NCBI RefSeq assembly: GCF_030156785.1
Contig: NZ_JASGLW010000004.1
Span: 62,001 to 126,000 of the forward strand
Origin: Methanohalophilus sp.
Lineage (GTDB): Archaea; Halobacteriota; Methanosarcinia; Methanosarcinales; Methanosarcinaceae
Direction of reading: 5' to 3'
DNA length: 64,000 nucleotides
The notes beneath the pieces are model-generated. The model did not search any database, was not told the origin of the DNA, and was given only the letters and a program-made list of their open reading frames with translations. Made by a program: the position numbers and the translations under genes. The first letter of the stretch is position 1. Every line of letters starts with the position of its first letter. Positions 1 through 64,000 of the stretch are shown here, piece after piece.

Positions 1-204
1 TTGCTTCACAAGAGGACCACAATGGTATATAATAGCTCCATCAAGGGAGAAAGGGAGCTTCTTACCTTTTTTGTTGAATTCAAGAATTCGTGCATGTGCT
101 TCATCGCGAGCTGTCAAAATTGTCCCAGAGAGATAAACAACGTCTCCACATTTCAGATCGGTGATATCATCTTTGTAAAGGGGGGTTTTCAGATAATATT
201 CCAT
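1..204 (-). CDS. Fumarate hydratase, beta subunit (5' part only)
   Basis: Class I [4Fe-4S] fumarases of archaea are made of two subunits; this is the first 68 codons of the C-terminal-half (beta) subunit, cut by the window edge. The reading frame opens with [10 protein letters not shown] and carries the family pattern [21 protein letters not shown] and GAIIYHCGP, the region that binds substrate. An AGGAGGG ribosome site lies 6-7 nt upstream, inside the end of the alpha gene, so the two genes overlap by 16 nt and are translationally coupled. The enzyme interconverts fumarate and malate in the partial TCA pathway. Identification rests on motif recall and on the adjacent alpha subunit. Confidence 0.85.
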
Positions 205-1043
205 AGAGAATCCCTCCTGAAAACAACTGTAGAATGGCGGTTAGCCCAGCACTGAATGTTGATTGCAACCGGCAGGGATGCAGTGTGGCAATGTGCTTTA
301 CTGATATGAACTGCCAATGCAGTTGTATTTCCTCCCATGCCCATTGGACCTATACCCAGTGAATTGATTTTTCCAAGAAGAGTGAGTTCTTCTTCGTTCA
401 TATCTTGTACTTTGCGAAGAAGGGACGTTTTTGCAAGAATTGCAGATTTGTCAAATGAGCCACCAATACCAACACCAACAATAATAGGAGGGCATGGTTT
501 CCCACCTGCATTGAAAACTGTTTCAACAACAAAGTTGTCAATTGAACCCGTTTCTGCAGGATTCATCATCTTAAGAACACTCATATTCTCAGAACCAGCA
601 CCTTTTGGAACAACGGTGATCCTTAACTCATCTTCATCAATGAAAAAGTACTTGATGTCAGGAATACCATCCCCTGTGTTGTCTTTGCTGTTGTGTCGAG
701 TGATAGGATGAACAGCATTTGGACGAAGCGGAATTTCAACTGTGGCCTGCCGGAGTGCTTCCCTGAGGGCTTCTTCCAGATTAAATGATAATGAAATATT
801 TCTTCCGATTTCAACATAAAAAATGAAAATTCCCGTATCCTGACACATTGGAATGCCTTTTTCTTTTGCGATGGATACGTTTTTCAGGATGGCCTGAAGA
901 TGGGGTTTAGCCACATCAGAAGATTCGTTTTTCTCAGCGTTTTCAAGCGCACGGAGTACGTCATCCGGAAGAACAGTTTGTGAGCGTTTGATGGCATACT
1001 TGACACCATCGATGACATCTTTATAAGAGACGATTTCTGACAG
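189..1043 (-). CDS. Fumarate hydratase, alpha subunit (non-canonical start)
   Basis: N-terminal (alpha) subunit of class I fumarase. Cluster-binding cysteines are visible in [22 protein letters not shown] and [10 protein letters not shown], with the glycine-rich [12 protein letters not shown] segment between. From the first in-frame GTG (914) the protein is 241 aa, but clear coding sequence continues upstream ([20 protein letters not shown], then [15 protein letters not shown]) to an in-frame TGA at 1050-1052. No ATG, GTG or TTG exists there; a CTG at 1041-1043 sits a few nt after GGATGTGATCAC, an excellent complement to the 16S 3' end. I take CTG as the start (284 aa, normal family length); a mutated ATG is the alternative. 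Confidence 0.8.
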
Positions 1044-1045
1044 AA

Positions 1046-1136
1046 GTGATCACATCCTTAGTGACGACTAGGTTTTCGAAATTATACCAGCTATAAAGAT
1101 GGTTCATACTTATTTAGCTATGTTGATGAAGTTTCG
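1046..1136 (-). promoter_or_regulatory. fumarase promoter and leader, copy A of a repeated block
   Basis: Read on the minus strand, a TATA-like box CTTTATAG (1091-1098) is followed by a leader ending in AAGGATGTGATCAC, which serves as ribosome site of the fumarase alpha gene. The 36 nt at 1046-1081 recur without mismatch at 7080-7115, and the next ~55 nt, including the TATA region, are about 70 percent alike. The role as promoter is inferred from position. Confidence 0.6.
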
Positions 1137-1333
1137 TGGAAGAGCATGATTAATTAGAGCCAGATACTTTCAAGTTTATTACTTTGAGAATTTTATGAAC
1201 TATTGTGTCGTAAATGTTATATGTCAGTACGCCCAGATCACATTATAAATTATAAAGAGTAAAAGATTATATTTCAATATTTATTGTTATTTTACTCTGC
1301 ATAATTTGCATAAATATTCAAAGAGGTGAACTA

Positions 1334-2242
1334 GTGAAACAGACAAAAATAATTTTGTTTTCTTGTTTGCTAATCTGCCTGCTTACATCAGCAGCTTTGG
1401 CAAACGAAGACATAGCCCCGGAAAATCTGAAAGAAATAGAAATTCTGGAAGCCAAATTGCATGCCGCAGTGGAAAAGCAAAATCAGGTAGTGACAGATGG
1501 AGATTCATCTTTTGAGGATGCTTTAGTATGCATTAATCAGGTGGATGACATCATATATGAGCTCGAAGAGTTGGGTATGGGCGTAGAACTGAAACAAACA
1601 TCAGATGTACACGTGAACAACAAAAATGAGCCAATGCCTGCAAATGTATCTGCAAAAGTTGTACCGATTAGTGCCCTAAAAGAAATATCATACACCTTCA
1701 CAATGGATGAAAGCAAAGAACAGACTTTGAAGGAAGTTTATGGTACAGACATAACTAAAGGAGAATTTCTGGAAGCCATCTTCCCTGAAGCGTTGGATGT
1801 TCTTCCCGAAGAGACATTATCAAGATTCTATAAAACTCCAATGACTTGGCCAGAGGATGAAAGGATAACTACAAGCCTTCAACCAAAGGAACAGTCTCGT
1901 GGTCAATACTACGAAATGCAGTATACTTCATGGATCGATGCTTTGTCTACTTCAGAAGTCAAATTCCGATCTAGAACAAGAGTTGTTTATCCATCTACGG
2001 CCACCAAACTTCCTGAAATCGATGTTTTCTCATATTTATGGCTGAATGGAGCAAGTTCACCAATGGATTCGAAATACAAGCTCGCTGTTTTTGCTTCTAG
2101 TGTTGATGTAAGCAAAGAAAGAACCGTTAATCCGGGATTTTATTTCACCAAAGGATTTCACCATGCATTGCTGCCCCTAATACCTCCACAGTATGTAAGT
2201 GCTGTAACAGTTACTCCTCTAGAAGCAGTTGGTGTTGCCTAA
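1334..2242 (+). CDS. Hypothetical secreted protein
   Basis: A 302-aa protein of unknown function. Residues 1-23 form a signal peptide (basic MKQTK, a hydrophobic run ILFSCLLICLLTSAALA, then NED). The mature part is acidic at the front, with a possible coiled segment at residues 30-75 (LKEIEILEAKLHAAVEKQ), followed by a domain I cannot assign. There is no C-terminal anchor or PGF/PEF sorting tail, so it is probably released or loosely bound outside the cell. GTG start is chosen because AGAGGTGA lies 7 nt upstream. It stands alone, with its own promoter region and a strong terminator behind it. Confidence 0.75.
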   Translation: MKQTKIILFSCLLICLLTSAALANEDIAPENLKEIEILEAKLHAAVEKQNQVVTDGDSSFEDALVCINQVDDIIYELEELGMGVELKQTSDVHVNNKNEPMPANVSAKVVPISALKEISYTFTMDESKEQTLKEVYGTDITKGEFLEAIFPEALDVLPEETLSRFYKTPMTWPEDERITTSLQPKEQSRGQYYEMQYTSWIDALSTSEVKFRSRTRVVYPSTATKLPEIDVFSYLWLNGASSPMDSKYKLAVFASSVDVSKERTVNPGFYFTKGFHHALLPLIPPQYVSAVTVTPLEAVGVA

Positions 2243-2252
2243 AATTGCCCGA

Positions 2253-2286
2253 GGGGATTTTCGATAACAATCCCCTTTTATTTTTT
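2253..2286 (+). terminator. Terminator after the secreted protein gene
   Basis: Seven-bp stem GGGGATT (2253-2259) with AATCCCC (2269-2275), 9-nt loop, followed by TTTTATTTTTT. It lies 10 nt after the stop codon. Confidence 0.75.
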
Positions 2287-2336
2287 CATAGCTCTTCTGC
2301 TAAGTAATTATCTGATAGATCTTATTAAGATACAGA

Positions 2337-2474
2337 TTAACTCTGTTTTTGTTTTCTTTTATGATACCAGAAAAATAAAATTAATACGGCAAAAAATAAA
2401 ACTGCCAAATAAATCATTTCATTGGAGTCTGATTGAGTATAGGTCACAATTACATCATCTCTTTGCATATCCAT
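2337..2474 (-). CDS. Membrane microprotein 1 (single helix, 43-45 aa)
   Basis: Small reading frame with a polar N-terminal half (QRDDVIVTYTQSDSNE), one transmembrane helix (MIYLAVLFFAVLILFFW) and a basic tail YHKRKQKQS. GGAGG at 2477-2481 is only 2 nt from the first ATG (2472-2474) but 8 nt from the second (2466-2468), so the second is the likelier start (43 aa). The predicted topology is N-out, basic tail in the cytoplasm. It resembles two neighbours on the same strand: the frame at 2891-3004 and the broken frame at 2669-2787, all with an acidic residue followed by [MVI]I[YC]LA at the membrane entry and a KRKQ-like end. Function unknown. Confidence 0.6.
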   Translation of the reverse strand: MDMQRDDVIVTYTQSDSNEMIYLAVLFFAVLILFFWYHKRKQKQS

Positions 2475-2499
2475 ATCCTCCATTTCTTTATGCTTAATA

Positions 2500-2698
2500 T
2501 TATAGGATAGATAAGTGATTATTTACAAAATCATCTAAAGGTGATTGTGTTCTTTCAAATAAATTTTCTATATCCATAATATCCATAGATAGACTAATTG
2601 TAGAAATATCTTTGTCGCGTGAGGTAAGTACTTTTAAAGCATAAAATTTCAGAATATTCGCTATATTTCTACCTACTTTTTCGGGTATAACAGCAATT
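2500..2698 (-). other. Coding-like stretch without a start codon
   Basis: About 65 sense codons end at TAA 2500-2502. The translation (VGRNIANILKFYALKVL, TSRDKDISTISLSMDIMDIE, NLFERTQSPLDDFVNNHLSIL) has protein-like composition, but no ATG, GTG or TTG begins it and its front overlaps the end of the broken microprotein gene. Probably the remains of a gene; product not recognised. Confidence 0.3.
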
Positions 2699-2787
2699 AA
2701 CTATCAAAATCAAAAGTATAGTCAAGCAAATAACTTCATTGCCATTGGCACAACAAACATTGTCGTTTCAGTTACATTTATCATCAT
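2669..2787 (-). pseudogene. Membrane microprotein 2, frameshifted
   Basis: Opens MMINVTETTMFVVPMAMKLFA and stops; in the neighbouring frame the missing half follows: NGNEVICLTILLILIV, CCYTRKSR, stop at 2669-2671. Aligned with microproteins 1 and 3 the first frame matches the polar half (VTET/VPTET) and the second frame the membrane helix and basic tail. A one-base shift around 2740-2755 would restore a single 39-aa protein. It lies between its two apparent paralogues. Confidence 0.45.
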
Positions 2788-2890
2788 AAAAGCATCCAGA
2801 TTATTTATTCACTCGTTTGTTGCAAACATTTCTATTATCTCCCCCATCATTTTGCAAAAATCATAGCAATTCTTAGAGCACTATATAGCA

Positions 2891-3004
2891 TCAAACTTGT
2901 TTTCGTCTTTTAAGAAATAACAAAAAAAGAAAAATAGTGACAAGCAAGATTGCAAGATATATTATTTTGCTATCAACAACTTGAACAAAAGTTTCAGTCG
3001 GCAC
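2891..3004 (-). CDS. Membrane microprotein 3 (single helix, 37 aa)
   Basis: GTG start with GGAG 8 nt upstream (3013-3016). Translation: VPTETFVQVVDSK, helix IIYLAILLVTIFLFLLFL, tail KRRKQV. It shares with microprotein 1 the short polar front, the I-Y-L-A entry to the helix and the KRRKQ/KRKQKQ end, so I regard them as tandem paralogues. Predicted single-span inner protein with cytoplasmic basic tail. tRNA-Leu(CAA) lies 46 nt upstream on the same strand. No family is recognised; such size is normally missed by gene callers. Confidence 0.55.
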   Translation of the reverse strand: MPTETFVQVVDSKIIYLAILLVTIFLFLLFLKRRKQV

Positions 3005-3050
3005 ACTGGTAACTCCAGCAGATTAGACCTTTCTTAAGAAATGATGAAAA

Positions 3051-3136
3051 TGGTGCGAGAGGGGGGATTCGAACCCACGAACTTCTACAAGAATGGATCT
3101 TGAGTCCATCGCCGTTGACCACTTGGCTACTCTCGC
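3051..3136 (-). tRNA. tRNA-Leu (anticodon CAA)
   Basis: Acceptor stem GCGAGAG/CTCTCGC, long class II variable arm, anticodon loop CTCAAGA giving CAA (codon UUG), T-loop GTTCGAATC. The 3' end has discriminator A and an encoded CCA (3051-3053). Confidence 0.95.
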
Positions 3137-3352
3137 ACGTCGCTATTAAGGTCTAAATAGCAGTATTTTTTATAAATCTATCGCAGGAGAGTAGGTTTTG
3201 ACCATCCTGTATTATCAGTTGTTTTATTGCTGGTTACAACTGTGAAGTATTTCAATTTTGTTGAACATAACTCTCTTATAGGATAATTACATTTCAGTAA
3301 TTATTGAAACACCTTTGTTTGAGATTGAAAAAGAGTTTGGAGAAATGTAACT

Positions 3353-4546
3353 ATGAAAGAAGAAAGCTGCCCTCCTGTGGGACCAAAGGGGCTTGGTTTT
3401 TTCGAAAAATATCTCACATTATGGGTATTTCTGTGTATAATTGCAGGCATACTGCTTGGTAAAATCGCACCCGGACTGGCAATATACCTCGACAGTATCG
3501 CAATTTATTCAAACGGTGCTCCGATAGTCTCGATCCCCATTGCAATCTGTCTTTTTTTCATGATGTATCCCATCATGGTAAAGATTGATTTCGGGGAAGT
3601 CATCAAGGCAGGACAAAACCTAAAACCGGTTTGCCTCACTCTGTTTATTAACTGGGCAATCAAGCCTTTCACAATGTATGCCATCTCAATATTTTTCCTT
3701 GGCACTGTATTCCTCAATTTCATCGGCCCAGATGCAGTCGATCTTGTCAAGATGCCACTGGGACTTGATCTGCCGGTTGGTGCAACCTACGGTGAAGGTA
3801 CGGTTGTGCTTGTTGAAGGCATAAAGATGCTCGAAGTGCCCCTCTGGAGAAGCTACCTTGCAGGCACTATCCTGCTGGGAATTGCTCCCTGTACCGCAAT
3901 GGTGCTGGTATGGGGATATCTTGCAAAAGGAAACGACTGTCACACGCTTGTAATGGTTGCCATCAACTCCCTTGTAATGCTTCTCCTCTATGGTCCGCTC
4001 GGTGGTTTCCTTCTCGGTGTAGGTAACCTACCAATGCCATGGGAAGCCCTTGCCCTGTCTGTGGGAATTTATGTTGCACTGCCCCTCGCAGCCGGATACC
4101 TATCACGCAAACTGATATTCAGGACAAAGGGAGAGGAATGGTTTAACAACAATTTCCTACACCTTCTGACACCAGTAACCATAATCGCATTGCTAGTCAC
4201 CCTTATACTGTTGTTCAGCTTCAAAGGAGAAACAATACTCGCACAACCGCTGACCATATTCTATATTGCAGTGCCCTTGTTCCTGCAGACCTGTCTTATC
4301 TTTTTGCTGGGATACATAATGGCAAAAATGCTGAAACTCACCTATGAGGATGCTGCTCCTTCAGCCATGATAGGCGCATCCAACCACTTCGAAGTAGCGA
4401 TTGCAACCGCCACCATGCTTTTCGGCATTTCCTCGGGGGCTGCACTGGCCACAGTAGTCGGTGTGCTTATCGAAGTGCCGGTGATGCTTCTGCTGGTAAA
4501 ATTCTGCCTGCACACAAAGGGATGGTTTACAAACGAGAACTCATGA
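3353..4546 (+). CDS. acr3: Arsenite efflux permease Acr3
   Basis: Extrudes arsenite across the membrane using the ion gradient. The 397-aa length and ten hydrophobic segments fit Acr3. The conserved cysteine is in the helix [16 protein letters not shown] (about residue 183), and the second signature [17 protein letters not shown] near the C-terminus contains the essential glutamate. ATG is preceded by TTTGGAGAAATGTAACT, giving GGAG 9 nt upstream. The gene is monocistronic with its own terminator; no ArsR lies next to it, although an ArsR and a second Acr3-like carrier occur at 53-57.6 kb. Alternative: a close bile-acid/sodium-symporter homologue, unlikely given both motifs. Confidence 0.92.
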
Positions 4547-4571
4547 AAAGCCACATAATCTTACAAAAGAA

Positions 4572-4620
4572 TCTCATGTGAGGAATGGGGTCATCACATG
4601 AGAAAAATCCTTTTTATTTT
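4572..4620 (+). terminator. Terminator after acr3
   Basis: Perfect 10-bp inverted repeat TCTCATGTGA (4572-4581) and TCACATGAGA (4594-4603) with a 12-nt loop, then a T-rich run (CCTTTTTATTTTCC). Confidence 0.75.
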
Positions 4621-4805
4621 CCTTCTGATTTTTTTAGTTGGCTATTATTTCAATTAGTTGACCTATAATGATATTATTGTATTACTCGACCGTTTCAAAA
4701 GCATTTCCTTTGATTGCGTTGAAAAAACGGCGTTTTGAGAAAATCTAATTGGATGTTATCGGATTAAGAAATGTATAATGGAAAAAATTAAAGTGGGAAA
4801 AGAAA

Positions 4806-5237
4806 TCAAGATGATATTTCTACCACTTTGATTTTGAAATTAAGAGGTTTCCCGGCAAGTGGGTGGTTCATATCAAGAACTACTTCAGAATCCGAAACAC
4901 CAATCACTTTTGCAGGTAACTCCATTCCCTCAGGAGTCTTTACAACAAGAATAACACCTGGAGAAACTTCACCGTCAAGCTGGATCTGCTCTTTTGGTAT
5001 GTGGTAGACAAGTTCCTGGCTCATCTCACCATATGCGTCTGCAGGTTCAATTCTGAACTCTTTTTCTTCATTTAATTCCATTCCCATAACCGCTTCTTCA
5101 AAACCTTTAATAACCTCTCCTGCACCTACGGTAAATTCAAGGGGTTGATCGTGATTTTCCGAGCTGTCAAAAACAGTTCCATCATCAAGAGTGCCGATAT
5201 AATCAATTTTTATTGTATTTCCTTCACTTACTGGCAA
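4806..5237 (-). CDS. FKBP-type peptidyl-prolyl cis-trans isomerase
   Basis: Folding helper that isomerises Xaa-Pro bonds, probably also a chaperone. The 143-aa protein starts with the FKBP core (IDYIGTLDDGTVFDSS, FTVGAGEVIKGFEEAVMGM) and has the inserted 'flap' domain of SlyD-like archaeal FKBPs (residues ~70-125, with AYGEMSQELVYHIP before it) and returns to the core at NHPLAGKPLNFKIKVVEI. No metal-binding histidine tail. The start used is TTG (5235-5237), because the conserved EGNTIKIDYIG begins just after it and no ATG is in frame. No operon partners. Confidence 0.9.
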   Translation of the reverse strand: MPVSEGNTIKIDYIGTLDDGTVFDSSENHDQPLEFTVGAGEVIKGFEEAVMGMELNEEKEFRIEPADAYGEMSQELVYHIPKEQIQLDGEVSPGVILVVKTPEGMELPAKVIGVSDSEVVLDMNHPLAGKPLNFKIKVVEISS

Positions 5238-5613
5238 TTTATCAACTCAGTCATATCTTCAAATGAGCTTACTCATTCTATATGGGGGATGTGTGTACGG
5301 AGTTTATTTAGTCTTTGTGGTGATAGAGATAACTTGACTCAATCGATTCAATCGATGTTACTGGTATTGATTCAATTCTGAACAGGAATACTAAAAGCTG
5401 TCATTCATCTGAGTGAATCCCCTTTGCTCTTCCGATACAGCCATTCTCCCAGTTAAACTTTTATTCCGTACGGATGGAGAAAGAATTTGTCAGAATTCTT
5501 TTGGCAATACCTAAACATACAAACACTTTTTATTATATTTATATAAAAGCAGAGTATGGTTAAAATATAAAGAAAATATTGATCAATATGGACAAAAGGA
5601 GATCAAGCATAAT

Positions 5614-6093
5614 ATGAACAAAATTGCCCTTAATGTCATATCTTGTAAAACTAATTTAAAATCAGATGCAAAAGACAATAATAGCTTTTGTCCTGTTTGT
5701 AGAGGTCCTGGCATTTTTGTAAAAAACATTACTGTAAGGCATATGGTATCTGATGACCTGCTAGAAAAAGTGGGTATTTCCGACTATTATTTGTGCATGA
5801 ATAAAGATTGCCAGATTACTTATTATAATAATGATTTCAAGATTGAGTTCAAAAAAAGTGACATAAAAGTTCCAATCTGGTTTAAAAAGGATGCAAAACC
5901 AAAATATGCCTGTTATTGTAATAAAGTAACCGAAGAACAAGTTATAAACGCTATAATTGACAACAATGCAACTAGTGTGAAAGATGTTGTAAGGATTACA
6001 GGAGCAATGAATAACCCTAATTGCCAAATCAACAATCCATTAGGTAAGTGTTGTCATCACATAATACAAGAAATTATAGATAAAAACCTATAA
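5614..6093 (+). CDS. CopZ-like Fe-S/zinc protein without HMA domain
   Basis: 159-aa cysteine-rich soluble protein. N-terminal part has CPVC (~residue 27) and CMNKDC (~residue 69), the zinc site pattern of the N-terminal domain of Archaeoglobus CopZ. The C-terminal part, CYCNKVTEEQVINAI through GKCCHHIIQEI, is the BFD-like [2Fe-2S] fold. In Archaeoglobus CopZ a copper-binding HMA domain follows; here the protein ends before it. AAAGGAGATC 11-18 nt before ATG is the ribosome site. The next gene is an iron permease, so a redox or metal-handling role in iron or copper supply is an inference. A ferredoxin-like regulator is possible. Confidence 0.75.
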   Translation: MNKIALNVISCKTNLKSDAKDNNSFCPVCRGPGIFVKNITVRHMVSDDLLEKVGISDYYLCMNKDCQITYYNNDFKIEFKKSDIKVPIWFKKDAKPKYACYCNKVTEEQVINAIIDNNATSVKDVVRITGAMNNPNCQINNPLGKCCHHIIQEIIDKNL

Positions 6094-6195
6094 TAGTATT
6101 TTTAAGAACCCAATCTCTTTTTTGGAATCCAACCATCTCGATAGATCTGGCAATTTTCATGTTTTGATACAGACTATATTTGAGGATACCCTAAC

Positions 6196-6251
6196 TTTTA
6201 TATAGTTCACAACGTTAATTAGGTGCACCTAAATTAATTAGAAGTACCTAA
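6196..6251 (+). promoter_or_regulatory. TATA box and DtxR/IdeR-like double operator before the iron permease
   Basis: TATA-like TTTTATATAG (6196-6205) is followed by the perfect palindrome TTAGGTGCACCTAA (6219-6232) and a weaker copy TTAGAAGTACCTAA (6238-6251), 19 nt later. The first palindrome would cover the transcription start. The half-site TTAGG resembles DtxR/IdeR iron boxes; an iron-dependent repressor is therefore inferred. Confidence 0.6.
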
Positions 6252-6270
6252 ATAACACAGGAGATCAAAC

Positions 6271-7083
6271 ATGCTGGAAAGTTTTATGATTACATTCAGG
6301 GAAGGCCTTGAAGCTCTTTTGATCGTGGGAGTTATTCTGGGTTACCTAGTAAAAACAAACAGAGTTTATGTGAATAAGTATGTATATGCCGGAGTGGGTC
6401 TTGGTATCCTCGGTAGTTTGATAGCTGCCACCATATTCAATATTCTCGCAATTGAATTTAAAGGCAGAAATGAGGCCCTTTTTGAAGGACTAGTGATGTT
6501 GCTTGCAGCTCTTGTGCTCACTTCAATGATCATATGGATGTTCAAAGAAAGCAGTAACATATCGGCAAATATATGCAGAACTGTAGATTCCAAAACAGAA
6601 TATGGCTTGATGGGTTTGGCTTTTGTGTCTGTATTCAGGGAAGGTATTGAGACGGTACTCTTTATAGGTGCTGCGGCAATGAACACAGAAACAAGTACCG
6701 TTCTTTATGGAGGTTTGCTGGGACTCGCCGCTTCTGCGGTCATAGCGTATCTGGTGTTCAAATTCTCATACCATCTGAATCTGGGTATGTTTTTCAACAT
6801 TACCAGTATTTTCCTGATTCTCTTTGCTGCAGGACTCACTGCCCATGGTATCCATGAACTTCAGGAAGCTGCTCTCATTCCGGTATTCAATGAACATCTG
6901 TGGGACACAAACCATATCTTAAACGAGAATAGTATTGCAGGGTCATTGCTGAAGTCCTTGTTCGGTTACAATGGGAACCCTTCATTGCTGGAAGTAGTTT
7001 CGTACGTTGGTTACTATATAGTACTTGGTATTGGCATAAAATGTTTGAATTTAAAGAATGAAACCGGTACTGTGCAAACGTGA
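6271..7083 (+). CDS. FTR1-family iron permease
   Basis: Seven-helix membrane protein of 270 aa that moves iron into the cell. Both signature REGLE-type motifs are present: FREGLEALLIVGVI at residues 8-21 in helix 1 and FREGIETVLFIGA about residue 122 in helix 4. Length agrees with prokaryotic FTR1/EfeU; no periplasmic EfeO/EfeB genes are adjacent. GGAGATC lies 9 nt before ATG. The operator pair upstream suggests iron repression. The stop codon TGA (7081-7083) lies inside the first bases of the repeated block shared with the fumarase promoter. Confidence 0.9.
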   Translation: MLESFMITFREGLEALLIVGVILGYLVKTNRVYVNKYVYAGVGLGILGSLIAATIFNILAIEFKGRNEALFEGLVMLLAALVLTSMIIWMFKESSNISANICRTVDSKTEYGLMGLAFVSVFREGIETVLFIGAAAMNTETSTVLYGGLLGLAASAVIAYLVFKFSYHLNLGMFFNITSIFLILFAAGLTAHGIHELQEAALIPVFNEHLWDTNHILNENSIAGSLLKSLFGYNGNPSLLEVVSYVGYYIVLGIGIKCLNLKNETGTVQT

Positions 7084-7166
7084 TCACATCCTTAGTGACG
7101 ACTAGGTTTTCGAAACTATGCCAATATTAAAGATAGTTCAACCACATTTAATCTATGGTGATGATG
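7080..7166 (-). repeat. Copy B of the fumarase promoter/leader block
   Basis: Identical to 1046-1081 over 36 nt and similar over a further ~50 nt, with a TATA-like CTTTAATA (7125-7132) at the same place. On the minus strand it points into the 3' end of the iron permease gene, with no sense gene behind it. It may be an orphaned promoter left by a rearrangement, or a shared regulatory element. Confidence 0.65.
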
Positions 7167-7327
7167 TTTTGTATTTTCCCTTCTGTTATACTTGAAATAC
7201 TATTTATGTAAAGGCATAAAACCATTGGAGAAAAAATTGTAAAGAATATTGAGATTGTAAAATGCATCTGCATGACAGAAGACAAAACAAAATAGTAAAT
7301 CATATATTTCTGATAGTTGAAAGATGA

Positions 7328-7360
7328 AATAAGTGATGCTTCGGCTAAGCATCACTTATT
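7328..7360 (-). terminator. Terminator hairpin at the end of the sulfur operon
   Basis: Perfect 14-bp stem AATAAGTGATGCTT (7328-7341) / AAGCATCACTTATT (7347-7360), 5-nt loop. It includes the stop codon of the IscU-like gene. On the minus strand it is followed by TTTCATCTTTC, a weak T tract. Confidence 0.65.
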
Positions 7361-7991
7361 CAGTAAATACAACTTCAACTCTCTTGACATCCCAGAGTGA
7401 GTCCAGCTTCTCAATTATATCTTCCTTGATAGCAGAGGCGAACTGGTGATCCGAGGGGAGGTCTACCACAACCCTGACAATACCGTCTTCAACGGAAGTT
7501 TTCAGGATCAAATCCGTGCGGATAACATCAAGTCCTGTAAGCGGATTCATGACGTGTTTTAGACGCCTTTTGATTACTTCATCAGTAGTAGGCTCCTTTT
7601 CAGTAACTAGGCCATGCTTTTCTTCGTAGTCACGGATAGCGGCACGAAGACCCTCGACTGCCAAAACCGAACAATGTGCCTTTACAGGAGGCAGGCCTCC
7701 AAGTTCTTCTGCTGCCTGTTTCCAGCTGATGGATTTGGCTTCATCTATGGTCTTGCCTTTAGCCATTTCCGTTATTACGGAGCCCGTAGCAATATTCGAA
7801 GCACAGCCATAAGACTCGAATTTGATATCCTCTATTACTTTTGTATCATCGTTAATAGTGAGATATACGGCAACCATATCGCCGCAAGCAGGGCTGCCTT
7901 CCATAGATTTCCCGTCGGGATTTTCGATTTTGCCCACATTGCGGGGATGCCTGAAATGTTCGAGTACTTTTTCAGTATAAGGGAATTGCAT
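7356..7991 (-). CDS. IscU-type Fe-S scaffold fused to a MIP18-like domain
   Basis: Residues 1-130 are an IscU/NifU scaffold: the three cluster ligands are C36 (GSPACGD, with the conserved Asp at 38), C63 (YGCASNIATGS) and C107 (KAHCSVLAVEGLRAA). Residues ~140-211 (IKRRLKHVMNPLTGLDVIR through VKRVEVVF) look like the MIP18/DUF59 fold found in Fe-S assembly factors. It probably builds and hands on [Fe-S] clusters in the cytoplasm. It is last in an operon tusA-dsrE-iscS-like-iscU; 14 nt separate it from the IscS-like gene. The C-terminal assignment is less certain than the scaffold. Confidence 0.88.
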   Translation of the reverse strand: MQFPYTEKVLEHFRHPRNVGKIENPDGKSMEGSPACGDMVAVYLTINDDTKVIEDIKFESYGCASNIATGSVITEMAKGKTIDEAKSISWKQAAEELGGLPPVKAHCSVLAVEGLRAAIRDYEEKHGLVTEKEPTTDEVIKRRLKHVMNPLTGLDVIRTDLILKTSVEDGIVRVVVDLPSDHQFASAIKEDIIEKLDSLWDVKRVEVVFTE

Positions 7992-8005
7992 AATTTATCA
8001 CCTGA

Positions 8006-9172
8006 TCAATTTTCATTCCTGAGAGGACTAATAACTCTCAATTGTTCGACAACTTCACTGATTGCTTCGACAACAGCATCTGCATCTTTCATTGTATTGT
8101 AACGTCCGAATGTAAAACGGACCGATCCATGTGCACGTTCGTGATCCCCACCAATTCCACGAATTACATGGCTGGCTTCCAGAGACTTACTGAAACATGC
8201 AGAACCAGTGCTGACCGCAAATCCCCTCATGTCAAGATGAAGTGTAATGGATTCACCTTCAACATAGTGAAAAGTGATATTTGCATTCTGGGGAAGTCTT
8301 TCCTTGCGGCTGCCATTAAGTGTTACATCCGGGATTTTTTCAAAAGCGCCGTCAATAACCCTGTCCCGCATTTCTGCAAGTTTTTTATTTTCCTTAGGGG
8401 TTACAAGTTCCACAGCTTTTGCAAAACCCACTGCTGCCGGAATGTTCTCAACACCTGCTCTCAAATTAAATTCCTGAAAGCCCCCATCCATCCATTTTCT
8501 GATAGGAGTTCCTTCTCGGACATACAAAGCACCAATGCCCCTCGGACCATGAATTGTATGGCCCGAAATTGTTACAAGGTCCACGGGTATTTTCGAAACA
8601 TCCAGAGGGACGCGGGTAAAACTGTGGGTTGCATCCGTATGAAGGAGTGTATCTTTTTCCTTACAGACAGAAGCAATTGTCTCAAGATCCTGCAATGTTC
8701 CGATTTCCTGGTTTGCTTGCTGCACGGAAACAAGGATTGTATCATCACGAATTGTGGTTTCAAGGGATTCAATATCCACTTTGCCTTCGCCATCCACATC
8801 AAGATAGTCAACTTCAAATCCCTGTTTTTCAAGGGCTTTTGCAGTGTTTAGAACCGGAAAGTCCTCGATCTTTGAAACTATGATGTGCTTCCCTTTCTTC
8901 TTAAGAGCAGAAGCAACGCCTTTCAATGCCATGTTGCTTGATTCGGTGCTTCCCGAAGTAAACACAAGTTCCTCGGGTGATCCTCCCATTTTTGACGCAA
9001 TAATTCCTCGGGACGCTTCCAACCCTTCCCTCGCATCAATACCCATAGAATATCCGAATTCGGAAGTTGCCACAGCATAAACATCAAAATAATATTGCTT
9101 CATGGCTTCAAGCACCCTTTCATCAAGTCGGGTACATGCTGAATTGTCAAGGTAAATCATTTCTTCAAACAC
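8006..9172 (-). CDS. IscS-like protein lacking the PLP lysine
   Basis: 388-aa fold-type I aminotransferase-like protein of the NifS/IscS family. The desulfurase catalytic cysteine is kept (STGSACFSKSLEASHVI), as is the PLP-ring aspartate (HTDATHSF, D180). However the Schiff-base lysine, normally SGHK, is threonine here (SGHTIHGPRGIGALYV, T206), and the His that stacks on PLP (EH in the family) is Asp (KIEDFPVL, D104). Archaeoglobus fulgidus IscS also lacks this lysine and was reported to lack desulfurase activity while still binding IscU and giving a cysteine ligand to the cluster. The same role is inferred here, with sulfide as sulfur source. Start ATG 9172. Confidence 0.9.
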   Translation of the reverse strand: MFEEMIYLDNSACTRLDERVLEAMKQYYFDVYAVATSEFGYSMGIDAREGLEASRGIIASKMGGSPEELVFTSGSTESSNMALKGVASALKKKGKHIIVSKIEDFPVLNTAKALEKQGFEVDYLDVDGEGKVDIESLETTIRDDTILVSVQQANQEIGTLQDLETIASVCKEKDTLLHTDATHSFTRVPLDVSKIPVDLVTISGHTIHGPRGIGALYVREGTPIRKWMDGGFQEFNLRAGVENIPAAVGFAKAVELVTPKENKKLAEMRDRVIDGAFEKIPDVTLNGSRKERLPQNANITFHYVEGESITLHLDMRGFAVSTGSACFSKSLEASHVIRGIGGDHERAHGSVRFTFGRYNTMKDADAVVEAISEVVEQLRVISPLRNEN

Positions 9173-9185
9173 ACAATTCCTCCAT

Positions 9186-9614
9186 TCAAATAAACAGGCT
9201 TATATCTGCATCTTTTGCCTCATAGATATAAGTACCTACGGCACCACATTCATCTATCCAGTCTTCACGAAGCTCTTCACGCTTGATACCCATTATTTCC
9301 ATGGTCATGTCACAGGCGATAATTTTCCCACCAAGCTCCTTGTAATCATTCATTAATTGTTCAAGGGTAGCAACATTAGCTTTTTTCATCCTTTTTTTGA
9401 CCATCCACTTGCCAAGACCAAAGAAATTCATTTTTGAAAGGGGGCCTTTCTCAAGCCCGCTTTTCTTAAGCCTTTCCAGACCCCAGAATGTGAAGTATAT
9501 GGATGCTTCCATGCCCATAGCCAGAGCGCCATTTCCTATTATAAGTGCACTGTAAAGTTTGTCCATATCGCCACTCTGGAAAACTAAAACGGCTTTACCG
9601 CCCATAGTAATCAT
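9186..9614 (-). CDS. DsrE-family sulfur-carrier protein
   Basis: 142-aa DsrE/F-like (DrsE2 type) protein. It starts GGKAVLVFQSGDMDKLYSALIIGNGA, the family's nucleotide-fold front, has the segment ASIYFTFWGLERLKK and a cysteine in GGKIIACDMTMEIMG (about residue 100) where these proteins carry sulfur. A second cysteine is in DECGAVG. It overlaps tusA by 4 nt (ATGA) and the two products probably pass persulfide sulfur to each other. Two closely spaced ATGs (MITM) open the frame. 13 nt separate it from the IscS-like gene. Confidence 0.85.
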   Translation of the reverse strand: MITMGGKAVLVFQSGDMDKLYSALIIGNGALAMGMEASIYFTFWGLERLKKSGLEKGPLSKMNFFGLGKWMVKKRMKKANVATLEQLMNDYKELGGKIIACDMTMEIMGIKREELREDWIDECGAVGTYIYEAKDADISLFI

Positions 9615-9832
9615 CTTTTAATCCTGATCTTCCACTCATTGTCCTTATCTTCAATTCCCATAACTTCAAGCCCCATTGACTCACATGCCATTGGAATTTC
9701 TTTCTTTGAGGCTGCATGCGTGCCTACAATCACGATCTCATCACCCTCTGAAGCTTTTCGAAGAGCCTTCCGACACTCTACGAGTGGTACGGGACATGTT
9801 TGCCCTCTTACATCGATTTCTATTTCGACCAT
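9611..9832 (-). CDS. tusA: TusA-family sulfurtransferase
   Basis: 73-aa sulfur-carrier protein. The N-terminal signature DVRGQTCPVPLVECRKAL has the catalytic CPxP cysteine (residue 13). Its first-gene position in the operon with DsrE-like, IscS-like and IscU genes points to sulfur delivery for Fe-S or tRNA thiolation in a cell that grows on sulfide. GGAG lies 8 nt before ATG. Confidence 0.9.
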   Translation of the reverse strand: MVEIEIDVRGQTCPVPLVECRKALRKASEGDEIVIVGTHAASKKEIPMACESMGLEVMGIEDKDNEWKIRIKR

Positions 9833-9848
9833 TGCTATACTCCTAATG

Positions 9849-9871
9849 TATAGTATATTTATGATACTATA
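9849..9871 (-). promoter_or_regulatory. Perfect palindrome upstream of tusA (probable operator)
   Basis: TATAGTAT (9849-9856), 7-nt spacer, ATACTATA (9864-9871): a perfect 8-7-8 inverted repeat 17 nt upstream of the tusA ATG. On the minus strand a TATA-like stretch CTTATTTC lies just upstream, so the palindrome would cover the start of transcription. Confidence 0.5.
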
Positions 9872-9900
9872 GATGAAATAAGTTTTGCCCAGTGGAATCC

Positions 9901-10118
9901 ATGAATACTGAGAACCTTACCAGATATATCATCGGACATTTGCCGACAAAACAATGGAAACCGGCTTAATTGCACAATTTACATACTGCCGAAGTTATCT
10001 ATTCGCCAGTGTACCCTGAAATTTTTGGATCCTCTTTCACGCAAAGAAACAATCAAATCCGTGGGCTCAAAGGCTGGTACGCATAATATTTTCAACATCT
10101 TCCGAGATTCCTGAAACA
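9901..10118 (+). other. Gene-poor remnant stretch
   Basis: Holds only short frames broken by stops: MNTENLTRYIIGHLPTKQW (9901-9969) and HTAEVIYSPVYPEIFG followed by RGLKGWYA (about 9983-10084). They look like pieces of real proteins, but I recognise none. They may belong to the same decayed locus as the following cas1-like tail. Confidence 0.3.
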
Positions 10119-10339
10119 TCTACATATCGGGTGAGTATCCAACAATACCTTTGAGACATGATTCTGATGATATGAGGCAGAAGATATTGGATATACCATA
10201 TTCTGAATGGGAGAAGATGGGATTTTCTAAGGGTACTTTGCATTACATGAAGAAGAATGCTGAAGCTAATAAACCATTTAGTTTGAATGCTCATGTGAGG
10301 GAGAGGTTGAAAGCATGGGATCATCTAACATTAGGATAA
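10115..10339 (+). pseudogene. C-terminal fragment of Cas1 (probable)
   Basis: About 74 codons after an in-frame TGA (10112-10114) read NIYISGEYPTIPLRHDSDD, MRQKILDIPYSEWEKMGFSK, GTLHYMKKNAEANKPFSLNA and HVRERLKAWDHLTLG. The pattern K-x-G-[FI]-[SN]-K-[GS]-T-L-x-Y-x-K-K-N resembles the C-terminal tail of archaeal Cas1 integrase. The catalytic core (Glu-His-Asp) is missing, no other cas gene and no CRISPR repeat array are seen nearby, so this is a relic. A TTG at 10151 could start a 62-aa product, but that is unlikely to be functional. Identification is from motif memory only. Confidence 0.5.
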
Positions 10340-11224
10340 TATTTTATCCATTATTCTTATTGAAACTTGATAATGTAGATATTGAATATATCCATTTGCT
10401 GATTCAAATTCAATATTTGAGGAATCATATTTTTTGGAATCTGACATAAGTTCTTCAACCATCGACAATAAGTGATTATTTGTAAACTGTGGAATCGATT
10501 CCGAAATAATATTAATATTGCTTAATGCAACTAATCTAAAATCATTCAAGTTAATTTCATTAGATATTATGTCGATAATTTCATCAATTCGACTTTCATT
10601 AACAAAAAATTTATTGTATGCTTTATGTAAATCTTTTCGTCTTGAATGATTGCGTTTAGCCTCAATATCCAATCTTTCAAATTTTTGAGAGGAATTATTA
10701 TATGATAGATTTATTGAAATGGGTGTTTTGTCGATGTGTTTGAAAAGAAGTTTTCTTGTATCTTCATCACCAAGCATAAACATAAAAAAATCTCTCATCT
10801 GCAATTTTGGATCAATTGTATTTTGAATCCATTTCTTTAAGACTTTATTTGGTTTTACATCCGGGATGGAGTCGTAAAATTTTTCAAATGACGATTCTCT
10901 ATTTATTATTTGGTCAATCATTTTACCAGTGTGATTAATTTTTGCCAATAATTTCTCATCATTTCTTTGTAATATAAATTGAAAGATTCCAAGCAAAAGT
11001 CCAACCAACGCAGTAATTTGAAAAAACGTAGTTTCATTTGAGATTTCAACTCTATATAGGTTAGTTAGATGGAAAAAACCAATGAAACAAATCCATACAA
11101 TGTATACCGAAAATAGATCATAAATAGTATTAAAGAAAGTAATTTTTAAGATTATTAAATTATTCTTGAAATTGATAAGCTCTTTAATAACATCTATTGT
11201 TTTTTGAAAAAAAACTTTTACCAT
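10331..11224 (-). CDS. Hypothetical membrane protein, AT-rich
   Basis: 297 aa with two transmembrane helices near the front (IYDLFSVYIVWICFIGFFHL and FQITALVGLLLGIFQFIL, residues ~34-85) and a long soluble C-terminal part rich in Lys, Asn, Ile and Asp. Base composition is clearly more AT-rich than the neighbouring metabolic genes, which suggests transfer from outside. Its first 40 nt overlap the end of the preceding membrane protein frame in another frame, across runs of T and A, so both may be parts of one gene split by a frameshift. No family recognised. Confidence 0.6.
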   Translation of the reverse strand: MVKVFFQKTIDVIKELINFKNNLIILKITFFNTIYDLFSVYIVWICFIGFFHLTNLYRVEISNETTFFQITALVGLLLGIFQFILQRNDEKLLAKINHTGKMIDQIINRESSFEKFYDSIPDVKPNKVLKKWIQNTIDPKLQMRDFFMFMLGDEDTRKLLFKHIDKTPISINLSYNNSSQKFERLDIEAKRNHSRRKDLHKAYNKFFVNESRIDEIIDIISNEINLNDFRLVALSNINIISESIPQFTNNHLLSMVEELMSDSKKYDSSNIEFESANGYIQYLHYQVSIRIMDKILS

Positions 11225-11489
11225 TTGGATTTTTTATTTGTATTTGGTCTATATTATTTCCCAGTACCAAAATATCATATTTCTCATGAACAAATTCTTT
11301 AAATTTCTCATAGATTAAAAGAGTTAAATCGGATTTCAAGAGCATAAACGAAAGTGAAATCAATATTACTGAATAACTTAACGAAAAATCTGTAATATAT
11401 ATTTGAAAAAAAGTATAACATATATATGTAGCAATTATAAAACCAATAACTGATAAAAGTCTAATACTAATTTTTATGTACGATTTCAC
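11184..11489 (-). CDS. Hypothetical small membrane protein, AT-rich
   Basis: 101 aa with two or three hydrophobic segments (LLSVIGFIIATYICYTFFQIYI, YSVILISLSFMLLK), followed by a charged region (YEKFKEFVHEKYDILVLG). Overlaps the next gene by about 40 nt. The overlap region reads NGKSFFSKNNRCY in this frame and MVKVFFQKTIDVI in the other, in A/T homopolymers. It may be the N-terminal part of a single protein with the gene that follows. Confidence 0.5.
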   Translation of the reverse strand: MKSYIKISIRLLSVIGFIIATYICYTFFQIYITDFSLSYSVILISLSFMLLKSDLTLLIYEKFKEFVHEKYDILVLGNNIDQIQIKNPNGKSFFSKNNRCY

Positions 11490-11682
11490 TATTAAAAATT
11501 ATTTTATTCGCATATATATTTATCTTTTTCATTAATGCCATATAGAGATAATCAGTTAAATGGTGGATCAGTATTAACGTACAAAATGAGTTAACATTTT
11601 TAGAGATTTAATTTACGGTTGTGTTCCCAACATACACATCCCCGTACAAAAAATTCAGGTTAACTATATCCCAGAGAATATG

Positions 11683-11767
11683 TGCGAGGGGAGGGATTCG
11701 AACCCTCGAAAACCTTCGTTACCGGATCTTAAGTCCGGCGCCTTTGACCTGGCTGGGCAACCCTCGC
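11683..11767 (-). tRNA. tRNA-Leu (anticodon UAA)
   Basis: Acceptor GCGAGGG/CCCTCGC, class II long variable arm, anticodon stem CCGGA with loop CTTAAGA, anticodon TAA (codon UUA), T-loop GTTCGAATC. CCA is not encoded. Confidence 0.95.
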
Positions 11768-11868
11768 AAAGAGTGCAAATAAATTAGCTGAAGATAATTT
11801 GATTATATTTATATACACCGTTCGGTGTAGTAATTAAAGTTAAGTTACTTAAGCCTTATTCTAAAATT

Positions 11869-12618
11869 ATGAAGTTACAGTTCCTTGGTACTGGTGTGGG
11901 AATCCTGCAACCTGACAAGGTGCAATCAGGGTTTGTTGTTGAGCCTAATTATGGCAGACCCTTGCTTTTTGATTGTGGAGCAGGGATTCTCCAGCGTTTT
12001 TTTGAAAGCGATTATGATCCTCTTGATATAGAAGCCATCGTGCTATCCCATTTGCATCTAGACCATGTTTCTGATGTGCTTGCGCTGCTCAAGAGCCGCT
12101 GGCTTTGCGATAAACCGGAATGTCGGATAATAGGACCAGAAGGCACTCAGGACTGGCTTGACAAAATGTTTGATGTTTATCCCTATCTTCAGAGAGGTTT
12201 TGATATAACTGTAACAGAAATGAATCCTGATATCGAGCTTGACCTTGGCTGGAACTGCAAACTCAGCTGTGCTCCAGGAATACATAGTGTTCCGTCTCTT
12301 GGATACCGGCTTGAAGAGGGAGACAGTGCTTTTGTTTATTCTGCTGATACCGAACCCTGTGACTCAATCATGGAGCTCACAAAAGAAGCAGATGTCCTGA
12401 TTCATGAATGTTCATTCCCACTTAATTTTGAAGTCACTAATCACACAACCCCTGACATGCTGGCTTCCTATTTGGATAAAATTGGTGCTGACAGACTCTA
12501 TTTGACACATCTTTATCCACATATGCAGGGTCATGAGGAAGAAACACTGGAATTTCTTCTCAAGGATTTTGAAGGGGATGTGGAGATTGCAACAGATCTT
12601 CTTAAAATCGAGATATAA
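11869..12618 (+). CDS. MBL-fold metal-dependent hydrolase (RNase Z-like)
   Basis: 249-aa metallo-beta-lactamase-fold protein. The metal site HLHLDH is at ~residues 61-66 (LSHLHLDHVSDVLAL), a further His in PGIHSVPSLGYR, the acidic ligand in VYSADTEP (~residue 162) and the last His in LTHLYPH. The front MKLQFLGTGVG is typical of RNase Z/ComA-like members. No exosite arm typical of tRNase Z is seen, so the substrate is open. The gene starts close behind a TATA-like stretch (TTTATATACACC at about 11808) and stands alone, converging with the phosphoesterase gene. Confidence 0.85.
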   Translation: MKLQFLGTGVGILQPDKVQSGFVVEPNYGRPLLFDCGAGILQRFFESDYDPLDIEAIVLSHLHLDHVSDVLALLKSRWLCDKPECRIIGPEGTQDWLDKMFDVYPYLQRGFDITVTEMNPDIELDLGWNCKLSCAPGIHSVPSLGYRLEEGDSAFVYSADTEPCDSIMELTKEADVLIHECSFPLNFEVTNHTTPDMLASYLDKIGADRLYLTHLYPHMQGHEEETLEFLLKDFEGDVEIATDLLKIEI

Positions 12619-12623
12619 ATATT

Positions 12624-13271
12624 TCAGACCTGAATCATTGTAACGTTTATTTTGTGTGAAGCAGCATCAAGGTCAATCAGTGCAGCCGAACCATCCGATG
12701 TCATACCCGTATTAATCACTGTGGTTCCCTGCTTCTCCATAACTCCCCTGTCTTCATGAATATGGCCGCTAACAATAAGATCCACTTTGCCAAGCATCCG
12801 GGAGATTGATTTGCATCCTACATTTTTGTTATTTACTCTGTCAAGTGTCCCAAATGGTGGTGCATGGCTCAAAAGGACTATGTAGCCATGGTTCTTTTTT
12901 GCATCTGAAAGGAGTTTTTCAAGCGATAAAGCTATGTCCTTCTCCTCAATCTCAAATGGGGTTTTGAAAGGAGTGGGGTTGGAACCACCAATTCCAATAA
13001 AAGTAACATCTTGGAATACCTGCACCCTTTTGTGCAAATTAATTGCGTCTGATTTCTCAATAGTATCAATAATGCTGCGAAGATCACAATTGCCGGGGAT
13101 CGCGAAAACTGGAACCTCAAACATGTTCAGAAGTTCCAGTGCGTGATCATCTGGACCAAAATTGGTGATATCCCCTGCGACAATTACAAGGTCAATATCA
13201 CCGCTTTTATCAAGAATGTCCGGTATTCTGCTAAAGTTACTGTGAGTATCAGATATTGCAAGAATACGCAT
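12624..13271 (-). CDS. YfcE/MJ0936-like metallophosphoesterase
   Basis: 215-aa calcineurin-like phosphoesterase. All core motifs are visible: ISDTHSN (D7, H9), VAGDIT (about residue 36), AIPGNCD, LSHAPP and SGHIHEDRG, which supply ligands for two metals. It probably hydrolyses phosphodiesters in the cytoplasm. ATG 13271 with AAGGGGAT upstream. It follows the AIM24-like gene by 17 nt and is likely co-transcribed with it. Confidence 0.88.
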   Translation of the reverse strand: MRILAISDTHSNFSRIPDILDKSGDIDLVIVAGDITNFGPDDHALELLNMFEVPVFAIPGNCDLRSIIDTIEKSDAINLHKRVQVFQDVTFIGIGGSNPTPFKTPFEIEEKDIALSLEKLLSDAKKNHGYIVLLSHAPPFGTLDRVNNKNVGCKSISRMLGKVDLIVSGHIHEDRGVMEKQGTTVINTGMTSDGSAALIDLDAASHKINVTMIQV

Positions 13272-13288
13272 TATTGTATCCCCTTGGT

Positions 13289-14074
13289 TTAGAAGTTGCG
13301 ATCGCCGCCTAAGATACCTCCAAGTGCACCCTCGCCGATTCCTGAGATACCTCCACGCTCGCCACGCTTCTGGGCGCCAATTCCGGTGGCTGCTACAATC
13401 CTGTCAGCCAGTCTTGAGAACGGAAGACTTTGCAGATACACGGTTCCGGGGCCTGAAACTGTCGCAAGTACGACACCTTCTCCTCCAAAAAGTGCGTTCT
13501 TAAAACCGCCTACAAACTGGATATCATATTTCACAGATTCCGAGAAGGCTACTAGGCAACCTGTATCTACTCTCAGGGTATCACCGGATGCAAGATCTTT
13601 CCGGACAATTGTGCCACCTGCATGGATAAATGCCAGTCCATCTCCTTCAAGTCGCTGGAGAATAAATCCTTCTCCTCCGAACAATCCTGCACCGATGCGT
13701 TTGGAGAAAGCAACTTCAACTTCAATACCATTGGCAGCACACAGGAATGCATCTTTCTGACATAGGAAGCTTCCACCATGTTGAGATAAATCAATCGGGA
13801 TGATTTTTCCAGGATAAGGTGCTCCGAATGCAACACTTTCCTTTCCGCTTCCTTCGTTTGTGAATGAAGTAATGAAAAAACTCTCTCCGGTTACCATTCT
13901 CTTTAAACCCTTAAACAACCCTCCCCCTGTGGAGGTATGCATTTTGATGTCAGAAGACATGTACATCATTGCACCCGCTTCTGCTCTTACGCTCTCCCCG
14001 GGATCAAGCTCGATTTCCACAAGTTGCATGTCTTTTCCAATTACCTCGTAATCTATCTCATCTGCCATGTTCAA
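13289..14074 (-). CDS. TIGR00266/AIM24 family protein
   Basis: 261-aa beta-rich protein of the AIM24 (DUF124) family. Recognised by DPGESVRAEAGAMMYMSSDI, the repeated GLFGGEGFIL / ALFGGEGVVLATVSGPG pairs and the Gly-rich tail GISGIGEGALGGILGG. Function is not known in prokaryotes; homologues form stacked beta-barrels and may bind membranes or proteins. The Gly-rich end is normal in the family. Two ATGs (MNM) open the frame; GGAGGATT lies just upstream. Confidence 0.88.
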   Translation of the reverse strand: MNMADEIDYEVIGKDMQLVEIELDPGESVRAEAGAMMYMSSDIKMHTSTGGGLFKGLKRMVTGESFFITSFTNEGSGKESVAFGAPYPGKIIPIDLSQHGGSFLCQKDAFLCAANGIEVEVAFSKRIGAGLFGGEGFILQRLEGDGLAFIHAGGTIVRKDLASGDTLRVDTGCLVAFSESVKYDIQFVGGFKNALFGGEGVVLATVSGPGTVYLQSLPFSRLADRIVAATGIGAQKRGERGGISGIGEGALGGILGGDRNF

Positions 14075-14367
14075 TAATCCTCCAAAACAAGCTTATAGAA
14101 GTATAAAGTCGGAACAGTAATATATTTTTAGGCATTGTTCATTAAAACATAGCGATTTTTATTTTTATATTTCATCAAGAGCAAAGAGCAAAACAGAATA
14201 ATTAAGTATTTCAAAACTTTTTATATTATTCTTAAAAAATCTCTTCAGTCTTATTAGAAAGTGTCTAAATATAACTGATATTATGGAGCTCATAGATGGG
14301 AGCAAAATTGTAGTTTGTTTGCTTATTGCAGAATCCTTAAAGGAAGGAGTTTTTCTGGTTGAAACAT

Positions 14368-15135
14368 TTATTGGATAGCCTTCAGGAATTCCACGCACCG
14401 TTTTCCCTCGTCAAGATCTTTCATTTCGGTTACCATAAACCCGTCAAAATGCTCTAATTTCTCAAAGACATTTTTCCAGTTAATATTCCCGTCTCCCAAG
14501 GGTAAATGTTCGTCATGCTTTCCCTTGTTATCGTGAATGTGACAATGCGCAATTATGTCCTTGCATCCGTCCAGAAACTCATCAACAAACCCAGTGGTGT
14601 TTGCATGACCTATATCCAAAGTCATTTTCAGGTTTTCAGTCCCTGCTTCATCAATAATTGAAAGTATGTCTTCAGGAGTCTTTCCAAAAACCATGGGGAT
14701 TTCCGGCATGTTTTCGATGGCAATCAATATACCATGTTCTTCACCGCTTTTTGCAAGTTCCTGCAGGGACTTTACACAAACCATACGTGCTTTTTCGGGA
14801 ACCTGTGATCCGTAAGGGGAAAGATATCCGGGATGTACAACGGCAAGTTCGACAATGTTGGCAGCATTGCTTAATGCCTGTTTCATCTGTCTCATTACTT
14901 CCTGATGGAGATTTTTGTTGAGCCCTGCGAGGTTCATATCAGAAAATGGCAGATGCAGTGTTATTCCAAGATCTGTCGTTTCAGCAATGTCTTTTACTAG
15001 CAGGATATTTTCATGAGTAAGTTCCTGTTCTCCCTCATGAACTATTTCCCATCCCTCATAACCGATGTCCTCCAGAAGGTATGCCCAATCGAACACCTCT
15101 CTGCATGAAGCCCTGCTTGAAAAACTCAATCGCAT
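14368..15135 (-). CDS. Xylose isomerase-like TIM-barrel protein
   Basis: 255-aa sugar-phosphate isomerase/epimerase-like (AP endonuclease 2 family) barrel. Metal-site residues are visible in VVHPGYLSPYG, IAIENMPE (Glu), LDIGHANTTG (Asp, His), IAHCHIHDNKGKHDEHLPLGDG and FMVTEMKD. The family includes isomerases, epimerases and endonuclease IV, and the substrate cannot be told from sequence. Eleven nt behind the UPF0201 gene and in the same direction, probably one operon from 16450 down to 14368. Confidence 0.85.
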   Translation of the reverse strand: MRLSFSSRASCREVFDWAYLLEDIGYEGWEIVHEGEQELTHENILLVKDIAETTDLGITLHLPFSDMNLAGLNKNLHQEVMRQMKQALSNAANIVELAVVHPGYLSPYGSQVPEKARMVCVKSLQELAKSGEEHGILIAIENMPEIPMVFGKTPEDILSIIDEAGTENLKMTLDIGHANTTGFVDEFLDGCKDIIAHCHIHDNKGKHDEHLPLGDGNINWKNVFEKLEHFDGFMVTEMKDLDEGKRCVEFLKAIQ

Positions 15136-15146
15136 ATTTACACCTT

Positions 15147-15572
15147 TTAATCATCAGGCATCGGATTTTCAAAAATAGGTTTTCCTTCTTCTGTAGGTGG
15201 TGCAAGCCAGTCTATTACTTCTTCAAGCTTTGCTTTTGAATCATCAAGAATGCGAACATTGATATTTCCCAGTACCCCTTCATCTGCTGGGAAGCTGGCT
15301 TTTCCTGCATAAGCAGCCTGTTTGTTTAGCTTGAACGTGAATGAAGTCTTGTTAGCTTCAAGGTTTTCCATCATTGGCATTCTGGCACTGTCAAGTATTT
15401 TCTCTTTTCTGAGCATTTTGTGCAACTTTAGAAGGGAATCGAGTTTTCCATATCCCTGGATTTTGTCATCAAAAACTTCCAGTTTTACTGTAAGGACATT
15501 CTCTATGGCTTTGCGTACTTTCTCCACATCTTCAGTGGGAAAAAGTTCAGCCCATACTTCAACAGTTACCAT
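15147..15572 (-). CDS. UPF0201 family RNA-binding-like protein
   Basis: 141-aa archaeal protein of the UPF0201 (DUF54) family, which resembles ribosomal protein L5/RNA-binding folds. Seen: VTVEVWAELFPTEDVEKVRKAI at the front, SLLKLHKMLRKEKILDSAR in the middle, SFTFKLNKQAAYAGKASF and the acidic end. Start ATG shares its A with the upstream stop codon (TAATG), so it is translationally coupled to the UPF0200 gene; this pair is conserved in archaea. Function unknown. Confidence 0.85.
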   Translation of the reverse strand: MVTVEVWAELFPTEDVEKVRKAIENVLTVKLEVFDDKIQGYGKLDSLLKLHKMLRKEKILDSARMPMMENLEANKTSFTFKLNKQAAYAGKASFPADEGVLGNINVRILDDSKAKLEEVIDWLAPPTEEGKPIFENPMPDD

Positions 15573-16114
15573 TAAAGGTTCTCCAGTGTATTTCGGATCT
15601 TGTCTCTTAAATCAGAAAGTGTAGATGTATTTTCAATTGTAATATCGGCGGCTTCAATGGCCTTGGCAAGACCCCACTTCATTTCTCTTTCGTCTCTGCG
15701 TTTGAGGTCTTCAAGGCTTACCATATCATCATCGCTGCGCTTTCTTTGCAGGACACGCTCAAAACGCATCTTAAGAGGTGTATCGAGGAAAATAAGGAAA
15801 AAATCATCACCAAACTCTTCCTTGAATAATTTGACTTCGGCGATTCCCCTGATTCCGTCAACAACTACAATCCTGTCATCGGCTTTTCTGATTTTCGGAA
15901 TGCAACGAATTGCAACTGCATCCATTCCCTCCTTCGCACGAAGATCATTCGCCACTGCCCCAGTGTTTGCATCTGTGGGTTCAAGTCCACGGCGTTTAAC
16001 TTCTTCGCGGATGACATCACCCATGTTGATGACCTCGATTCCCATTTCACGTATAACTTTTGATGCTTCTGATTTACCGGAAGCCGGCATGCCGACAAAT
16101 GCGATAATTTTCAT
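15572..16114 (-). CDS. UPF0200 nucleotide kinase-like protein
   Basis: 180-aa P-loop protein related to adenylate/dephospho-CoA kinases. The Walker A loop is GMPASGKSE at residues 8-16; VVVDGIRG is the second conserved segment, and RDEREMKWGLAKAIEAAD is the lid-proximal helix. Archaeal genomes place it next to UPF0201. Substrate unknown. GGAG 9 nt before ATG 16114. The upstream gene (with in-frame TAG) ends 21 nt before it if the TAG is read through. Confidence 0.88.
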   Translation of the reverse strand: MKIIAFVGMPASGKSEASKVIREMGIEVINMGDVIREEVKRRGLEPTDANTGAVANDLRAKEGMDAVAIRCIPKIRKADDRIVVVDGIRGIAEVKLFKEEFGDDFFLIFLDTPLKMRFERVLQRKRSDDDMVSLEDLKRRDEREMKWGLAKAIEAADITIENTSTLSDLRDKIRNTLENL

Positions 16115-16135
16115 AATAAAACTCCTGTTATTAAC

Positions 16136-16450
16136 TCAGTGAATTTTTGATTTTACCAGTATCCCGGATACAAGCTCAAGAAGTTCTATCAGTATTGATT
16201 TTGCTTCTTCTACATCATCAACTCTTCTAATAATTACCTAACCGCTGCTGAAAAACTTCATCTCAACGTTTTTGAGGCTGATTATCAACATATCAAGCTT
16301 TTTTGAATAAGAACACACAAATCCATCTTTGTCCTTCAGCTTTTCATACAGAAGAGCAAATTCCGGTTTTTCGTCAAGGTACGCAATGACCCTGAATTTA
16401 TTCGGGTCAGACGGGCAGGGAAGCACCTTTTCTATCCTGTTGATTTTCAT
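16136..16450 (-). CDS. Conserved small protein with in-frame UAG (candidate pyrrolysine at residue 71)
   Basis: Frame from ATG 16450 reads MKINRIEKVLPCPSDPNKFR through NVEMKFFSSG (70 aa), then TAG at 16238-16240, and continues without a break as VIIRRVDDVEEAKSILIELL and ELVSGILVKSKIH to TGA 16136-16138. The total of 104 aa ends 21 nt before the next gene of the operon. The post-TAG stretch is amphipathic and charge-balanced, hence looks coding. Two cysteines (C12, C46) are near the front. In Methanosarcinaceae UAG can encode pyrrolysine, and nearly every other gene here ends in TAA or TGA. Alternatives: a Lys (AAG) to TAG mutation giving a shortened 70-aa protein. Function unknown. Confidence 0.6.
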
Positions 16451-16701
16451 GTTTGTACCTTTAAACTATATTATTTCATTTTTAAGGCGAATAAAAATCC
16501 TTTCTTGAAAAATGACTTTATGTGGTATATCGTAGTTAATAGCATTTCACTTTTAAATAAATAGTACATACAGGTTTTCATCCTTGTAAGTTTTGGATTA
16601 TAAATATATTTATAATATACTGAGCTGAAATGCCTGCGATAATGAAAGTGCAAAGGACCGGCAGTCCTCAAAAAACAAATAAATAATACCAGCAACCACC
16701 C

Positions 16702-17109
16702 ATGAGAAAAATAAGAGCGCATCACCTGCTTTGTATGCAGGGATTCCAGGGATATGGATACAGTCCTGATTTTGTTGAAAGGATGAAACATATCATTGAA
16801 GTCATGTATTCCGATTCCTCGGATGACGTAGAAATCGTAAGCTGCTGCGATGACATATGTGACTGTTGTCCGCACAACGTCGAAAACGTCTGCCAGAAAA
16901 CAGGTGACAACGGGAAAAATATTCGGGAAACGGATGCGCTGATTCTCAGGAAACTCGGATTCAGGGAAGGCTATTGTGCAAACTTCATGGATCTGATCCG
17001 GTATGTGAATCGGCAGCTTGACAAAGATGACGTGTTGGAAATATGCGGAGAATGTGCATGGAAAGAAAAATGCCTCTGGTATATGAAAAACGTGGGCTTG
17101 AAATATTGA
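16702..17109 (+). CDS. DUF1284 domain protein
   Basis: 135-aa cysteine-rich protein. Starts with the signature RAHHLLCMQGFQGYGYS, followed by CCDDICDCCPHNVENVCQKTG and, near the end, CGECAWKEKCLW; at least ten cysteines could hold an Fe-S cluster or zinc. The family is widespread in anaerobes and its role is not known. No operon partner in front; the dihydrouridine synthase gene begins 37 nt later in the same direction. Confidence 0.85.
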   Translation: MRKIRAHHLLCMQGFQGYGYSPDFVERMKHIIEVMYSDSSDDVEIVSCCDDICDCCPHNVENVCQKTGDNGKNIRETDALILRKLGFREGYCANFMDLIRYVNRQLDKDDVLEICGECAWKEKCLWYMKNVGLKY

Positions 17110-17146
17110 AACGGCCCGGTCTTAATTTACCAACCGGTCACATGAC

Positions 17147-18127
17147 ATGGAATTTTTCAATGAGGAAGTTATGAAAGCGGGAAAAACATTTTTTCAGGGG
17201 AATTTAATTCTCGCCCCAATGGCTGATGTTACAAACAGGGCGTACAGGGTACTTTGTAAAAAGTATGGCGCCAGCTATTGCATTACTGAAATGGTGAATG
17301 CAGATGCAATAGTGCACGACAATTCGGGAGCATTTAGGAGAGCTGAAAAAGCTGATAACGAAGGTCCTTACGGGATACAGCTTTTTGGCAGTGAACCGGA
17401 AACAATGAGAAAAGCTGCTGTAATTCTTGTGGATAAGTTTAGACCTTCAAGCATTGATATTAATCTGGGATGCCCTTCACCGGCAATCAGAGGCTGCGGA
17501 GCAGGATCGGCTCTACTGTCATTTCCAGATAAAGTACATTCCATCATAAGTTCAGTTTCTGATGTTATCGACATCCCGGTTACTTCAAAAATTCGTATTC
17601 TTGACAGCATTGATGCGACACTGGAAATTGCCCGCGAAATTGAATCCGCAGGTGCCAGTGCTCTGGCTGTTCATGCCCGCACTGCCAGTATGGGATATTC
17701 AGGGATTGCAAATCACGAATTCACACGTCGGATCTGTGAGGAGGTTTCAATTCCTGTTATTGCAAACGGAGACATCGTAAATGGCCAGACAGCAGCAGAT
17801 GTGCTTGAATATACCGGTTGCCATGCTTTGATGATAGGGAGGGCTGCACTGGGTGACCCTGAAATATTCCATCGAATAAAATGTTATCTCAAAAATGGTG
17901 AAATTGTTCAGACGCCGTCCTTTGAAGAGAAACTGCTCTGCCTTTCAGAATATTTCCAGTTGCTTGAGGAGTTTGATCTTATGTCCCATGTGAATTTACA
18001 GGCACATACGGCATGGTTTTTGAAGGGCTTTAGGGGTTCAAGAAAAATACGTTCATCGTTGCAAGGTGTAAGGGATCCTCAGGTAATTCTGGACAATCTT
18101 CGAAGGCTATGCAACAATATACCTTAA
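17147..18127 (+). CDS. tRNA-dihydrouridine synthase
   Basis: Flavin enzyme that reduces uridine in the D-loop of tRNA. 326 aa. FMN-binding barrel segments LAPMADVTNRAYR, QLFGSEPETMRKA, IDINLGCPSPAIRGCGAGSAL (catalytic Cys in GCG, ~residue 114) and IPVIANGDIVNGQTAADVL and HALMIGRAALGDPEIF are all present. A second in-frame ATG lies at 17171, with TGAGGAAGTT before it, and could be the true start (MKAGKTFFQGNLIL); the longer form is listed. Confidence 0.9.
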   Translation: MEFFNEEVMKAGKTFFQGNLILAPMADVTNRAYRVLCKKYGASYCITEMVNADAIVHDNSGAFRRAEKADNEGPYGIQLFGSEPETMRKAAVILVDKFRPSSIDINLGCPSPAIRGCGAGSALLSFPDKVHSIISSVSDVIDIPVTSKIRILDSIDATLEIAREIESAGASALAVHARTASMGYSGIANHEFTRRICEEVSIPVIANGDIVNGQTAADVLEYTGCHALMIGRAALGDPEIFHRIKCYLKNGEIVQTPSFEEKLLCLSEYFQLLEEFDLMSHVNLQAHTAWFLKGFRGSRKIRSSLQGVRDPQVILDNLRRLCNNIP

Positions 18128-18315
18128 ACGATGAGTGCAGTCTAAAAATCTCTTTTAAGGATATTTGTAATTCGCATATTCACCGAAAGACTAAATAGTA
18201 ATAATGATTGTACACAATTAAACATTGAGGATATGAGTCCCTAACATTTTTTGATGTGTGTTGTGGCTCTGATTTATATTCAATCTAATTCCCGTTATTA
18301 TTGTGGAGAGTTAAC

Positions 18316-18861
18316 ATGAAAGAAATTCGGATACACGGAAGAGGAGGACAGGGTTCAGTAACTGCTGCTGAGTTGTTAGCGGTTGCTGCTTTTGAAGATG
18401 GCCAGTTTAGTCAGGCTTTCCCAGCATTCGGTGTGGAAAGGCGTGGTGCTCCTGTTCAGGCATTCACTCGCATAAGTGATGTTCCTATAAGACTCAGAAG
18501 CCAGGTTTACGAACCCGATTACGTAATTGTTCAGGATCCCACTCTGCTTGAAGTTGTGGATGTTGTAAAAGGTGCCAAGGACACGGGTGTCATTATTATT
18601 AACAGTGAGTTTGACCCTGAAGAATTTGACCTTAAGACAAATGCAAAAGTTATGACTGTAAACGCCACGAAAGTTGCTCTTGATATTATTGGCAGGCCTA
18701 TTGTTAACACTGTTTTACTGGGCGCATTTGCAGGGGCTACCGGCGAAATAAAACCAGACTCCATTGTGCGTGCAGTTAAGGAAAGGTTCCCTGGCAAGAT
18801 TGGGGACAAAAACGCAGAGGCTTTGATTGAAGCTTACAACCAGATAAGAGGTGATGCATGA
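18316..18861 (+). CDS. porG: Pyruvate:ferredoxin oxidoreductase, gamma subunit
   Basis: First of four genes for archaeal pyruvate synthase, which makes pyruvate from acetyl-CoA, CO2 and reduced ferredoxin (anabolic direction in methanogens). 181 aa. Signature [19 protein letters not shown] at the front and [19 protein letters not shown] 18316 is chosen rather than earlier in-frame codons because TGGAGAG lies 7 nt upstream. Overlaps porD by 4 nt (ATGATG). Confidence 0.95.
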
Positions 18862-19121
18862 TGAGCATAAGGGTTGGCGGAGTTTGTGATCCGGGCTCTA
18901 CCCGCATAAACAAAACTGGCGGATGGAGGACATTCAGGCCGGTGTACGATTATGACAAATGCGTCAAATGCAAATTGTGTGAACTATTATGCCCCGACAT
19001 GTCAGTACTTGAGAGAGAAGATGGATACTTCCAGTTTGACTATGATTTCTGCAAGGGGTGTGGGATTTGCGCCAATGAATGTCCAAAGGGAGCAATATCC
19101 ATGGTACTGGAGGAGAAATAA
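18858..19121 (+). CDS. porD: Pyruvate:ferredoxin oxidoreductase, delta subunit
   Basis: 87-aa 2x[4Fe-4S] ferredoxin-like subunit carrying electrons between the TPP site and external ferredoxin. Two clusters: [13 protein letters not shown] and [14 protein letters not shown]. Front segment [13 protein letters not shown] is typical of PorD. Its stop shares one base with the porA start. Confidence 0.95.
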
Positions 19122-20335
19122 TGGCAGTTATTCGTGATCTTAACAAAGACAAGATGGATGTTGTGGAAGGCTCATATGCGGTTGCTCATTCCGTAAAAGT
19201 GTGCAAACCGAATGTCATCTCAGCATACCCGATTACTCCACAGACACACATTGTGGAAGATCTGTCACAATTCATTGCAGATGGCGAGATTCCAAACTGT
19301 GAATATATCAATGTGGAATCCGAGTTCTCTGCTCTTTCCGCACTTGTAGGCTCTTCCGCAGTAGGTGCAAGATGTTACTCTGCTACCACATCACAGGGTC
19401 TGGAACTTATGCATGAGGTACTTTTCAATGTATCCGGGATGAGGCTTCCCATCGTCATGACAATTGCCAACAGGGCTGTCAGTGCTCCCATTAACATCTG
19501 GAACGATCAGCAGGACTCAATTTCCCAGAGAGACACAGGCTGGATACAGCTTTATGCAGAAGATCTCCAGGAAGCATCTGACATGCACGCACAGGCATAC
19601 AAGATAGCAGAGGATAAGGATGTCATGCTTCCTGTTATGGCATGTATGGATGGTTTTATTCTCTCCCATGTGTATGAACCCCTGGTGCTTCTTGAACAGG
19701 ATCTCGTGGATGAATATCTTCCTCCGTATGAGCCAGAGTACAAACTCGATCCGAAAAACCCGATGACTTTTGGTTCTTTTGCTGATCCGGAATGCTACAC
19801 CGAGTTTAGATATCTCCAGCAGAAAGCAATGGACAATGCACTTGGTAAGGTTGAGGAAGCTGCAAATGACTTCTATAAGACATTTGGTCGTTACTATGGC
19901 GGTCTTATTGATGAATATGAAACCGAAGATGCCGAAATTATCCTGATGGCAATGGGTTCTGTCATTGGAACAATCAAAGAAACAATTGATAAGCTCAGGG
20001 CAAAGGGTGTTAAGGTCGGTCTGCTTAAGGTCAGAGCCTTCCGTCCCTTCCCGGTGGAAGCTATCCGCAACGCCATCAAGAATGCAAAAGTCGTTGTTGC
20101 AATTGACAAGAATATCTCACTCGGTCTTAATGAGGGTGCTTTGTTCACTGAGACAAAGGCAAGCCTTTACAACACCAGCATTGATGTGCCGGTTATCGGA
20201 CGTATGATTGGTCATGGCGGTCGTGACATTCCGTTAAGTACTATTGAGAAGATCATTGATGATGCCGTAAATGTTATGAAATCAGGCATATCGGTTGAGA
20301 GCCAGTATGCTGACTTGAAGGAGGAATTGCTATGA
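19121..20335 (+). CDS. porA: Pyruvate:ferredoxin oxidoreductase, alpha subunit
   Basis: 404 aa from ATG 19121 (GGAGG 9 nt upstream). Binds substrate: [20 protein letters not shown] near the front, [20 protein letters not shown], and the transketolase C-terminal-like domain [19 protein letters not shown] near the end. Longer upstream reading is in porD and is not used. Overlaps porB by 4 nt (ATGA). Confidence 0.95.
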
Positions 20336-21207
20336 ATTTCCTGTTTAAATCGGGACACCGGGGATGTGCAGGCTGCTGTGACGCAATGGTGGCCAAGTTC
20401 ACCCTGATGGCCGCAGGTGAGAATTGTATTGTCGTTTCCCCGACTGGATGTCTTGAGGTTATGACCACTCCTTACCCTGAATCTGCATGGGGTGTTCCGT
20501 GGATTCATTCATTGTTTGAGAATGCCGCTTCTGTGGCTTCGGGTATTGAAGCTGCACTTAAGGCAATGGGCAAAGATGACACTAAGGTTGTCGCAATCGG
20601 CGGTGATGGGGGTACCATTGACATCGGTATGCGTGCAATTTCCGGTGCATTTGAGAGAGGTCATGACATAACCTACGTATGTATTGATAACGAGGCATAC
20701 ATGAACACTGGTGTCCAGAGGAGTGGTGCAACACCCTATGATGCATCCACAACCACCAGTCCTGCAGGTGCTATCTCTTTTGGTAACAAACGTCCAAAGA
20801 AGGATATGCCTGCAATAATGGCTGCACATGGTGCACCATACATAGCAACAACTTCACTCGGTTACCCAAAGGACATGATCAAAAAGATCAAAAAAGCCAT
20901 TGATGTGGAAGGGCCTACCTATATTCACGCACATGCACCGTGTACAACAGGATGGGGATTCGACAGTTCCAAGACTGTGGAAGTTGCCAAGCTTGCAGTC
21001 CAAACCGGTCTCTGGCCATTATACGAAATGGAAAATGGTGAGATCACCTCTGTAAAGAAAATCGGCAAGCAGAAAAAACCTGTTGAGGATTACCTCAAAA
21101 TGCAGCGCAGGTTCAAACACCTGTTTACCAAGGAAGGTGGCGACGAGGAACTCAAGAAGATCCAGGCAATTGCTGACGAAAATATTGTTAAGTTCGGGTT
21201 GGAATAA
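20332..21207 (+). CDS. porB: Pyruvate:ferredoxin oxidoreductase, beta subunit
   Basis: 291-aa thiamine-diphosphate subunit. CAGCCDAM near the front supplies [4Fe-4S] ligands, [20 protein letters not shown] is the TPP/Mg site, [18 protein letters not shown] completes it, and a fourth cysteine lies in [10 protein letters not shown]. Last gene of porGDAB. T-rich sequence (TCTTTTCTTTTTAAAC) right behind the stop may terminate transcription. Confidence 0.95.
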
Positions 21208-21436
21208 ACCCGAAATCTTTTCTTTTTAAACATCTCCAGATGATCTATAAGAGATTCTGCATTCTTGAAATTAAAAGAGAGTAGAAGGATTTTAAAACTC
21301 ATTTCCTGTTCAAATTATTTATTCTACTTCTATTTTCAGGTCCACCTAATTTTCTATATGTGACACTTTTTCCAATACATGTATCGGGAAACGCCACCCC
21401 ATATCTTTATAGTCGCAAAACACGTATGTTAGCAGC

Positions 21437-22075
21437 ATGATCCCCGATAACCGCTCCAATTTTCCCGCCATTTGGGAGATTCTGAAAAAAGAATATCCCA
21501 ACCCGCAAGCCGCCCTTCATTTCAGTAACCCGCTTGAATTGCTCATAGCAACTATTCTTTCTGCCCAGTGTACTGACGCACAGGTGAACATGGTTACCGA
21601 GAAGCTTTTCAAAAAGTACAGGACTGTGGAAGATTTTGCCAACGCCGATCAAGAAGCTCTTGAGAAGGAAATCTATTCAACGGGATTCTACCGCAACAAA
21701 GCAAAGCACATCAGGGAGAGTGCACAAATAATAATCACTGAATTTGGGGGTGAAGTTCCAGACAACATGGAAGACCTGCTAACGCTTCCGGGAGTTGCCC
21801 GTAAGACTGCTAACATTGTACTTGCAAGGGGTTTTGGGATCATCGATGGTGTGGCAGTTGATACTCATGTCAAACGCCTCTCGGGAAGACTGGGCCTGAG
21901 CAAAAACAAGGACCCTGTAAAAATTGAGAAAGACCTCATGCAACTCACCGACAGGGAAGAATGGGATGATCTTTCCATGACCTTCATCCTACACGGACGC
22001 AATGTTTGCGATGCCCGCAAGCCAAAATGTGGGATTTGTAAGATTAGCGAGCTTTGCCCTTCAAGTCTGGTTTGA
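21437..22075 (+). CDS. nth: Endonuclease III
   Basis: Base-excision repair DNA glycosylase/AP lyase, 212 aa. Helix-hairpin-helix LLTLPGVARKTANIVLARGF contains the catalytic Lys (R-K-T), GVAVDTHVKRLSGRLGL the catalytic Asp, and the C-terminal cluster loop CDARKPKCGICKISELCP has C-x6-C-x2-C-x5-C. Start ATG 21437. An AT-rich promoter region of 230 nt lies behind porB, with a TATA-like TCTTTATAG at about 21404, so transcription may begin almost at the start codon (leaderless). Confidence 0.95.
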   Translation: MIPDNRSNFPAIWEILKKEYPNPQAALHFSNPLELLIATILSAQCTDAQVNMVTEKLFKKYRTVEDFANADQEALEKEIYSTGFYRNKAKHIRESAQIIITEFGGEVPDNMEDLLTLPGVARKTANIVLARGFGIIDGVAVDTHVKRLSGRLGLSKNKDPVKIEKDLMQLTDREEWDDLSMTFILHGRNVCDARKPKCGICKISELCPSSLV

Positions 22076-22261
22076 AGAATATTTTTGTATGTTCCCTCCA
22101 ACCAATCCGACAAGTTCACAAAAAAACAATAAAAATAAGTTCATTAAAATTGATATGAAAAGTATAAAAAACAAATTGTACCAGATGTTATGAACAAAAA
22201 CAGAGGATAAAAATAAAAAGAGGAGAGGTCAGGAACATATATACTGACACATGAATCATCA

Positions 22262-23686
22262 TCAATCCTCTGAGAAAAACTCAATGGCTTCTGCCAGTTC
22301 CTTGTGGTCTTTAGCATATTCATGGATATCAATGCCCTTAAGATATGCCTCACATGCCTGGACCAGTGCTCTTGCACCTGACTGGGTACCGCCGGGATGT
22401 GCATGAACTCCTGAACCCATTGTTGTGATGAAATCTACGTTGCCCATTAAGTCAATGAAGGGTTTGAGCCTTACTGGGTTGAGACCTCCGGATACGATGG
22501 GACAGCATTTCTTCATGCCTCTCCAACTATCGTCTTTGAGGATTACATGATGCGCCATGTCTTCGTTTACGAGATTGATGGCATCTTTGTCTGATTCCAT
22601 GATCTTCGACCATGCCTGCTCAAAGAAATGGCCTTCTGATCTGAGATACTGGATCCCATGTGCTGCAACAACATCTTCCTCAGGAGTGCCTTTCATTTTT
22701 CCAACACCGGCGGTTCCGGTGTGGATTCCTGAGGCACCCGCTAATCGTGCGAATTTGGAGAGGACAAGTACTGAGAATCCCAGTGGGTTTTCGGGTCTGG
22801 TGAAGGCACCGTGCGCCGCTCTATGGAAGTGCAGGAATACGTTAGGATACCTGCGCCTGAGGGTCTGAACCGCCATCCAGCCGGCAGTAATGCCGTCAAT
22901 GAGGAAAGCATAGCTTCCGGGTTCAAAGCCGGCATTGATAATCATTTCACACCGCTCGATCATGGTGTCAAAGTCGGCTGATGATACATTGAATGAGTGG
23001 ACTTTCTTCTTTCCGGTTTCCTTAACGGCTTTGTCCATGGCTTCCTTGACATGGGCTACCATCTTATCGTATGGACAAAAGTCCTGATTTGCCTGGGGCT
23101 CGTCGTTCTTGACGAAATCCCCGCCACCTACCCAAAAGTCGTAGCAGACTTCAGCGTATTCTGCTGAGGTAAGTCCCATCTTTGGTTTGACAATGGTACC
23201 TAGAATCGGTCTGTCATAGATATCAAGGTATTTGCGCATGTCGTCCACTGTGTAGCTGGGACCGTCATACTGCTCAAGCATGGATGGTGGGAACCAAACG
23301 TCCAGCAGTTTTAATGCGGATACCTCTTTCATGCCGAGAATGTTTCCTACTATGTAAGTAAGGATGTTCTGGACATTTCCCCCCCTGTCAAAAAGTCTCC
23401 AAGGGTAGGCAATCCAGACCAGATTCTTCTCAAGATCAAGCTGATAAACCAGCGCATTCATGGTTCTGGAAAAAGGAGTTTCAGTGTTTACTTTGAAGTT
23501 TGTACCTGTGGATGATTCTGCTGCAATCTCGGCTGCCGCCTGAAGTATGTTCAGTTTTCCTCCGGGCACAAGATGAAAAACCCCGAGAAGATATTCTCCA
23601 TTTGTTGGTTCAGGAAGGTCAAGGTTTACGTAAGCTGCCTGTTTTGAATCGAGCGATTTAACAAGTTCTTCAATGATCAAACTCAT
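22262..23686 (-). CDS. rbcL: RuBisCO large subunit, archaeal form II/III
   Basis: 474 aa from ATG 23686, the start that gives the MSLI... N-terminus and length of the Methanococcoides burtonii enzyme; an ATG 8 codons upstream is in frame, with no ribosome site. Active-site residues: K167/K169 in GTIVKPKMG, carbamylated K193 in GGGDFVKNDEPQ, loop 6 GKMKGTPEED, HFHRAAHGAF. The segment around HFFEQAWSKIMESDKDAIN corresponds to the insertion reported as an assembly domain in the M. burtonii protein. The expected role is fixation of CO2 on ribulose bisphosphate made from AMP; the other AMP-pathway genes are not in this window. Monocistronic. Confidence 0.95.
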   Translation of the reverse strand: MSLIIEELVKSLDSKQAAYVNLDLPEPTNGEYLLGVFHLVPGGKLNILQAAAEIAAESSTGTNFKVNTETPFSRTMNALVYQLDLEKNLVWIAYPWRLFDRGGNVQNILTYIVGNILGMKEVSALKLLDVWFPPSMLEQYDGPSYTVDDMRKYLDIYDRPILGTIVKPKMGLTSAEYAEVCYDFWVGGGDFVKNDEPQANQDFCPYDKMVAHVKEAMDKAVKETGKKKVHSFNVSSADFDTMIERCEMIINAGFEPGSYAFLIDGITAGWMAVQTLRRRYPNVFLHFHRAAHGAFTRPENPLGFSVLVLSKFARLAGASGIHTGTAGVGKMKGTPEEDVVAAHGIQYLRSEGHFFEQAWSKIMESDKDAINLVNEDMAHHVILKDDSWRGMKKCCPIVSGGLNPVRLKPFIDLMGNVDFITTMGSGVHAHPGGTQSGARALVQACEAYLKGIDIHEYAKDHKELAEAIEFFSED

Positions 23687-23876
23687 AATTAGAAATACGG
23701 CGTGAGACATATTTTAGGTTTTGGAATGTTTTTGAGGTAGAGACTACCAAGTCATCTAATTTTTCCTTCCCATTCAGTTTTTTGAATCTTGTTTAACTTT
23801 CCACGTAGAATCCAGATCCACAAGGTAGAGTTGAGTGTATCTCCAAGGAAGCGAATAATGTTGAGATGCTCGCATA

Positions 23877-23898
23877 TTATGCAAACTATATATAGTTG
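23877..23898. promoter_or_regulatory. Near-palindromic TATA element between rbcL and the modA-like gene
   Basis: TGCAAACTATATATAGTTGCA is an inverted repeat with one unpaired base around a strong TATA core. Being symmetrical it could place transcription either way, for the broken modA-like gene (plus) or rbcL (minus). Confidence 0.4.
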
Positions 23899-23994
23899 CA
23901 GTAACTAATTACCGTTTGGTTCACCAATACCTAACGCAGTTGATAGCGTTTTTAACTAAATTATAAAATCTAATCAAAAAACAGGTAATTTCAA

Positions 23995-24824
23995 TGGATA
24001 AAAAGAATCAGACCTTACTTGTGGTTACTACAGCAATCATTATTGTCATAGCTCTTCTGGCTTTCTTAACTAATTCAGATTATGACGAACAGGAAACCTA
24101 TCACCATCAGAATATCTGTGTCTGCGGTATTGGTTGAAGCTTTCACAGATATAGAAAAAGAGTTTGAAGCTGAGAATCCAGATATTGACCTCATCATGAA
24201 TTTTGCAAATGCTGGTTCTTTAAGAATGCAAATAGAAGGAAGACCCATCGATGTGTACGCTCCAGCAGACCGAGAACAAATGGACATTCTGGCTTCGAAT
24301 GGTTTCGTTTATAACGATACCCGGAAAGACTTTGCAGGGAGCTACCTTGTGTTAATAGTTCCAAAGGGCAATGTTCTTAACCTAAGGACCATAGAAGATC
24401 TTTCAAATCCTGAAGTACAAAAAATAGCATATACAGATCCCGAAGCTTCAACTGTGGGCAAGTATGCAAAACAATCGCTGATTGAAAAAGCTTATGGGAC
24501 AGCGTGCAACATAAATTGATAATAGGTGACACGGTAAAACAATCACTGGTTTATGTAGAGAGGGGAGAAGTTGATGCCGGATTTGTTTTCATAACAGATG
24601 TCAATACTGCAACACCGGACACTATAGAAATAGTAAGTTCTGTACCAGTGAGCGAAACTATTTACTATCCCATAGCTGTAGTTACATCAACCCAGCACCC
24701 GATAGAATCTCAGATATTTGTAGATTTGTCACGGGAGAAAAAGGTCGCTCAATATTGGAGCAGTATGGGTTCACAATTCCAAAACATGATTTTGAAGATG
24801 TTTAATCCGCCTTCGACAAAGTAG
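23995..24824 (+). pseudogene. modA-like molybdate/tungstate-binding protein, two frameshifts
   Basis: Three frames in order make one ModA-type binding protein. Frame 1 from ATG 23995: signal anchor MDKKNQTLLVVTTAIIIVIA and LLAFLTNSDYDEQE. Frame 2 (from ~24085): ITIRISVSAVLVEAFTDIEK, EFEAENPDIDLIMNFANAGS, PIDVYAPADREQMDIL up to GTACNIN, stop at 24517-24519. Frame 3 (from ~24510): KLIIGDTVKQSLVYVERGEV, DAGFVFITDVNTA, to the normal end. Both breaks occur within otherwise conserved sequence. No modB or modC follows. Either a decayed gene or two sequencing errors. Confidence 0.75.
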
Positions 24825-24929
24825 GAAAAATGCCTCTACACTTCATTTTCTATAGTAATGTACATATTAGAATGGACGCAATTCAGATAATAAAAACACG
24901 ACATCTTCTGAACTATCAAAACTTTTTAG

Positions 24930-25001
24930 TGGACTTGGCGGGATTCGAACCCGCGGCCTTTACGTTGCGAACGTAACGATCTTCCCCTGATCTACAAGCC
25001 C
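24930..25001 (-). tRNA. tRNA-Ala (anticodon CGC)
   Basis: Acceptor GGGCTTG/CAAGTCC with discriminator A, D-arm AGATCAGGGGAAGATC, anticodon loop TTCGCAA giving CGC (codon GCG), T-loop GTTCGAATC. CCA not encoded. Confidence 0.95.
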
Positions 25002-25029
25002 TAAAAAATAAAAAAACGTTGGAAAAGCC

Positions 25030-25299
25030 TCAGACAGGCCTTCCGAGTTCAACTACCTGTAAACTCTCAACACCATCAATGTTGTTGATGGCTTCCTCAA
25101 CTGATTCGGTACCTCCTTCAAGGTCACCAACTAGAATTACTACTTTGAGAGCTTTAAGACCAAAGGCAACAGGCTCTATTTCAGAGCCATAGAGTTCTGC
25201 ACCTTCAGGTAAAACTTCTACTATCTTTTCCTTGATAGCGTCGAGGTCAGTGTCAACGCTTTCCGGCATTATCTTTATTGTTGCTGCAACATCTCCCAT
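25030..25299 (-). CDS. ef1b: Translation elongation factor aEF-1 beta
   Basis: 89-aa nucleotide-exchange factor for aEF-1 alpha. Front GDVAATIKIMPESVDTDLDA, middle GAELYGSEIEPVAFGLKALK and end INNIDGVESLQVVELGR are typical. ATG 25299 is used because GAGG lies 8 nt upstream; an upstream in-frame start would extend into the previous gene. It follows the small zinc-finger gene by 10 nt, an arrangement conserved in euryarchaea. Confidence 0.93.
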   Translation of the reverse strand: MGDVAATIKIMPESVDTDLDAIKEKIVEVLPEGAELYGSEIEPVAFGLKALKVVILVGDLEGGTESVEEAINNIDGVESLQVVELGRPV

Positions 25300-25309
25300 A
25301 ATTAATACC

Positions 25310-25474
25310 TCAGGGTCCAACAAATCCACATTTTGGACAAGTATAAGGGTTACTCTGTTTTCTACACTTTACGCATCTCCCGAGTTCGGTTCCACATGTT
25401 GGGCAGGGGAATCTTGCGAATCCTTTCTCTTTCAACTGGATGCCACAGGAGGTACATTTTTCTACTACTTTCAT
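25310..25474 (-). CDS. Small zinc-finger protein (HVO_2753/DUF1610 type)
   Basis: 54 aa with four CxxC pairs: CTSC, CPTC, CVKC and CPKC, forming two zinc sites. The HVO_2753-like family sits before aEF-1 beta in many euryarchaea. ATG 25474 is preceded by AGGAGACAGAGG. It probably binds RNA or a translation partner; function not established to my knowledge. Confidence 0.88.
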
Positions 25475-25548
25475 CCTCTGTCTCCTTTTATTAATAATGT
25501 TAACAAAATGGTAAGTATGACGGTTTGAGTACATAATCAATATTACAT

Positions 25549-26181
25549 TTAAATATTCCCCTTGATGAGGGTTCCAACCGTTTTTTTTCCCTGCAGGTAA
25601 TCAAGCAGCCGATCAGGGTATTTTCCGTTTGTGACAAAACAATCCATTCTTTTCTCATTGAGATAATCTGGAAATGAGATGTCAACGCATGTTTTTTCCA
25701 TACTGGAGAGTTTTTTCGCATATATCTCGTCTACAAGTTTCTGATCCACTAAAATCCCGTCGACATCAGTTACCTTGACAAAATCCGCATTTGTCTGTGC
25801 TGCGAAAAAAGCTGCAATCGTATCAGACGTAACATCCCATGAATGTGGAAGAGGATCATGTTCTTTCAGGAAAGAATATGGAAGGAATATTGAGAGTGGA
25901 TGGTTATTGTTTTCAAGAGACGCTACCACAGGAACATCTGCTTTTTCAGCAAGGTAATACCCATACTGCTCCATTGCGAGAATTGCCATCCAATGACTTG
26001 AATCAGAACTCAGTTTAAGCTTGTCGTCTGCTTCCCGGATGAAGTTGGCAAACATTCCTCCGCCCGGGATAATTAGTATCTTTTTTTCAAACAACTTCCT
26101 TTTGTCAGCAATATGTTTCATGAGCTGTGGGGCTTCTTCAATTAAGCTTCCGCCGATTTTGATTACAGTTTTTTCCATCAT
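25549..26181 (-). CDS. mfnE: Methanofuran biosynthesis kinase MfnE
   Basis: Amino-acid-kinase-fold enzyme that phosphorylates [5-(aminomethyl)furan-3-yl]methyl phosphate to the diphosphate used in methanofuran assembly. 210 aa; [12 protein letters not shown] and [12 protein letters not shown] bind [17 protein letters not shown] and [11 protein letters not shown] are the other conserved segments. Its start shares a base with the mfnF stop (TAATG). Order mfnD-mfnF-mfnE. Confidence 0.88.
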
Positions 26182-27158
26182 TAAGCTTCCAGCTCCATCT
26201 CAAGTAGCTTTGCCACCGCATAAGCAGGAAAAACCTTTGAAATATTATTTTCCCATCGCTGTGCAATGGAAAAATATTCCATATCCATATTATCACAAGC
26301 TTCTGCTATCAGGAATTCCCCCAATCCTGCACACACAACAGTATCAATGTGATGTTTCCTTGCAACTTCACGGATTCCGTCCTGAATTTCCTTGATCTGC
26401 TTTTCCTTTATAGCAAGAGCGATTTGTTTAACATCTTCTGAAGAGATGTCTTTCAGGTCTGCGCATACAACACGCGCAAGTCTTCGGGAAGCGTCCTCAA
26501 CAGTTTTTCCTCCTCCATCAGCCGTTTCACATGTATAGGACTCTTCATCAATATTCCCCAGTAAAAGATATGCATCAGCGGTCGTTGCAAAAAGCTCCGA
26601 AGAAATCCTGCAATTGCCTATCTCAATATTTATCCTGTCCAGAACAGCTGCTATGTTAGTTCGCAATATTCCCTCATATAGGAGTTCCCCATTTGCCAGC
26701 CTCTCGGTATCCGTTGTATGGGCAACGGGTTTTCCATTCTTGATGGGGATTATGTCGCAGGTTGTACTTCCCATATCCACAAAAATAGCATTTCCCACTT
26801 CCATTCCAATTAACCGCGCAGAAGCAACCCAATTGGCAGCAGCCAGCCTGCGGGGTTCTGAAATCTCAGTGGTAAAATCTCCGGAAACAGTCATGTAGTA
26901 TGTGTCGCCTTCAAAGTTTTCTTCCACAGAATTTACGATTTCCTCTACGCCGGCATCTTTATTTTCATAGCAGTCTGCCAATTCACCTGTCATGACAACC
27001 GCAAGCTTATCGGGGTTATGCTTTTTGACGACATCTCTAAGGACTTGGGGTAGAGATGTTTCTTTCCAGAGAGGTACATAATAAAGTTCGGCAGTTATTC
27101 CGTCCGACGACGCAATTTTTGTGTTTGCCCCTCCAATATCGATTCCAATTATGTTCAT
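26181..27158 (-). CDS. mfnF: Methanofuran biosynthesis synthase MfnF
   Basis: ASKHA/hydantoinase-like enzyme that joins gamma-glutamyltyramine to the aminomethylfuran diphosphate. 325 aa. Phosphate-binding segment NIIGIDIGGANTKIAS at the front, FVDMGSTTCDIIPIKNG in the middle, and VVCAGLGEFLIAEA near the end. Overlaps mfnD by 4 nt (ATGA). Assignment is strengthened by its two neighbours. Confidence 0.88.
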   Translation of the reverse strand: MNIIGIDIGGANTKIASSDGITAELYYVPLWKETSLPQVLRDVVKKHNPDKLAVVMTGELADCYENKDAGVEEIVNSVEENFEGDTYYMTVSGDFTTEISEPRRLAAANWVASARLIGMEVGNAIFVDMGSTTCDIIPIKNGKPVAHTTDTERLANGELLYEGILRTNIAAVLDRINIEIGNCRISSELFATTADAYLLLGNIDEESYTCETADGGGKTVEDASRRLARVVCADLKDISSEDVKQIALAIKEKQIKEIQDGIREVARKHHIDTVVCAGLGEFLIAEACDNMDMEYFSIAQRWENNISKVFPAYAVAKLLEMELEA

Positions 27159-28081
27159 TTCAGATCCTCTTTAGTGAAAGTAACAGTTCCTTCCACTACT
27201 ACTGATTCAGGTAAATTATTGTCCTTTGCAAGTAGCAGGAGTTCTGCAATTTCCGTTTTCAATATTTGCTTAATTCCGACCAGAGAAGTCGTAGGTCTGG
27301 GATTAATATCTATAACATAAGGTTTTTCCGCAAGCACTATATCAATTCCTGTATATCCCCGGCAACCAAGTACTCGAGCAGCTTCTATTGCTGTGTTGAT
27401 AACTTCTTCCCTGCGTGATGTTACATATGGAGTTACGCTTCCTCTATAATTAATACACGCATTTTTTTTATTTTCAACGATTTCGATTATCTGTTTGTTA
27501 ATTGTCAATGGGAGTATTGAGTCAGAACAAACAAGGCTTACGCTGAGTTGCTCTCCCTCCATATATTCAGTTGCAATATATCCATCCTTGAGATTTTCTG
27601 TGCCATTGACAATTGAAACATTTTCGGAGGCACATCCAAATCTTGGTTTTACAACGTATCTTATTTCAGCGTTCATTCCCTTCTGCTGGGCAACAGTTTT
27701 TGGTGAAGGTATGCCGTTCTCTTCAAGTATACGGCTACATTCAAGTTTGTCTGCACACTTGTTGATTACTTCAGGTCTGCAACCAAGATTGATTGTGTTC
27801 TTTTCCACAACTTCAGTAAGTTCCGCTAAATAGTCATCCGGTGCAATGACAAGTGCAGCATCACATTTCATGGATAAATCTTCAAGTGATCCCATGAGAT
27901 TTTCTTCATTGCATAGCTTCATTACTCCGCACTCAATGGGAATGTTTGCGGAGGTATAAATCACTTCATGTCCCGCATTTTCAAAGGATGCCGTAAGACA
28001 TTGAAGCATGGCTTTTCCCTCTATGAGGTATGTGCCATCCATACCGATGCTAGTTGCGTATTCGGAGATGAGAATTTTCAT
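27155..28081 (-). CDS. mfnD: Tyramine--L-glutamate ligase MfnD
   Basis: ATP-grasp ligase, 308 aa, that forms gamma-glutamyltyramine, the first committed step of the methanofuran side chain. ATP-grasp features: KLECSRILEENGIPSPKTV, YVVKPRFGCASENVSI, YIATEYMEGEQLSVSLVCS, and the Mg-binding end YVIDINPRPTTSLVG. Start ATG 28081. The cluster supplies the C1 carrier used by formylmethanofuran dehydrogenase. Confidence 0.88.
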   Translation of the reverse strand: MKILISEYATSIGMDGTYLIEGKAMLQCLTASFENAGHEVIYTSANIPIECGVMKLCNEENLMGSLEDLSMKCDAALVIAPDDYLAELTEVVEKNTINLGCRPEVINKCADKLECSRILEENGIPSPKTVAQQKGMNAEIRYVVKPRFGCASENVSIVNGTENLKDGYIATEYMEGEQLSVSLVCSDSILPLTINKQIIEIVENKKNACINYRGSVTPYVTSRREEVINTAIEAARVLGCRGYTGIDIVLAEKPYVIDINPRPTTSLVGIKQILKTEIAELLLLAKDNNLPESVVVEGTVTFTKEDLK

Positions 28082-28169
28082 GTTTGCTTAACTTCCGTTA
28101 TTGGATATATGGCTTATTCGTTCTTGATTAAGAATATATACTATCAATACAAATTTTATCCCGAGAGGG

Positions 28170-28583
28170 ATGGATATGGAACTATCAAATAACCCATTCT
28201 TTCAGGCAATAGGTTTATCCTTTGCCATGGCAATTTTTATGATCGGTATGGCAATGGGAATTATGCAAATGGTTTCTACTAAAGTCAGTCCGATTCCATT
28301 AGCATTGGTGCTGCTTATTTTTGCGGTAATTTTCATTATTGGATCTGTATTCTTTGAGAAAAGAGGTGCCGATCAAATTGGCTCCCTGGCTGGAGGGGCT
28401 TTTATTTCTGTAATTGCAACTTTTGCATTGCTATCCTTTTTTGGGGGGATAAGCTTTGCTTTTACAGATGCTTTTCTTGCACTTGGTTGGGAAAATCTGG
28501 TGTCTGCTCTTGCGGTTTGTATGATTGCAAGCATGTTGATTCTCAAATTTTTGTCTTACAGGCTTGATTCTAACTATCAGTAA
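28170..28583 (+). CDS. Hypothetical membrane protein
   Basis: 137 aa with four hydrophobic helices (about residues 10-33, 43-61, 72-95 and 106-128). No motif is recognised. GAGAGGG precedes two ATGs: the first (28170) is next to it, the second (28176) is 6-7 nt away and is therefore the likelier start (135 aa). Transcribed divergently from mfnD; the grpE gene begins 85 nt downstream. Confidence 0.75.
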   Translation: MDMELSNNPFFQAIGLSFAMAIFMIGMAMGIMQMVSTKVSPIPLALVLLIFAVIFIIGSVFFEKRGADQIGSLAGGAFISVIATFALLSFFGGISFAFTDAFLALGWENLVSALAVCMIASMLILKFLSYRLDSNYQ

Positions 28584-28599
28584 AGCACACGATACCGCA

Positions 28600-28614
28600 A
28601 ACTATTTATAGAAG
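28600..28614 (+). promoter_or_regulatory. TATA box of the grpE-dnaK-dnaJ locus
   Basis: AAACTATTTATAGAA fits an archaeal TATA box about 55-60 nt before the grpE ATG. No CIRCE or other heat-shock palindrome was seen. Confidence 0.45.
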
Positions 28615-28667
28615 TACATTCAATCAAAACCATTGTATTACACTTTAAGCTTACGGAGATATTCGTA

Positions 28668-29261
28668 ATGGCATGCAAATCCAAAAGAAAGAAACAAACC
28701 GATAAAACAAGCGATACACCAGAGACGCCAGACTCTTCCGTAGCAGATGAAGATGAAATTGAGACTGTCAAAGCTCTTCTTGAAGAGAAAAAGGGGGAAG
28801 TTTCGGAATTAAAGGAACAACTGTTGCGCCAGAAAGCTGAATTTGACAACTTCAGGAAGCGAAGCAAACGTGAAATGGATGATTTCAGGAAGTATGCGCT
28901 TGAAAACATAATTCTTGATCTTCTGGAAGTATGCGACAATTTTGAGAGAGCCTTAACCTCTTTCAGGGATGCTGAAGACGTTAAATCCGTGATCAATGGA
29001 GTGGAAATGATATTCAAACAACTTATCTCCATTCTTGAGAAAGAAGGCTTGAAGAAAATCGAATGTGAAGGGAAAGAATTTGATCCACATTTACATGAGG
29101 CATTGCATCACGTGAAAAGTGATCAGTACCCTGACAATACCATTGTAGAAATCTGCCGACCCGGCTACGAGTTTAACTCCAAGGTAATTCGTCCGGCCAT
29201 GGTTACGGTTTGCCAGAACCCTTCAGATCAAGATCAAGATCAGGATAACTCCAAAGATTGA
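28668..29261 (+). CDS. grpE: Nucleotide exchange factor GrpE
   Basis: 197-aa co-chaperone of DnaK. A charged, low-complexity front (residues 1-40) leads into a long coiled coil (VKALLEEKKGEVSELKEQLL, FDNFRKRSKREMDDF), and the beta-wing signature FDPHLHEALHHV, with VIRPAMVTVCQNP near the end. Its tail QDQDQDQDNSKD is an odd acidic repeat. The DnaK system of Methanosarcinales is regarded as acquired from bacteria. Confidence 0.95.
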   Translation: MACKSKRKKQTDKTSDTPETPDSSVADEDEIETVKALLEEKKGEVSELKEQLLRQKAEFDNFRKRSKREMDDFRKYALENIILDLLEVCDNFERALTSFRDAEDVKSVINGVEMIFKQLISILEKEGLKKIECEGKEFDPHLHEALHHVKSDQYPDNTIVEICRPGYEFNSKVIRPAMVTVCQNPSDQDQDQDNSKD

Positions 29262-29336
29262 TTATCCTGATAAGATAAATCGAAATGTATAACAATAGTA
29301 ATAATCATATTAACAATTTTCAAAGAGGTAATTAAC

Positions 29337-31202
29337 ATGGGTAAAATACTTGGAATTGATTTGGGAACTACAAATTCATGCATGGCAGTGATAGAAGGTG
29401 GGGAACCTACTGTTATTCCAAATGCAGAAGGTGGAAGAACAACTCCTTCAGTCGTAGGATTTTCCAAAAAAGGGGAGTTACTTGTGGGGCAGCTTGCCAA
29501 AAGGCAACTGATAGCAAACCCTGATAACACCGTAAGTTCCATCAAACGTCATATTGGTGAAGCTGATTACAAGGTAAGGCTAAATGGAAAAGATTATACT
29601 CCCCAGGAAATTTCTGCAATGATCCTCAGGAAACTGAAAGAGGATGCAGAGAGTTATCTGGGTGAAAAAATAACCCAGGCAGTAATAACTGTTCCTGCAT
29701 ACTTTAATGATTCTCAGAGGCAGGCTACAAAGGATGCTGGAAAAATCGCCGGTCTTGAAGTTCTCCGGATCATTAATGAACCAACTGCAGCAGCCCTTGC
29801 CTATGGTCTTGACAAGGAACACGGAGATCACAAGATACTTGTTTATGATCTGGGTGGCGGAACCTTTGATGTCTCAATTCTTGAGCTTGGAGACGGAGTA
29901 TTTGAAGTTCTTTCAACAAGTGGAGACACGCATCTTGGTGGAGATGATTTTGACAACAGGATTGTTGAATACATCGTAAGCGAATTCAAAAAGGAAGAAG
30001 GTATTGATCTTTCGGCAGACAGAGCCGCGATGCAGCGTCTGAAAGATGCCGCAGAGAAAGCAAAGATTGAGCTATCCGGAGTGTTAACAACCAATATAAA
30101 CCTTCCCTTTATAACCGCAGATGCCAATGGGCAGCCCAAACACATTGATCTTGACATCACAAGGGCTCAGTTCGAGAAGATGACTTCAGATCTCATCGAT
30201 AAGACAATTGACTGTATGAAACAGGCTCTTAGCGATGCAAAATTGAGCCCTGCTGATATTGACAAAGTGCTTCTTATCGGCGGTTCCACAAGAATGCCCA
30301 TTGTCGTAAAGACTGTGAAAGAAGTTGTTGGAAAAGATCCTTATAAGAATATCAATCCAGATGAAGCAGTTGCTCTCGGAGCTGCCATTCAGGCAGGTGT
30401 CCTTGCAGGAGAAGTCAATGACGTCTTGCTTCTGGATGTAACCCCTCTAACCCTTGGTATCGAGACGCTTGGAGGTGTTGCAACTCCGCTAATTGAACGT
30501 AACACTACTATTCCAACAAAGAAGAGCCAGATATTTTCAACAGCTGCTGATAACCAGACATCCGTAGAAATTCATGTACTTCAGGGAGAACGTGGCATTG
30601 CGTCTGCAAACAAGACTCTAGGACGGTTTATTCTCGATGGAATTCCTCCTGCGCCACGTGGTGTGCCACAGATTGAAGTTACATTTGATATTGATTCCAA
30701 TGGTATCCTCAATGTAAGTGCAAAAGACCTTGGAACAGGTAAGGAACAATCCATTACCATCCAGAAACCAGGTGGTCTTTCAGAAGAAGAAATTGAAAGA
30801 ATGATCAAGGATGCGGAGGCTCATGCTGAAGAGGACAAGGCTAAAAAGGAAGAAATTGAGATTCGCAACAATGCTGAATCCCTTATAAGTTCTTCTGAGA
30901 AAGTTCTCAAGGAGGCAGGGGATGTTGCAACCGAAGAGCAGAAGTCCAAAGTTGAATCTGCTTCAGCCGAACTAAAAACTGCTCTTGAAGGTTCCAATCT
31001 GGAGGACATAAAAGCCAAGACTGAAGCCCTTCAGGAAGCATTGTATCCAGTTTCAGCTGCTATGTACCAGAAAGCTCAGCAGGAAGCTGAAGCAACACAA
31101 GCAGAAGGATCAGCATCATCTGAATCTGCTGCCAAAGGATCTACCGGATCCGATGAAACTGTAGTTGACGCAGACTTTGAAGAAGTAGACGATGAGAAGT
31201 AA
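29337..31202 (+). CDS. dnaK: Chaperone DnaK (Hsp70)
   Basis: 621 aa. ATPase domain motifs [17 protein letters not shown] (front), [18 protein letters not shown] and [19 protein letters not shown]; substrate domain begins near [18 protein letters not shown]; lid helices follow and the end is [13 protein letters not shown], a bacterial-type EEVD-like tail. AAAGAGGTAATTAAC gives GAGG 10 nt before ATG. Located between grpE and dnaJ. Confidence 0.97.
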
Positions 31203-31204
31203 TT

Positions 31205-31245
31205 TTACAGGGAACTTTTTATCCCTGTAATTCTTTATTTTTATC
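31205..31245 (+). terminator. Hairpin between dnaK and dnaJ
   Basis: Nine-bp stem TTACAGGGA (31205-31213) / TCCCTGTAA (31222-31230), 8-nt loop, then TTCTTTATTTTT. It could terminate or attenuate transcription so that dnaJ is made at a lower level than dnaK. Confidence 0.6.
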
Positions 31246-31265
31246 CCTGTTTGAGGTAATCCACC

Positions 31266-32471
31266 ATGTCTACGCAAAGGGACTATTATGAAATCCTTGG
31301 TGTTCCAAAAGACGCTTCGGAATCCGAGATCAAGAAAGCTTATCGTAAGCTTGCTATGAAGCATCATCCTGATAAAAGCAAAGAGCCAGATGCCGAGGAG
31401 AAATTCAAAGAAATATCGGAAGCTTATGCTGTCCTTTCCGATAAGGAAAAAAGAGCACAGTATGATCAGTTTGGGCATGCTGGCATTGATAGCCGGTATT
31501 CAACTGAGGACATTTTCAGGACTGCTGATTTCGGAGGATTTGAGGATATTCTTGAGCATATCTTTGGAGGTGGCTTTGGAGGATTCGGCGGTTTTGGTGG
31601 ATTTGGAGATCAGAGGAGTACACACCGCAGGCCAACAAGGGGTTCCGATCTTCGCTACGATCTTGAAATAACTCTAGAACAGGCAGCTTTTGGTGACAGT
31701 GTCCAAATTCAAGTCCCTCGTACTATAAATTGTGAAGCATGTAATGGTACCGGGGCAAAGGCAGGGACTTCTCCGATCAACTGTTCCAAATGCAATGGAA
31801 CCGGGCAGGTGACCCATTCCCGGAATACACCCTTTGGTCGCTTTATGACTACCACTACCTGCGACCAGTGTCATGGTACTGGAAAAGTTATCGCATCTCC
31901 CTGTCCGGAATGTCATGGCTCAGGAAAAGTTAGGAAAACTAAGAAAATTGCAGTCAAAATCCCAAAGGGTGCCGATACCGGTCTGAGATTAAAAGTTGCT
32001 GGAGAAGGTGAAGAAGGCTCACCTGGTGCTCCTTCAGGTGATCTCTATGTTGTATTGCATGTGAAACCCCACGATATGTTTGAGAGAATTGGTGATGATA
32101 TTCTCTTCGAACAACCTATTAGCTTCGCACAGGCTGCGCTTGGCGGAAGTGTGGAAGTTCCTACACTTTATGGTAAAGTAAGAATGAATATTAAACCAGG
32201 AACTCAAACACACTCCATCATGAGGTTAAAAGGAAAGGGTATGCCCCATCTTCATGGTCACGGACAGGGAGATCAGCTTGTGAAGGTTGTTGTTAAAACC
32301 CCCACAAACCTGACAAAAGAACAGAAAAAAGCCCTTATGGAATTTGACAGGTTGTGTAGGGGAAACGAAGACAGCAACAAAGGTGGAAGCGTTTTTGACA
32401 AGTTTAAGGGTACCTTTGAATCCCTTTTTCTAGATGATAAAGCTTCAAAATCAAATCCATTGGCAGAATGA
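31266..32471 (+). CDS. dnaJ: Chaperone DnaJ (Hsp40)
   Basis: 401 aa. J domain at residues 1-70 with the HPD triad (KHHPDKS), a Gly/Phe linker ([13 protein letters not shown]), then four zinc motifs [24 protein letters not shown] and CPECHGSG, and two C-terminal substrate domains. Class A DnaJ; partner of DnaK and GrpE above. Followed by its own terminator. Confidence 0.96.
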
Positions 32472-32480
32472 ATAATTTGT

Positions 32481-32515
32481 GGGATCTCGTGGAGATCCCT
32501 CCTATTATAGTTTTC
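32481..32515 (+). terminator. Terminator after dnaJ
   Basis: Eight-bp stem GGGATCTC (32481-32488) / GAGATCCC (32492-32499), 3-nt loop, followed by TCCTATTATAGTTTTC. Confidence 0.6.
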
Positions 32516-32723
32516 TGAAATATGTAAGCATCCGTAAGTTTCGATTCCATTATGGATTCTAAAGAAACTATATAGTTATCCTCAGATAACAACTGTGTTT
32601 TTGTTATTTCAATTTACCACAAAGCCTGATGTAATGTAATAGTGATTACTTCAGGATAACTGCGTTTCTCTATATCCATGATGAATGGAATTTGCATACG
32701 AGAACGTCTTTTAAAGACTATTT

Positions 32724-34148
32724 TTAAAGGTTCTCCATGGCCCACTTTGCTCCGGCTTTGAGCATATTTTGGTTGAAAGATATGAGCTTTTCTTTTTCTT
32801 TAAAAGTTTCCTCAATGGCTGCCACATAATTCTCCATACTAAGCCTTGTAACCCCGAGATGCATCAGTACCCCAAGCATTACGGTATTTGCTGCCTTCTC
32901 AGAGCCACCTTCTTTTGCGATCTGTGTGGCAGGCACATTTATAGCTCTTACATCAGTGGGTGCTTCAAAATTCCCGACAGTGGAATCATAAAGAATTAAT
33001 CCTCCTTTTTTGACATCTGAGGCAAATTTTTCCAGTGATGGAAGATTCATAGAAATCAAAATATCGGATTCATAAACAACCGGTGATCCGATAGCTTCCC
33101 CCGAAATAACCACTGAACAGTTAGATGTCCCTCCCCGCTGTTCAGGACCATATGAAGGATACCATGAAGTAAAACGCTTCGCATGACAACCGGCTCGGGC
33201 CAGAATTAATCCCATGCTCAGTACACCCTGTCCTCCGAAACCTGCTATTTTTGTAAGTACGGGTGTAAATTCAGGATCTTCCACCGCATCCGGAGAGGCA
33301 GAACTATCAATCTTATAGAGATTATCGATACTTTCCTTTGAATAATCACTAATCAGGTGTGGTAGAGGCTCCCTTTCATTTGTGAGGTCTCTAAAGTTGC
33401 CTAAAGGAAATTCCTTTTCCATTTCCTCGTTAACAAATTTAGCACTCTGTTCTGCATTTTGCTTCAGATTAGTTGGACAAGGCGCAAGCACCTCTACAAA
33501 TGCATAACCTTTACCATCCCTCTGGATTTCCAGAGCTTTTCGGATTGCTTTTCTCGCCTTACGGATATGAGATATATCAGAAACTGATACTCTCTCAATA
33601 AATACAGGACCTTCCAGAGTATTCAGAAGTTCACAAATATGAAGTGGATATCCAGCAAATCTGGGATCCCTACCTGTTGGACATGTTACTGTTTTTTCAC
33701 CGATAAGTGTAGTAGGTGCCATCTGACCGCCAGTCATTCCATAAAGTGTATTGTTCACGAAAATAACAGCCATTTTTTCTCCGCGATTTGCAGTTTGGAT
33801 TGTCTCATTCAGACCTATGGATGCTAGATCACCATCACCCTGATAGGATATAACAACTGCATTCCCTTCGGCTCTGGAAAGGCCGGTACCTACTGCCGGA
33901 GCTCTCCCGTGGGCTACCTGCAGATTGCCACAATCAAAATAGTAATAAGCAAAAACGGCACATCCCACAGGGCTTATAACCACAGAACGCTTTTGTATAT
34001 CAAGTTCGTCAATTGCCTCTGCAATAAGTTTATGGATGATTCCATGACCACACCCAGGACAATAATGCGTAGCTTTCGGTGCTGCACCTCCCTTCCGTGT
34101 AAATTCATCATACATCGAATTTGGCTTCTTGATAACCTTTTCTTCCAT
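32724..34148 (-). CDS. 2-Oxoacid:ferredoxin oxidoreductase, fused beta-gamma subunits
   Basis: 474 aa. Residues ~1-280 are the TPP (beta) subunit: [48 protein letters not shown] and [16 protein letters not shown]. Residues ~305-474 are the gamma subunit: [39 protein letters not shown]. Fused beta-gamma arrangement is seen in VOR/KOR-type enzymes for branched or longer 2-oxo acids. It would carboxylate an acyl-CoA made by the synthetase of the same operon, using reduced ferredoxin. Three nt behind the alpha gene. The exact substrate is not readable from sequence. Confidence 0.92.
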
Positions 34149-34150
34149 TT

Positions 34151-35209
34151 TTATTCTCCTCTGCCTGCAAGTTTCCTTATTCTATTTAGGATCTGGTCCA
34201 TTGTTATGAGATTGCCTCCCATACGGTTTACAAGTTCCACAGGTCTCTTGGAACCTATGGCAAGTTTTACATTTTCCTGCAATTGGCCATTGCTCATTTC
34301 CACCGCAATAAACTTAACATCCTTTTCTGCCAGTTCAACAAGCTTTTTTTCTGGGAATGGAAACAGTGTTATTGGTCTGAAAAGACCTGCTTTGATTCCT
34401 TCATTGCGAGCAAGTTCAACTGCAGAGCGACAGATGCGGCTGCTTATACCATAAGCCACAAGTACGATTTCAGCATCCGATAGCAGATATCCCTCAAAAT
34501 CAACTTCATTCTTCCTGATAATTTCATATTTTTTCTGAAGCCTGTAATTGAAATCCTCAAGCTCATTGAAGTCAAGGAAAATAGAAGTTACAAGGTTTTT
34601 GTAGGTTTCTTCATTACCACATACAGCCCATGAAGTATCAATCACCGGTTCAACAGCAGATTCAGGGAATTTCAGGGGTTCAACCATTTGTCCCAATACA
34701 CCATCAGCCAACACAACTACAGGGTTGCGATATTTTTCTGCAAGTTCAAAAGCTTTCATTGTAAAATCACACATTTCTTGTACTGAATTGGGTGCAAGAA
34801 CTATATTCTGATAGTTTCCATGTCCTCCGCCTTTGACCACTTGGTTATAATCTCCCTGTTCCGGTCCAATATTACCCAACCCCGGACCTGCTCTCATAAT
34901 GTCAACAATAACACAGGGAAGCTCTGCACCTGCAAGATAGGATATTCCTTCCTGTTTCAGGCTTATACCCGGTCCGGAAGATGCAGTCATTACCCGGTGA
35001 CCTGCTGCTGCTGCTCCATATACCATATTTATTGCAGCCTCTTCGGATTCTGCCTGTACAAATTTACGTCCCAGTTTTGGGAAAGTACGGGAGGCTTCAT
35101 GAAGAATTTCACTTGCCGGTGTTATAGGATAACCAAAATAGCAGTCACATCCTCCGTATAATGCACCTATTATCACTGCAGCATTGCCTTTTGTCAACTG
35201 TGTTGCCAT
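34151..35209 (-). CDS. 2-Oxoacid:ferredoxin oxidoreductase, alpha subunit
   Basis: 352 aa. Recognised by [28 protein letters not shown] (substrate site), [40 protein letters not shown] and, near the end, [20 protein letters not shown]. Closest to VorB/KorA alpha subunits. Middle gene of a delta-alpha-beta/gamma operon; 3 nt separate it from the genes on each side. Confidence 0.92.
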
Positions 35210-35212
35210 TTT

Positions 35213-35452
35213 TTAGCACCTCTTTTTGATGGGGATGTGTACCTCTATTGCAAGAGGTTCCGGGCATGTGTAATAACAATTGGCACATCCGGTACAACCC
35301 TCTCCCTTATATTGAGCATAATGGTAGCCTCTTCTGTTTAGCTCTTCACTCATGATTAGCACATTTTTCGGGCAGGCAGCAATGCATCTGCCACAGCCTT
35401 TGCATTCAAGAACATTAATTAAAGGATAAGGTTCCGCTTTTTGTTCCTTCAT
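35213..35452 (-). CDS. 2-Oxoacid:ferredoxin oxidoreductase, delta (ferredoxin) subunit
   Basis: 79-aa protein with two [4Fe-4S] motifs, [14 protein letters not shown] and [14 protein letters not shown], followed by [13 protein letters not shown]. Typical of VorC/KorD. Feeds electrons to or from the TPP subunit. First of the three oxidoreductase genes, 59 nt behind the acyl-CoA synthetase. Confidence 0.92.
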
Positions 35453-35511
35453 GAAATCAACTCATAATTTATGATGCTTTTTCATTGACGAAAAAGGAAA
35501 GTACCTATAAA

Positions 35512-37191
35512 TCAGTTTTCTTCCCCTTTACTATCATGCTCTCTAATTTCCACTCTGCGTATTTTTCCGCTTATAGTTTTAGGAAGTTCTGGAACAAATT
35601 CTATAATTCGTGGATATTTATATGGAGCTGTAATCTTCTTTACATGATCCTGCAATTCTTTCTTGAGTTTTTCGCTTGCTTTATATTCCTTCGTAAGGAC
35701 AATAGTTGCCTTTACGACCTGACCTCTCACAGGATGAGGGGCTCCGGTGATGGCACATTCTAAAACCGCTGGATGCTGCATTAATGCACTTTCAACTTCA
35801 AATGGGCCGATTTTGTATCCGGAACTTTTGATAATGTCATCTCCCCTTCCTACAAACCAGAAATATCCATCTTCATCTTTCCACGCTAGATCTCCGGTGT
35901 GGTAATAACCATCGTGCCAGACCTTTTTGGTTCTTTCAGGATCACCCCGGTACCCAGTAAATAAACCAAGGGGCTTACCTTTGGATATGTCAATTACTAT
36001 TTCTCCTTCTTCCCCGACATCCGCAATTTTTCCGTCAGAACGCATCAATTCAATTTTGTATATTGGGGAGGGTTTTCCCATAGAGCCGGGTTTTGGTTTC
36101 ATCCATGGATAGGTTGCAATCGCCACTACGGTTTCTGTCTGACCATATCCTTCCATCAGTTTAAGTCCGGTATATTCCAGGAATCTTTCATATACTTCAG
36201 GGTTTAGTGGTTCGCCGGCAACCACAGAGTAATTTAGATTGCTGAAATTATACTGGCTCATGTCTTCTTTGATAAGGAAACGATAGACGGTGGGTGGTGC
36301 ACAAAAACTGTTTACTTTATAGTGGCTTGCTTTTTCCAGCATGTTTTTAGCATCAAAACGTTCATAATCATAAGCAAAAACTGCCGATCCGCAAATCCAC
36401 TGACCGTAGATTTTTCCCCACGCACATTTTGCCCAGCCGGAATCAGCAACAGTGAGATGCAAACCGTTATCCATTACGTTTTGCCAATATCCAGCTGTGA
36501 CTATATGCGCCAATGGATAGGTAAAATCGTGTTGAACCATTTTTGGGAAACCGGTAGTGCCGGAAGAAAAATACATGAGAGATATATCTTCATTTTGTGT
36601 CATCTCATCTCCTTCCGGACGTACAAAGCCATCAGGAGATTTTGCAAGTTCCTCGGTAAAGTTTATCCAGCCCGGGCGATCATGATCGATTACAAACTTA
36701 GTTTTGAGTATATCTTTGAAGTCTTCATGTGCTTCATCGATGTAGTCCAGCAAACCTTCGTCAGAAGCACTGACTATCATTTTTACTTTTGCTTTTTCAA
36801 TACGGTATCTAAGATCCCGCGTTGTTAACATATGTGATCCCGGAAGGGCAATGGCTCCAATCCTGTGTAACCCCAGTATGCTTATCCAAAACTCATACCG
36901 ACCTTTAAGGATTAGTTTTACCACATCACCTTTTTTGATACCATATTTGCTGAAAAGATTAGCAGCTTTTTCACTGTAATATTTCAGGTCAGCAAATGTG
37001 AAAATCTTCTCTTCACCATTGTCATTGCACCAGACAAGAGCCTTCTTATTTGGTTGCTTTTTAGCATAGATGTCTACGACATCATAAGCAAAATTAAAGT
37101 TTTCAGGGATATGGATCTTGAAATTTTGGTAAAAATCATCGTATGATTCAAATTCAGTTTTTGGTACAAAATTACTAATAAGCGATGTCAT
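35512..37191 (-). CDS. Acyl-CoA synthetase, medium/branched-chain (Macs-like)
   Basis: 559-aa AMP-forming ligase that activates carboxylates as acyl-CoA through an acyl-AMP. ATP loop [16 protein letters not shown], adenine/substrate motif [34 protein letters not shown] hinge, and the catalytic C-terminal Lys in [15 protein letters not shown]. The family resembles the Methanosarcina acetivorans medium-chain acyl-CoA synthetase reported to use branched acids such as 2-methylbutyrate. Lies between an XRE-cupin regulator (34 nt upstream) and the oxidoreductase operon, so it should supply acyl-CoA for reductive carboxylation. Confidence 0.9.
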
Positions 37192-37224
37192 TTTTAAACC
37201 CTTTCTCTTTTGTTTTTCAAAATT

Positions 37225-37776
37225 TTAGAAGATTATGGCAAGGAATCTGACAGGTTTATTACCAATAACCTGCATTGAATGACTGTAACTAGAATCGAAA
37301 TATATAGAATCTCCCTCGTGGAGAATAATCTCATTATCATGAATGATAACCTTTAAGGTTCCTTCAAGAACATAATCAAATTCTTGACCTGGGTGGGAAT
37401 TGGGAGTGGTTTGTTCGCCTGATTGAGGTTCAACTGTAACCAGAAAAGGTTCTGCTTTTTTATGAATAAAATTTGGTGCAAGTGCTTCATATTTATATTG
37501 TCTCCTTCGTTCCACATTTACTCCTTCTCCCTTACGTGTGATAGCAAAAATATCCATCCTCGGATCTTCGCCGGTAAGAAGCACTGTCATATCAACTTTA
37601 AGTTGATGTGCAATTTCAAAAAGTATGCTTACAGGGAGATCAAGTTCCCCTGATTCATATTTGCGATAATCTTCTACAGATATATCGAGAAACGAAGCCA
37701 TCTCTTCTTGACTAGTTCCAGATAATTCACGTAATTCTTTAATACGTAAAGCAATTTCTTTTATTTTTTCCTGCAT
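37225..37776 (-). CDS. XRE-cupin transcriptional regulator (arm 1)
   Basis: Helix-turn-helix at residues ~7-60 ([35 protein letters not shown]) and a C-terminal cupin ([27 protein letters not shown]) that may sense a small molecule. ATG 37776 is preferred (AGGG 7 nt upstream); a TTG at 37803 would add nine residues. First gene of the acyl-CoA/2-oxoacid operon. Paralogous to the divergent regulator at 38139. Confidence 0.88.
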
Positions 37777-37803
37777 TTTCAGCCCTGCCTCATTGAATTT
37801 CAA

Positions 37804-38138
37804 GCTCTTGTCATTTTTAGTAATTTTATTACCTATATTAAGTATGTGAGATACATGTCAGTCCGCTTCATGGTAACTTATAACATAAATGAATTCATAC
37901 TTCATAAATTTAACAAAAATGTATGTTTAAGATTTATGAAAAGATCAGGCTTCCTGTATCTCTAATCAGCAGATAGATCCTTGTTGGTAGTTAGATTACC
38001 TTCCATTTTAATTTGTTTTGTATTTAATAAATGCAAAAAATATAATAATAATCTTAAAATGTGGTTTGATTTTAAATCGGAAAGCTTTTTTAATATTAAT
38101 TAAAAGCAAGTTTGACAATGTCAACAAGAGGATAAGAT
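37804..38138. promoter_or_regulatory. Divergent control region between two XRE-cupin operons
   Basis: 335 nt without a gene between two divergently read operons. Very AT-rich (TTTTTAATATTAATTAAAAG near 38083), with several TATA-like stretches. No perfect palindrome longer than about 8 bp was found by eye. Both promoters and the sites for the two regulators should be here. Confidence 0.5.
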
Positions 38139-38717
38139 ATGGTAGAAAAAAACATGTTGGGGAACAAGATACGCCAGCTACGTGAGATGCACCAAATGTC
38201 TGTGGAAGAACTGGCAAATAATAGCAATACAAACCCTGAATTGATAAAGCAGTTAGAGGATGGAGCTCTTGTACCTTCACTTGCACCATTAATGCAGATA
38301 GCAAGGGCATTGGGTGTACGTCTGGGAACATTCCTTGATGATATACCACATGCAGATCCTGTGATTGTAAGAGATGGAAGTTCAAACAAAATAGTACGTT
38401 TCTCTGGAAACTGTGACACGTCTGAGAAAAGTGTCCTTGAATTCTTCTCGCTTGCTGCTAACAAAGCCGATCGGCACATGGAGCCCTTCATAATAGATGT
38501 ACATTCTCAGAAATCATGCAAATCAAAACCATCATCTCATGAAGGTGAAGAGTTCATTTATGTGCTCAGTGGCAGCATAGAGGTTCTTTATGGAAAGGAC
38601 AGCTTCGAATTATCAACTAACGACAGCATATATTACAACTCCATAGTTCCGCATCATGTACATGCATGTGGTTGTGAGGATGCAAGGATTTTGGCAGTTG
38701 TATATACACCTTACTGA
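38139..38717 (+). CDS. XRE-cupin transcriptional regulator (arm 2)
   Basis: 192 aa: helix-turn-helix ([40 protein letters not shown]) and a cupin ([38 protein letters not shown]). Same build as the arm-1 regulator and similar throughout. Cupin histidines are retained, so a metal or acyl ligand is possible. Followed by the thioesterase after 15 nt; AGAGGATAAGAT gives GAGG 7 nt before ATG. Confidence 0.88.
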
Positions 38718-38732
38718 AAAAAGAAGATCAAC

Positions 38733-39149
38733 ATGTTCAAAACAACTGTTACTCCCAGATTTGGCGATATTGACGGACTAAAACATGCTAACAATATTGC
38801 CATTGCGATATGGTTTGAACAGTCACGGAATCCCATATTCAGATTGTTTACTCCTGACCTTGATTTAAGCTATGAAAAATGGAAACTAATCATGGCAAGG
38901 ACCCAGTATGATTATTTGTGTGAAATGATCTATGGATCGGATGTCACAATTATAAGTTATGTATCTAAAATAGGAAAATCTTCCTTCACAGTTACGCAGG
39001 AAGCATGGCAAGACGATAAAATCTGTGCAATCGGCAGGTCCGTGCTAGTTCATTATGATTTTATCAACAAGAGGTCTATGCCAATACCCGATGATATAAG
39101 GAAAGCATTAGAAGAGCATTTTCAGGAAGATACTCAAATTTACAAATGA
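38733..39149 (+). CDS. 4HBT-family acyl-CoA thioesterase
   Basis: 138-aa hotdog-fold protein of the YbgC/FadM type, which hydrolyses acyl-CoA. Signature TVTPRFGDIDGLKHANNIAI AIWFEQSR, where the Asp in GDIDG is the usual catalytic acid, and MIYGSDVTIISYVSKIGKSS. Middle gene of the arm-2 operon; 22 nt before the ligase. With the ligase next to it, it may set free CoA from unwanted acyl-CoA. Confidence 0.82.
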   Translation: MFKTTVTPRFGDIDGLKHANNIAIAIWFEQSRNPIFRLFTPDLDLSYEKWKLIMARTQYDYLCEMIYGSDVTIISYVSKIGKSSFTVTQEAWQDDKICAIGRSVLVHYDFINKRSMPIPDDIRKALEEHFQEDTQIYK

Positions 39150-39171
39150 TGTTGTTGGGAGATAATCTATT

Positions 39172-40833
39172 ATGCCATTTACAAATGATACTATTGGCGA
39201 TTTTTTTGAGAAACAGGTAATGAAAGATCCTGAGCGGGATTTCATTATCTATCCAGATAGGGACCTCAGGTTTACATATAAAGAATTCAATGAACGTGTC
39301 AATTTACTGGCAAAGGGTCTACTTGAGATCGGTATTCAAAAAGGCGACCATCTGGGTATCTGGGCAACTAACGTGCCTGACTGGCTAACTTTCATGTTTG
39401 CTACCTCAAAGATAGGTGTAGTTTTGGTTACTATCAATACAGCATACAAAATACATGAAGTAGAATATTTGATGAAGCATGCAGATCTGAAATCAATTGC
39501 CATAATTGACGGTTTCCGTGATGTAAACTATATTGAAACACTCTATGAACTTGTTCCGGAATTGAAGACTCAGAAACGTGGACACATCAAAAATGACAAA
39601 TTCCCTCACTTAAAAAGTGTAATTTTTATCGGGCAGGAAAAACACAGGGGCATGTACAATACCAGTGAACTCTTACTACTGGGAAAACATGGAAATGATG
39701 AGAATTTAAGAAAAATAATGAAAAGACTTGATGCCCATGATGTGATAAACATGCAATACACATCCGGAACCACAGGGTTTCCTAAAGGTGTAATGCTCAC
39801 TCACTACAATATTCTTAACAACGCTTACTACATCGGGGAAAGACAGAAATTTACCAAAGAAGACAGGCTTTGTCTTCCTGTACCGCTTTTCCATTGTTTT
39901 GGGATAGTTTTGGGTGTTCTTGCAATTCTTACCCATGGTGGGACCTTGGTTATGATTGAACGTTTCGATCCCTTGATGGTGCTTGCTGCGGTACAGAAAG
40001 AGAAGTGTACAGCATTATATGGCGTTCCTACAATGTTTATTGCAGAGTTCAATCATCCGATGTTTAATATGTTTGATCTTTCTTCATTGAGGACCGGTAT
40101 TATGGCAGGATCGCCTTGTCCAATTGAGGCGATGAAACGTATTATAAATGAAATGCATTGTAAAGACATTACTATTGCTTATGGACTTACTGAAGCATCT
40201 CCGGTTATAACCCAAACAAGTATCGATGACACAATTGAACGTCGCGTGAGTACGGTGGGTACAGCTATGCCTGAAATAGAAGTAAAGATCGTTGATCCCG
40301 ATACTGGAAATACCGTTGGTCCTAATGAATCCGGAGAGATTTGCTGCCGTGGCTACAATGTAATGAAAGGTTATTACAAAATGCCTGAAATGACGGCACT
40401 GGCAATTGATGAAGAGGGGTGGTTGCATAGCGGAGATCTCGCATCAGTTGATGAGGATGGCTATTACACTATAACCGGACGCATAAAGGACATGATTATC
40501 CGTGGCGGTGAGAACATCTATCCAAAGGAGATAGAGGATTTTCTTTTCACCATGCCTGAAGTCAAGAATGTACAGGTTGTGGGTATTCCTGATGAAAAAT
40601 ATGGTGAAATAGTCGGAGCTTTTATAATACCTAACGAAGGTTGCGATATTACCGAAGAGGATGTAAGAGACTATTGTCTATCACGGATTGCACGTTACAA
40701 AGTGCCAAAGCATGTATTCTTCCTAGATGAGTTTCCCCTTACTGCCAGCGGGAAAGTGCAGAAGTTCAAACTGAGGGATCTTGCCATTGAGATCTTGGAA
40801 AAAAGATCAAAGGAAAAAGACAAGTTGGTTTAA
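39172..40833 (+). CDS. Acyl-CoA ligase (AMP-forming, FadD-like)
   Basis: 553 aa. ATP loop [53 protein letters not shown], the sequence [20 protein letters not shown] and the C-terminal catalytic Lys in [14 protein letters not shown]. More like medium/long-chain fatty-acid ligases than the arm-1 synthetase, which is not its closest relative. GGGAGAT 7-8 nt before ATG. Last gene of the arm-2 operon. Confidence 0.9.
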
Positions 40834-40896
40834 GAACGTCTGAATTTCACTCAGAGTGAGCATGGAATAGATTAATTCCAATGCTCACTAATATTC

Positions 40897-41683
40897 TTAT
40901 ATCTTACTTATTTTAGTAGTCATGTCAAGAGGCATAGCATAATAAGGTGCCGTAGTCACAATTACATCTACATGAGGAGCATATGCTGCCACATCTTTTG
41001 CCTTGATTCCTCCAACTGCAATTTCAAGATATGGGTTAATTTCTTTGAGGCTGGGAACAATCTTCTTTAAACCTTCTGGAGAATAATGATCCAAAAGAAG
41101 CAGATCGGCAATTTTTGCATACTTGAAAGCTTCTTCTTCATTTCTTGGTTCAATCTCCACTTTTTTGAGTGCACCGAGTTTATCAAAACACTACATCAAA
41201 ATGGTTTTGTGTTACCAGTATGGAATCGCTCAGTGAATTACGATGATGTGTTCCTCCTCCGGCTTTCACTGCCTTTAATTCATATTTTCTAAAACCTGGA
41301 TGTGTTTTTCTGCTTGTTGCAACAAGCACATCAGGATTGGCTGCTTTCGCAGCTTCAACCATTTCCCGAGTCTTCCCTGCAATTGCACAGACCATTGAAA
41401 GAAATGTTTGGGATATGCGCCAGAGTTTAAAAAGTGTTTTGAGATCACCAGATGCTGAAAATACTGTGGTGTCCGGTTCAAAGGGAACCCCATTTTCTAT
41501 GTACGATTTTATCTCAATACCATGGGTTTTGTAAAATTCAGCAAGATCGTCGTTACAGGCAGCTACACCATTTTCTCTCGAGATGATACTGAGTGTTCCT
41601 TGACCGTTGATTCCAAGCAGTTCAGTTGTTTAATCACCATAAGGACAATCTTCCATAAGATAATACTCAAAATGATTAATCAT
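40897..41683 (-). pseudogene. ModD/NadC-like phosphoribosyltransferase family, broken twice
   Basis: Frame 1 from ATG 41683 (AGGTGAT upstream) reads MINHFEYYLMEDCPYGD, then TAA at 41630-41632 where the family has Glu, then continues TTELLGINGQGTLSIISREN, TFLSMVCAIAGKTREMVEAA, KAGGGTHHRNSLSDSILVTQ up to NHFDVVF, stop 41183. The rest (LGALKKVEIEPRNEEEAFKY, IADLLLLDHYSPEGLK, LEIAVGGIKAKDVAAYAPHV, end 40897) is in another frame. So one nonsense change and one frameshift are present. The ModD family is related to quinolinate phosphoribosyltransferase and was named from molybdenum-transport loci; its reaction is not established. Confidence 0.8.
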
Positions 41684-41689
41684 CAAATC

Positions 41690-42369
41690 ACCTTTTTAGA
41701 AATTCCTTTTCGTTTATATTTACAAATCCAATGTTTGCATGCTGCATCCTTTGAAGGGTAGTTGGTAAATAGCATCTTATGACGTAATCGTCCAGTTCTA
41801 TTTTTCGATGTTAAGTCACAAATTCCAATCATCAATGATTATATAAGTATCATTAAATATTTTGTTGAGAGATATCAAATGCACCTCTAATAATCTTCAA
41901 AGTAATCCAGCATGCCGCTTCTTGGACATTCATGTTACGCATGATTATGCATAATACTTATGGTTTTTTTATTGATAAATAGTGGAAATATTCTTTTCCC
42001 TTAGTTCAAGTTAACCGTCTATTATTTTTATAATAAAAAAATCTCATGTGTACGTTCCATAAACACGAAAGGATGATTGTGTTTTGTTCCAGATTAAAAC
42101 TCTAAAACTCCTTTAAATCTCTTATTTAATGACAAAAATAGTATGGAAAAACTCTCTGTGCAAGAAGATATTGATATCAATAAAGAAGTAAAATTAAAAG
42201 TATGGATACACGCAATCCTGACAGATCTATCAAGATTCCATGCTTAGCTTGGGTGAGGATTTATACAAAGCCATAACTTATAACCAGACAAATTTCGACA
42301 AATATATATTAAATAATATCATGGGTTATCCCCCTAATAAAGACTTGTTATTTTTCAGGTGAGTGGCTA
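41690..42369. other. Long non-coding stretch
   Basis: 680 nt with no good gene. Two short frames seem protein-like but lack ribosome sites: MEKLSVQEDIDINKEVKLKV WIHAILTDLSRFHA (42143-42247, plus) and MNVQEAACWITLKIIRGAFD ISQQNI (41853-41933, minus). The promoter of the winged-helix gene should be in the last 80 nt (TATATATTAAATAATATC near 42303). Confidence 0.4.
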
Positions 42370-42951
42370 ATGAGCAAACAGAATACGGACAATATCTTTT
42401 TACAGGGGAAACCCACCCTTGCAATACTGGCAATCTGGTCTCACAAGAGAACATATGCATCAATAGTTGCCAAGGAGATTAACTCTACTTTTGCCCATAC
42501 AACAAAGATATTATCCAAGATGGAGGAACTTGGACTTGTCCGATTTACGGTAGATGGAAGAATAAAATACGTTGAGCTTACAAAGTATGGTTTGGAAGTG
42601 GTTGATGCATTAAAACAACTGATTATTTCCCTTAAGGACACCCTTCCACAGGAATACCTTACAGCTATTCAAGCAGAAGAAAATACTGCAAAATATAGTC
42701 TCAATGAGGAATCAAAAAGAATTCTTGGAAAAATCCGGGAACTTCGTACAAAGATAGATAGGAACTACGCTGAGCTTGTCAGGACAAATGCTGATGATGA
42801 AAAAATAAAAAGGAAACTTGGTCCTTTCAGCAGGGAAGTGGCACTCGTTGGGAACATGATAGAAAATTCAGAAGAACCTATTCATGACGAAGTATTGATA
42901 GCTTATAGCGATACTGCAAATGTTTTCAATTCTATAATCAAGAGAGATTGA
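42370..42951 (+). CDS. Winged-helix transcriptional regulator
   Basis: 193 aa. Residues ~12-85 form a MarR/ArsR-like winged helix (KPTLAILAIWSHKRTYASIV, THKTILSKMEELGLVRF-type recognition helix seen as FAHTTKILSKMEELGLVRFT, DGRIKYVELTKYGLEVVD). The remainder is charged and probably helical (RELRTKIDRNYAELV). Starts at ATG with AGGTGAGTGGCTA before it. Followed after 13 nt by the DUF2110 gene, a pairing I associate with methanogens. Target unknown. Confidence 0.82.
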   Translation: MSKQNTDNIFLQGKPTLAILAIWSHKRTYASIVAKEINSTFAHTTKILSKMEELGLVRFTVDGRIKYVELTKYGLEVVDALKQLIISLKDTLPQEYLTAIQAEENTAKYSLNEESKRILGKIRELRTKIDRNYAELVRTNADDEKIKRKLGPFSREVALVGNMIENSEEPIHDEVLIAYSDTANVFNSIIKRD

Positions 42952-42964
42952 TGAGGCTGCTAAT

Positions 42965-43645
42965 ATGGAAAAAGCCTGTCTTAGTATTTTTGTTTATACA
43001 AATTTTCAACAATCACTGATTTCTGCTAAAAGGTTTTTATCAGCAGAGCTTGAAGATCTGGAAGCAAGTTTGGAGGTAGATGTTGATAAAAGCGGATGGT
43101 TAGAAGTTCGGATTGACGGGGAAGATGCAAAATTTGCACTTAATTTCCTGAAAACAAAATATGGTTCTCCTGCAAAAAAAGCTGAAGCCGGAATTGTTTA
43201 TAATGGATACATAAAGTCCGTTGAAGAAGACAAAATTCTTGTAGATATCGGAAAGATAATGAGTATCCCTAGAAAGAATCTCAAAAATTTAGGGACAGGA
43301 AATGCAAAACAGGTCGCAACTCGATTCGGCCTTATACCATATTTTCCTGTAAAAGTCCAGCTCGCAAAAGAAGGCAATATTCTGGAATTTGCAGCTGAAA
43401 CCGTTGATATGTTGTGGAAATGGAAAAAGTCACCAATGGATAGGGTAGTAATCAATTCTTCCACCCGTTCAAAAATTAAGGCTGCAATCAAGAAAACAGG
43501 TCATGGAAGAGATATCCTGGGTGTTGAGAAACTTGGGCTTTTTGAAAATGTTGTTGTTTGCAAAGAAGGAACAGACGGACCCGGAATTGTTGCTGAAATC
43601 GGCCCGCTCCTGAATTCAGATATGGGTGTAATAAGAGGGACTTAA
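42965..43645 (+). CDS. DUF2110 family protein
   Basis: 226-aa archaeal protein of unknown function. Contains an S1/OB-like stretch GIVYNGYIKSVEEDKILVDI GKIMSIPRK (residues ~78-105), which suggests binding of RNA, followed by GLIPYFPVKVQLAK and a C-terminal NSSTRSKIKAAIKKTGHGRD segment. Downstream of, and probably co-transcribed with, the winged-helix regulator. Confidence 0.82.
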   Translation: MEKACLSIFVYTNFQQSLISAKRFLSAELEDLEASLEVDVDKSGWLEVRIDGEDAKFALNFLKTKYGSPAKKAEAGIVYNGYIKSVEEDKILVDIGKIMSIPRKNLKNLGTGNAKQVATRFGLIPYFPVKVQLAKEGNILEFAAETVDMLWKWKKSPMDRVVINSSTRSKIKAAIKKTGHGRDILGVEKLGLFENVVVCKEGTDGPGIVAEIGPLLNSDMGVIRGT

Positions 43646-43896
43646 GCGGATCCCTTGAGCAGGCAATGTATTTAGTATATTTGGCTTTTCAATAGAATTT
43701 CATCAAATGGTCTGGATTTTGCCTGCAAAAATTCAAGTATTTGATGTTTTACTTCTCCATTTATAGCGATTCATGCACGATTCGTGGCAAAAAAGGGTAG
43801 TATGGTTGTATGGTTGCTTGACTTCATGCAGAAAAATAATTGGATAGCAAATCTACAAACCTTTGTCAAGATTTTAATAAATTGCAGGAAAAACCC

Positions 43897-44922
43897 ATGA
43901 TTCAGATAAAAAATAACAAGGCAATACTTGTCCGCCGTGAAAAAGCAGAAGAAGTACGCATGCATCTGATCCAGAATAATCTGCTCGATAGAAGTCGGAA
44001 AATGCGGATTTCTTCGAATCTGAATTTTGTTGAAGTGCCTGTTTTGAGAGAAGTGGATGGCTACGATCTCATTCACCAGAAAAACCCTGAATATTATTTT
44101 AAATTCAGAAATCTAAAAGAAAGACTGGAGGAAATAGTAGCTCCGGACCAGCTCAAATATGTGCCTTCCGGATGGCAGGTGATAGGCAAAGTTATTGTCA
44201 TTACGATTCCTGAGAATATAGCATCCCTTAAACCTGTTATTGGAGAAGAGCTCTTGAAGATGTATCCCTCATGTAGTTGCGTGGTTAACGACAAGGGAAT
44301 TAAAGGAAAACTACGCCAACCGGCAAGGGAAATTATTGCCGGAGATGTTACAGAGACTGTCCACAGGGAGAATGGTTGTGTCTTTAAACTCGATGTGACA
44401 AAGGTCATGTATTCAAAAGGAAATCTTTATGAAAAAAAATACATGCGCAAACTTGGAACAGGTGAAACTATTGTGGACATGTTTGCAGGAATTGGGTATT
44501 TTACAATACCCATCGCCGTACATGCAAGACCTGAAAAAATTTATGCAATAGAATTGAATTCTGAATCGTACTCATATCTTCTGGAAAACATCAGGTTAAA
44601 CAGAGTGGAAGACATTGTAGAACCTATATTGGGTGATTGCATGGAAAAAACACCTAAAGCTGTGGCTGACAGAGTACTGATGGGATATATTGGGAACACA
44701 CATGAATATTTGGAAACCGCTATTTCTGCGTTAAAAAGAGAAGGCGGAATAATACATTATCATGAATCAGTGCCTGAAAAGATATTTCCTGAAAGACCCA
44801 TATCCAGAATTATGGAAGCTGCATCAAATAAAGGGAAAATGGTGAAAATTCTTGAATACCGCCGTATAAAGAAATATTCCCCTGGTGTCTGGCATGCAGT
44901 CATAGACGCCAGAATAGAATGA
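43897..44922 (+). CDS. taw2: Taw2/Trm5-like tRNA(Phe) wyosine-pathway enzyme
   Basis: 341 aa. SAM-binding Rossmann core: GETIVDMFAGIGYFTIPIAV (motif I), KIYAIELNSESYSYLLENIR (motif II) and a front N-terminal domain typical of Trm5/TYW2. In place of the Trm5 NPP-type catalytic motif it has VLMGYIGNTHEYL and GIIHYHESVPE, which points to Taw2, the aminocarboxypropyltransferase acting on demethylwyosine-37, rather than m1G37 methyltransferase. ATG 43897 is used (GCAGGA upstream); a longer frame from 43840 lacks conserved sequence. Confidence 0.75.
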   Translation: MIQIKNNKAILVRREKAEEVRMHLIQNNLLDRSRKMRISSNLNFVEVPVLREVDGYDLIHQKNPEYYFKFRNLKERLEEIVAPDQLKYVPSGWQVIGKVIVITIPENIASLKPVIGEELLKMYPSCSCVVNDKGIKGKLRQPAREIIAGDVTETVHRENGCVFKLDVTKVMYSKGNLYEKKYMRKLGTGETIVDMFAGIGYFTIPIAVHARPEKIYAIELNSESYSYLLENIRLNRVEDIVEPILGDCMEKTPKAVADRVLMGYIGNTHEYLETAISALKREGGIIHYHESVPEKIFPERPISRIMEAASNKGKMVKILEYRRIKKYSPGVWHAVIDARIE

Positions 44923-45062
44923 ATTATTTTTCTTTAAGAGATGCAGATATATTCGCATCAAAAAGATAATCAAATTCAAGTTTTTCTGTCCATTTGCAAA
45001 CTTCAAACATCGATTGGAAGCAGATCCCGATTAGCAATTTTCTGTCAGAACCTTCAAATATT

Positions 45063-45402
45063 TTATAGCTTTTTGACATTCCCGACTTCAATTCCGATTT
45101 TTGGTATTGAAAGACCGCCTAAAAGTACGACGGTATCAGCATGATAGTCAATAGGCTCACCTATTTGCATTCCGTAATCTGTCGGAATTATGGCTCTTAT
45201 TCCATCAATATTGTCATTTACGACAAAACCAATTTCTGAAGGGTTATTGCGCATAGCATAAGCTGCAAGCTCAGCAAATGGGGGTGCAAAAACCTGCAGT
45301 GCCAACAAAAATTACTTTTTTGGAATCCCGGGTAACACGGGCAATTCCACGAAGCATTCCCCCGATGCCTTCAGAGGTTTCAATAACGTTTATTGCAATC
45401 AC
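45063..45402 (-). pseudogene. DUF2124 family protein, frameshifted
   Basis: Frame 1 reads INVIETSEGIGGMLRGIARV, TRDSKKVIFVGTAGFCTP, then runs into a stop; the neighbouring frame carries on as PFAELAAYAMRNNPSEIGFV, PTDYGMQIGEPIDYHADTVV, LLGGLSIPKIGIEVGNVKKL. One extra base at GCACCCCCATTTGC (about 45285-45300) explains the break. At the front, after a perfect GAGGTGAT, the expected ATG position reads ATA (45391-45393); GTG 45402 overlaps the ribosome site. DUF2124 is commonly found next to mch in methanogens, as here. Broken gene or assembly error. Confidence 0.75.
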
Positions 45403-45411
45403 CTCAAATAA

Positions 45412-45439
45412 AAGAAAAAGAAGGAGGTCATACCTCCTT
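45412..45439 (-). terminator. Terminator after mch
   Basis: Minus strand: AAGGAGGT-ATG-ACCTCCTT (45421-45439), an 8-bp stem with 3-nt loop that includes the mch stop codon, followed by CTTTTTCTTTT. May reduce transcription into the DUF2124 gene. Confidence 0.65.
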
Positions 45440-46387
45440 AATTCCAAAAGATTCGAGAAGAATTGGTGGATTGATGCGTCCCGAAGTGTATGATTTCTGG
45501 GTGGCAACATCGTTAATTGTGATTTTTGCAGGTGCAAACATTCCCGCGTCAACTTTGAAGAAATCAAAGTTAGCTTCCTTAAAGGTTGTAAAGAATGGTT
45601 TGCCAAAGTCTTTTGATGTAGTTGAAGGTGCTTTCCTGACAAAATCTTCAAGATCATCCTGTCCATAATCTACGGTATAATAGGTTTCGCCACAGTAGAT
45701 GACACAGTCATTTGTTGAACCCATGCATTTAGTGTCGTCTCCAACAACAGGTGCTATTGGGGCTACACCAAAACCACTCTTGATGGAATTAATATCAAAT
45801 CCAATGGATTCAAGCTTGTGAATACCGGTTTCCACTATACGGGCAGAAATCTGCACAGAACCTGCGATTGAGGCTGTTGGCGCAACAGCAATGTAAACAT
45901 TTTCAGGATCAACGCTGCAGTGTTTTGCAATATATTCAACAACATCCTCATCAGGAAGTGCACTTGATTCCATTACAAGAACAGCGGCTTCGGAATCGTC
46001 TTTGTAGCCGATTTCCTCGTAGAGTTCCTTTGGCTTAAGACCAAGAGCACGGGCGGGACCGGAGCCCATTCCGAAATACTTATCTACCGAAATTCTCCAC
46101 CCGGCATACTGGGAAGCCATACATGCAACAATCGGATGATCGGTTACAACCTGAATAGCAGGAACAGGGAGACCCTCTAGATCAAATTTGGTGTAGGTAA
46201 TTTCTGCCAGATCTGCAAGACAGAGGCGGGAAAGATACATACCGGCATCATAGCCACCTTCCACATTGACACCACAATCAATTACAGTAGCTCCATTATC
46301 AAGCTGCATTGATTCAATCTTAATCTCTTCTTCCCAGTCAAGCATTTCTTCGATTATAGCAAGTCCCTTTTCGTTGACACTGATCAT
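45428..46387 (-). CDS. mch: Methenyl-tetrahydromethanopterin cyclohydrolase
   Basis: Core methanogenesis enzyme that interconverts N5-formyl- and methenyl-H4MPT. 319 aa, normal length. Recognised by [53 protein letters not shown]-type segment ([17 protein letters not shown]), [32 protein letters not shown] and the C-terminal [20 protein letters not shown]. Starts at ATG 46387 with AAAAGGTGATTAC upstream. Acidic composition would suit a moderately salty cytoplasm, but this was not measured. Confidence 0.97.
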
Positions 46388-46542
46388 GTAATCACCTTTT
46401 TAAAAGATAAAGCAAAAAAGCTATCAGAATATAAATATTTGCCGATATGCTCAATCGATTATAAGTTGCAATAAGAAAAATCCAAATAAGATAGAAATGA
46501 ACATCCACTTTTCTGGATTATCAAAAGTAATTTACTTATTTA

Positions 46543-46645
46543 TCACAACGCTGCTGAAAAATAAATTCCAGCCCGATAACAGCTGCAATCGACAGAGCAA
46601 CAGTTGGAAATTCAGGCTTTTCCTCATTACGATAGCTAGATCTAG
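46543..46645 (-). pseudogene. Relic of a PEF-CTERM surface protein tail
   Basis: Between two stops the minus strand reads RSSYRNEEKPEFPTVALSIA AVIGLEFIF. PEF-[TV]-[VI]-ALP-[IV]-AAV-[IL]-GLVFIF followed by basic residues is the PEF-CTERM sorting signal of Methanosarcinales, thought to be handled by an archaeosortase. The usual QRR end appears one frame away (IFQQRCDK), so a T-run indel also exists. No upstream open frame remains: an isolated gene end. Confidence 0.5.
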
Positions 46646-46858
46646 TGCAGTGTTACGCACGTTCTATGTGGCCTTGTTCTCCTTTTACCTAATAAAGGAT
46701 TCCTTTTATGTCAATTTTCGAATTAGGATAAATTGTTATTTTCAAAATATCAATACGGAAAAGGTTAAATAACAAAATTAACAATCACATATTGCATTTC
46801 TGTGCTAGGCATGGTTTACAGATATCAATTTTTTCGTTTTTTGTCATGAGGAATACTG

Positions 46859-47491
46859 ATGGATAATGATAAACATTTAAAAGGTACAACTACAGTAGGA
46901 ATTGTTTGCACTGACGGCGTGGTTTTGGCTACTGAAAAAAGAGCAACTATGGGAAATTTCATCGCAAGCAAAACTGCTAAGAAGATCTATCAGATTGATG
47001 ATCTTATAGGAATGACAACAGCAGGATCAGTGGGTGATGCTCAGCAGCTTGTTCGTCTGATAAGTGTGGAAGCACAATTATACAAAATGAGGCGTCAGGA
47101 ACCAATGACTATCAAAGGAATTACCACTTTGCTATCCAATATCCTCAGCGGCCAGAGATATTACCCCTTCATGGTACAACTTTTGATTGGAGGAATTGAC
47201 AAAAACGGACCTGCTATTTATTCTCTTGATGCACTGGGAGGAAATATTGAAGAAACTCAGGCTGTAGCAACAGGTTCCGGTTCACCTATAGCATATGGAG
47301 TTCTTGAAGACCGCTATCATGATAATATGACTGTAGATGAAGGAGTGGATCTGGCAATACGTGCCCTTCACAACGCCATGAAAAGAGATTCTGCATCTGG
47401 AAACGATATTGATGTTGTAAAAATTACACGTCAGGGATACGAAAAAATCAGTTCTGAAGATGTGAACAAAAAACGTGAGGCATTAAACTAA
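46859..47491 (+). CDS. psmB: Proteasome beta subunit
   Basis: 210 aa. Short propeptide MDNDKHLKG; cleavage before T10 exposes the catalytic threonine ([11 protein letters not shown]). Also [20 protein letters not shown] with the catalytic Lys, [12 protein letters not shown] and YSLDALGG. Forms the inner rings of the 20S proteasome. Next to aCPSF1, a neighbour pair conserved in Methanosarcinales. AGGAATACTG precedes ATG. Confidence 0.96.
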
Positions 47492-47566
47492 CTTCCTCAC
47501 ATATTTTATTAAGACTTTTTATCGTCAATATTTTTTATCCTGCCATAATAAAGGAAGGCTGTTTTA

Positions 47567-49480
47567 ATGGTTATCGAAGACTTAATCGAGCAATTAAAAA
47601 CAAAAATCGAAACAAACCTGCCACAGGGCGTTAGTATTTCGGAAGTTGAGTTCGAAGGTCCACAACTCGTTATTTATACGGAAGAACCTCGTAAATTTGC
47701 AGATGACGGAAATATAGTAAGAAATCTTGCAAAAATACTGAGAACACGCATTGTTGTAAGACCTGATCCTAAAGTATTGATTCCTCCTGAGGAATCAATT
47801 GATCTAATTAAGAAAAATGTCCCTGAAGAATCTGCGATCACCGATTTCCATTTTGATCCGGACGTTGGAGAAGTAATCATTGAAGCAGAAAAACCCGGTC
47901 TTGTGATTGGAAAACATGGAGAAACACTTCGGGAAATTACAAAACAGGTTGGTTGGACACCAAAAGTTGTCCGTACACCCCCCATTAAATCCAGAACTGT
48001 AAACAATATCCGGGAGTTTATGAAGAAAAACCACAAAGAAAGAAAGGAAATCCTGAAAACCATTGGAAGAAATATCCATAGGGAGTCAACTTCCAAAGAC
48101 CAGTGGGTAAGGCTTACTTCATTGGGAGGGTGCAGAGAAGTAGGAAGAAGTTGTTTTGTTCTCTCAACGCCGGAGTCTAAAGTAATGATCGATTGTGGTG
48201 TCAATGTGGGTTCTGACGAGAATATGACTCCGTATCTATATGTTCCTGAATTACAGCCTTTCAAACAGCTTGATGCTATTATAGTTACCCATGCACATCT
48301 TGATCATCAAGGTCTTGTACCACTTCTTTACAAATATGGTTATGAAGGACCCATTTACTGCACACCACCAACCAGAGACATGATGGTGCTGCTCCAGCTT
48401 GATTATATTGATGTTGCAGCAAAGGATGGAAAACGCATTCCTTATGATTCCGCAGATGTAAGGAACGCCCTTAAACATACCATTGTAATGGACTATGAAG
48501 AAGTTACTGACATAGCTCCTGACATCAAATTGACTTTCCATAATGCAGGACACATCATTGGATCTTCAATTTCACATTTTCACATTGGTGACGGATTGCA
48601 TAATGTGGTCATAACCGGTGATTTCAAGTACGGTCCGACACGACTTTTCAATCCAGCAGTGAATAAATTCCCAAGGGTTGAAACTGTAATCACCGAATCA
48701 ACTTACGGAGCTTCAAATGCTCTTCAGCCTCCTCTCAAAGATGCTGAAAGACACTTACAACAAGTGATTAGGGACACCATTCAGCAGGAAGGAGTAGTCG
48801 TTATTCCTGCTTTTGCAGTTGGAAGAAGTCAGGAAGTAATGATTGTTATTGAAGAAGCCATACGCAAGGGTATTATTGATGAAATCCCCGTATACCTTGA
48901 TGGAATGATCTGGGAAGCGACAGCAATTCATGCTACATATCCAGAATACCTGAACAATGACTTAAGGAAACTTATTTTCCAGAAAGGACAAAACCCGTTC
49001 CTTGCTGAATGTTTCAAACCCGTAGATTCTAATGAACTGCGGCAAAAAATCATTAATGAACCTCATCCATGTGTTATTCTTGCTACCTCAGGTATGATGA
49101 ATGGAGGACCAGTAATTGAATACTTCAAGGCATTTGCGCCAAGTGAAAAAAATACACTGATTTTTGTGGGATATCAAGCAGACGGGACTCTTGGAAGACG
49201 TATCCAGAAAGGCTGGAAAGAAATTCCTCTTTCTTCTGGAAGAGGTGGAACCGAAACAATTGAAATGAACATGAATGTCGAAGTAATAGATGGATTCTCA
49301 GGTCACTCAGACAGAAGACAGCTCATGGAATATTTCAAGAAAATGCGTCCTCAGCCAGAACGTATTTTCACAGAGCATGGAGATGAAAGATCATGTGTTG
49401 ATCTTGCAAGTTCCCTCTACAGAAAAAGAAAAGTTGAAACCCGTGCATTAACAAATCTTGAAACAGTCAGATTAGTTTGA
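47567..49480 (+). CDS. aCPSF1 / FttA, KH-MBL-beta-CASP ribonuclease
   Basis: 637-aa archaeal homologue of CPSF73, shown in methanogens and Thermococcus to act as transcription termination factor and 3'-end RNase. Two KH-like regions at residues ~1-140 (VIGKHGETLREITKQVGW), MBL core with HAHLDH (VTHAHLDHQGLVPLL), HNAGHIIGSSISHFHIG, TGDFKYGPTRLF, beta-CASP domain with STYGASNA and PAFAVGRSQEVMIVIEEA, and SGHSDRRQLMEY near the end. GGAAGG 8-13 nt before ATG. Confidence 0.96.
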   Translation: MVIEDLIEQLKTKIETNLPQGVSISEVEFEGPQLVIYTEEPRKFADDGNIVRNLAKILRTRIVVRPDPKVLIPPEESIDLIKKNVPEESAITDFHFDPDVGEVIIEAEKPGLVIGKHGETLREITKQVGWTPKVVRTPPIKSRTVNNIREFMKKNHKERKEILKTIGRNIHRESTSKDQWVRLTSLGGCREVGRSCFVLSTPESKVMIDCGVNVGSDENMTPYLYVPELQPFKQLDAIIVTHAHLDHQGLVPLLYKYGYEGPIYCTPPTRDMMVLLQLDYIDVAAKDGKRIPYDSADVRNALKHTIVMDYEEVTDIAPDIKLTFHNAGHIIGSSISHFHIGDGLHNVVITGDFKYGPTRLFNPAVNKFPRVETVITESTYGASNALQPPLKDAERHLQQVIRDTIQQEGVVVIPAFAVGRSQEVMIVIEEAIRKGIIDEIPVYLDGMIWEATAIHATYPEYLNNDLRKLIFQKGQNPFLAECFKPVDSNELRQKIINEPHPCVILATSGMMNGGPVIEYFKAFAPSEKNTLIFVGYQADGTLGRRIQKGWKEIPLSSGRGGTETIEMNMNVEVIDGFSGHSDRRQLMEYFKKMRPQPERIFTEHGDERSCVDLASSLYRKRKVETRALTNLETVRLV

Positions 49481-49484
49481 TTCA

Positions 49485-50153
49485 TTAAAGCAGGCTATAG
49501 AGATATTGAAGTAATTCCCTGTGGTCTGCAACAATGATATCCGCATTTTTCAGCTTATTTGAATCTACATATGTTGGGACTGCAATACAGAATAATCCGG
49601 CATTTTTTGCAGCTTCGACACCTAATGGTGCGTTTTCAACAACTACACATTTGTCCGGTGATATGTCCAGCATTTCCATTGCTTTTAAGTATGGATCCGG
49701 GGCGGGTTTACCACTCAATATATCTGAGCCGGAAACAATCGCATCAAATATCCCCTGATAAAACTTAGAAACTAGTTCATCCACAATTTGCCTGTTAGAT
49801 CCTGAAACTAAAGCAAGATTGTATTTAGAATGAAGTGACTTTAAACATTCCTGCATACCATCAAATGCTTTCGATCTGCCAAGTTCAAAAAAAAGTTCAC
49901 GCTTCCTGTCCGCAATTGAATTAATTAGAGTTTCAGATGGTTTTTTTCCATTTATTTCAAAAATCCTATTGACTATCCCAATATGGTTTGAACCTTCTAT
50001 CCCGTAAATTTGGTCAGCAGTTATGTTGACATCAACTTCTGCAAATGCCCTGATCCAAGCTTCTGCATGATAGGGCATAGAGTCCACTAATACTCCATCA
50101 AAATCGAAGATTATGGATTCAATATTTTGAGGTAACAAATCACGTAAGGACAT
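49485..50153 (-). CDS. HAD-family phosphatase/phosphoglucomutase-like
   Basis: 222-aa HAD subfamily IA enzyme. Motif I FDFDGVLVDSMPYHAEAW (nucleophile Asp at ~18), motif II ALVSGSNRQIV, motif III Lys in SGKPAPDPYLKAMEML, motif IV VVVENAPLGVEAAKNAG (Glu-Asn rather than the usual Glu-Asp). Closest in look to beta-phosphoglucomutase and related sugar phosphatases. Convergent with aCPSF1, only 4 nt apart. Confidence 0.88.
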   Translation of the reverse strand: MSLRDLLPQNIESIIFDFDGVLVDSMPYHAEAWIRAFAEVDVNITADQIYGIEGSNHIGIVNRIFEINGKKPSETLINSIADRKRELFFELGRSKAFDGMQECLKSLHSKYNLALVSGSNRQIVDELVSKFYQGIFDAIVSGSDILSGKPAPDPYLKAMEMLDISPDKCVVVENAPLGVEAAKNAGLFCIAVPTYVDSNKLKNADIIVADHRELLQYLYSLL

Positions 50154-50238
50154 GGCAGAGATGATGCAGTCCTTGTTATTAAACGTTTCTCGAAAGGATT
50201 ATAATCCTACAGAATCAATATTGATGTGGTGATTTTGT

Positions 50239-50364
50239 ATGTCAAAATTCAACAAAAGAGATACTGAGAGAAAAGGTATGAAGAAGACAGAGGGACTGGA
50301 AGAAAAACTGATTCAGGAAAATCTTGATGATCTGGCATCCGAAAGCACCGAACTTCTAGAATGA
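50239..50364 (+). CDS. Small charged protein coupled to the MoaD/ThiS-like gene (41 aa)
   Basis: Reads MSKFNKRDTERKGMKKTEGL, EEKLIQENLDDLASESTELL E. GGTGAT is 6 nt before ATG and its TGA overlaps the ATG of the next gene (ATGA), the mark of a translated pair. Basic front, acidic helix at the end. No family recognised. Could be a substrate or helper of the ubiquitin-like protein that follows. Confidence 0.6.
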   Translation: MSKFNKRDTERKGMKKTEGLEEKLIQENLDDLASESTELLE

Positions 50365-50570
50365 ATATGAAAATTAAAATTGAGGAATTACCTGGAAACA
50401 AAATTAGTGAACTTGAGATTTCTGAAGGGAGTACCTATGAAGAGGTACTCCTAAATCTAAGAATTAACTCGGAAACTGTGCTAGTATTAAAGGACGGTCA
50501 ATGCGTTCCTCTTGACGGAGTTGTTCTGCCAGGCAAAATAAAAATTTTGCATGTGGCCTTGGGGGGATAA
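50361..50570 (+). CDS. MoaD/ThiS/SAMP-like ubiquitin-fold protein
   Basis: 69-aa beta-grasp protein ending in GG (HVALGG), the C-terminal diglycine that is adenylated and thiocarboxylated. Seen also: SEGSTYEEVLLNLRINSETV and VLKDGQCVPLDGVVLPGKIK. May be a sulfur carrier for tRNA thiolation, thiamine or molybdopterin, or an archaeal protein modifier. No E1 gene is adjacent. Start overlaps the stop of the 41-aa gene. Confidence 0.85.
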   Translation: MNMKIKIEELPGNKISELEISEGSTYEEVLLNLRINSETVLVLKDGQCVPLDGVVLPGKIKILHVALGG

Positions 50571-50740
50571 CTTCTCCTTTGAAAGGGATTTTGATTTTTC
50601 AATAATTCTCACTAGTGCTTCGCTTTTCTCACGAACACACTGTTCAAAATGAGCAACAATCTCAATGACAGGAGTTGAAAGGCTTCTACATCTTAGTAGG
50701 TCTGCATTTTTATTACTTATCTTGTTGTGTATTCAATCAA
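50487..50740 (-). other. Coding-like stretch without a start, partly antisense to the MoaD-like gene
   Basis: The minus strand at ~50575-50735 reads KISNKNADLLRCRSLSTPVI, EIVAHFEQCVREKSEALVRI, IEKSKSLSKEKL. This is protein-like, but there is no ATG, GTG or TTG in frame and its end runs antisense into the neighbouring gene. Perhaps a remnant; not recognised. Confidence 0.3.
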
Positions 50741-50854
50741 GTGATTTTTGCTCAATGCATGCATGTCACTGACTTCTGGCTGCCTTAATCCTGTATTCCC
50801 CTTATTAATATAAAGAAAAGATGCTTCATACACGTGTTTTATTAACTAAGCAAA

Positions 50855-51970
50855 TTAGAAATAGATCGTGTATTCCATTAAATTTCCTGCCATATCAAGA
50901 ATTTGCCTCTCAAGAAAGGTAAGTGACGGAAAGTTTCCGATTTCTTTTTTTCCAAATATATTTGTAAAAATAAGCTTTCCAAAACGATCATCATTTCCAC
51001 TTTTTAAGCGAAAAATTGTAGATCTGCAAGGTATTCGACAAAATGCCATAACATCATCACGATCCCCATCGGTTATTCCGATTACAGGAATGCCAAATCC
51101 GGAAAGAATTTCTGAAGCAACAAATGTTGTATCATCTCCCACAGTAATAACTGCATCATAGCCTTCAAAAACTCGATCAAAGATGCTTTCTGAATCGTGA
51201 TCTATTATAAGGACAGAATATTCTCCCTTGTCTTTTTTATTCAGAAAATCCCCACATCTGCAAAGCATGCCGGATGTCGAGCACCGCAAGGGACCACTTT
51301 TTACCCATACGTTTTGAATATCGAGCGGAAGGAGAAGATCGTAGCTATGAAGTTTTTCAATACCATGTTTACGAACCTTTGCACCGATGATATCAACAAT
51401 AAACCCTTTTTCAAATATGATCGTAACTTCATCGGAAAATGCCTTTCCAACAACAATTCCGTTGACCATTATAAGTTCACCAGTAACCACACTTTCAACT
51501 TTCCGACAGATCCTGCCTCTATCCTGAAAAATGTTGGAATATTTTCCCAAACTATTCTCTTCAACAGGCAATTGAAGTAACACTGATATTTGTTTGAGAA
51601 AACTTTTCCCAACTATTCCCCATGAAATTATTTTGCCATCATCCAAGCCAGGTCTTTCTATCTGGATAAAAGGCAAGGAAATTTTTGAAGAAACAATACG
51701 TCCAAAAGAGAGTCCACTTTCAAGACTTTTCCCTGTATTCAGCAAAAGAACATATTGACAGGTTAGTGCAAGTTTTTCTATTGCTTTACTTGGTTTTAGC
51801 CTCTGGCTGATGTCAACATCTTTAAGGGATGCTTCCCTTACAGCCACACGCCCCATGGTTCCCACTGCAATTGCAGAAACCTCATGTTTGGAACGAAGCA
51901 AAGAAAGAATTGATCCGGCCTTACCGCTATCAACAACCTCCGGGCCATGGATAATAACTCCAACCTTCAT
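50855..51970 (-). CDS. DUF2117 family protein
   Basis: 371-aa methanogen protein of unknown function. Front MKVGVIIHGPEVVDSGKAGS, several cysteines in the middle (SGMLCRCGDFLNKKDKG), and a C-terminal nucleotide-like fold YDAVITVGDDTTFVASEILS, GIPVIGITDGDRDDVM. ATG 51970 fits the family start; a frame from 51991 adds seven residues and has no better ribosome site. Confidence 0.82.
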   Translation of the reverse strand: MKVGVIIHGPEVVDSGKAGSILSLLRSKHEVSAIAVGTMGRVAVREASLKDVDISQRLKPSKAIEKLALTCQYVLLLNTGKSLESGLSFGRIVSSKISLPFIQIERPGLDDGKIISWGIVGKSFLKQISVLLQLPVEENSLGKYSNIFQDRGRICRKVESVVTGELIMVNGIVVGKAFSDEVTIIFEKGFIVDIIGAKVRKHGIEKLHSYDLLLPLDIQNVWVKSGPLRCSTSGMLCRCGDFLNKKDKGEYSVLIIDHDSESIFDRVFEGYDAVITVGDDTTFVASEILSGFGIPVIGITDGDRDDVMAFCRIPCRSTIFRLKSGNDDRFGKLIFTNIFGKKEIGNFPSLTFLERQILDMAGNLMEYTIYF

Positions 51971-52030
51971 TATTATAGTTTGAGAAAACATCCTATTTAT
52001 AGATTAAGAGAAGGTCAGTTTCGGTTGTTT

Positions 52031-52204
52031 TCAATTTTGTGTTATTCTTGACATACTAGTTATTGCTCTAGAAGTAGCTAGGTCTGGTAAGTTCACATTG
52101 TTCATCAGGACGTTTTCAATTATTTTGTCTATGCCCCCTATCATTTCTATCTCTTTGGATACCTGCTCTGGTATTTTCATGTATAGCCGCCTCTTAATAC
52201 TCAT
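52031..52204 (-). CDS. Small hypothetical protein (49-57 aa)
   Basis: Frame MSIKRRLYMKIPEQVSKEIE, MIGGIDKIIENVLMNNVNLP, DLATSRAITSMSRITQN. GAGG lies 9 nt upstream of the second ATG (52178-52180), so a 49-aa product beginning MKIPEQ is most likely. Helical, mixed charge, no motif recognised. Lies between the cysteine-containing protein at 52.2-52.5 kb and DUF2117 on the same strand, so it may belong to their operon. Confidence 0.65.
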   Translation of the reverse strand: MSIKRRLYMKIPEQVSKEIEMIGGIDKIIENVLMNNVNLPDLATSRAITSMSRITQN

Positions 52205-52234
52205 TTTAAGCTTTTCTTACTAAAAAGTAATGAG

Positions 52235-52510
52235 TTATTTGAATTCAATACTGATGCTACCTGATTTCTTTGCTAAGGACTCAGATAAAATTCCCATTTC
52301 AAACCTGCATACGTGTAATATGCCACATGGTACAAGACAGTTAGATGAACATTGCGCTTCCTGAGCTTTTGTCAACACATAATTATCCTTGATGTCAAGC
52401 GTCTGATCCATGGGTATTTCCATATGTGACATTTTCTTGATTTTCTCACAATCAGTTTCGATGTCTATGATAATGTTTTTTCCTTTCCTTTTTCCACTTA
52501 CCTTATGCAC
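52235..52510 (-). CDS. Conserved cysteine-containing protein, uncertain start (DUF6951-like)
   Basis: 91 aa from GTG 52510. Conserved look: IIIDIETDCEKIKKMSHMEI, AQEAQCSSNCLVPCGILHVC (five cysteines, possible Fe-S or Zn site) and the end SLAKKSGSISIEF. Coding sequence clearly extends upstream (TKPETKYISEVTINSTICGF) to a TGA, but without ATG, GTG or TTG, so the true start codon may be mutated, giving a further example of start loss in this window. The family name is from memory and tentative. Confidence 0.6.
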   Translation of the reverse strand: MHKVSGKRKGKNIIIDIETDCEKIKKMSHMEIPMDQTLDIKDNYVLTKAQEAQCSSNCLVPCGILHVCRFEMGILSESLAKKSGSISIEFK

Positions 52511-52627
52511 AAATCCGCAAATAGTGGAATTGATTGTAACTTCGCTTATGTACTTCGTCTCCGGTTTTGTTAATCACTACTAATGATTAATTGAGGTTTA
52601 TAATATAAAGAGTTATTTCAATCATTT

Positions 52628-52966
52628 TTGAAACATAAAGTCTTAAATATGATGTTTTCAATATATTTGAAATACATGACTCAAGATTATCTGTTCCATC
52701 TAATAAATGTCGGATTGCAATCTGTCCAAGAATATCTGGCGTTGCACGTATTGCTTTGCCTGGTTCCGGCCTTTTTCCTGGCTGGTGCCATTGCATCACT
52801 CTTCTCTAAGGAATCAGTGCTGAAATACTTCGGTGCTGACACTCCAAAATACATCTCTTATTCCGTTGCTGCGGTTTCGGGTTGTCTGCTTGCTGTATGT
52901 AGTTGTACCGTACTTCCACTGTTTGCCGGTATTATGTTAGATACGTACACACTATCAGTGGTTTGA
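52628..52966 (+). pseudogene. Truncated DUF318-type permease
   Basis: Front third of a UPF0718/ArsP-like permease: HVLLCLVPAFFLAGAIASLF, KYISYSVAAVSGCLLAVCSC, TVLPLFAGI. After the conserved CSCTVLPLFAGI, where these permeases read YKRGAG, the frame ends in unrelated sequence (MLDTYTLSVV). Normal members have over 300 aa; the remaining helices are missing, and an inverted repeat lies 47 nt further on. First usable start may be ATG 52649 or 52673. Confidence 0.7.
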
Positions 52967-53012
52967 TTTTGATCTCATTCTTTTTGTGTTTAAAAGAGGA
53001 CAAACAAGAAGT

Positions 53013-53054
53013 CTATATAGTTGAAAATCCAGAAATGGAGTTTCAACTATATAG
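53013..53054. repeat. Perfect 14-bp inverted repeat
   Basis: CTATATAGTTGAAA (53013-53026) and TTTCAACTATATAG (53041-53054), separated by 14 nt. Lies between the permease fragment and the Acr3-like gene. Could be a bidirectional terminator, an operator, or a scar of a mobile element. Confidence 0.7.
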
Positions 53055-53091
53055 ATGCCTTAGTATCTCAACAGACCTTATCCTCACAACC

Positions 53092-54045
53092 TCACCATTT
53101 TCTGATCCACAACAATGTATGGGATACGATGCCAAGTACAGGTAACTCTATCAAAGGCCCTATTACAAGTGCTAATGCGATAAGTGGCTCTTCTGGAAAA
53201 GCTGTAAGTGCGATTGCAAGCACTATCGGGGAATTACGTGCAAGTGTTGTGAGGTTTAAGCTGACTGTATCCTGATATGAAAATCCAAGATATCTTCCAA
53301 CGATTTGTCCGACAATGAAGACAATAACAAAAAACAGCAAGACCGGAGTTATGAGTTTTAGAAGTATCAGAGGATTTTGGACAAGTTGCTCACCCTGGGA
53401 TGCGAACATGGATATAATTGCAAGATTTAGAAATAAGAACTGAACATGATCAAGTTTGGGAAAGATTTTTTCCTGAAGCCAGTATTCTCCTTTTATTGAT
53501 GGAACGGCGGCCTTTGTGACAAGGGAGCCAACAAAGGGTATTAACAAGACGAGGATGACACTCTGCATAAGCAAGGTCGGGTCAATAGTTGCAATTGTCC
53601 CTGCAAATATCAAAAGGTACACTGGTAACAAAACCAGCTGAAGAATCAGATTCATGGGGAGAATGGACGCTGACAGGGGTACGTTACCCCGAGCAATTCC
53701 TGTGAAGAGCAAATACCAGTCCGTGCAGGGAGTAACCATGAGCATGATAAAGCCTATCCACAATGCCGGAGTATCCCTTAAGAACAAGAATCCCAGAGAA
53801 AAGGCCAGCAATGGATTGAACATAAAATTGATGCCTGCGCTTATACCTGCGAATTTCCAGTTCTTAAAAGAATTTCTCAATTGTTTGAGAGGAACCTGTA
53901 AAAAAATCCCAAGCAACATCACCATAAGAAAAGGAACGATAAAAAGGGCAGCATAGTTTCGGGCAAGCATACTTTGGCCAAAGATAAGGCCCAAAGCCAC
54001 CGACATCAATATAAAGACGGACTGGTATTTTTCTATGGGATCCAT
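53092..54045 (-). CDS. Arsenite/bile-acid-type transporter (Acr3-like)
   Basis: 317-aa carrier with about ten helices, of the arsenical-resistance-3/bile-acid symporter superfamily. The helix-4 motif MLMVTPCTDWYLLFTGIARG has the conserved Cys, and TTLARNSPIVLAIALTAFP matches the second signature (Asn but no Glu). Shorter and distinct from the true Acr3 at 3.35-4.55 kb. Substrate could be arsenite, antimonite or another anion. Placed in a cluster with TauE, permeases, PadR and ArsR. Confidence 0.82.
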   Translation of the reverse strand: MDPIEKYQSVFILMSVALGLIFGQSMLARNYAALFIVPFLMVMLLGIFLQVPLKQLRNSFKNWKFAGISAGINFMFNPLLAFSLGFLFLRDTPALWIGFIMLMVTPCTDWYLLFTGIARGNVPLSASILPMNLILQLVLLPVYLLIFAGTIATIDPTLLMQSVILVLLIPFVGSLVTKAAVPSIKGEYWLQEKIFPKLDHVQFLFLNLAIISMFASQGEQLVQNPLILLKLITPVLLFFVIVFIVGQIVGRYLGFSYQDTVSLNLTTLARNSPIVLAIALTAFPEEPLIALALVIGPLIELPVLGIVSHTLLWIRKW

Positions 54046-54111
54046 AAATGGCCTCTGGTTATCGGATTCGCACTGTTAACATTTCATTACTCAATATTTA
54101 TTCCTTTTCCC

Positions 54112-54855
54112 TTATCCAAACAAAAGCATCTGTAACCCAATTATACATAACAATCCCCCAACAAACTTGTTGAATTTATCTCTTGGAATCTTTTCTGCCA
54201 TTCTCATTCCAGTCCACGTTCCAAGAACCATAGAAAAACCCATAAGCAAACCAATCGACAGAGCTGACAACCCTATACCCAGATACATTTGGTACACAAT
54301 GGTTTTGGTAACATGCATCGCTATTGCAGTTGTTGCCTCACTTGCTATGTAAGAGACCGGGGGCAGATTCAAAGATAAGAACAACGCTGCACCTATTGGT
54401 CCTGCACTACCGACAAGTCCTGAAACGAAACCTGTTATTTCGCCACCCAGAATCATTGTACTATCGGGGGATCGAACTTCAATATCTTAAAATATTTCAA
54501 TATCACAAACAGGATAATTGCAAGTCCTATTAGACGGGATATTATTTCTTTTGGCACCTCTACAAATAAATATGCTCCTAAAACACTCATTGGCACAGCG
54601 CCGGATATGAACAATAGAACAGGTTTCCATTTAATTTGCTTGAACCAAAAAAACTCTTGACAGGTTCCTGATCAACTGTGCAATTGTCAGAACAGAAACT
54701 GCCATCGTTGTTCCTATAGTTTTTGTCAATAGCGGCAATAATAACAATGCTCCGCCAAATCCTGCCGCGCCTGATATTGCAGCAGCTGCAAAACCACCAA
54801 CGAATAGCACTAAAAGAACAATCGGTTCAAACACTGAAATAACCTCTTTGATCAA
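54112..54855 (-). pseudogene. TauE/SafE-family permease with two homopolymer frameshifts
   Basis: Three frames make one 248-aa TauE: (1) 54855: LLVLFVGGFAAAAISGAAGF GGALLLLPLLTKTI to RNLSRVFLV, where a run of 7 T breaks the frame (6 would keep it); (2) KWKPVLLFISGAVPMSVLGA, VPKEIISRLIGLAIILFVIL to KFDPPIVQ, where a run of 5 C breaks it (6 would restore it); (3) GGEITGFVSGLVGSAGPIGA, YIASEATTAIAMHVTKTIVY to the normal end. The two shifts compensate. Family exports sulfite or organosulfonates. Either a pseudogene or homopolymer errors. Confidence 0.8.
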
Positions 54856-54934
54856 TTGAACAGACGGTCATTTAAAATCAACCTTCTTTTAATGTCCTGT
54901 ACTACTCTTTTCCTCAGATACTTCCTCAGTGGCC

Positions 54935-55450
54935 CTACCCATGGACCCATTCGATGATAATTCCCATGAGGCCAACGAATATAATTGTCAGTATCAATCT
55001 TGCCACCATGAACTCCGGTCCAAGGAATTGCAGCTCCACAAGTTCCTGGGGCATCTTGATGCATGCCCACGCTGATAGAAAAACGACAATATTTGATATT
55101 CGGGCACCTTTGCTAAGCATTGCAGAGGCCATGGGAAAGGCGACGTAGAGGGGACCAGTAGGGAGGGAACCAAAAAACAGGGCTGTAAAGAAACCCCGCA
55201 TTCCGGAACTTTGTCCAAGGTGCTTGACAACCGCTTTGTCGGAAACAAAGACTGAGAACAGCCCCATGATCACCATCACAGCCGGCAATATAAGCATCAT
55301 CTCAAGCAAGTAACTGGCAAAAACCGCGGTAACCGGGTCTCGTTTTTCGGGGTATGCAGAAAGCAAGGCAAATGTCAGCACCAATAAGACCAGCAGAGCT
55401 ATCACATCAAAAGGGATTCTTACTTTTTGATTTTCATTTTCCTGTTTCAC
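54935..55450 (-). CDS. Half-size permease, second of a pair
   Basis: 171 aa from GTG 55450, which overlaps the TGA of the preceding gene (GTGA). Four to five helices: IALLVLLVLTFALLSAYP, LPAVMVIMGLFSVFVSD, FFTALFFGSLPTGPLYVAFP, ISNIVVFLSAWACIKMPQEL and the end ARLILTIIFVGLMGIIIEW. Resembles one half of UPF0718 permeases; the preceding gene is the other half. Ends in TAG, the only ordinary TAG stop I found; a TGA follows two codons later. Confidence 0.75.
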   Translation of the reverse strand: MKQENENQKVRIPFDVIALLVLLVLTFALLSAYPEKRDPVTAVFASYLLEMMLILPAVMVIMGLFSVFVSDKAVVKHLGQSSGMRGFFTALFFGSLPTGPLYVAFPMASAMLSKGARISNIVVFLSAWACIKMPQELVELQFLGPEFMVARLILTIIFVGLMGIIIEWVHG

Positions 55451-55929
55451 AGTATCATTCCCATGATCAAAGCTATCATTATGGCAATGCAAAAACTGAT
55501 CCCGTTCCTTAGAAGCGCCATCTTTCTGCCCATTTCCCTTATTTCAAGAGGTAGTGTGACCATGCCTACCATGGTGAGTGTTGTGATGAATACAGCGGCA
55601 ATAGTCACAGTGGCTCCTGCATCAAGCAGTGATGCTGTTAAGGGAAAGGATATCAGGGCAGGGATATGCAGGAAGGAACCTATAACTGCTACCATCATGA
55701 CAGCATTGATACCGGACTGCTCGCCTATGAGCATTGATATCCGTGCAGGAGGTATCAATCCAAGCAACAATCCTATGAATACTATTATAGCCAGGATTGT
55801 CGGCATTATATGTATGAATGAGTTAGCGGTTTTGATGAGTGCCTCCTTTGTCCTCTCTCTGTCATGATGGTATGCATAGACCAGGCTTATGAGTGCGAAA
55901 GCATTGATGAATAAGGAGGTATCGATCAT
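55447..55929 (-). CDS. Half-size permease, first of a pair
   Basis: 160 aa from ATG 55929 (MIDTSLFINAFALISLVYAY). Helices include MPTILAIIVFIGLLLGLI, MMVAVIGSFLHIPALISFPL and VTIAAVFITTLTMVGMVTLP. The conserved GxxLHIPALISFP loop is typical of UPF0718-like permeases. Overlaps its partner; together they would form a full transporter. Substrate unknown; context suggests metal or metalloid. Confidence 0.75.
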   Translation of the reverse strand: MIDTSLFINAFALISLVYAYHHDRERTKEALIKTANSFIHIMPTILAIIVFIGLLLGLIPPARISMLIGEQSGINAVMMVAVIGSFLHIPALISFPLTASLLDAGATVTIAAVFITTLTMVGMVTLPLEIREMGRKMALLRNGISFCIAIMIALIMGMIL

Positions 55930-55933
55930 TAGA

Positions 55934-56271
55934 TCACATTTTTGATATCTGTATGCCAAGTATCGTCGCACCTTCTTCACTTTTCATTGAAAGGGTCGCA
56001 GGTCCTGTTACAAGGCACTCCCCTCACAAAGGGAATTTCTGACGCCATCTACGGATACTTCTGCACTGCCCGCAACCACATAGAAAACAACATTTGATGC
56101 CATCTTACATGGCGGAATCTCATCTTGGGGAGAGAGGCCTATCCTTCTTACCTTAAACTCATCTGCCTGGTATAGCAGATCCGAGTTTGTTCCCACTGCA
56201 GGCTGCATTCCTTTGATTTCATCTGTTACATCAAATATTTTCACAGTCATCACCTCTGAATTCCTGTTCAT
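55934..56271 (-). pseudogene. Cupin protein, frameshifted
   Basis: Frame 1: VKIFDVTDEIKGMQPAVGTN, KVRRIGLSPQDEIPPCKMAS, NVVFYVVAGSAEVSVDGVRN, then SLCEGSAL and stop at 56008. The neighbouring frame continues CLVTGPATLSMKSEEGATIL GIQISKM to TGA 55934. A one-base change in GAGGGGAGTGCC separates them. Start may be GTG 56244 (GAGGTGAT upstream) or ATG 56250/56271. Lies between PadR and the half permeases. Confidence 0.7.
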
Positions 56272-56623
56272 AGAATAAAAGAATCTTTTCCATCATCCTT
56301 TTCCGTTCCATAAGCATCTCAAGCCACTCCTTGAGATGCTTCCTTCCATCCCCGGTAACTTTATACATGCGCTTGTCAGGGCCTGTATCACTTCTTTCCC
56401 AGAAGGATTCTAGCAGTCCCTCTTTTTCCATCCTGCGCAGGGTTGTATACATGGTGCCTGATTTGATGATGTGCCTACCTTCACTTAATTCCTCTATAGC
56501 TTTTACAATACCATAGCCATGAAGTGATTCCTGGCATACTACCCGAAGGATAAGGAACTGGATCCATCTTCTTTCAGGATAATTGAGTTTGTTTTTACAG
56601 TTGTGTCCACTAGTTTCACACAT
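56231..56623 (-). CDS. PadR-family transcriptional regulator
   Basis: 130 aa from ATG 56623. Winged helix: WIQFLILRVVCQESLHGYGI VKAIEELSEG, then IIKSGTMYTTLRRMEKEGLL and YKVTGDGRKHLKEWLEML; C-terminal helix for dimer contact. An imperfect TTG start 6 codons earlier is possible. A 13-nt palindrome sits just upstream, so self-repression is likely. Overlaps the cupin gene by ~40 nt at most. Probably controls the cupin-permease genes behind it. Confidence 0.85.
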   Translation of the reverse strand: MCETSGHNCKNKLNYPERRWIQFLILRVVCQESLHGYGIVKAIEELSEGRHIIKSGTMYTTLRRMEKEGLLESFWERSDTGPDKRMYKVTGDGRKHLKEWLEMLMERKRMMEKILLFYEQEFRGDDCENI

Positions 56624-56634
56624 CTTTTTACTAT

Positions 56635-56647
56635 ATAACAATGTTAT
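56635..56647 (-). promoter_or_regulatory. Palindrome before padR
   Basis: ATAACA-A-TGTTAT, perfect 6-1-6 inverted repeat within TATATAACAATGTTATCTATA, 12 nt upstream of the padR ATG. Likely PadR operator. Confidence 0.5.
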
Positions 56648-57111
56648 CTATATGTCGTTTATGGTGCTATACTCTGGCATTCCACAACCTTTCCTGTAGT
56701 AATCAACTGTTGAATGGCAAAACTACAATGAAAGTGCATGGTCATCTCTTCGAAGAGAAGAATGCACAGATAAACTGCTGCAATTAAGAGGAGGGGCAAA
56801 GTTTGCTGTTTTTTTTTTCGGTGAGAAAACATCTGATAAACTATGCAGCATCTGCTCCGGTAGCGGTGTCAGATGTTGGAAAATGACAATCCTGACTGAG
56901 TGTGACTTTAGAATACAAATATACGTTTTGTCTCATCCATAATATTCATTGCCATCCTTTCAGATCGATACCATAAGACTGATTGCAGCAAGCTGAATCT
57001 TATGTTGTAATTGAAATGAGAATTGGACTGCAGCATGAATATAGTAATTCTTCAAGCAACCCTATTTGATATCACTTTCCATGCTCATTCTGAGCACATA
57101 AAAGTATTAAT
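56648..57111. other. Intergenic stretch between padR and arsR
   Basis: 460 nt. Only a short plus-strand frame MKVHGHLFEEKNAQINCCN (56728-56787) looks protein-like, followed by broken sequence with a run of ten T near 56810. No RNA gene seen. Contains the divergent promoters. Confidence 0.35.
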
Positions 57112-57129
57112 ATATATGCATGCATATAT
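57112..57129 (+). promoter_or_regulatory. 18-nt perfect palindrome before arsR
   Basis: ATATATGCATGCATATAT is fully self-complementary and lies 13 nt before the arsR ATG. It overlaps the likely start-site region and fits an ArsR dimer operator. Confidence 0.6.
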
Positions 57130-57141
57130 TTGAATATACGC

Positions 57142-57567
57142 ATGTACCCACTAGAATTAACAAATCCAAAAAGAACAGGCAAATGGGAAGACTTCTTTAA
57201 AGTCCTCTCTGATGAGACCCGATTGAGAATCCTCATGCTTTTGAATCAAAGAGAACTTTGCGTGTGTGAGATATGCCAGATACTGGACCTGCCCCAGCCC
57301 AAAGTCTCCCGTCATCTTGCTAAAATGAGAGACCTTGATCTTGTAAGAGGCAAGAAAGAAGATCAATGGGTTTTTTACTATCTGAAAATCACAGATCCAC
57401 TGTTCAGGGGGATAATCCAGCAGATGGCTGAAAATAGCCAACATCATGCTCTTGTTTGCAAAGATATGGAGCAGCTTGCTGAAAAAGAGAATTCAGAAAC
57501 AATGTGTGCACGAATTAAAGATAAAATAGGAGAGAATTTTAATGGCAAAATTTGCAAAGGAACTTAA
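57142..57567 (+). CDS. ArsR-family metal(loid)-responsive repressor
   Basis: 141 aa from ATG 57142. Winged helix at residues ~14-95: FKVLSDETRLRILMLLNQRE LCVCEICQIL, QPKVSRHLAKMRDLDLVRGK, WVFYYLKI. The ELCVCEIC motif in helix 3 is the arsenite-binding pattern of ArsR. C-terminal part has further cysteines (ALVCKDM, METMCAR-like). Followed immediately by a DUF169 remnant; the carriers it might regulate are on the other strand 3 kb away. Confidence 0.88.
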   Translation: MYPLELTNPKRTGKWEDFFKVLSDETRLRILMLLNQRELCVCEICQILDLPQPKVSRHLAKMRDLDLVRGKKEDQWVFYYLKITDPLFRGIIQQMAENSQHHALVCKDMEQLAEKENSETMCARIKDKIGENFNGKICKGT

Positions 57568-57824
57568 AGATATATTGAATCTTCAAAGAGCGCCGGTAGG
57601 AGTTAAATTCCTGAAAGCCGAAGAAGAGGTGGATTTTACAGGTTATGATGGCGCAACAAAATCCAGATATTGCTGGCCCTTATGAGGGCTGGACAGGGAA
57701 AAAAGTGTTGATAACTGCTGAGAACATATCCTGTCCTGCCTCTGCGGCTGCCTTTGGCCTGAAACCCCTGCCAGAAATGCTCGCTCCCGGAAAGATGCTG
57801 TTCAATATGGGTTTGTTTGATTAA
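57542..57824 (+). pseudogene. DUF169 protein, frameshifted and truncated
   Basis: ATG 57542 overlaps the arsR end. Frame 1: MAKFAKELKDILNLQRAPVG, VKFLKAEEEVDFTGYDGATK, SRYCWPL, stop. The next frame continues ALMRAGQGKKVLITAENISC PASAAAFGLKPLPEMLAPGK MLFNMGLFD and stops. DUF169 proteins have about 220-240 aa; the second half is gone. Both a frameshift at ~57680 and loss of the C-terminal part. Confidence 0.75.
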
Positions 57825-57966
57825 TCTTGACAGGTATGTCAAGGTTATATTTGTTATTCAAATGAGGATTTCTACAGAGCCGGAAAAAGTACTATTATAT
57901 TTTTGAAACACTCACTATACGACTGTTATAATAATAGGTTACACATAACAAACAAAAGGTCTTCTT

Positions 57967-58179
57967 ATGGATACAAAAAAGAATAACGGACTTATATTAA
58001 TGGCCGGAGCGCTTATAAATGTTATTTTTTATTCTGCCTATTGGTTGTACGAATACTTGAAGATAAATCCAAGTATAGATGAATTTGTTGCCGAGCCGGA
58101 GCTGAATTTCTTTATTATTGTTATTGGATCAATTATAATCTGGATTCCTATAATTTATTATACAACCCCAAAGGAATAA
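57967..58179 (+). CDS. Small two-helix membrane protein (70 aa)
   Basis: Helices GLILMAGALINVIFYSAYWL (residues 8-27) and LNFFIIVIGSIIIWIPIIYY (46-66); loop acidic, tail TTPKE. AAAAGGTCTTCTT precedes ATG. Unknown family; resembles small membrane proteins near electron-transfer genes only in size. Confidence 0.6.
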   Translation: MDTKKNNGLILMAGALINVIFYSAYWLYEYLKINPSIDEFVAEPELNFFIIVIGSIIIWIPIIYYTTPKE

Positions 58180-58525
58180 AAAATGTTGATATATTATCTT
58201 GATATATCAACTATTCTCATAAAACTTTTTAAATATTTTTCAGACATAATATTTTGATGTAAAGGATATCGTATAAGTGACGATACATAATAATAAATAT
58301 ATAATACAATATATATTAGATTCATACAAATTATGTAATAAATTATTATTACTACTCCAATATGATCATCGTAACAGAGGGAATAATTTCTAAATTAATT
58401 AGAGGCTAATTTGTGAAAAATCTAGTAGTACAAAGAGAGTTAAGGCTATTTCAAAAATAAAATTTATACAAGTAATACTCCCCTAATTCCAAGAGTTACT
58501 AAGTACTTTTATTAATAAAATAAAG

Positions 58526-58598
58526 TAGCCCGGCACGGATTCGAACCGAGGTTGCAGGATCCAGAGTCCCGCATGATTGACCACTACACTACCGGGCT
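58526..58598 (-). tRNA. tRNA-Gln (anticodon CUG)
   Basis: Acceptor AGCCCGG/CCGGGCT, discriminator A, anticodon loop CTCTGGA giving CTG (codon CAG), T-loop GTTCGAATC. CCA not encoded. Confidence 0.95.
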
Positions 58599-58650
58599 GC
58601 AATGAAAACGTACTCTACATTGAATAATTTGTATATAAAATTATCGCCAA

Positions 58651-59052
58651 TTAGTCATCTTCTGAGTCCTGATTCAATACTGCAGTAAGCCACCAATTGG
58701 CCATATCTATGAGATCCTTGCTAAATTGACCTGATAAACGATATTCACCCTTCTTATTTGTAATAAGCCCGGCACCAAGGAGTTTGTTGCGCATTGCATA
58801 AAACGAGGAGCGGCCTACGCCCAGTTCGTCCATCAATACCTTCCATTCACTAGTCTTAAGAGGATTACCACTGCGCTGCCTCTTCTCAACAATCTCAAGA
58901 AATTTTTGGCCTCTTGTAGCTGTAGCATCCTCTTGAAAGATACGCCTCATCAAGCTATAATATGGATCCCTAGATCGAGTTATTCGTGAACTGGAGTCTG
59001 AGCGCACTACTATTGTAGTAGACGTTCGAGGAGCATCTTTTACAGCCACCAT
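58651..59052 (-). CDS. Winged-helix-like protein, methanogen-specific
   Basis: 133 aa. A variable front (SSSRITRSRDPYYSLMRRIF) and a helix-turn-helix-like region KTSEWKVLMDELGVGRSSFY AMRNKLLGAGLITNKKGEYR (residues ~66-105), ending acidic (NQDSEDD). Directly behind the DUF2551 gene (9 nt), so probably one operon. Likely a DNA-binding protein; target unknown. Confidence 0.75.
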   Translation of the reverse strand: MVAVKDAPRTSTTIVVRSDSSSRITRSRDPYYSLMRRIFQEDATATRGQKFLEIVEKRQRSGNPLKTSEWKVLMDELGVGRSSFYAMRNKLLGAGLITNKKGEYRLSGQFSKDLIDMANWWLTAVLNQDSEDD

Positions 59053-59061
59053 ACAAAATTC

Positions 59062-59394
59062 TCAGGAAGATGCGGGTTTTTTTGATGCTAATACATTTTG
59101 AATTAAGTCAACATATTCTTCCTTAAGAGAATATACGGTGGGAGTCTTGTAAGATTCCTTATGAGAGCGAAGGATTCCAAGCCTCGAGTGAATATAACCC
59201 ACCATCGATGCTACAACACTACGAGAGACGTCGAAATCTTTACTGATGGCCATGTGGAGCTCATCAACCGTAGATCGCTTTAAATTTAAAATTAGAGATA
59301 AAACACGTCTTCGCAGACCACTAACATCAAACTCGACAAATTTTTTAAGCCGCGCTTTTATCTTTGTCCTGATTGATGTCATTGAAGTGCTCAT
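59062..59394 (-). CDS. DUF2551 family protein
   Basis: 110-aa methanogen protein with a basic front (RTKIKARLKKFVEFDVSGLR) and a winged-helix-like core (RRVLSLILNLKRSTVDELHM, SRSVVASMVGYIHSRLGILR). Recognised as DUF2551 from overall sequence. GGAGGAAC 8-14 nt upstream of ATG. Probably a regulator working with the following gene. Confidence 0.8.
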   Translation of the reverse strand: MSTSMTSIRTKIKARLKKFVEFDVSGLRRRVLSLILNLKRSTVDELHMAISKDFDVSRSVVASMVGYIHSRLGILRSHKESYKTPTVYSLKEEYVDLIQNVLASKKPASS

Positions 59395-59469
59395 GGAATT
59401 GTTCCTCCTGTATAATATTTAATAGTTAATCTTAACCTATTTATATGTTTGTAGATTAATCGTGATTTA

Positions 59470-59979
59470 ATGCAGGATAATTTAGAGATGCATTCAGTGC
59501 AATATCTGGAGTATAATCCTGAAAAACATCTTCTCTGGATTGCAGATGAACTTTATTACCCAGAAAAGCATGATGTTGGAGACATTGGATATTGCATTCA
59601 ATGTGGAAATGAATTAAGAACTCTCAGTTTTCACATAATTGGATCACATTATGGCATTGTAGCAAAATGTACTTCCTGTAATCGCTTGTTATTGTCCATC
59701 TATGATTCAGATTGGAACTGGTGCAAAGAAATGGAGTTAGTATCTACTAACAGAGTTCCAAGTATAAGGATAGGGGCTTCCGAACTGTCTGGCTTATCAG
59801 GATATAATTTATTAGAATCTATTCCTGAAAATGCATTAAAAACGATTTTTTCTCCCAGAGAAATTGAAGCAATGTTTTCAAAAGCCAAAGGTGAAAAATA
59901 TGTCAGACAGTATTTATACAATGCCCGTAAAAAATATGCTCGTTTTGCAGAAATTTTTGGAATTTTTATAGATATATAA
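59470..59979 (+). CDS. Hypothetical zinc-ribbon protein
   Basis: 169 aa. One zinc ribbon: GYCIQCGNELR (about residue 41) and AKCTSCNRLLL (about 66), giving CxxC-x~22-CxxC. C-terminal part (SPREIEAMFSKAKGEKYVRQ YLYNARKKYARFAEIF) is helical and basic. Divergent from DUF2551. No family name recognised. No clear ribosome site; TATATG at 59442 suggests a leaderless message. Confidence 0.65.
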   Translation: MQDNLEMHSVQYLEYNPEKHLLWIADELYYPEKHDVGDIGYCIQCGNELRTLSFHIIGSHYGIVAKCTSCNRLLLSIYDSDWNWCKEMELVSTNRVPSIRIGASELSGLSGYNLLESIPENALKTIFSPREIEAMFSKAKGEKYVRQYLYNARKKYARFAEIFGIFIDI

Positions 59980-60696
59980 CTGAGGTTATTTATAATATCG
60001 AGTGTTTATAACTATGCTATTCTCCACATATTAATGGTCCATATATTGTATACTACAAAACATAGTTATTTTTTAATGTACAAAAGACATTATATTAAAA
60101 ACAACAAATGTAACATTGTCTTATTACTAATTGATTTTATTGGACCTGTGCATGCACCGCTGATTGAGTTAAAAACCTTAGGAATTGATTGAAAAAATTA
60201 ATTAAACTTCCGTGTTTCAAATGACTGTTGAAGTAAGAAGAAGTTATAAAAAATGAATCCACATTTTTTGATAAATTCATTTAATTATTGGTTGATGCGT
60301 ATAAACAGTGGGAATCTGTTTGTGCTTAAAAAGCCACAACTGAATATTATAAAGATATATTTATATATACTATTAATGGATGTATAGTGTACCCTTCATG
60401 AATTAAAAATGAGTATGTACACATATGCAACATATTTAATTAATTCAGTATTTGCATAAAAGTTTAGCAGACATCCTTCAGGCAACTTTGCATATAACAT
60501 ATCTTCAAAGTAGTTATTCCAAACACTATGATAACAAAATGATGTCACACAACAGATGTTTGTTTTCTAGCAAATTTTTTGCATTAAATGGGGGGGTTGT
60601 AGATCATACATAGCATATACCTATATAATATGGAACACGTGTGTGAATAAAACCATACTGGTATTTTATGTTTAGTTGAAATAGTCCATATCATAT

Positions 60697-60978
60697 ATGA
60701 ATATTATATTTTCAAATTTAGTTGTTGATTTGAGTGAACTTGTAGAATTGTTTCAGCACTATACTAAAGAAGTGTATACAGGTTTAGAGTGGATTGATCT
60801 TATGGATGAGTTACCCAATAAAATAGGAGAGAGAACTGCTTTAAAAATATCATATTCTGTATTAAAAAAGAGTTTTATTGAGCTATACGAATTTATATAT
60901 TTTAATTTTCAAAAGAGCTATACTATACATACCATATTATTATTTATAAAAATAGGCAGATATAATAATTCAATTTAG
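60697..60978 (+). CDS. Hypothetical protein, doubtful
   Basis: 93-aa frame: NIIFSNLVVDLSELVELFQH, LEWIDLMDELPNKIGERTAL, KISYSVLKKSFIELYEFIYF. It has helical, protein-like composition in its first 70 residues but strong AT bias and no ribosome site; a TATA-like stretch lies ~30 nt before ATG. No family recognised. Confidence 0.35.
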   Translation: MNIIFSNLVVDLSELVELFQHYTKEVYTGLEWIDLMDELPNKIGERTALKISYSVLKKSFIELYEFIYFNFQKSYTIHTILLFIKIGRYNNSI

Positions 60979-61384
60979 CATTTGTACATAGTTTAAACTG
61001 ATTTATTAAATAATCTTTAAAAGTAATAAATGATTTTTAACATATATTTAATATTATAATGATAATATGAGATACTACTTATAATCGATAAAATAATACA
61101 CTTAATATAATGAATACATTAAAACAATTCTAACCATATATATTAAATAAAATATTAAAATGGTCGAACTGAGATCTAAATAGCTCAAAAATGGCAAAAA
61201 TTAATTGAAAAAATCAATTTATCATTTGCAATCAGACTAATAGCGAGAGGATAGAAACACCTATATTATCATGATGGTTGCAAGAAAAAGAGCAGTTTGT
61301 GGAACTGCAGAACATTGTATGTAGAATCGCCTAAGAAAATGAATATATCCTGTAACCATCTTATAATAAATTGAGAGTTAGTCC

Positions 61385-61465
61385 ATGACAGATATAGTGA
61401 AGCTATGTGATTGCTTGATGTACGATGGACTTCAAGTACCCTTATGTCACCCTTGTGCCATTTGA
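61385..61465 (+). CDS. Possible cysteine-rich microprotein (26 aa)
   Basis: MTDIVKLCDCLMYDGLQVPL CHPCAI. Cysteine pairs CDC and CHPC could hold zinc. TATA-like CTTATAATAA lies ~20 nt before ATG. Very short; may be chance. Confidence 0.25.
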   Translation: MTDIVKLCDCLMYDGLQVPLCHPCAI

Positions 61466-61616
61466 GGAGGGTTTGTTGTAAATTTGTATTACAGATTAGC
61501 CATAATATGTTATGACATAATATAAAAAATTGCTTAAGTAGTATATTTCTATATTTATATTCCTAGATTGTACCCTTGAAATATATAACTAATAATAAAG
61601 TTAAAGCTGGAACGTT

Positions 61617-62144
61617 ATGAGCGAAGAAAATAGCAGAGGTTTAAATGGTGTGAGTAACAACGAAACCTTGCTCAGGGAATTAAAACTGCAGGCATCCCGC
61701 TTTAGCATATGCGATATTATGAAAATCCGAACATACATGGTCAATAACGTTCAGAATCTTCCTGAAAAATACCGAAAGATCTATTCTGTTGACTTATTTG
61801 AGTATCTATACCGAACTTTACAGGAAATAAAATGTGCAGAAATAATGGACACAAAAGTGACTATTGATCAGAATAAACTAAGGGAAACGAATGCTTGCAT
61901 TGACAAATTAGCCATGGCAGAACACACAGAAAAGATGATTACATGTTTTTTCCGAACAGTTACCCTGTACCTTATTTTTATTGGAAACAAACCAATTCAT
62001 CCGTTAGGTATGCAATTTCCTGGCAAATTGGAAATTCTTTCCCGAAATGGGGATTACTTCTGTCCGGCTAAAGAAAAACAAAGTGAAATAGAAATTAGTT
62101 TGTGCAAATTCTGCATTTGCAAAGACTGTAATGAGTTTAAATAA
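61617..62144 (+). CDS. DUF2115 (UPF0305) family protein
   Basis: 175-aa methanogen protein. Front helices LLRELKLQASRFSICDIMKI, VQNLPEKYRKIYSVDLFEYL; end PIHPLGMQFPGKLEILSRNG DYFCPAKEKQSE and a cysteine group SLCKFCICKDCNEF that may bind metal. Function not known. Starts at ATG 61617; no strong ribosome site. Confidence 0.8.
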   Translation: MSEENSRGLNGVSNNETLLRELKLQASRFSICDIMKIRTYMVNNVQNLPEKYRKIYSVDLFEYLYRTLQEIKCAEIMDTKVTIDQNKLRETNACIDKLAMAEHTEKMITCFFRTVTLYLIFIGNKPIHPLGMQFPGKLEILSRNGDYFCPAKEKQSEIEISLCKFCICKDCNEFK

Positions 62145-62147
62145 AGA

Positions 62148-62327
62148 TCAACAATTTGCCTCGTCAACAGGCCTCTTGAAAAATGCGTTTGTTATGCCCA
62201 TAGAGTTAATGGGAGTGACAAATTTGACAAGTTCCCAACCTTCAAGACCCATAGAATTCAGATCCTCTTTTGTTTGATCCAAGTTTCCAGTTCGTATTTT
62301 CTTGATTTCATATTCCCAACATGTCAT
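62148..62327 (-). CDS. DUF4177 domain protein
   Basis: 59 aa from ATG 62327 (AAGGTG upstream). Recognised by WEYEIKKIRTG, LNSMGLEGWELVKFVTP and AFFKRP. Small beta-alpha fold of unknown role, found in bacteria and archaea. Convergent with the DUF2115 gene, 3 nt apart. Confidence 0.8.
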   Translation of the reverse strand: MTCWEYEIKKIRTGNLDQTKEDLNSMGLEGWELVKFVTPINSMGITNAFFKRPVDEANC

Positions 62328-62372
62328 TTGAAAGCACCTTGAATAATTGTATAAAATAAGGATGAATTGCAT

Positions 62373-62824
62373 GATATATAACAGTTATTAAAAATTCAAT
62401 TTGATTGATAATCAAGTAAATTTTGTTTAGTTTAATTTTGCATTTGGATACTGAACCTTCTATTATGAGTCAAAATTGCCCCCTTGAATATAACAAAATA
62501 ACAGAAAATGATTAATCAGGCAGTTAATCAGGAAGTAATTGCCTGAGATCTCATTCTGAATTTATAGCACATCTTCTACATGACTTTTAGCTTTCACTTT
62601 ATTTGATACATAAGCAACTTTTCCATTAGGATAACAAGGTTGTTTTTATAGTTCCCATGTATGGAAACGAAGAGTGAAGCAGTGCTGCCATTATCGGGAT
62701 TACTGCAACTATCTTTGAATATATAAAAGGCGACCAATTTACTCTTTTCCAATCTCAAATAACAACAATCTTAAACAAAGAATCCTTATTTCCATTAATA
62801 TTTCCGATAATCTGGAGGATATTC
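62373..62824. other. Intergenic stretch before the ACT-domain gene
   Basis: 450 nt. A short minus-strand frame CYPNGKVAYVSNKVKAKSHV EDVL (about 62575-62650) looks like a gene end but has no start. Promoter of the ACT gene: TTTGAATATATAAAAGGCG at about 62712-62730. Confidence 0.4.
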
Positions 62825-63103
62825 ATGACATCCACACGATTTATTATTACTGTTATAGGTATCGACAAAATTGGTATTGTAGCTAAAGTGACCGGAATAA
62901 TGGCAGAATACAGCGTTAATATCGTGGATATCAGCCAGACAATTATGGAAGATCTCTTTACTATGATAATGCTAGCCGAAGCAAAGGGAGACAACTTTGA
63001 CATGAATGATTTCCAGAATACCATGCAAGACGCAGGAGAAAAGCTGGGTGTCGATATTCGGGTTCAGCATGAAGACGTGTTTAGGTTCATGCACAGAATA
63101 TAA
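62825..63103 (+). CDS. ACT-domain protein (UPF0237)
   Basis: 92 aa; front [40 protein letters not shown] is a standard ACT fold, followed by [19 protein letters not shown]. Binds small ligands, often amino acids. GGAGGATATTC gives GGAGG 8 nt before ATG. Paired with the UPF0210 gene 14 nt downstream, a very conserved two-gene unit. Confidence 0.93.
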
Positions 63104-63117
63104 ACGGAGGGCTTTTC

Positions 63118-64000
63118 ATGCTTATACACCCCAAAGAAATCATGGAAACCATCCAGATGGTAAAAACTGAGAATTTGGATATCAGAACAGTTACAATGGG
63201 TATTAACCTAAGGGATTGCATTCACCCGGAGATATCACAATTCAACCGAAATATCCACAACAAAATCGTAGAGTGTGCCCATAATCTTGTGTCAACTGCG
63301 GAAGATGTTGAAATCCTTTACGGGATTCCGATAAGAAACAAACGTGTATCCGTAACTCCCATCGCATCCATTGGTGGAAAATTCACTAAAGAGGATTTTA
63401 TTTCCATTGCTCAAACACTTGATGATGCTGCATCAGAAATAGGTATTGATTTTCTAGGTGGTTTTAGTGCCCTGGTGCATAAGGGTATGACTCCTGTAGA
63501 AAAAACCTTGATTTCCGCAATTCCTGAAGCTCTGGCAAATACAGAAAAAGTATGTTCTTCCGTAAATGTCGCAACCACCAAATCCGGAATAAATATGGAT
63601 GCAGTTGCATTGATGGGTAAAACAATTAAAGAGACAGCTCAGCTTACTGCCGAAAGGGATGGCATCGGATGTGCAAAACTTGTTGTTTTTGCAAATGCTC
63701 CAGAAGATAATCCATTTATGGCAGGGGCTTTTCATGGAATCGGGGAACCCGATTGTGTTATAAATGTAGGTGTAAGCGGTCCTGGTGTTGTCAATGCTGC
63801 AATAAGGGAACTGAAAAATCCAGATCTTGGAGAAATTGCGGAAACCATAAAGAAAACCGCTTTTAAGATTACGCGAATGGGAGAAATGGTTGGCAGGGAA
63901 GTTTCAAAGCGATTGGGAGTTGAGTTTGGAGTCATTGATCTTTCCCTTGCACCTACGCCGGAAGTTGGTGATAGCGTCGCTTCAATCCTTGAAGCAATGG
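63118..64000 (+). CDS. UPF0210 (DUF711/PFL-like) protein, cut by window end
   Basis: First 294 codons of a ~450-aa family. Seen: [114 protein letters not shown]. Structurally related to the glycyl-radical/PFL fold, but function is unknown. CGGAGGGC is 7 nt before ATG. Forms a unit with the ACT-domain gene. Confidence 0.93.

What the first reader, a model, noticed from the sequence alone, without database searches (positions are those of the whole stretch)
16136..16450. In-frame UAG in a small conserved operon gene: candidate pyrrolysine protein
Seen: 70 codons, TAG (16238-16240), then 33 more in-frame sense codons with coding character, then TGA 21 nt before the next gene. Of about 70 gene ends I read, only one other is TAG (54935-54937). 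Knowledge: Methanosarcinaceae decode UAG as pyrrolysine, and such genomes avoid TAG stops. Inference: this gene makes a 104-aa protein with pyrrolysine at 71. It is not a methylamine methyltransferase, so it would add to the small set of other proteins with this residue.
Basis: partly seen in the sequence, partly recalled or inferred. Interest (0 to 1): 0.8.

Follow-up and report, generated by a model that had tools for sequence, protein, structure and literature searches.

The report
TBP-fold protein with probable pyrrolysine
[quoted passage not shown] it adds a likely member to the short list of pyrrolysine proteins outside methylamine metabolism.

Summary
The genome carries tRNA-Pyl(CUA)-pylS-pylB-pylC-pylD-mtbA and an mtmB with one internal TAG. 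A second species of the genus has the same gene in the same place, 70% identical, with TAG at the same codon. The 29 codons after the TAG that both share differ by 10 residues where neutral drift predicts 16.9 (19 of 50,000 runs as low). Thirty TAG-free relatives run through the site with Q (15), K (11), R (3) or N (1). No start codon follows the TAG. Read through, the chain models as one TBP half-fold (pLDDT 85.5); stopping would remove its last strand and helix. In a 19% sample of this genome two further genes are probably read through TAG: endonuclease Q, before a conserved tail, and a hydantoinase-A-like gene. I read residue 71 as a tolerated replacement of Lys/Gln, not a catalytic residue. 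Gene and TAG occur in 2 of 8 genomes of the genus. New member of a known kind.

The parts
16136..16450 (-). TAG-interrupted gene; 104 aa if TAG is read as pyrrolysine; single TBP-like half-fold
   Evidence: translation; model; fold match to TBP; alignments
16238..16240 (-). in-frame TAG, codon 71; Q, K, R or N in 30 homologues; TAG in G005
16139..16237 (-). 33 sense codons after the TAG: last beta strand and last helix; no ATG, GTG or TTG among them
15572..16114 (-). next gene, P-loop kinase-like (AAA_17/AAA_18); 88% identical in G005
15147..15572 (-). PF01877 RNA-binding protein, PRK00447-like (122 bits, below that model's cut-off of 149)
14368..15135 (-). AP_endonuc_2 TIM-barrel protein
16702..17109 (+). 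divergent DUF1284 gene, beside the TAG gene in G005 too and not found at this place in the other 6 genomes of the genus
17147..18127 (+). tRNA-dihydrouridine synthase (dus)
54935..54937 (-). the only other TAG at a called gene end in the window (ArsP-like permease); TGA two codons on

Best explanation
The UAG at codon 71 is a sense codon. Charged tRNA-Pyl, made by the genome's own pylTSBCD genes, inserts pyrrolysine there and translation continues to the TGA, giving a 104-residue protein with one TBP-type repeat. Shown: the pyl genes, the conserved TAG, the selection on the codons after it, the uninterrupted homologues, and a good model of a half-TBP fold in which residue 71 opens the last strand. 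Inferred: (a) that the residue is Pyl and that this is the main product; (b) that it arose by a single-base change from a Lys or Gln codon (AAG or CAG to TAG) in the common ancestor of G000 and G005, and is tolerated at the hairpin rather than needed for catalysis, in the manner published for tRNA-His guanylyltransferase; (c) that the protein is a small regulator that pairs with itself or a partner to complete a TBP-like saddle. Inference (c) rests on the fold and on relatives fused to an ArsR-type HTH and an Fe-S domain; it is the weakest step.
For: tRNA-Pyl with CTA anticodon, PylS, PylB, PylC, PylD and MtbA in a row on G000:C9, the five proteins all over their curated cut-offs; G005 also has tRNA-Pyl, PylS and PylB. 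Positive control: own mtmB matches all 450 profile positions with one TAG inside. Orthologue in G005 with TAG at the same codon and the same neighbours; both halves are found separately there at about 70% identity. Codons after the TAG: dN/dS about 0.19, against 0.84 and 0.53 in the two shifted frames; 8 of 26 residues differ against a neutral mean of 14.3 (P 0.0003), or 10 of all 29 shared codons against 16.9 (19 of 50,000 runs). Of the homologues whose loci I read at the site, 30 of 30 have a sense codon: Q 15, K 11, R 3, N 1 (29, L061). Order-wide scan of 185 genomes at E<=1e-8: 62 matches in 56 genomes, only the G000 and G005 genes have an internal TAG. No start codon in the 33 codons after the TAG. 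Model of the whole chain: pLDDT 85.5, pTM 0.77, last strand 71-77, last helix 80-100. The 14 best Foldseek matches are TBPs or TBP-containing complexes by title, TM 0.58-0.64 on the query. Other genes here also need TAG read as sense: endonuclease Q keeps its SLFDF tail beyond a TAG that is CAG in G005, and the hydantoinase-A N-terminal domain spans a TAG.
Against: No protein or ribosome data. The coding score of each half is weak alone (3.6 and 6.8). The scan for TAG-joined coding halves is not specific by itself: the same scan with TAA or TGA as sense codon gave 20 and 13 hits (in-frame neighbouring genes, by my reading) against 3 for TAG, so the TAG hits count only with their homology. The gene is missing from 6 of 8 genomes of the genus, so it is dispensable, and none of five neighbours of the TAG gene was found beside the TAG-free relatives searched. 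Selection after the TAG is looser than before it (0.19 against 0.08), from few codons with nearly saturated synonymous sites. The TBP matches are weak in formal terms: below Pfam's cut-off, no Foldseek match at E<=0.001 (best 3.2e-3), and in the PDB sequence search RecA fusions and myosins rank above TBP (0.0012). Residues 97-104 of the model have pLDDT under 50, and the model was computed with Lys at 71, not Pyl.
Confidence: 0.86

Rival explanations
1. Competition at the UAG makes the gene a sensor of pyrrolysine supply: with charged tRNA-Pyl a folded regulator forms; without it release at UAG gives a 70-residue fragment lacking the last strand and helix, which is degraded. (This overlaps the best explanation; it adds a function to the codon.)
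For: The TAG is kept in two species; truncation would remove strand 71-77 and helix 80-100; relatives are fused to HTH and Fe-S domains. A review reports carbon-source-dependent UAG decoding in Acetohalobium (PMC8211752, section 6 read).
Against: The neighbours are not methylamine genes. Other genes in the same genome also carry TAG, including the DNA repair enzyme endonuclease Q, for which a Pyl switch makes little sense. Two species sharing a codon is also what plain inheritance gives. No unusual RNA fold after the TAG (z -0.97).
Confidence: 0.08
2. The TAG is a plain stop; the gene is a recent pseudogene, or the 70-aa fragment is the functional protein.
For: The gene is absent from 6 of 8 genomes of the genus.
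Against: The frame after the TAG is conserved between two species under selection; homologues continue through; the genome has the full Pyl system; a 70-aa product would be an incomplete fold.
Confidence: 0.05
3. UAG is read through, but mainly with another residue (Lys or Gln) by mischarging or near-cognate decoding.
For: The ancestral residue was probably Lys or Gln.
Against: A dedicated tRNA-Pyl with CTA anticodon and its synthetase are present.
Confidence: 0.02
4. The TAG is a sequencing or assembly error.
For: None found.
Against: Same codon in the genome of another species.
Confidence: 0.005

Closest known systems
tRNA-His guanylyltransferase (Thg1) of Methanosarcina with pyrrolysine by neutral evolution (Heinemann et al. 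2009; the paper is not held; known here from mentions and citations seen)
   Same: Non-methyltransferase gene in a Pyl-decoding methanogen with an in-frame UAG.
   Different: Different protein; here the TAG is shared by two species and no expression has been shown.
Putative Pyl proteins of 'Ca. Methanomethylophilus alvus' (16 besides methyltransferases; PMC4153887, passages seen)
   Same: Genome with few TAG stops and several TAG-interrupted ordinary genes.
   Different: Different order of methanogens; the table rows shown (part of the 16) do not name a TBP-like protein.
'Pyl code' archaea in which TAG is consistently read as pyrrolysine (Kivenson et al., Science 2025; recalled from memory, not found by searches)
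   Same: TAG acts mainly as sense codon; many non-methyltransferase proteins (recalled).
   Different: I could not check whether this organism or this gene is in that work.
TATA-binding protein (PF00352)
   Same: Fold of one repeat.
   Different: One repeat, not two; below Pfam cut-off. TBP proper presumably lies elsewhere in the genome (not searched).
HTH_ArsR + TBP-like + Fe-S fusion proteins of the same family of genomes (e.g. L014)
   Same: Homologous middle domain (E 2.8e-10 for L014; domains).
   Different: Have HTH and Fe-S domains and no TAG.

Membership tests
Pyrrolysine-containing protein | In-frame UAG inside a continuous conserved reading frame | tested here: met
Pyrrolysine-containing protein | Host has tRNA-Pyl, PylS and PylBCD | tested here: met
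   own genome; in G005 tRNA-Pyl, PylS, PylB, PylC and PylD not tested there
Pyrrolysine-containing protein | Residue at UAG shown to be pyrrolysine | not testable with these tools
   needs mass spectrometry or structure
Methylamine methyltransferase (MtmB/MtbB/MttB) | Match to the family models | tested here: not met
   104 aa; no such match at E<=0.1 in Pfam or NCBIfam
TATA-binding protein (PF00352) | Score over Pfam gathering cut-off | tested here: not met
   17.3 bits against 22.9
TATA-binding protein (PF00352) | Two tandem repeats forming a saddle | tested here: not met
   one repeat of 104 aa
TATA-binding protein (PF00352) | TBP repeat fold | tested here: met
   14 best Foldseek matches are TBPs or TBP-containing complexes by title, rmsd 1.9-2.7; best E 3.2e-3
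Genome with TAG mainly as sense codon | TAG stops rare and several genes need TAG read through | tested here: inconclusive
   296,002 bases (19% of genome): 248 called genes, 5 end in TAG; 3 of those 5 (mtmB, hydantoinase-A-like, endonuclease Q) continue beyond it by homology. pylB and an 81-aa ORF still end in TAG, as does the permease at 54935, which fell out's list

The most novel reading that the evidence does not exclude
A natural pyrrolysine gauge: a one-repeat TBP-fold regulator that folds only when charged tRNA-Pyl is plentiful, linking methylamine status to transcription through a kept UAG codon.
Probability: 0.08. Interest if true: 0.8.

Novelty: new member of a known kind. Interest (0 to 1): 0.5.

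Why it matters
A 2021 review lists only some transposases and Thg1 as known pyrrolysine proteins outside methylamine methyltransferases (PMC8211752, section 6); if the recalled 2025 proteomics paper is right the set is larger. This gene is a good test case because the TAG survived the split of two species whose seven other compared proteins are 63-90% identical, the site is placed in a structural model, and truncation should be obvious. With endonuclease Q and the hydantoinase-A-like gene it also says that standard gene callers will cut or miss proteins in this genome, and that TAG has drifted toward an ordinary sense codon here.

Tried and rejected
PF21360 (PylC-like_N) gave no match in the own genome, which alone would have suggested a missing pylC; the NCBIfam PylC model matches strongly, so that lead was dropped. 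A downstream RNA structure (PYLIS-like) was looked for and is no better than shuffles (z -0.97). The PDB sequence search put artificial RecA fusions and myosins above TBP; I treat these as repeat or composition artefacts, which I did not test. The codon-score scan for TAG-joined halves was checked with TAA and TGA as controls and is not specific alone. Translations used the wrong strand for minus-strand loci; one search repeated them. In one search the printed codons of six of the eight endonuclease Q rows (L142-L147) were taken at a wrong motif and are ignored; the protein tails of all eight stand. The neutral simulation used 26 of the 29 codons that both species share after the TAG; one search repeated it with all 29.

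Full report
WHAT IS THERE. The frame lies on the minus strand, from ATG at 16450 to TGA at 16138..16136, with TAG at 16240..16238 as codon 71. It ends 21 nt before a P-loop kinase-like gene (15572-16114), followed by an RNA-binding protein and a TIM-barrel protein; upstream and divergent are a DUF1284 gene and dus. Codon-score calling in the window gave 53 genes: 27 TGA, 25 TAA, 1 TAG. The finding's gene was not among these calls because each half scores low alone.

CAN THE CELL READ UAG? The own genome (G000; 1.55 Mb, 19 contigs, 94.55% complete) has on contig C9 tRNA-Pyl with anticodon CTA, then PylS, PylB, PylC, PylD and MtbA, the five proteins all over their curated cut-offs. mtmB on the same contig matches all 450 positions of its profile with one TAG inside. 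PylS is in 8 of 8 genomes of the genus; G005 also has tRNA-Pyl.

IS THE TAG PART OF A GENE? In a search of 60 genomes (the own one and relatives), 25 had a match at E<=0.001, and only the G000 gene and that of G005 (same genus) had an internal TAG. G005 has TAG at the same codon, 70% protein identity, and the same order DUF1284 / gene / kinase / RNA-binding / TIM barrel. At the kinase locus of the other 6 of 8 genomes of the genus, tblastn finds dus but neither half of the gene nor DUF1284 (sequences). Genome-wide, five of these six have no match and G007 has only a HTH + TBP-like + Fe-S fusion. Family-wide, 75 of 111 genomes have some match at E<=0.001; order-wide at E<=1e-8, 56 of 185 genomes with 62 matches, again only these two with an internal TAG. 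Thirty TAG-free single-domain homologues whose loci were fetched were read at the site: Q 15, K 11, R 3, N 1 (29, L061); one of them (L067) ends early, at 87 residues. AAG and CAG are one base from TAG. None of the five neighbours of the TAG gene was found beside the TAG-free relatives among the loci searched.

SELECTION. Between G000 and G005 dN/dS is about 0.083 before the TAG (70 codons) and about 0.19 after it (26 codons); in the two shifted frames after the TAG it is 0.84 and 0.53. Synonymous sites are near saturation, so the ratios are rough. In 20,000 neutral runs with the same 24 base differences 14.3 residues changed on average against 8 observed, P 0.0003. That run left out the last 3 of 29 shared codons; with all 29 the result is 10 observed against 16.9, 19 of 50,000 runs as low. 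The 33 codons after the TAG have no ATG, GTG or TTG.

STRUCTURE. AlphaFold2 on 30 aligned sequences (with Lys at 71) gives pLDDT 85.5, pTM 0.77: two strands, helix, four strands, long helix, residue 71 opening the last strand; residues 97-104 are under pLDDT 50. The 14 best PDB matches are TBPs or TBP-containing complexes by title, E 3.2e-3 to 1.5e-2, TM 0.58-0.64 on the query; none reaches E 0.001. It is one repeat, not the two of TBP, and below Pfam's TBP cut-off. In the PDB sequence search the best TBP (2z8u, E 0.0012) ranks below RecA fusions and myosins. Some relatives carry this domain between an ArsR-type HTH and an Fe-S domain (L014). The TAG pair forms a 100/100 clade on a long branch (1.3); its place near the own-genome TAG-free paralogue L028 is in an unresolved fork.

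IS IT ALONE? In 296,002 bases of G000 (window, L033, L034, L120-L129) 248 genes were called: 140 TAA, 103 TGA, 5 TAG. The permease at 54935 is not among these 5, having dropped out of that run's gene list. Three of the five continue beyond the TAG by homology: mtmB; a hydantoinase-A-like gene whose N-terminal Pfam domain spans the TAG and whose best counterparts in 6 genomes of the genus, 61-62% identical, have GAA at that codon; and endonuclease Q (matches PfuEndoQ 5zb8, E 5.7e-119), where G005 has CAG at the TAG position and a tail ending SLFDF is present in 8 of 8 genomes. That this tail is a PCNA-binding motif is recalled knowledge. The two others are pylB and an 81-aa ORF. A scan for TAG-joined halves that both look coding gave 3 hits (mtmB, hydantoinase-A-like, the finding), missing endonuclease Q; with TAA or TGA as the sense codon it gave 20 and 13, so it is no proof alone. 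In this genome TAG is thus often sense, which supports reading this one as sense, and also makes tolerated drift the simplest account.

HOW IT WORKS. UAG is decoded by Pyl-tRNA in competition with the release factor; no special RNA signal is evident (z -0.97), in line with a review stating that none is required in E. coli (PMC8211752, section 6). Residue 71 replaces Lys/Gln at a hairpin. I see no sign of a catalytic use. A regulatory role of the protein is an inference from fold and fusions.

COMPARISON. Known: Pyl in methyltransferases, some transposases and Thg1 (PMC8211752, section 6), predicted in 16 further proteins of 'Ca. M. alvus' (PMC4153887, passages) and in ranked clusters (PMC3639795, abstract, section 14 part 1 of 2). 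PMC9723677 (passages) gives under 6% UAG stops as usual for Pyl archaea, in keeping with 5 of 248 here. In these texts I saw no TBP-like protein, but I read parts only and supplementary lists were not open to me. The 2025 'Pyl code' paper is recalled only; searches did not list it. Hence 'new member of a known kind'.

Noticed in passing
L033:8312-9364 (pylB) and L082-L089, L098-L119: pylB itself ends in TAG just before or overlapping the pylC start in 8 of 8 genomes of the genus and in 14 of 22 further family genomes (8 TGA, 0 TAA), although TAG stops are rare in G000. Read-through would add a tail from another frame of pylC; a feedback of pyrrolysine on its own synthesis is possible. These 30 were the best-scoring loci among 105 genomes with a match. 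Whether this is in print was not settled (listing of one search only).
   Followed up: partly
L128:6746-7975 (G000:C7): Endonuclease Q with TAG shortly before its C-terminal tail QSSLFDF; CAG in G005; a tail ending SLFDF in 8 of 8 genomes. Probable further Pyl protein.
   Followed up: yes
L034:4115-6043 (G000:C9): Hydantoinase-A-like gene with in-frame TAG at codon 91; of the matches listed in 8 genomes of the genus only the G000 one holds a stop. It lies near the TAG-free paralogue of the finding's gene, and in L054 and L056 a similar-looking gene is also next to the TBP-like gene (by eye).
   Followed up: partly
window 54935-55492 (-): ArsP-like permease ending in TAG with a TGA two codons on, the only TAG-ended called gene of the window.
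   Followed up: partly
L014, L015, L017, L030, L031: Relatives about 268 aa long with the TBP-like domain in the middle; L014, the one tested, has HTH_ArsR-type and Fe-S domains. Some genomes have two copies about 1 kb apart, such as G017. No function found here.
   Followed up: no
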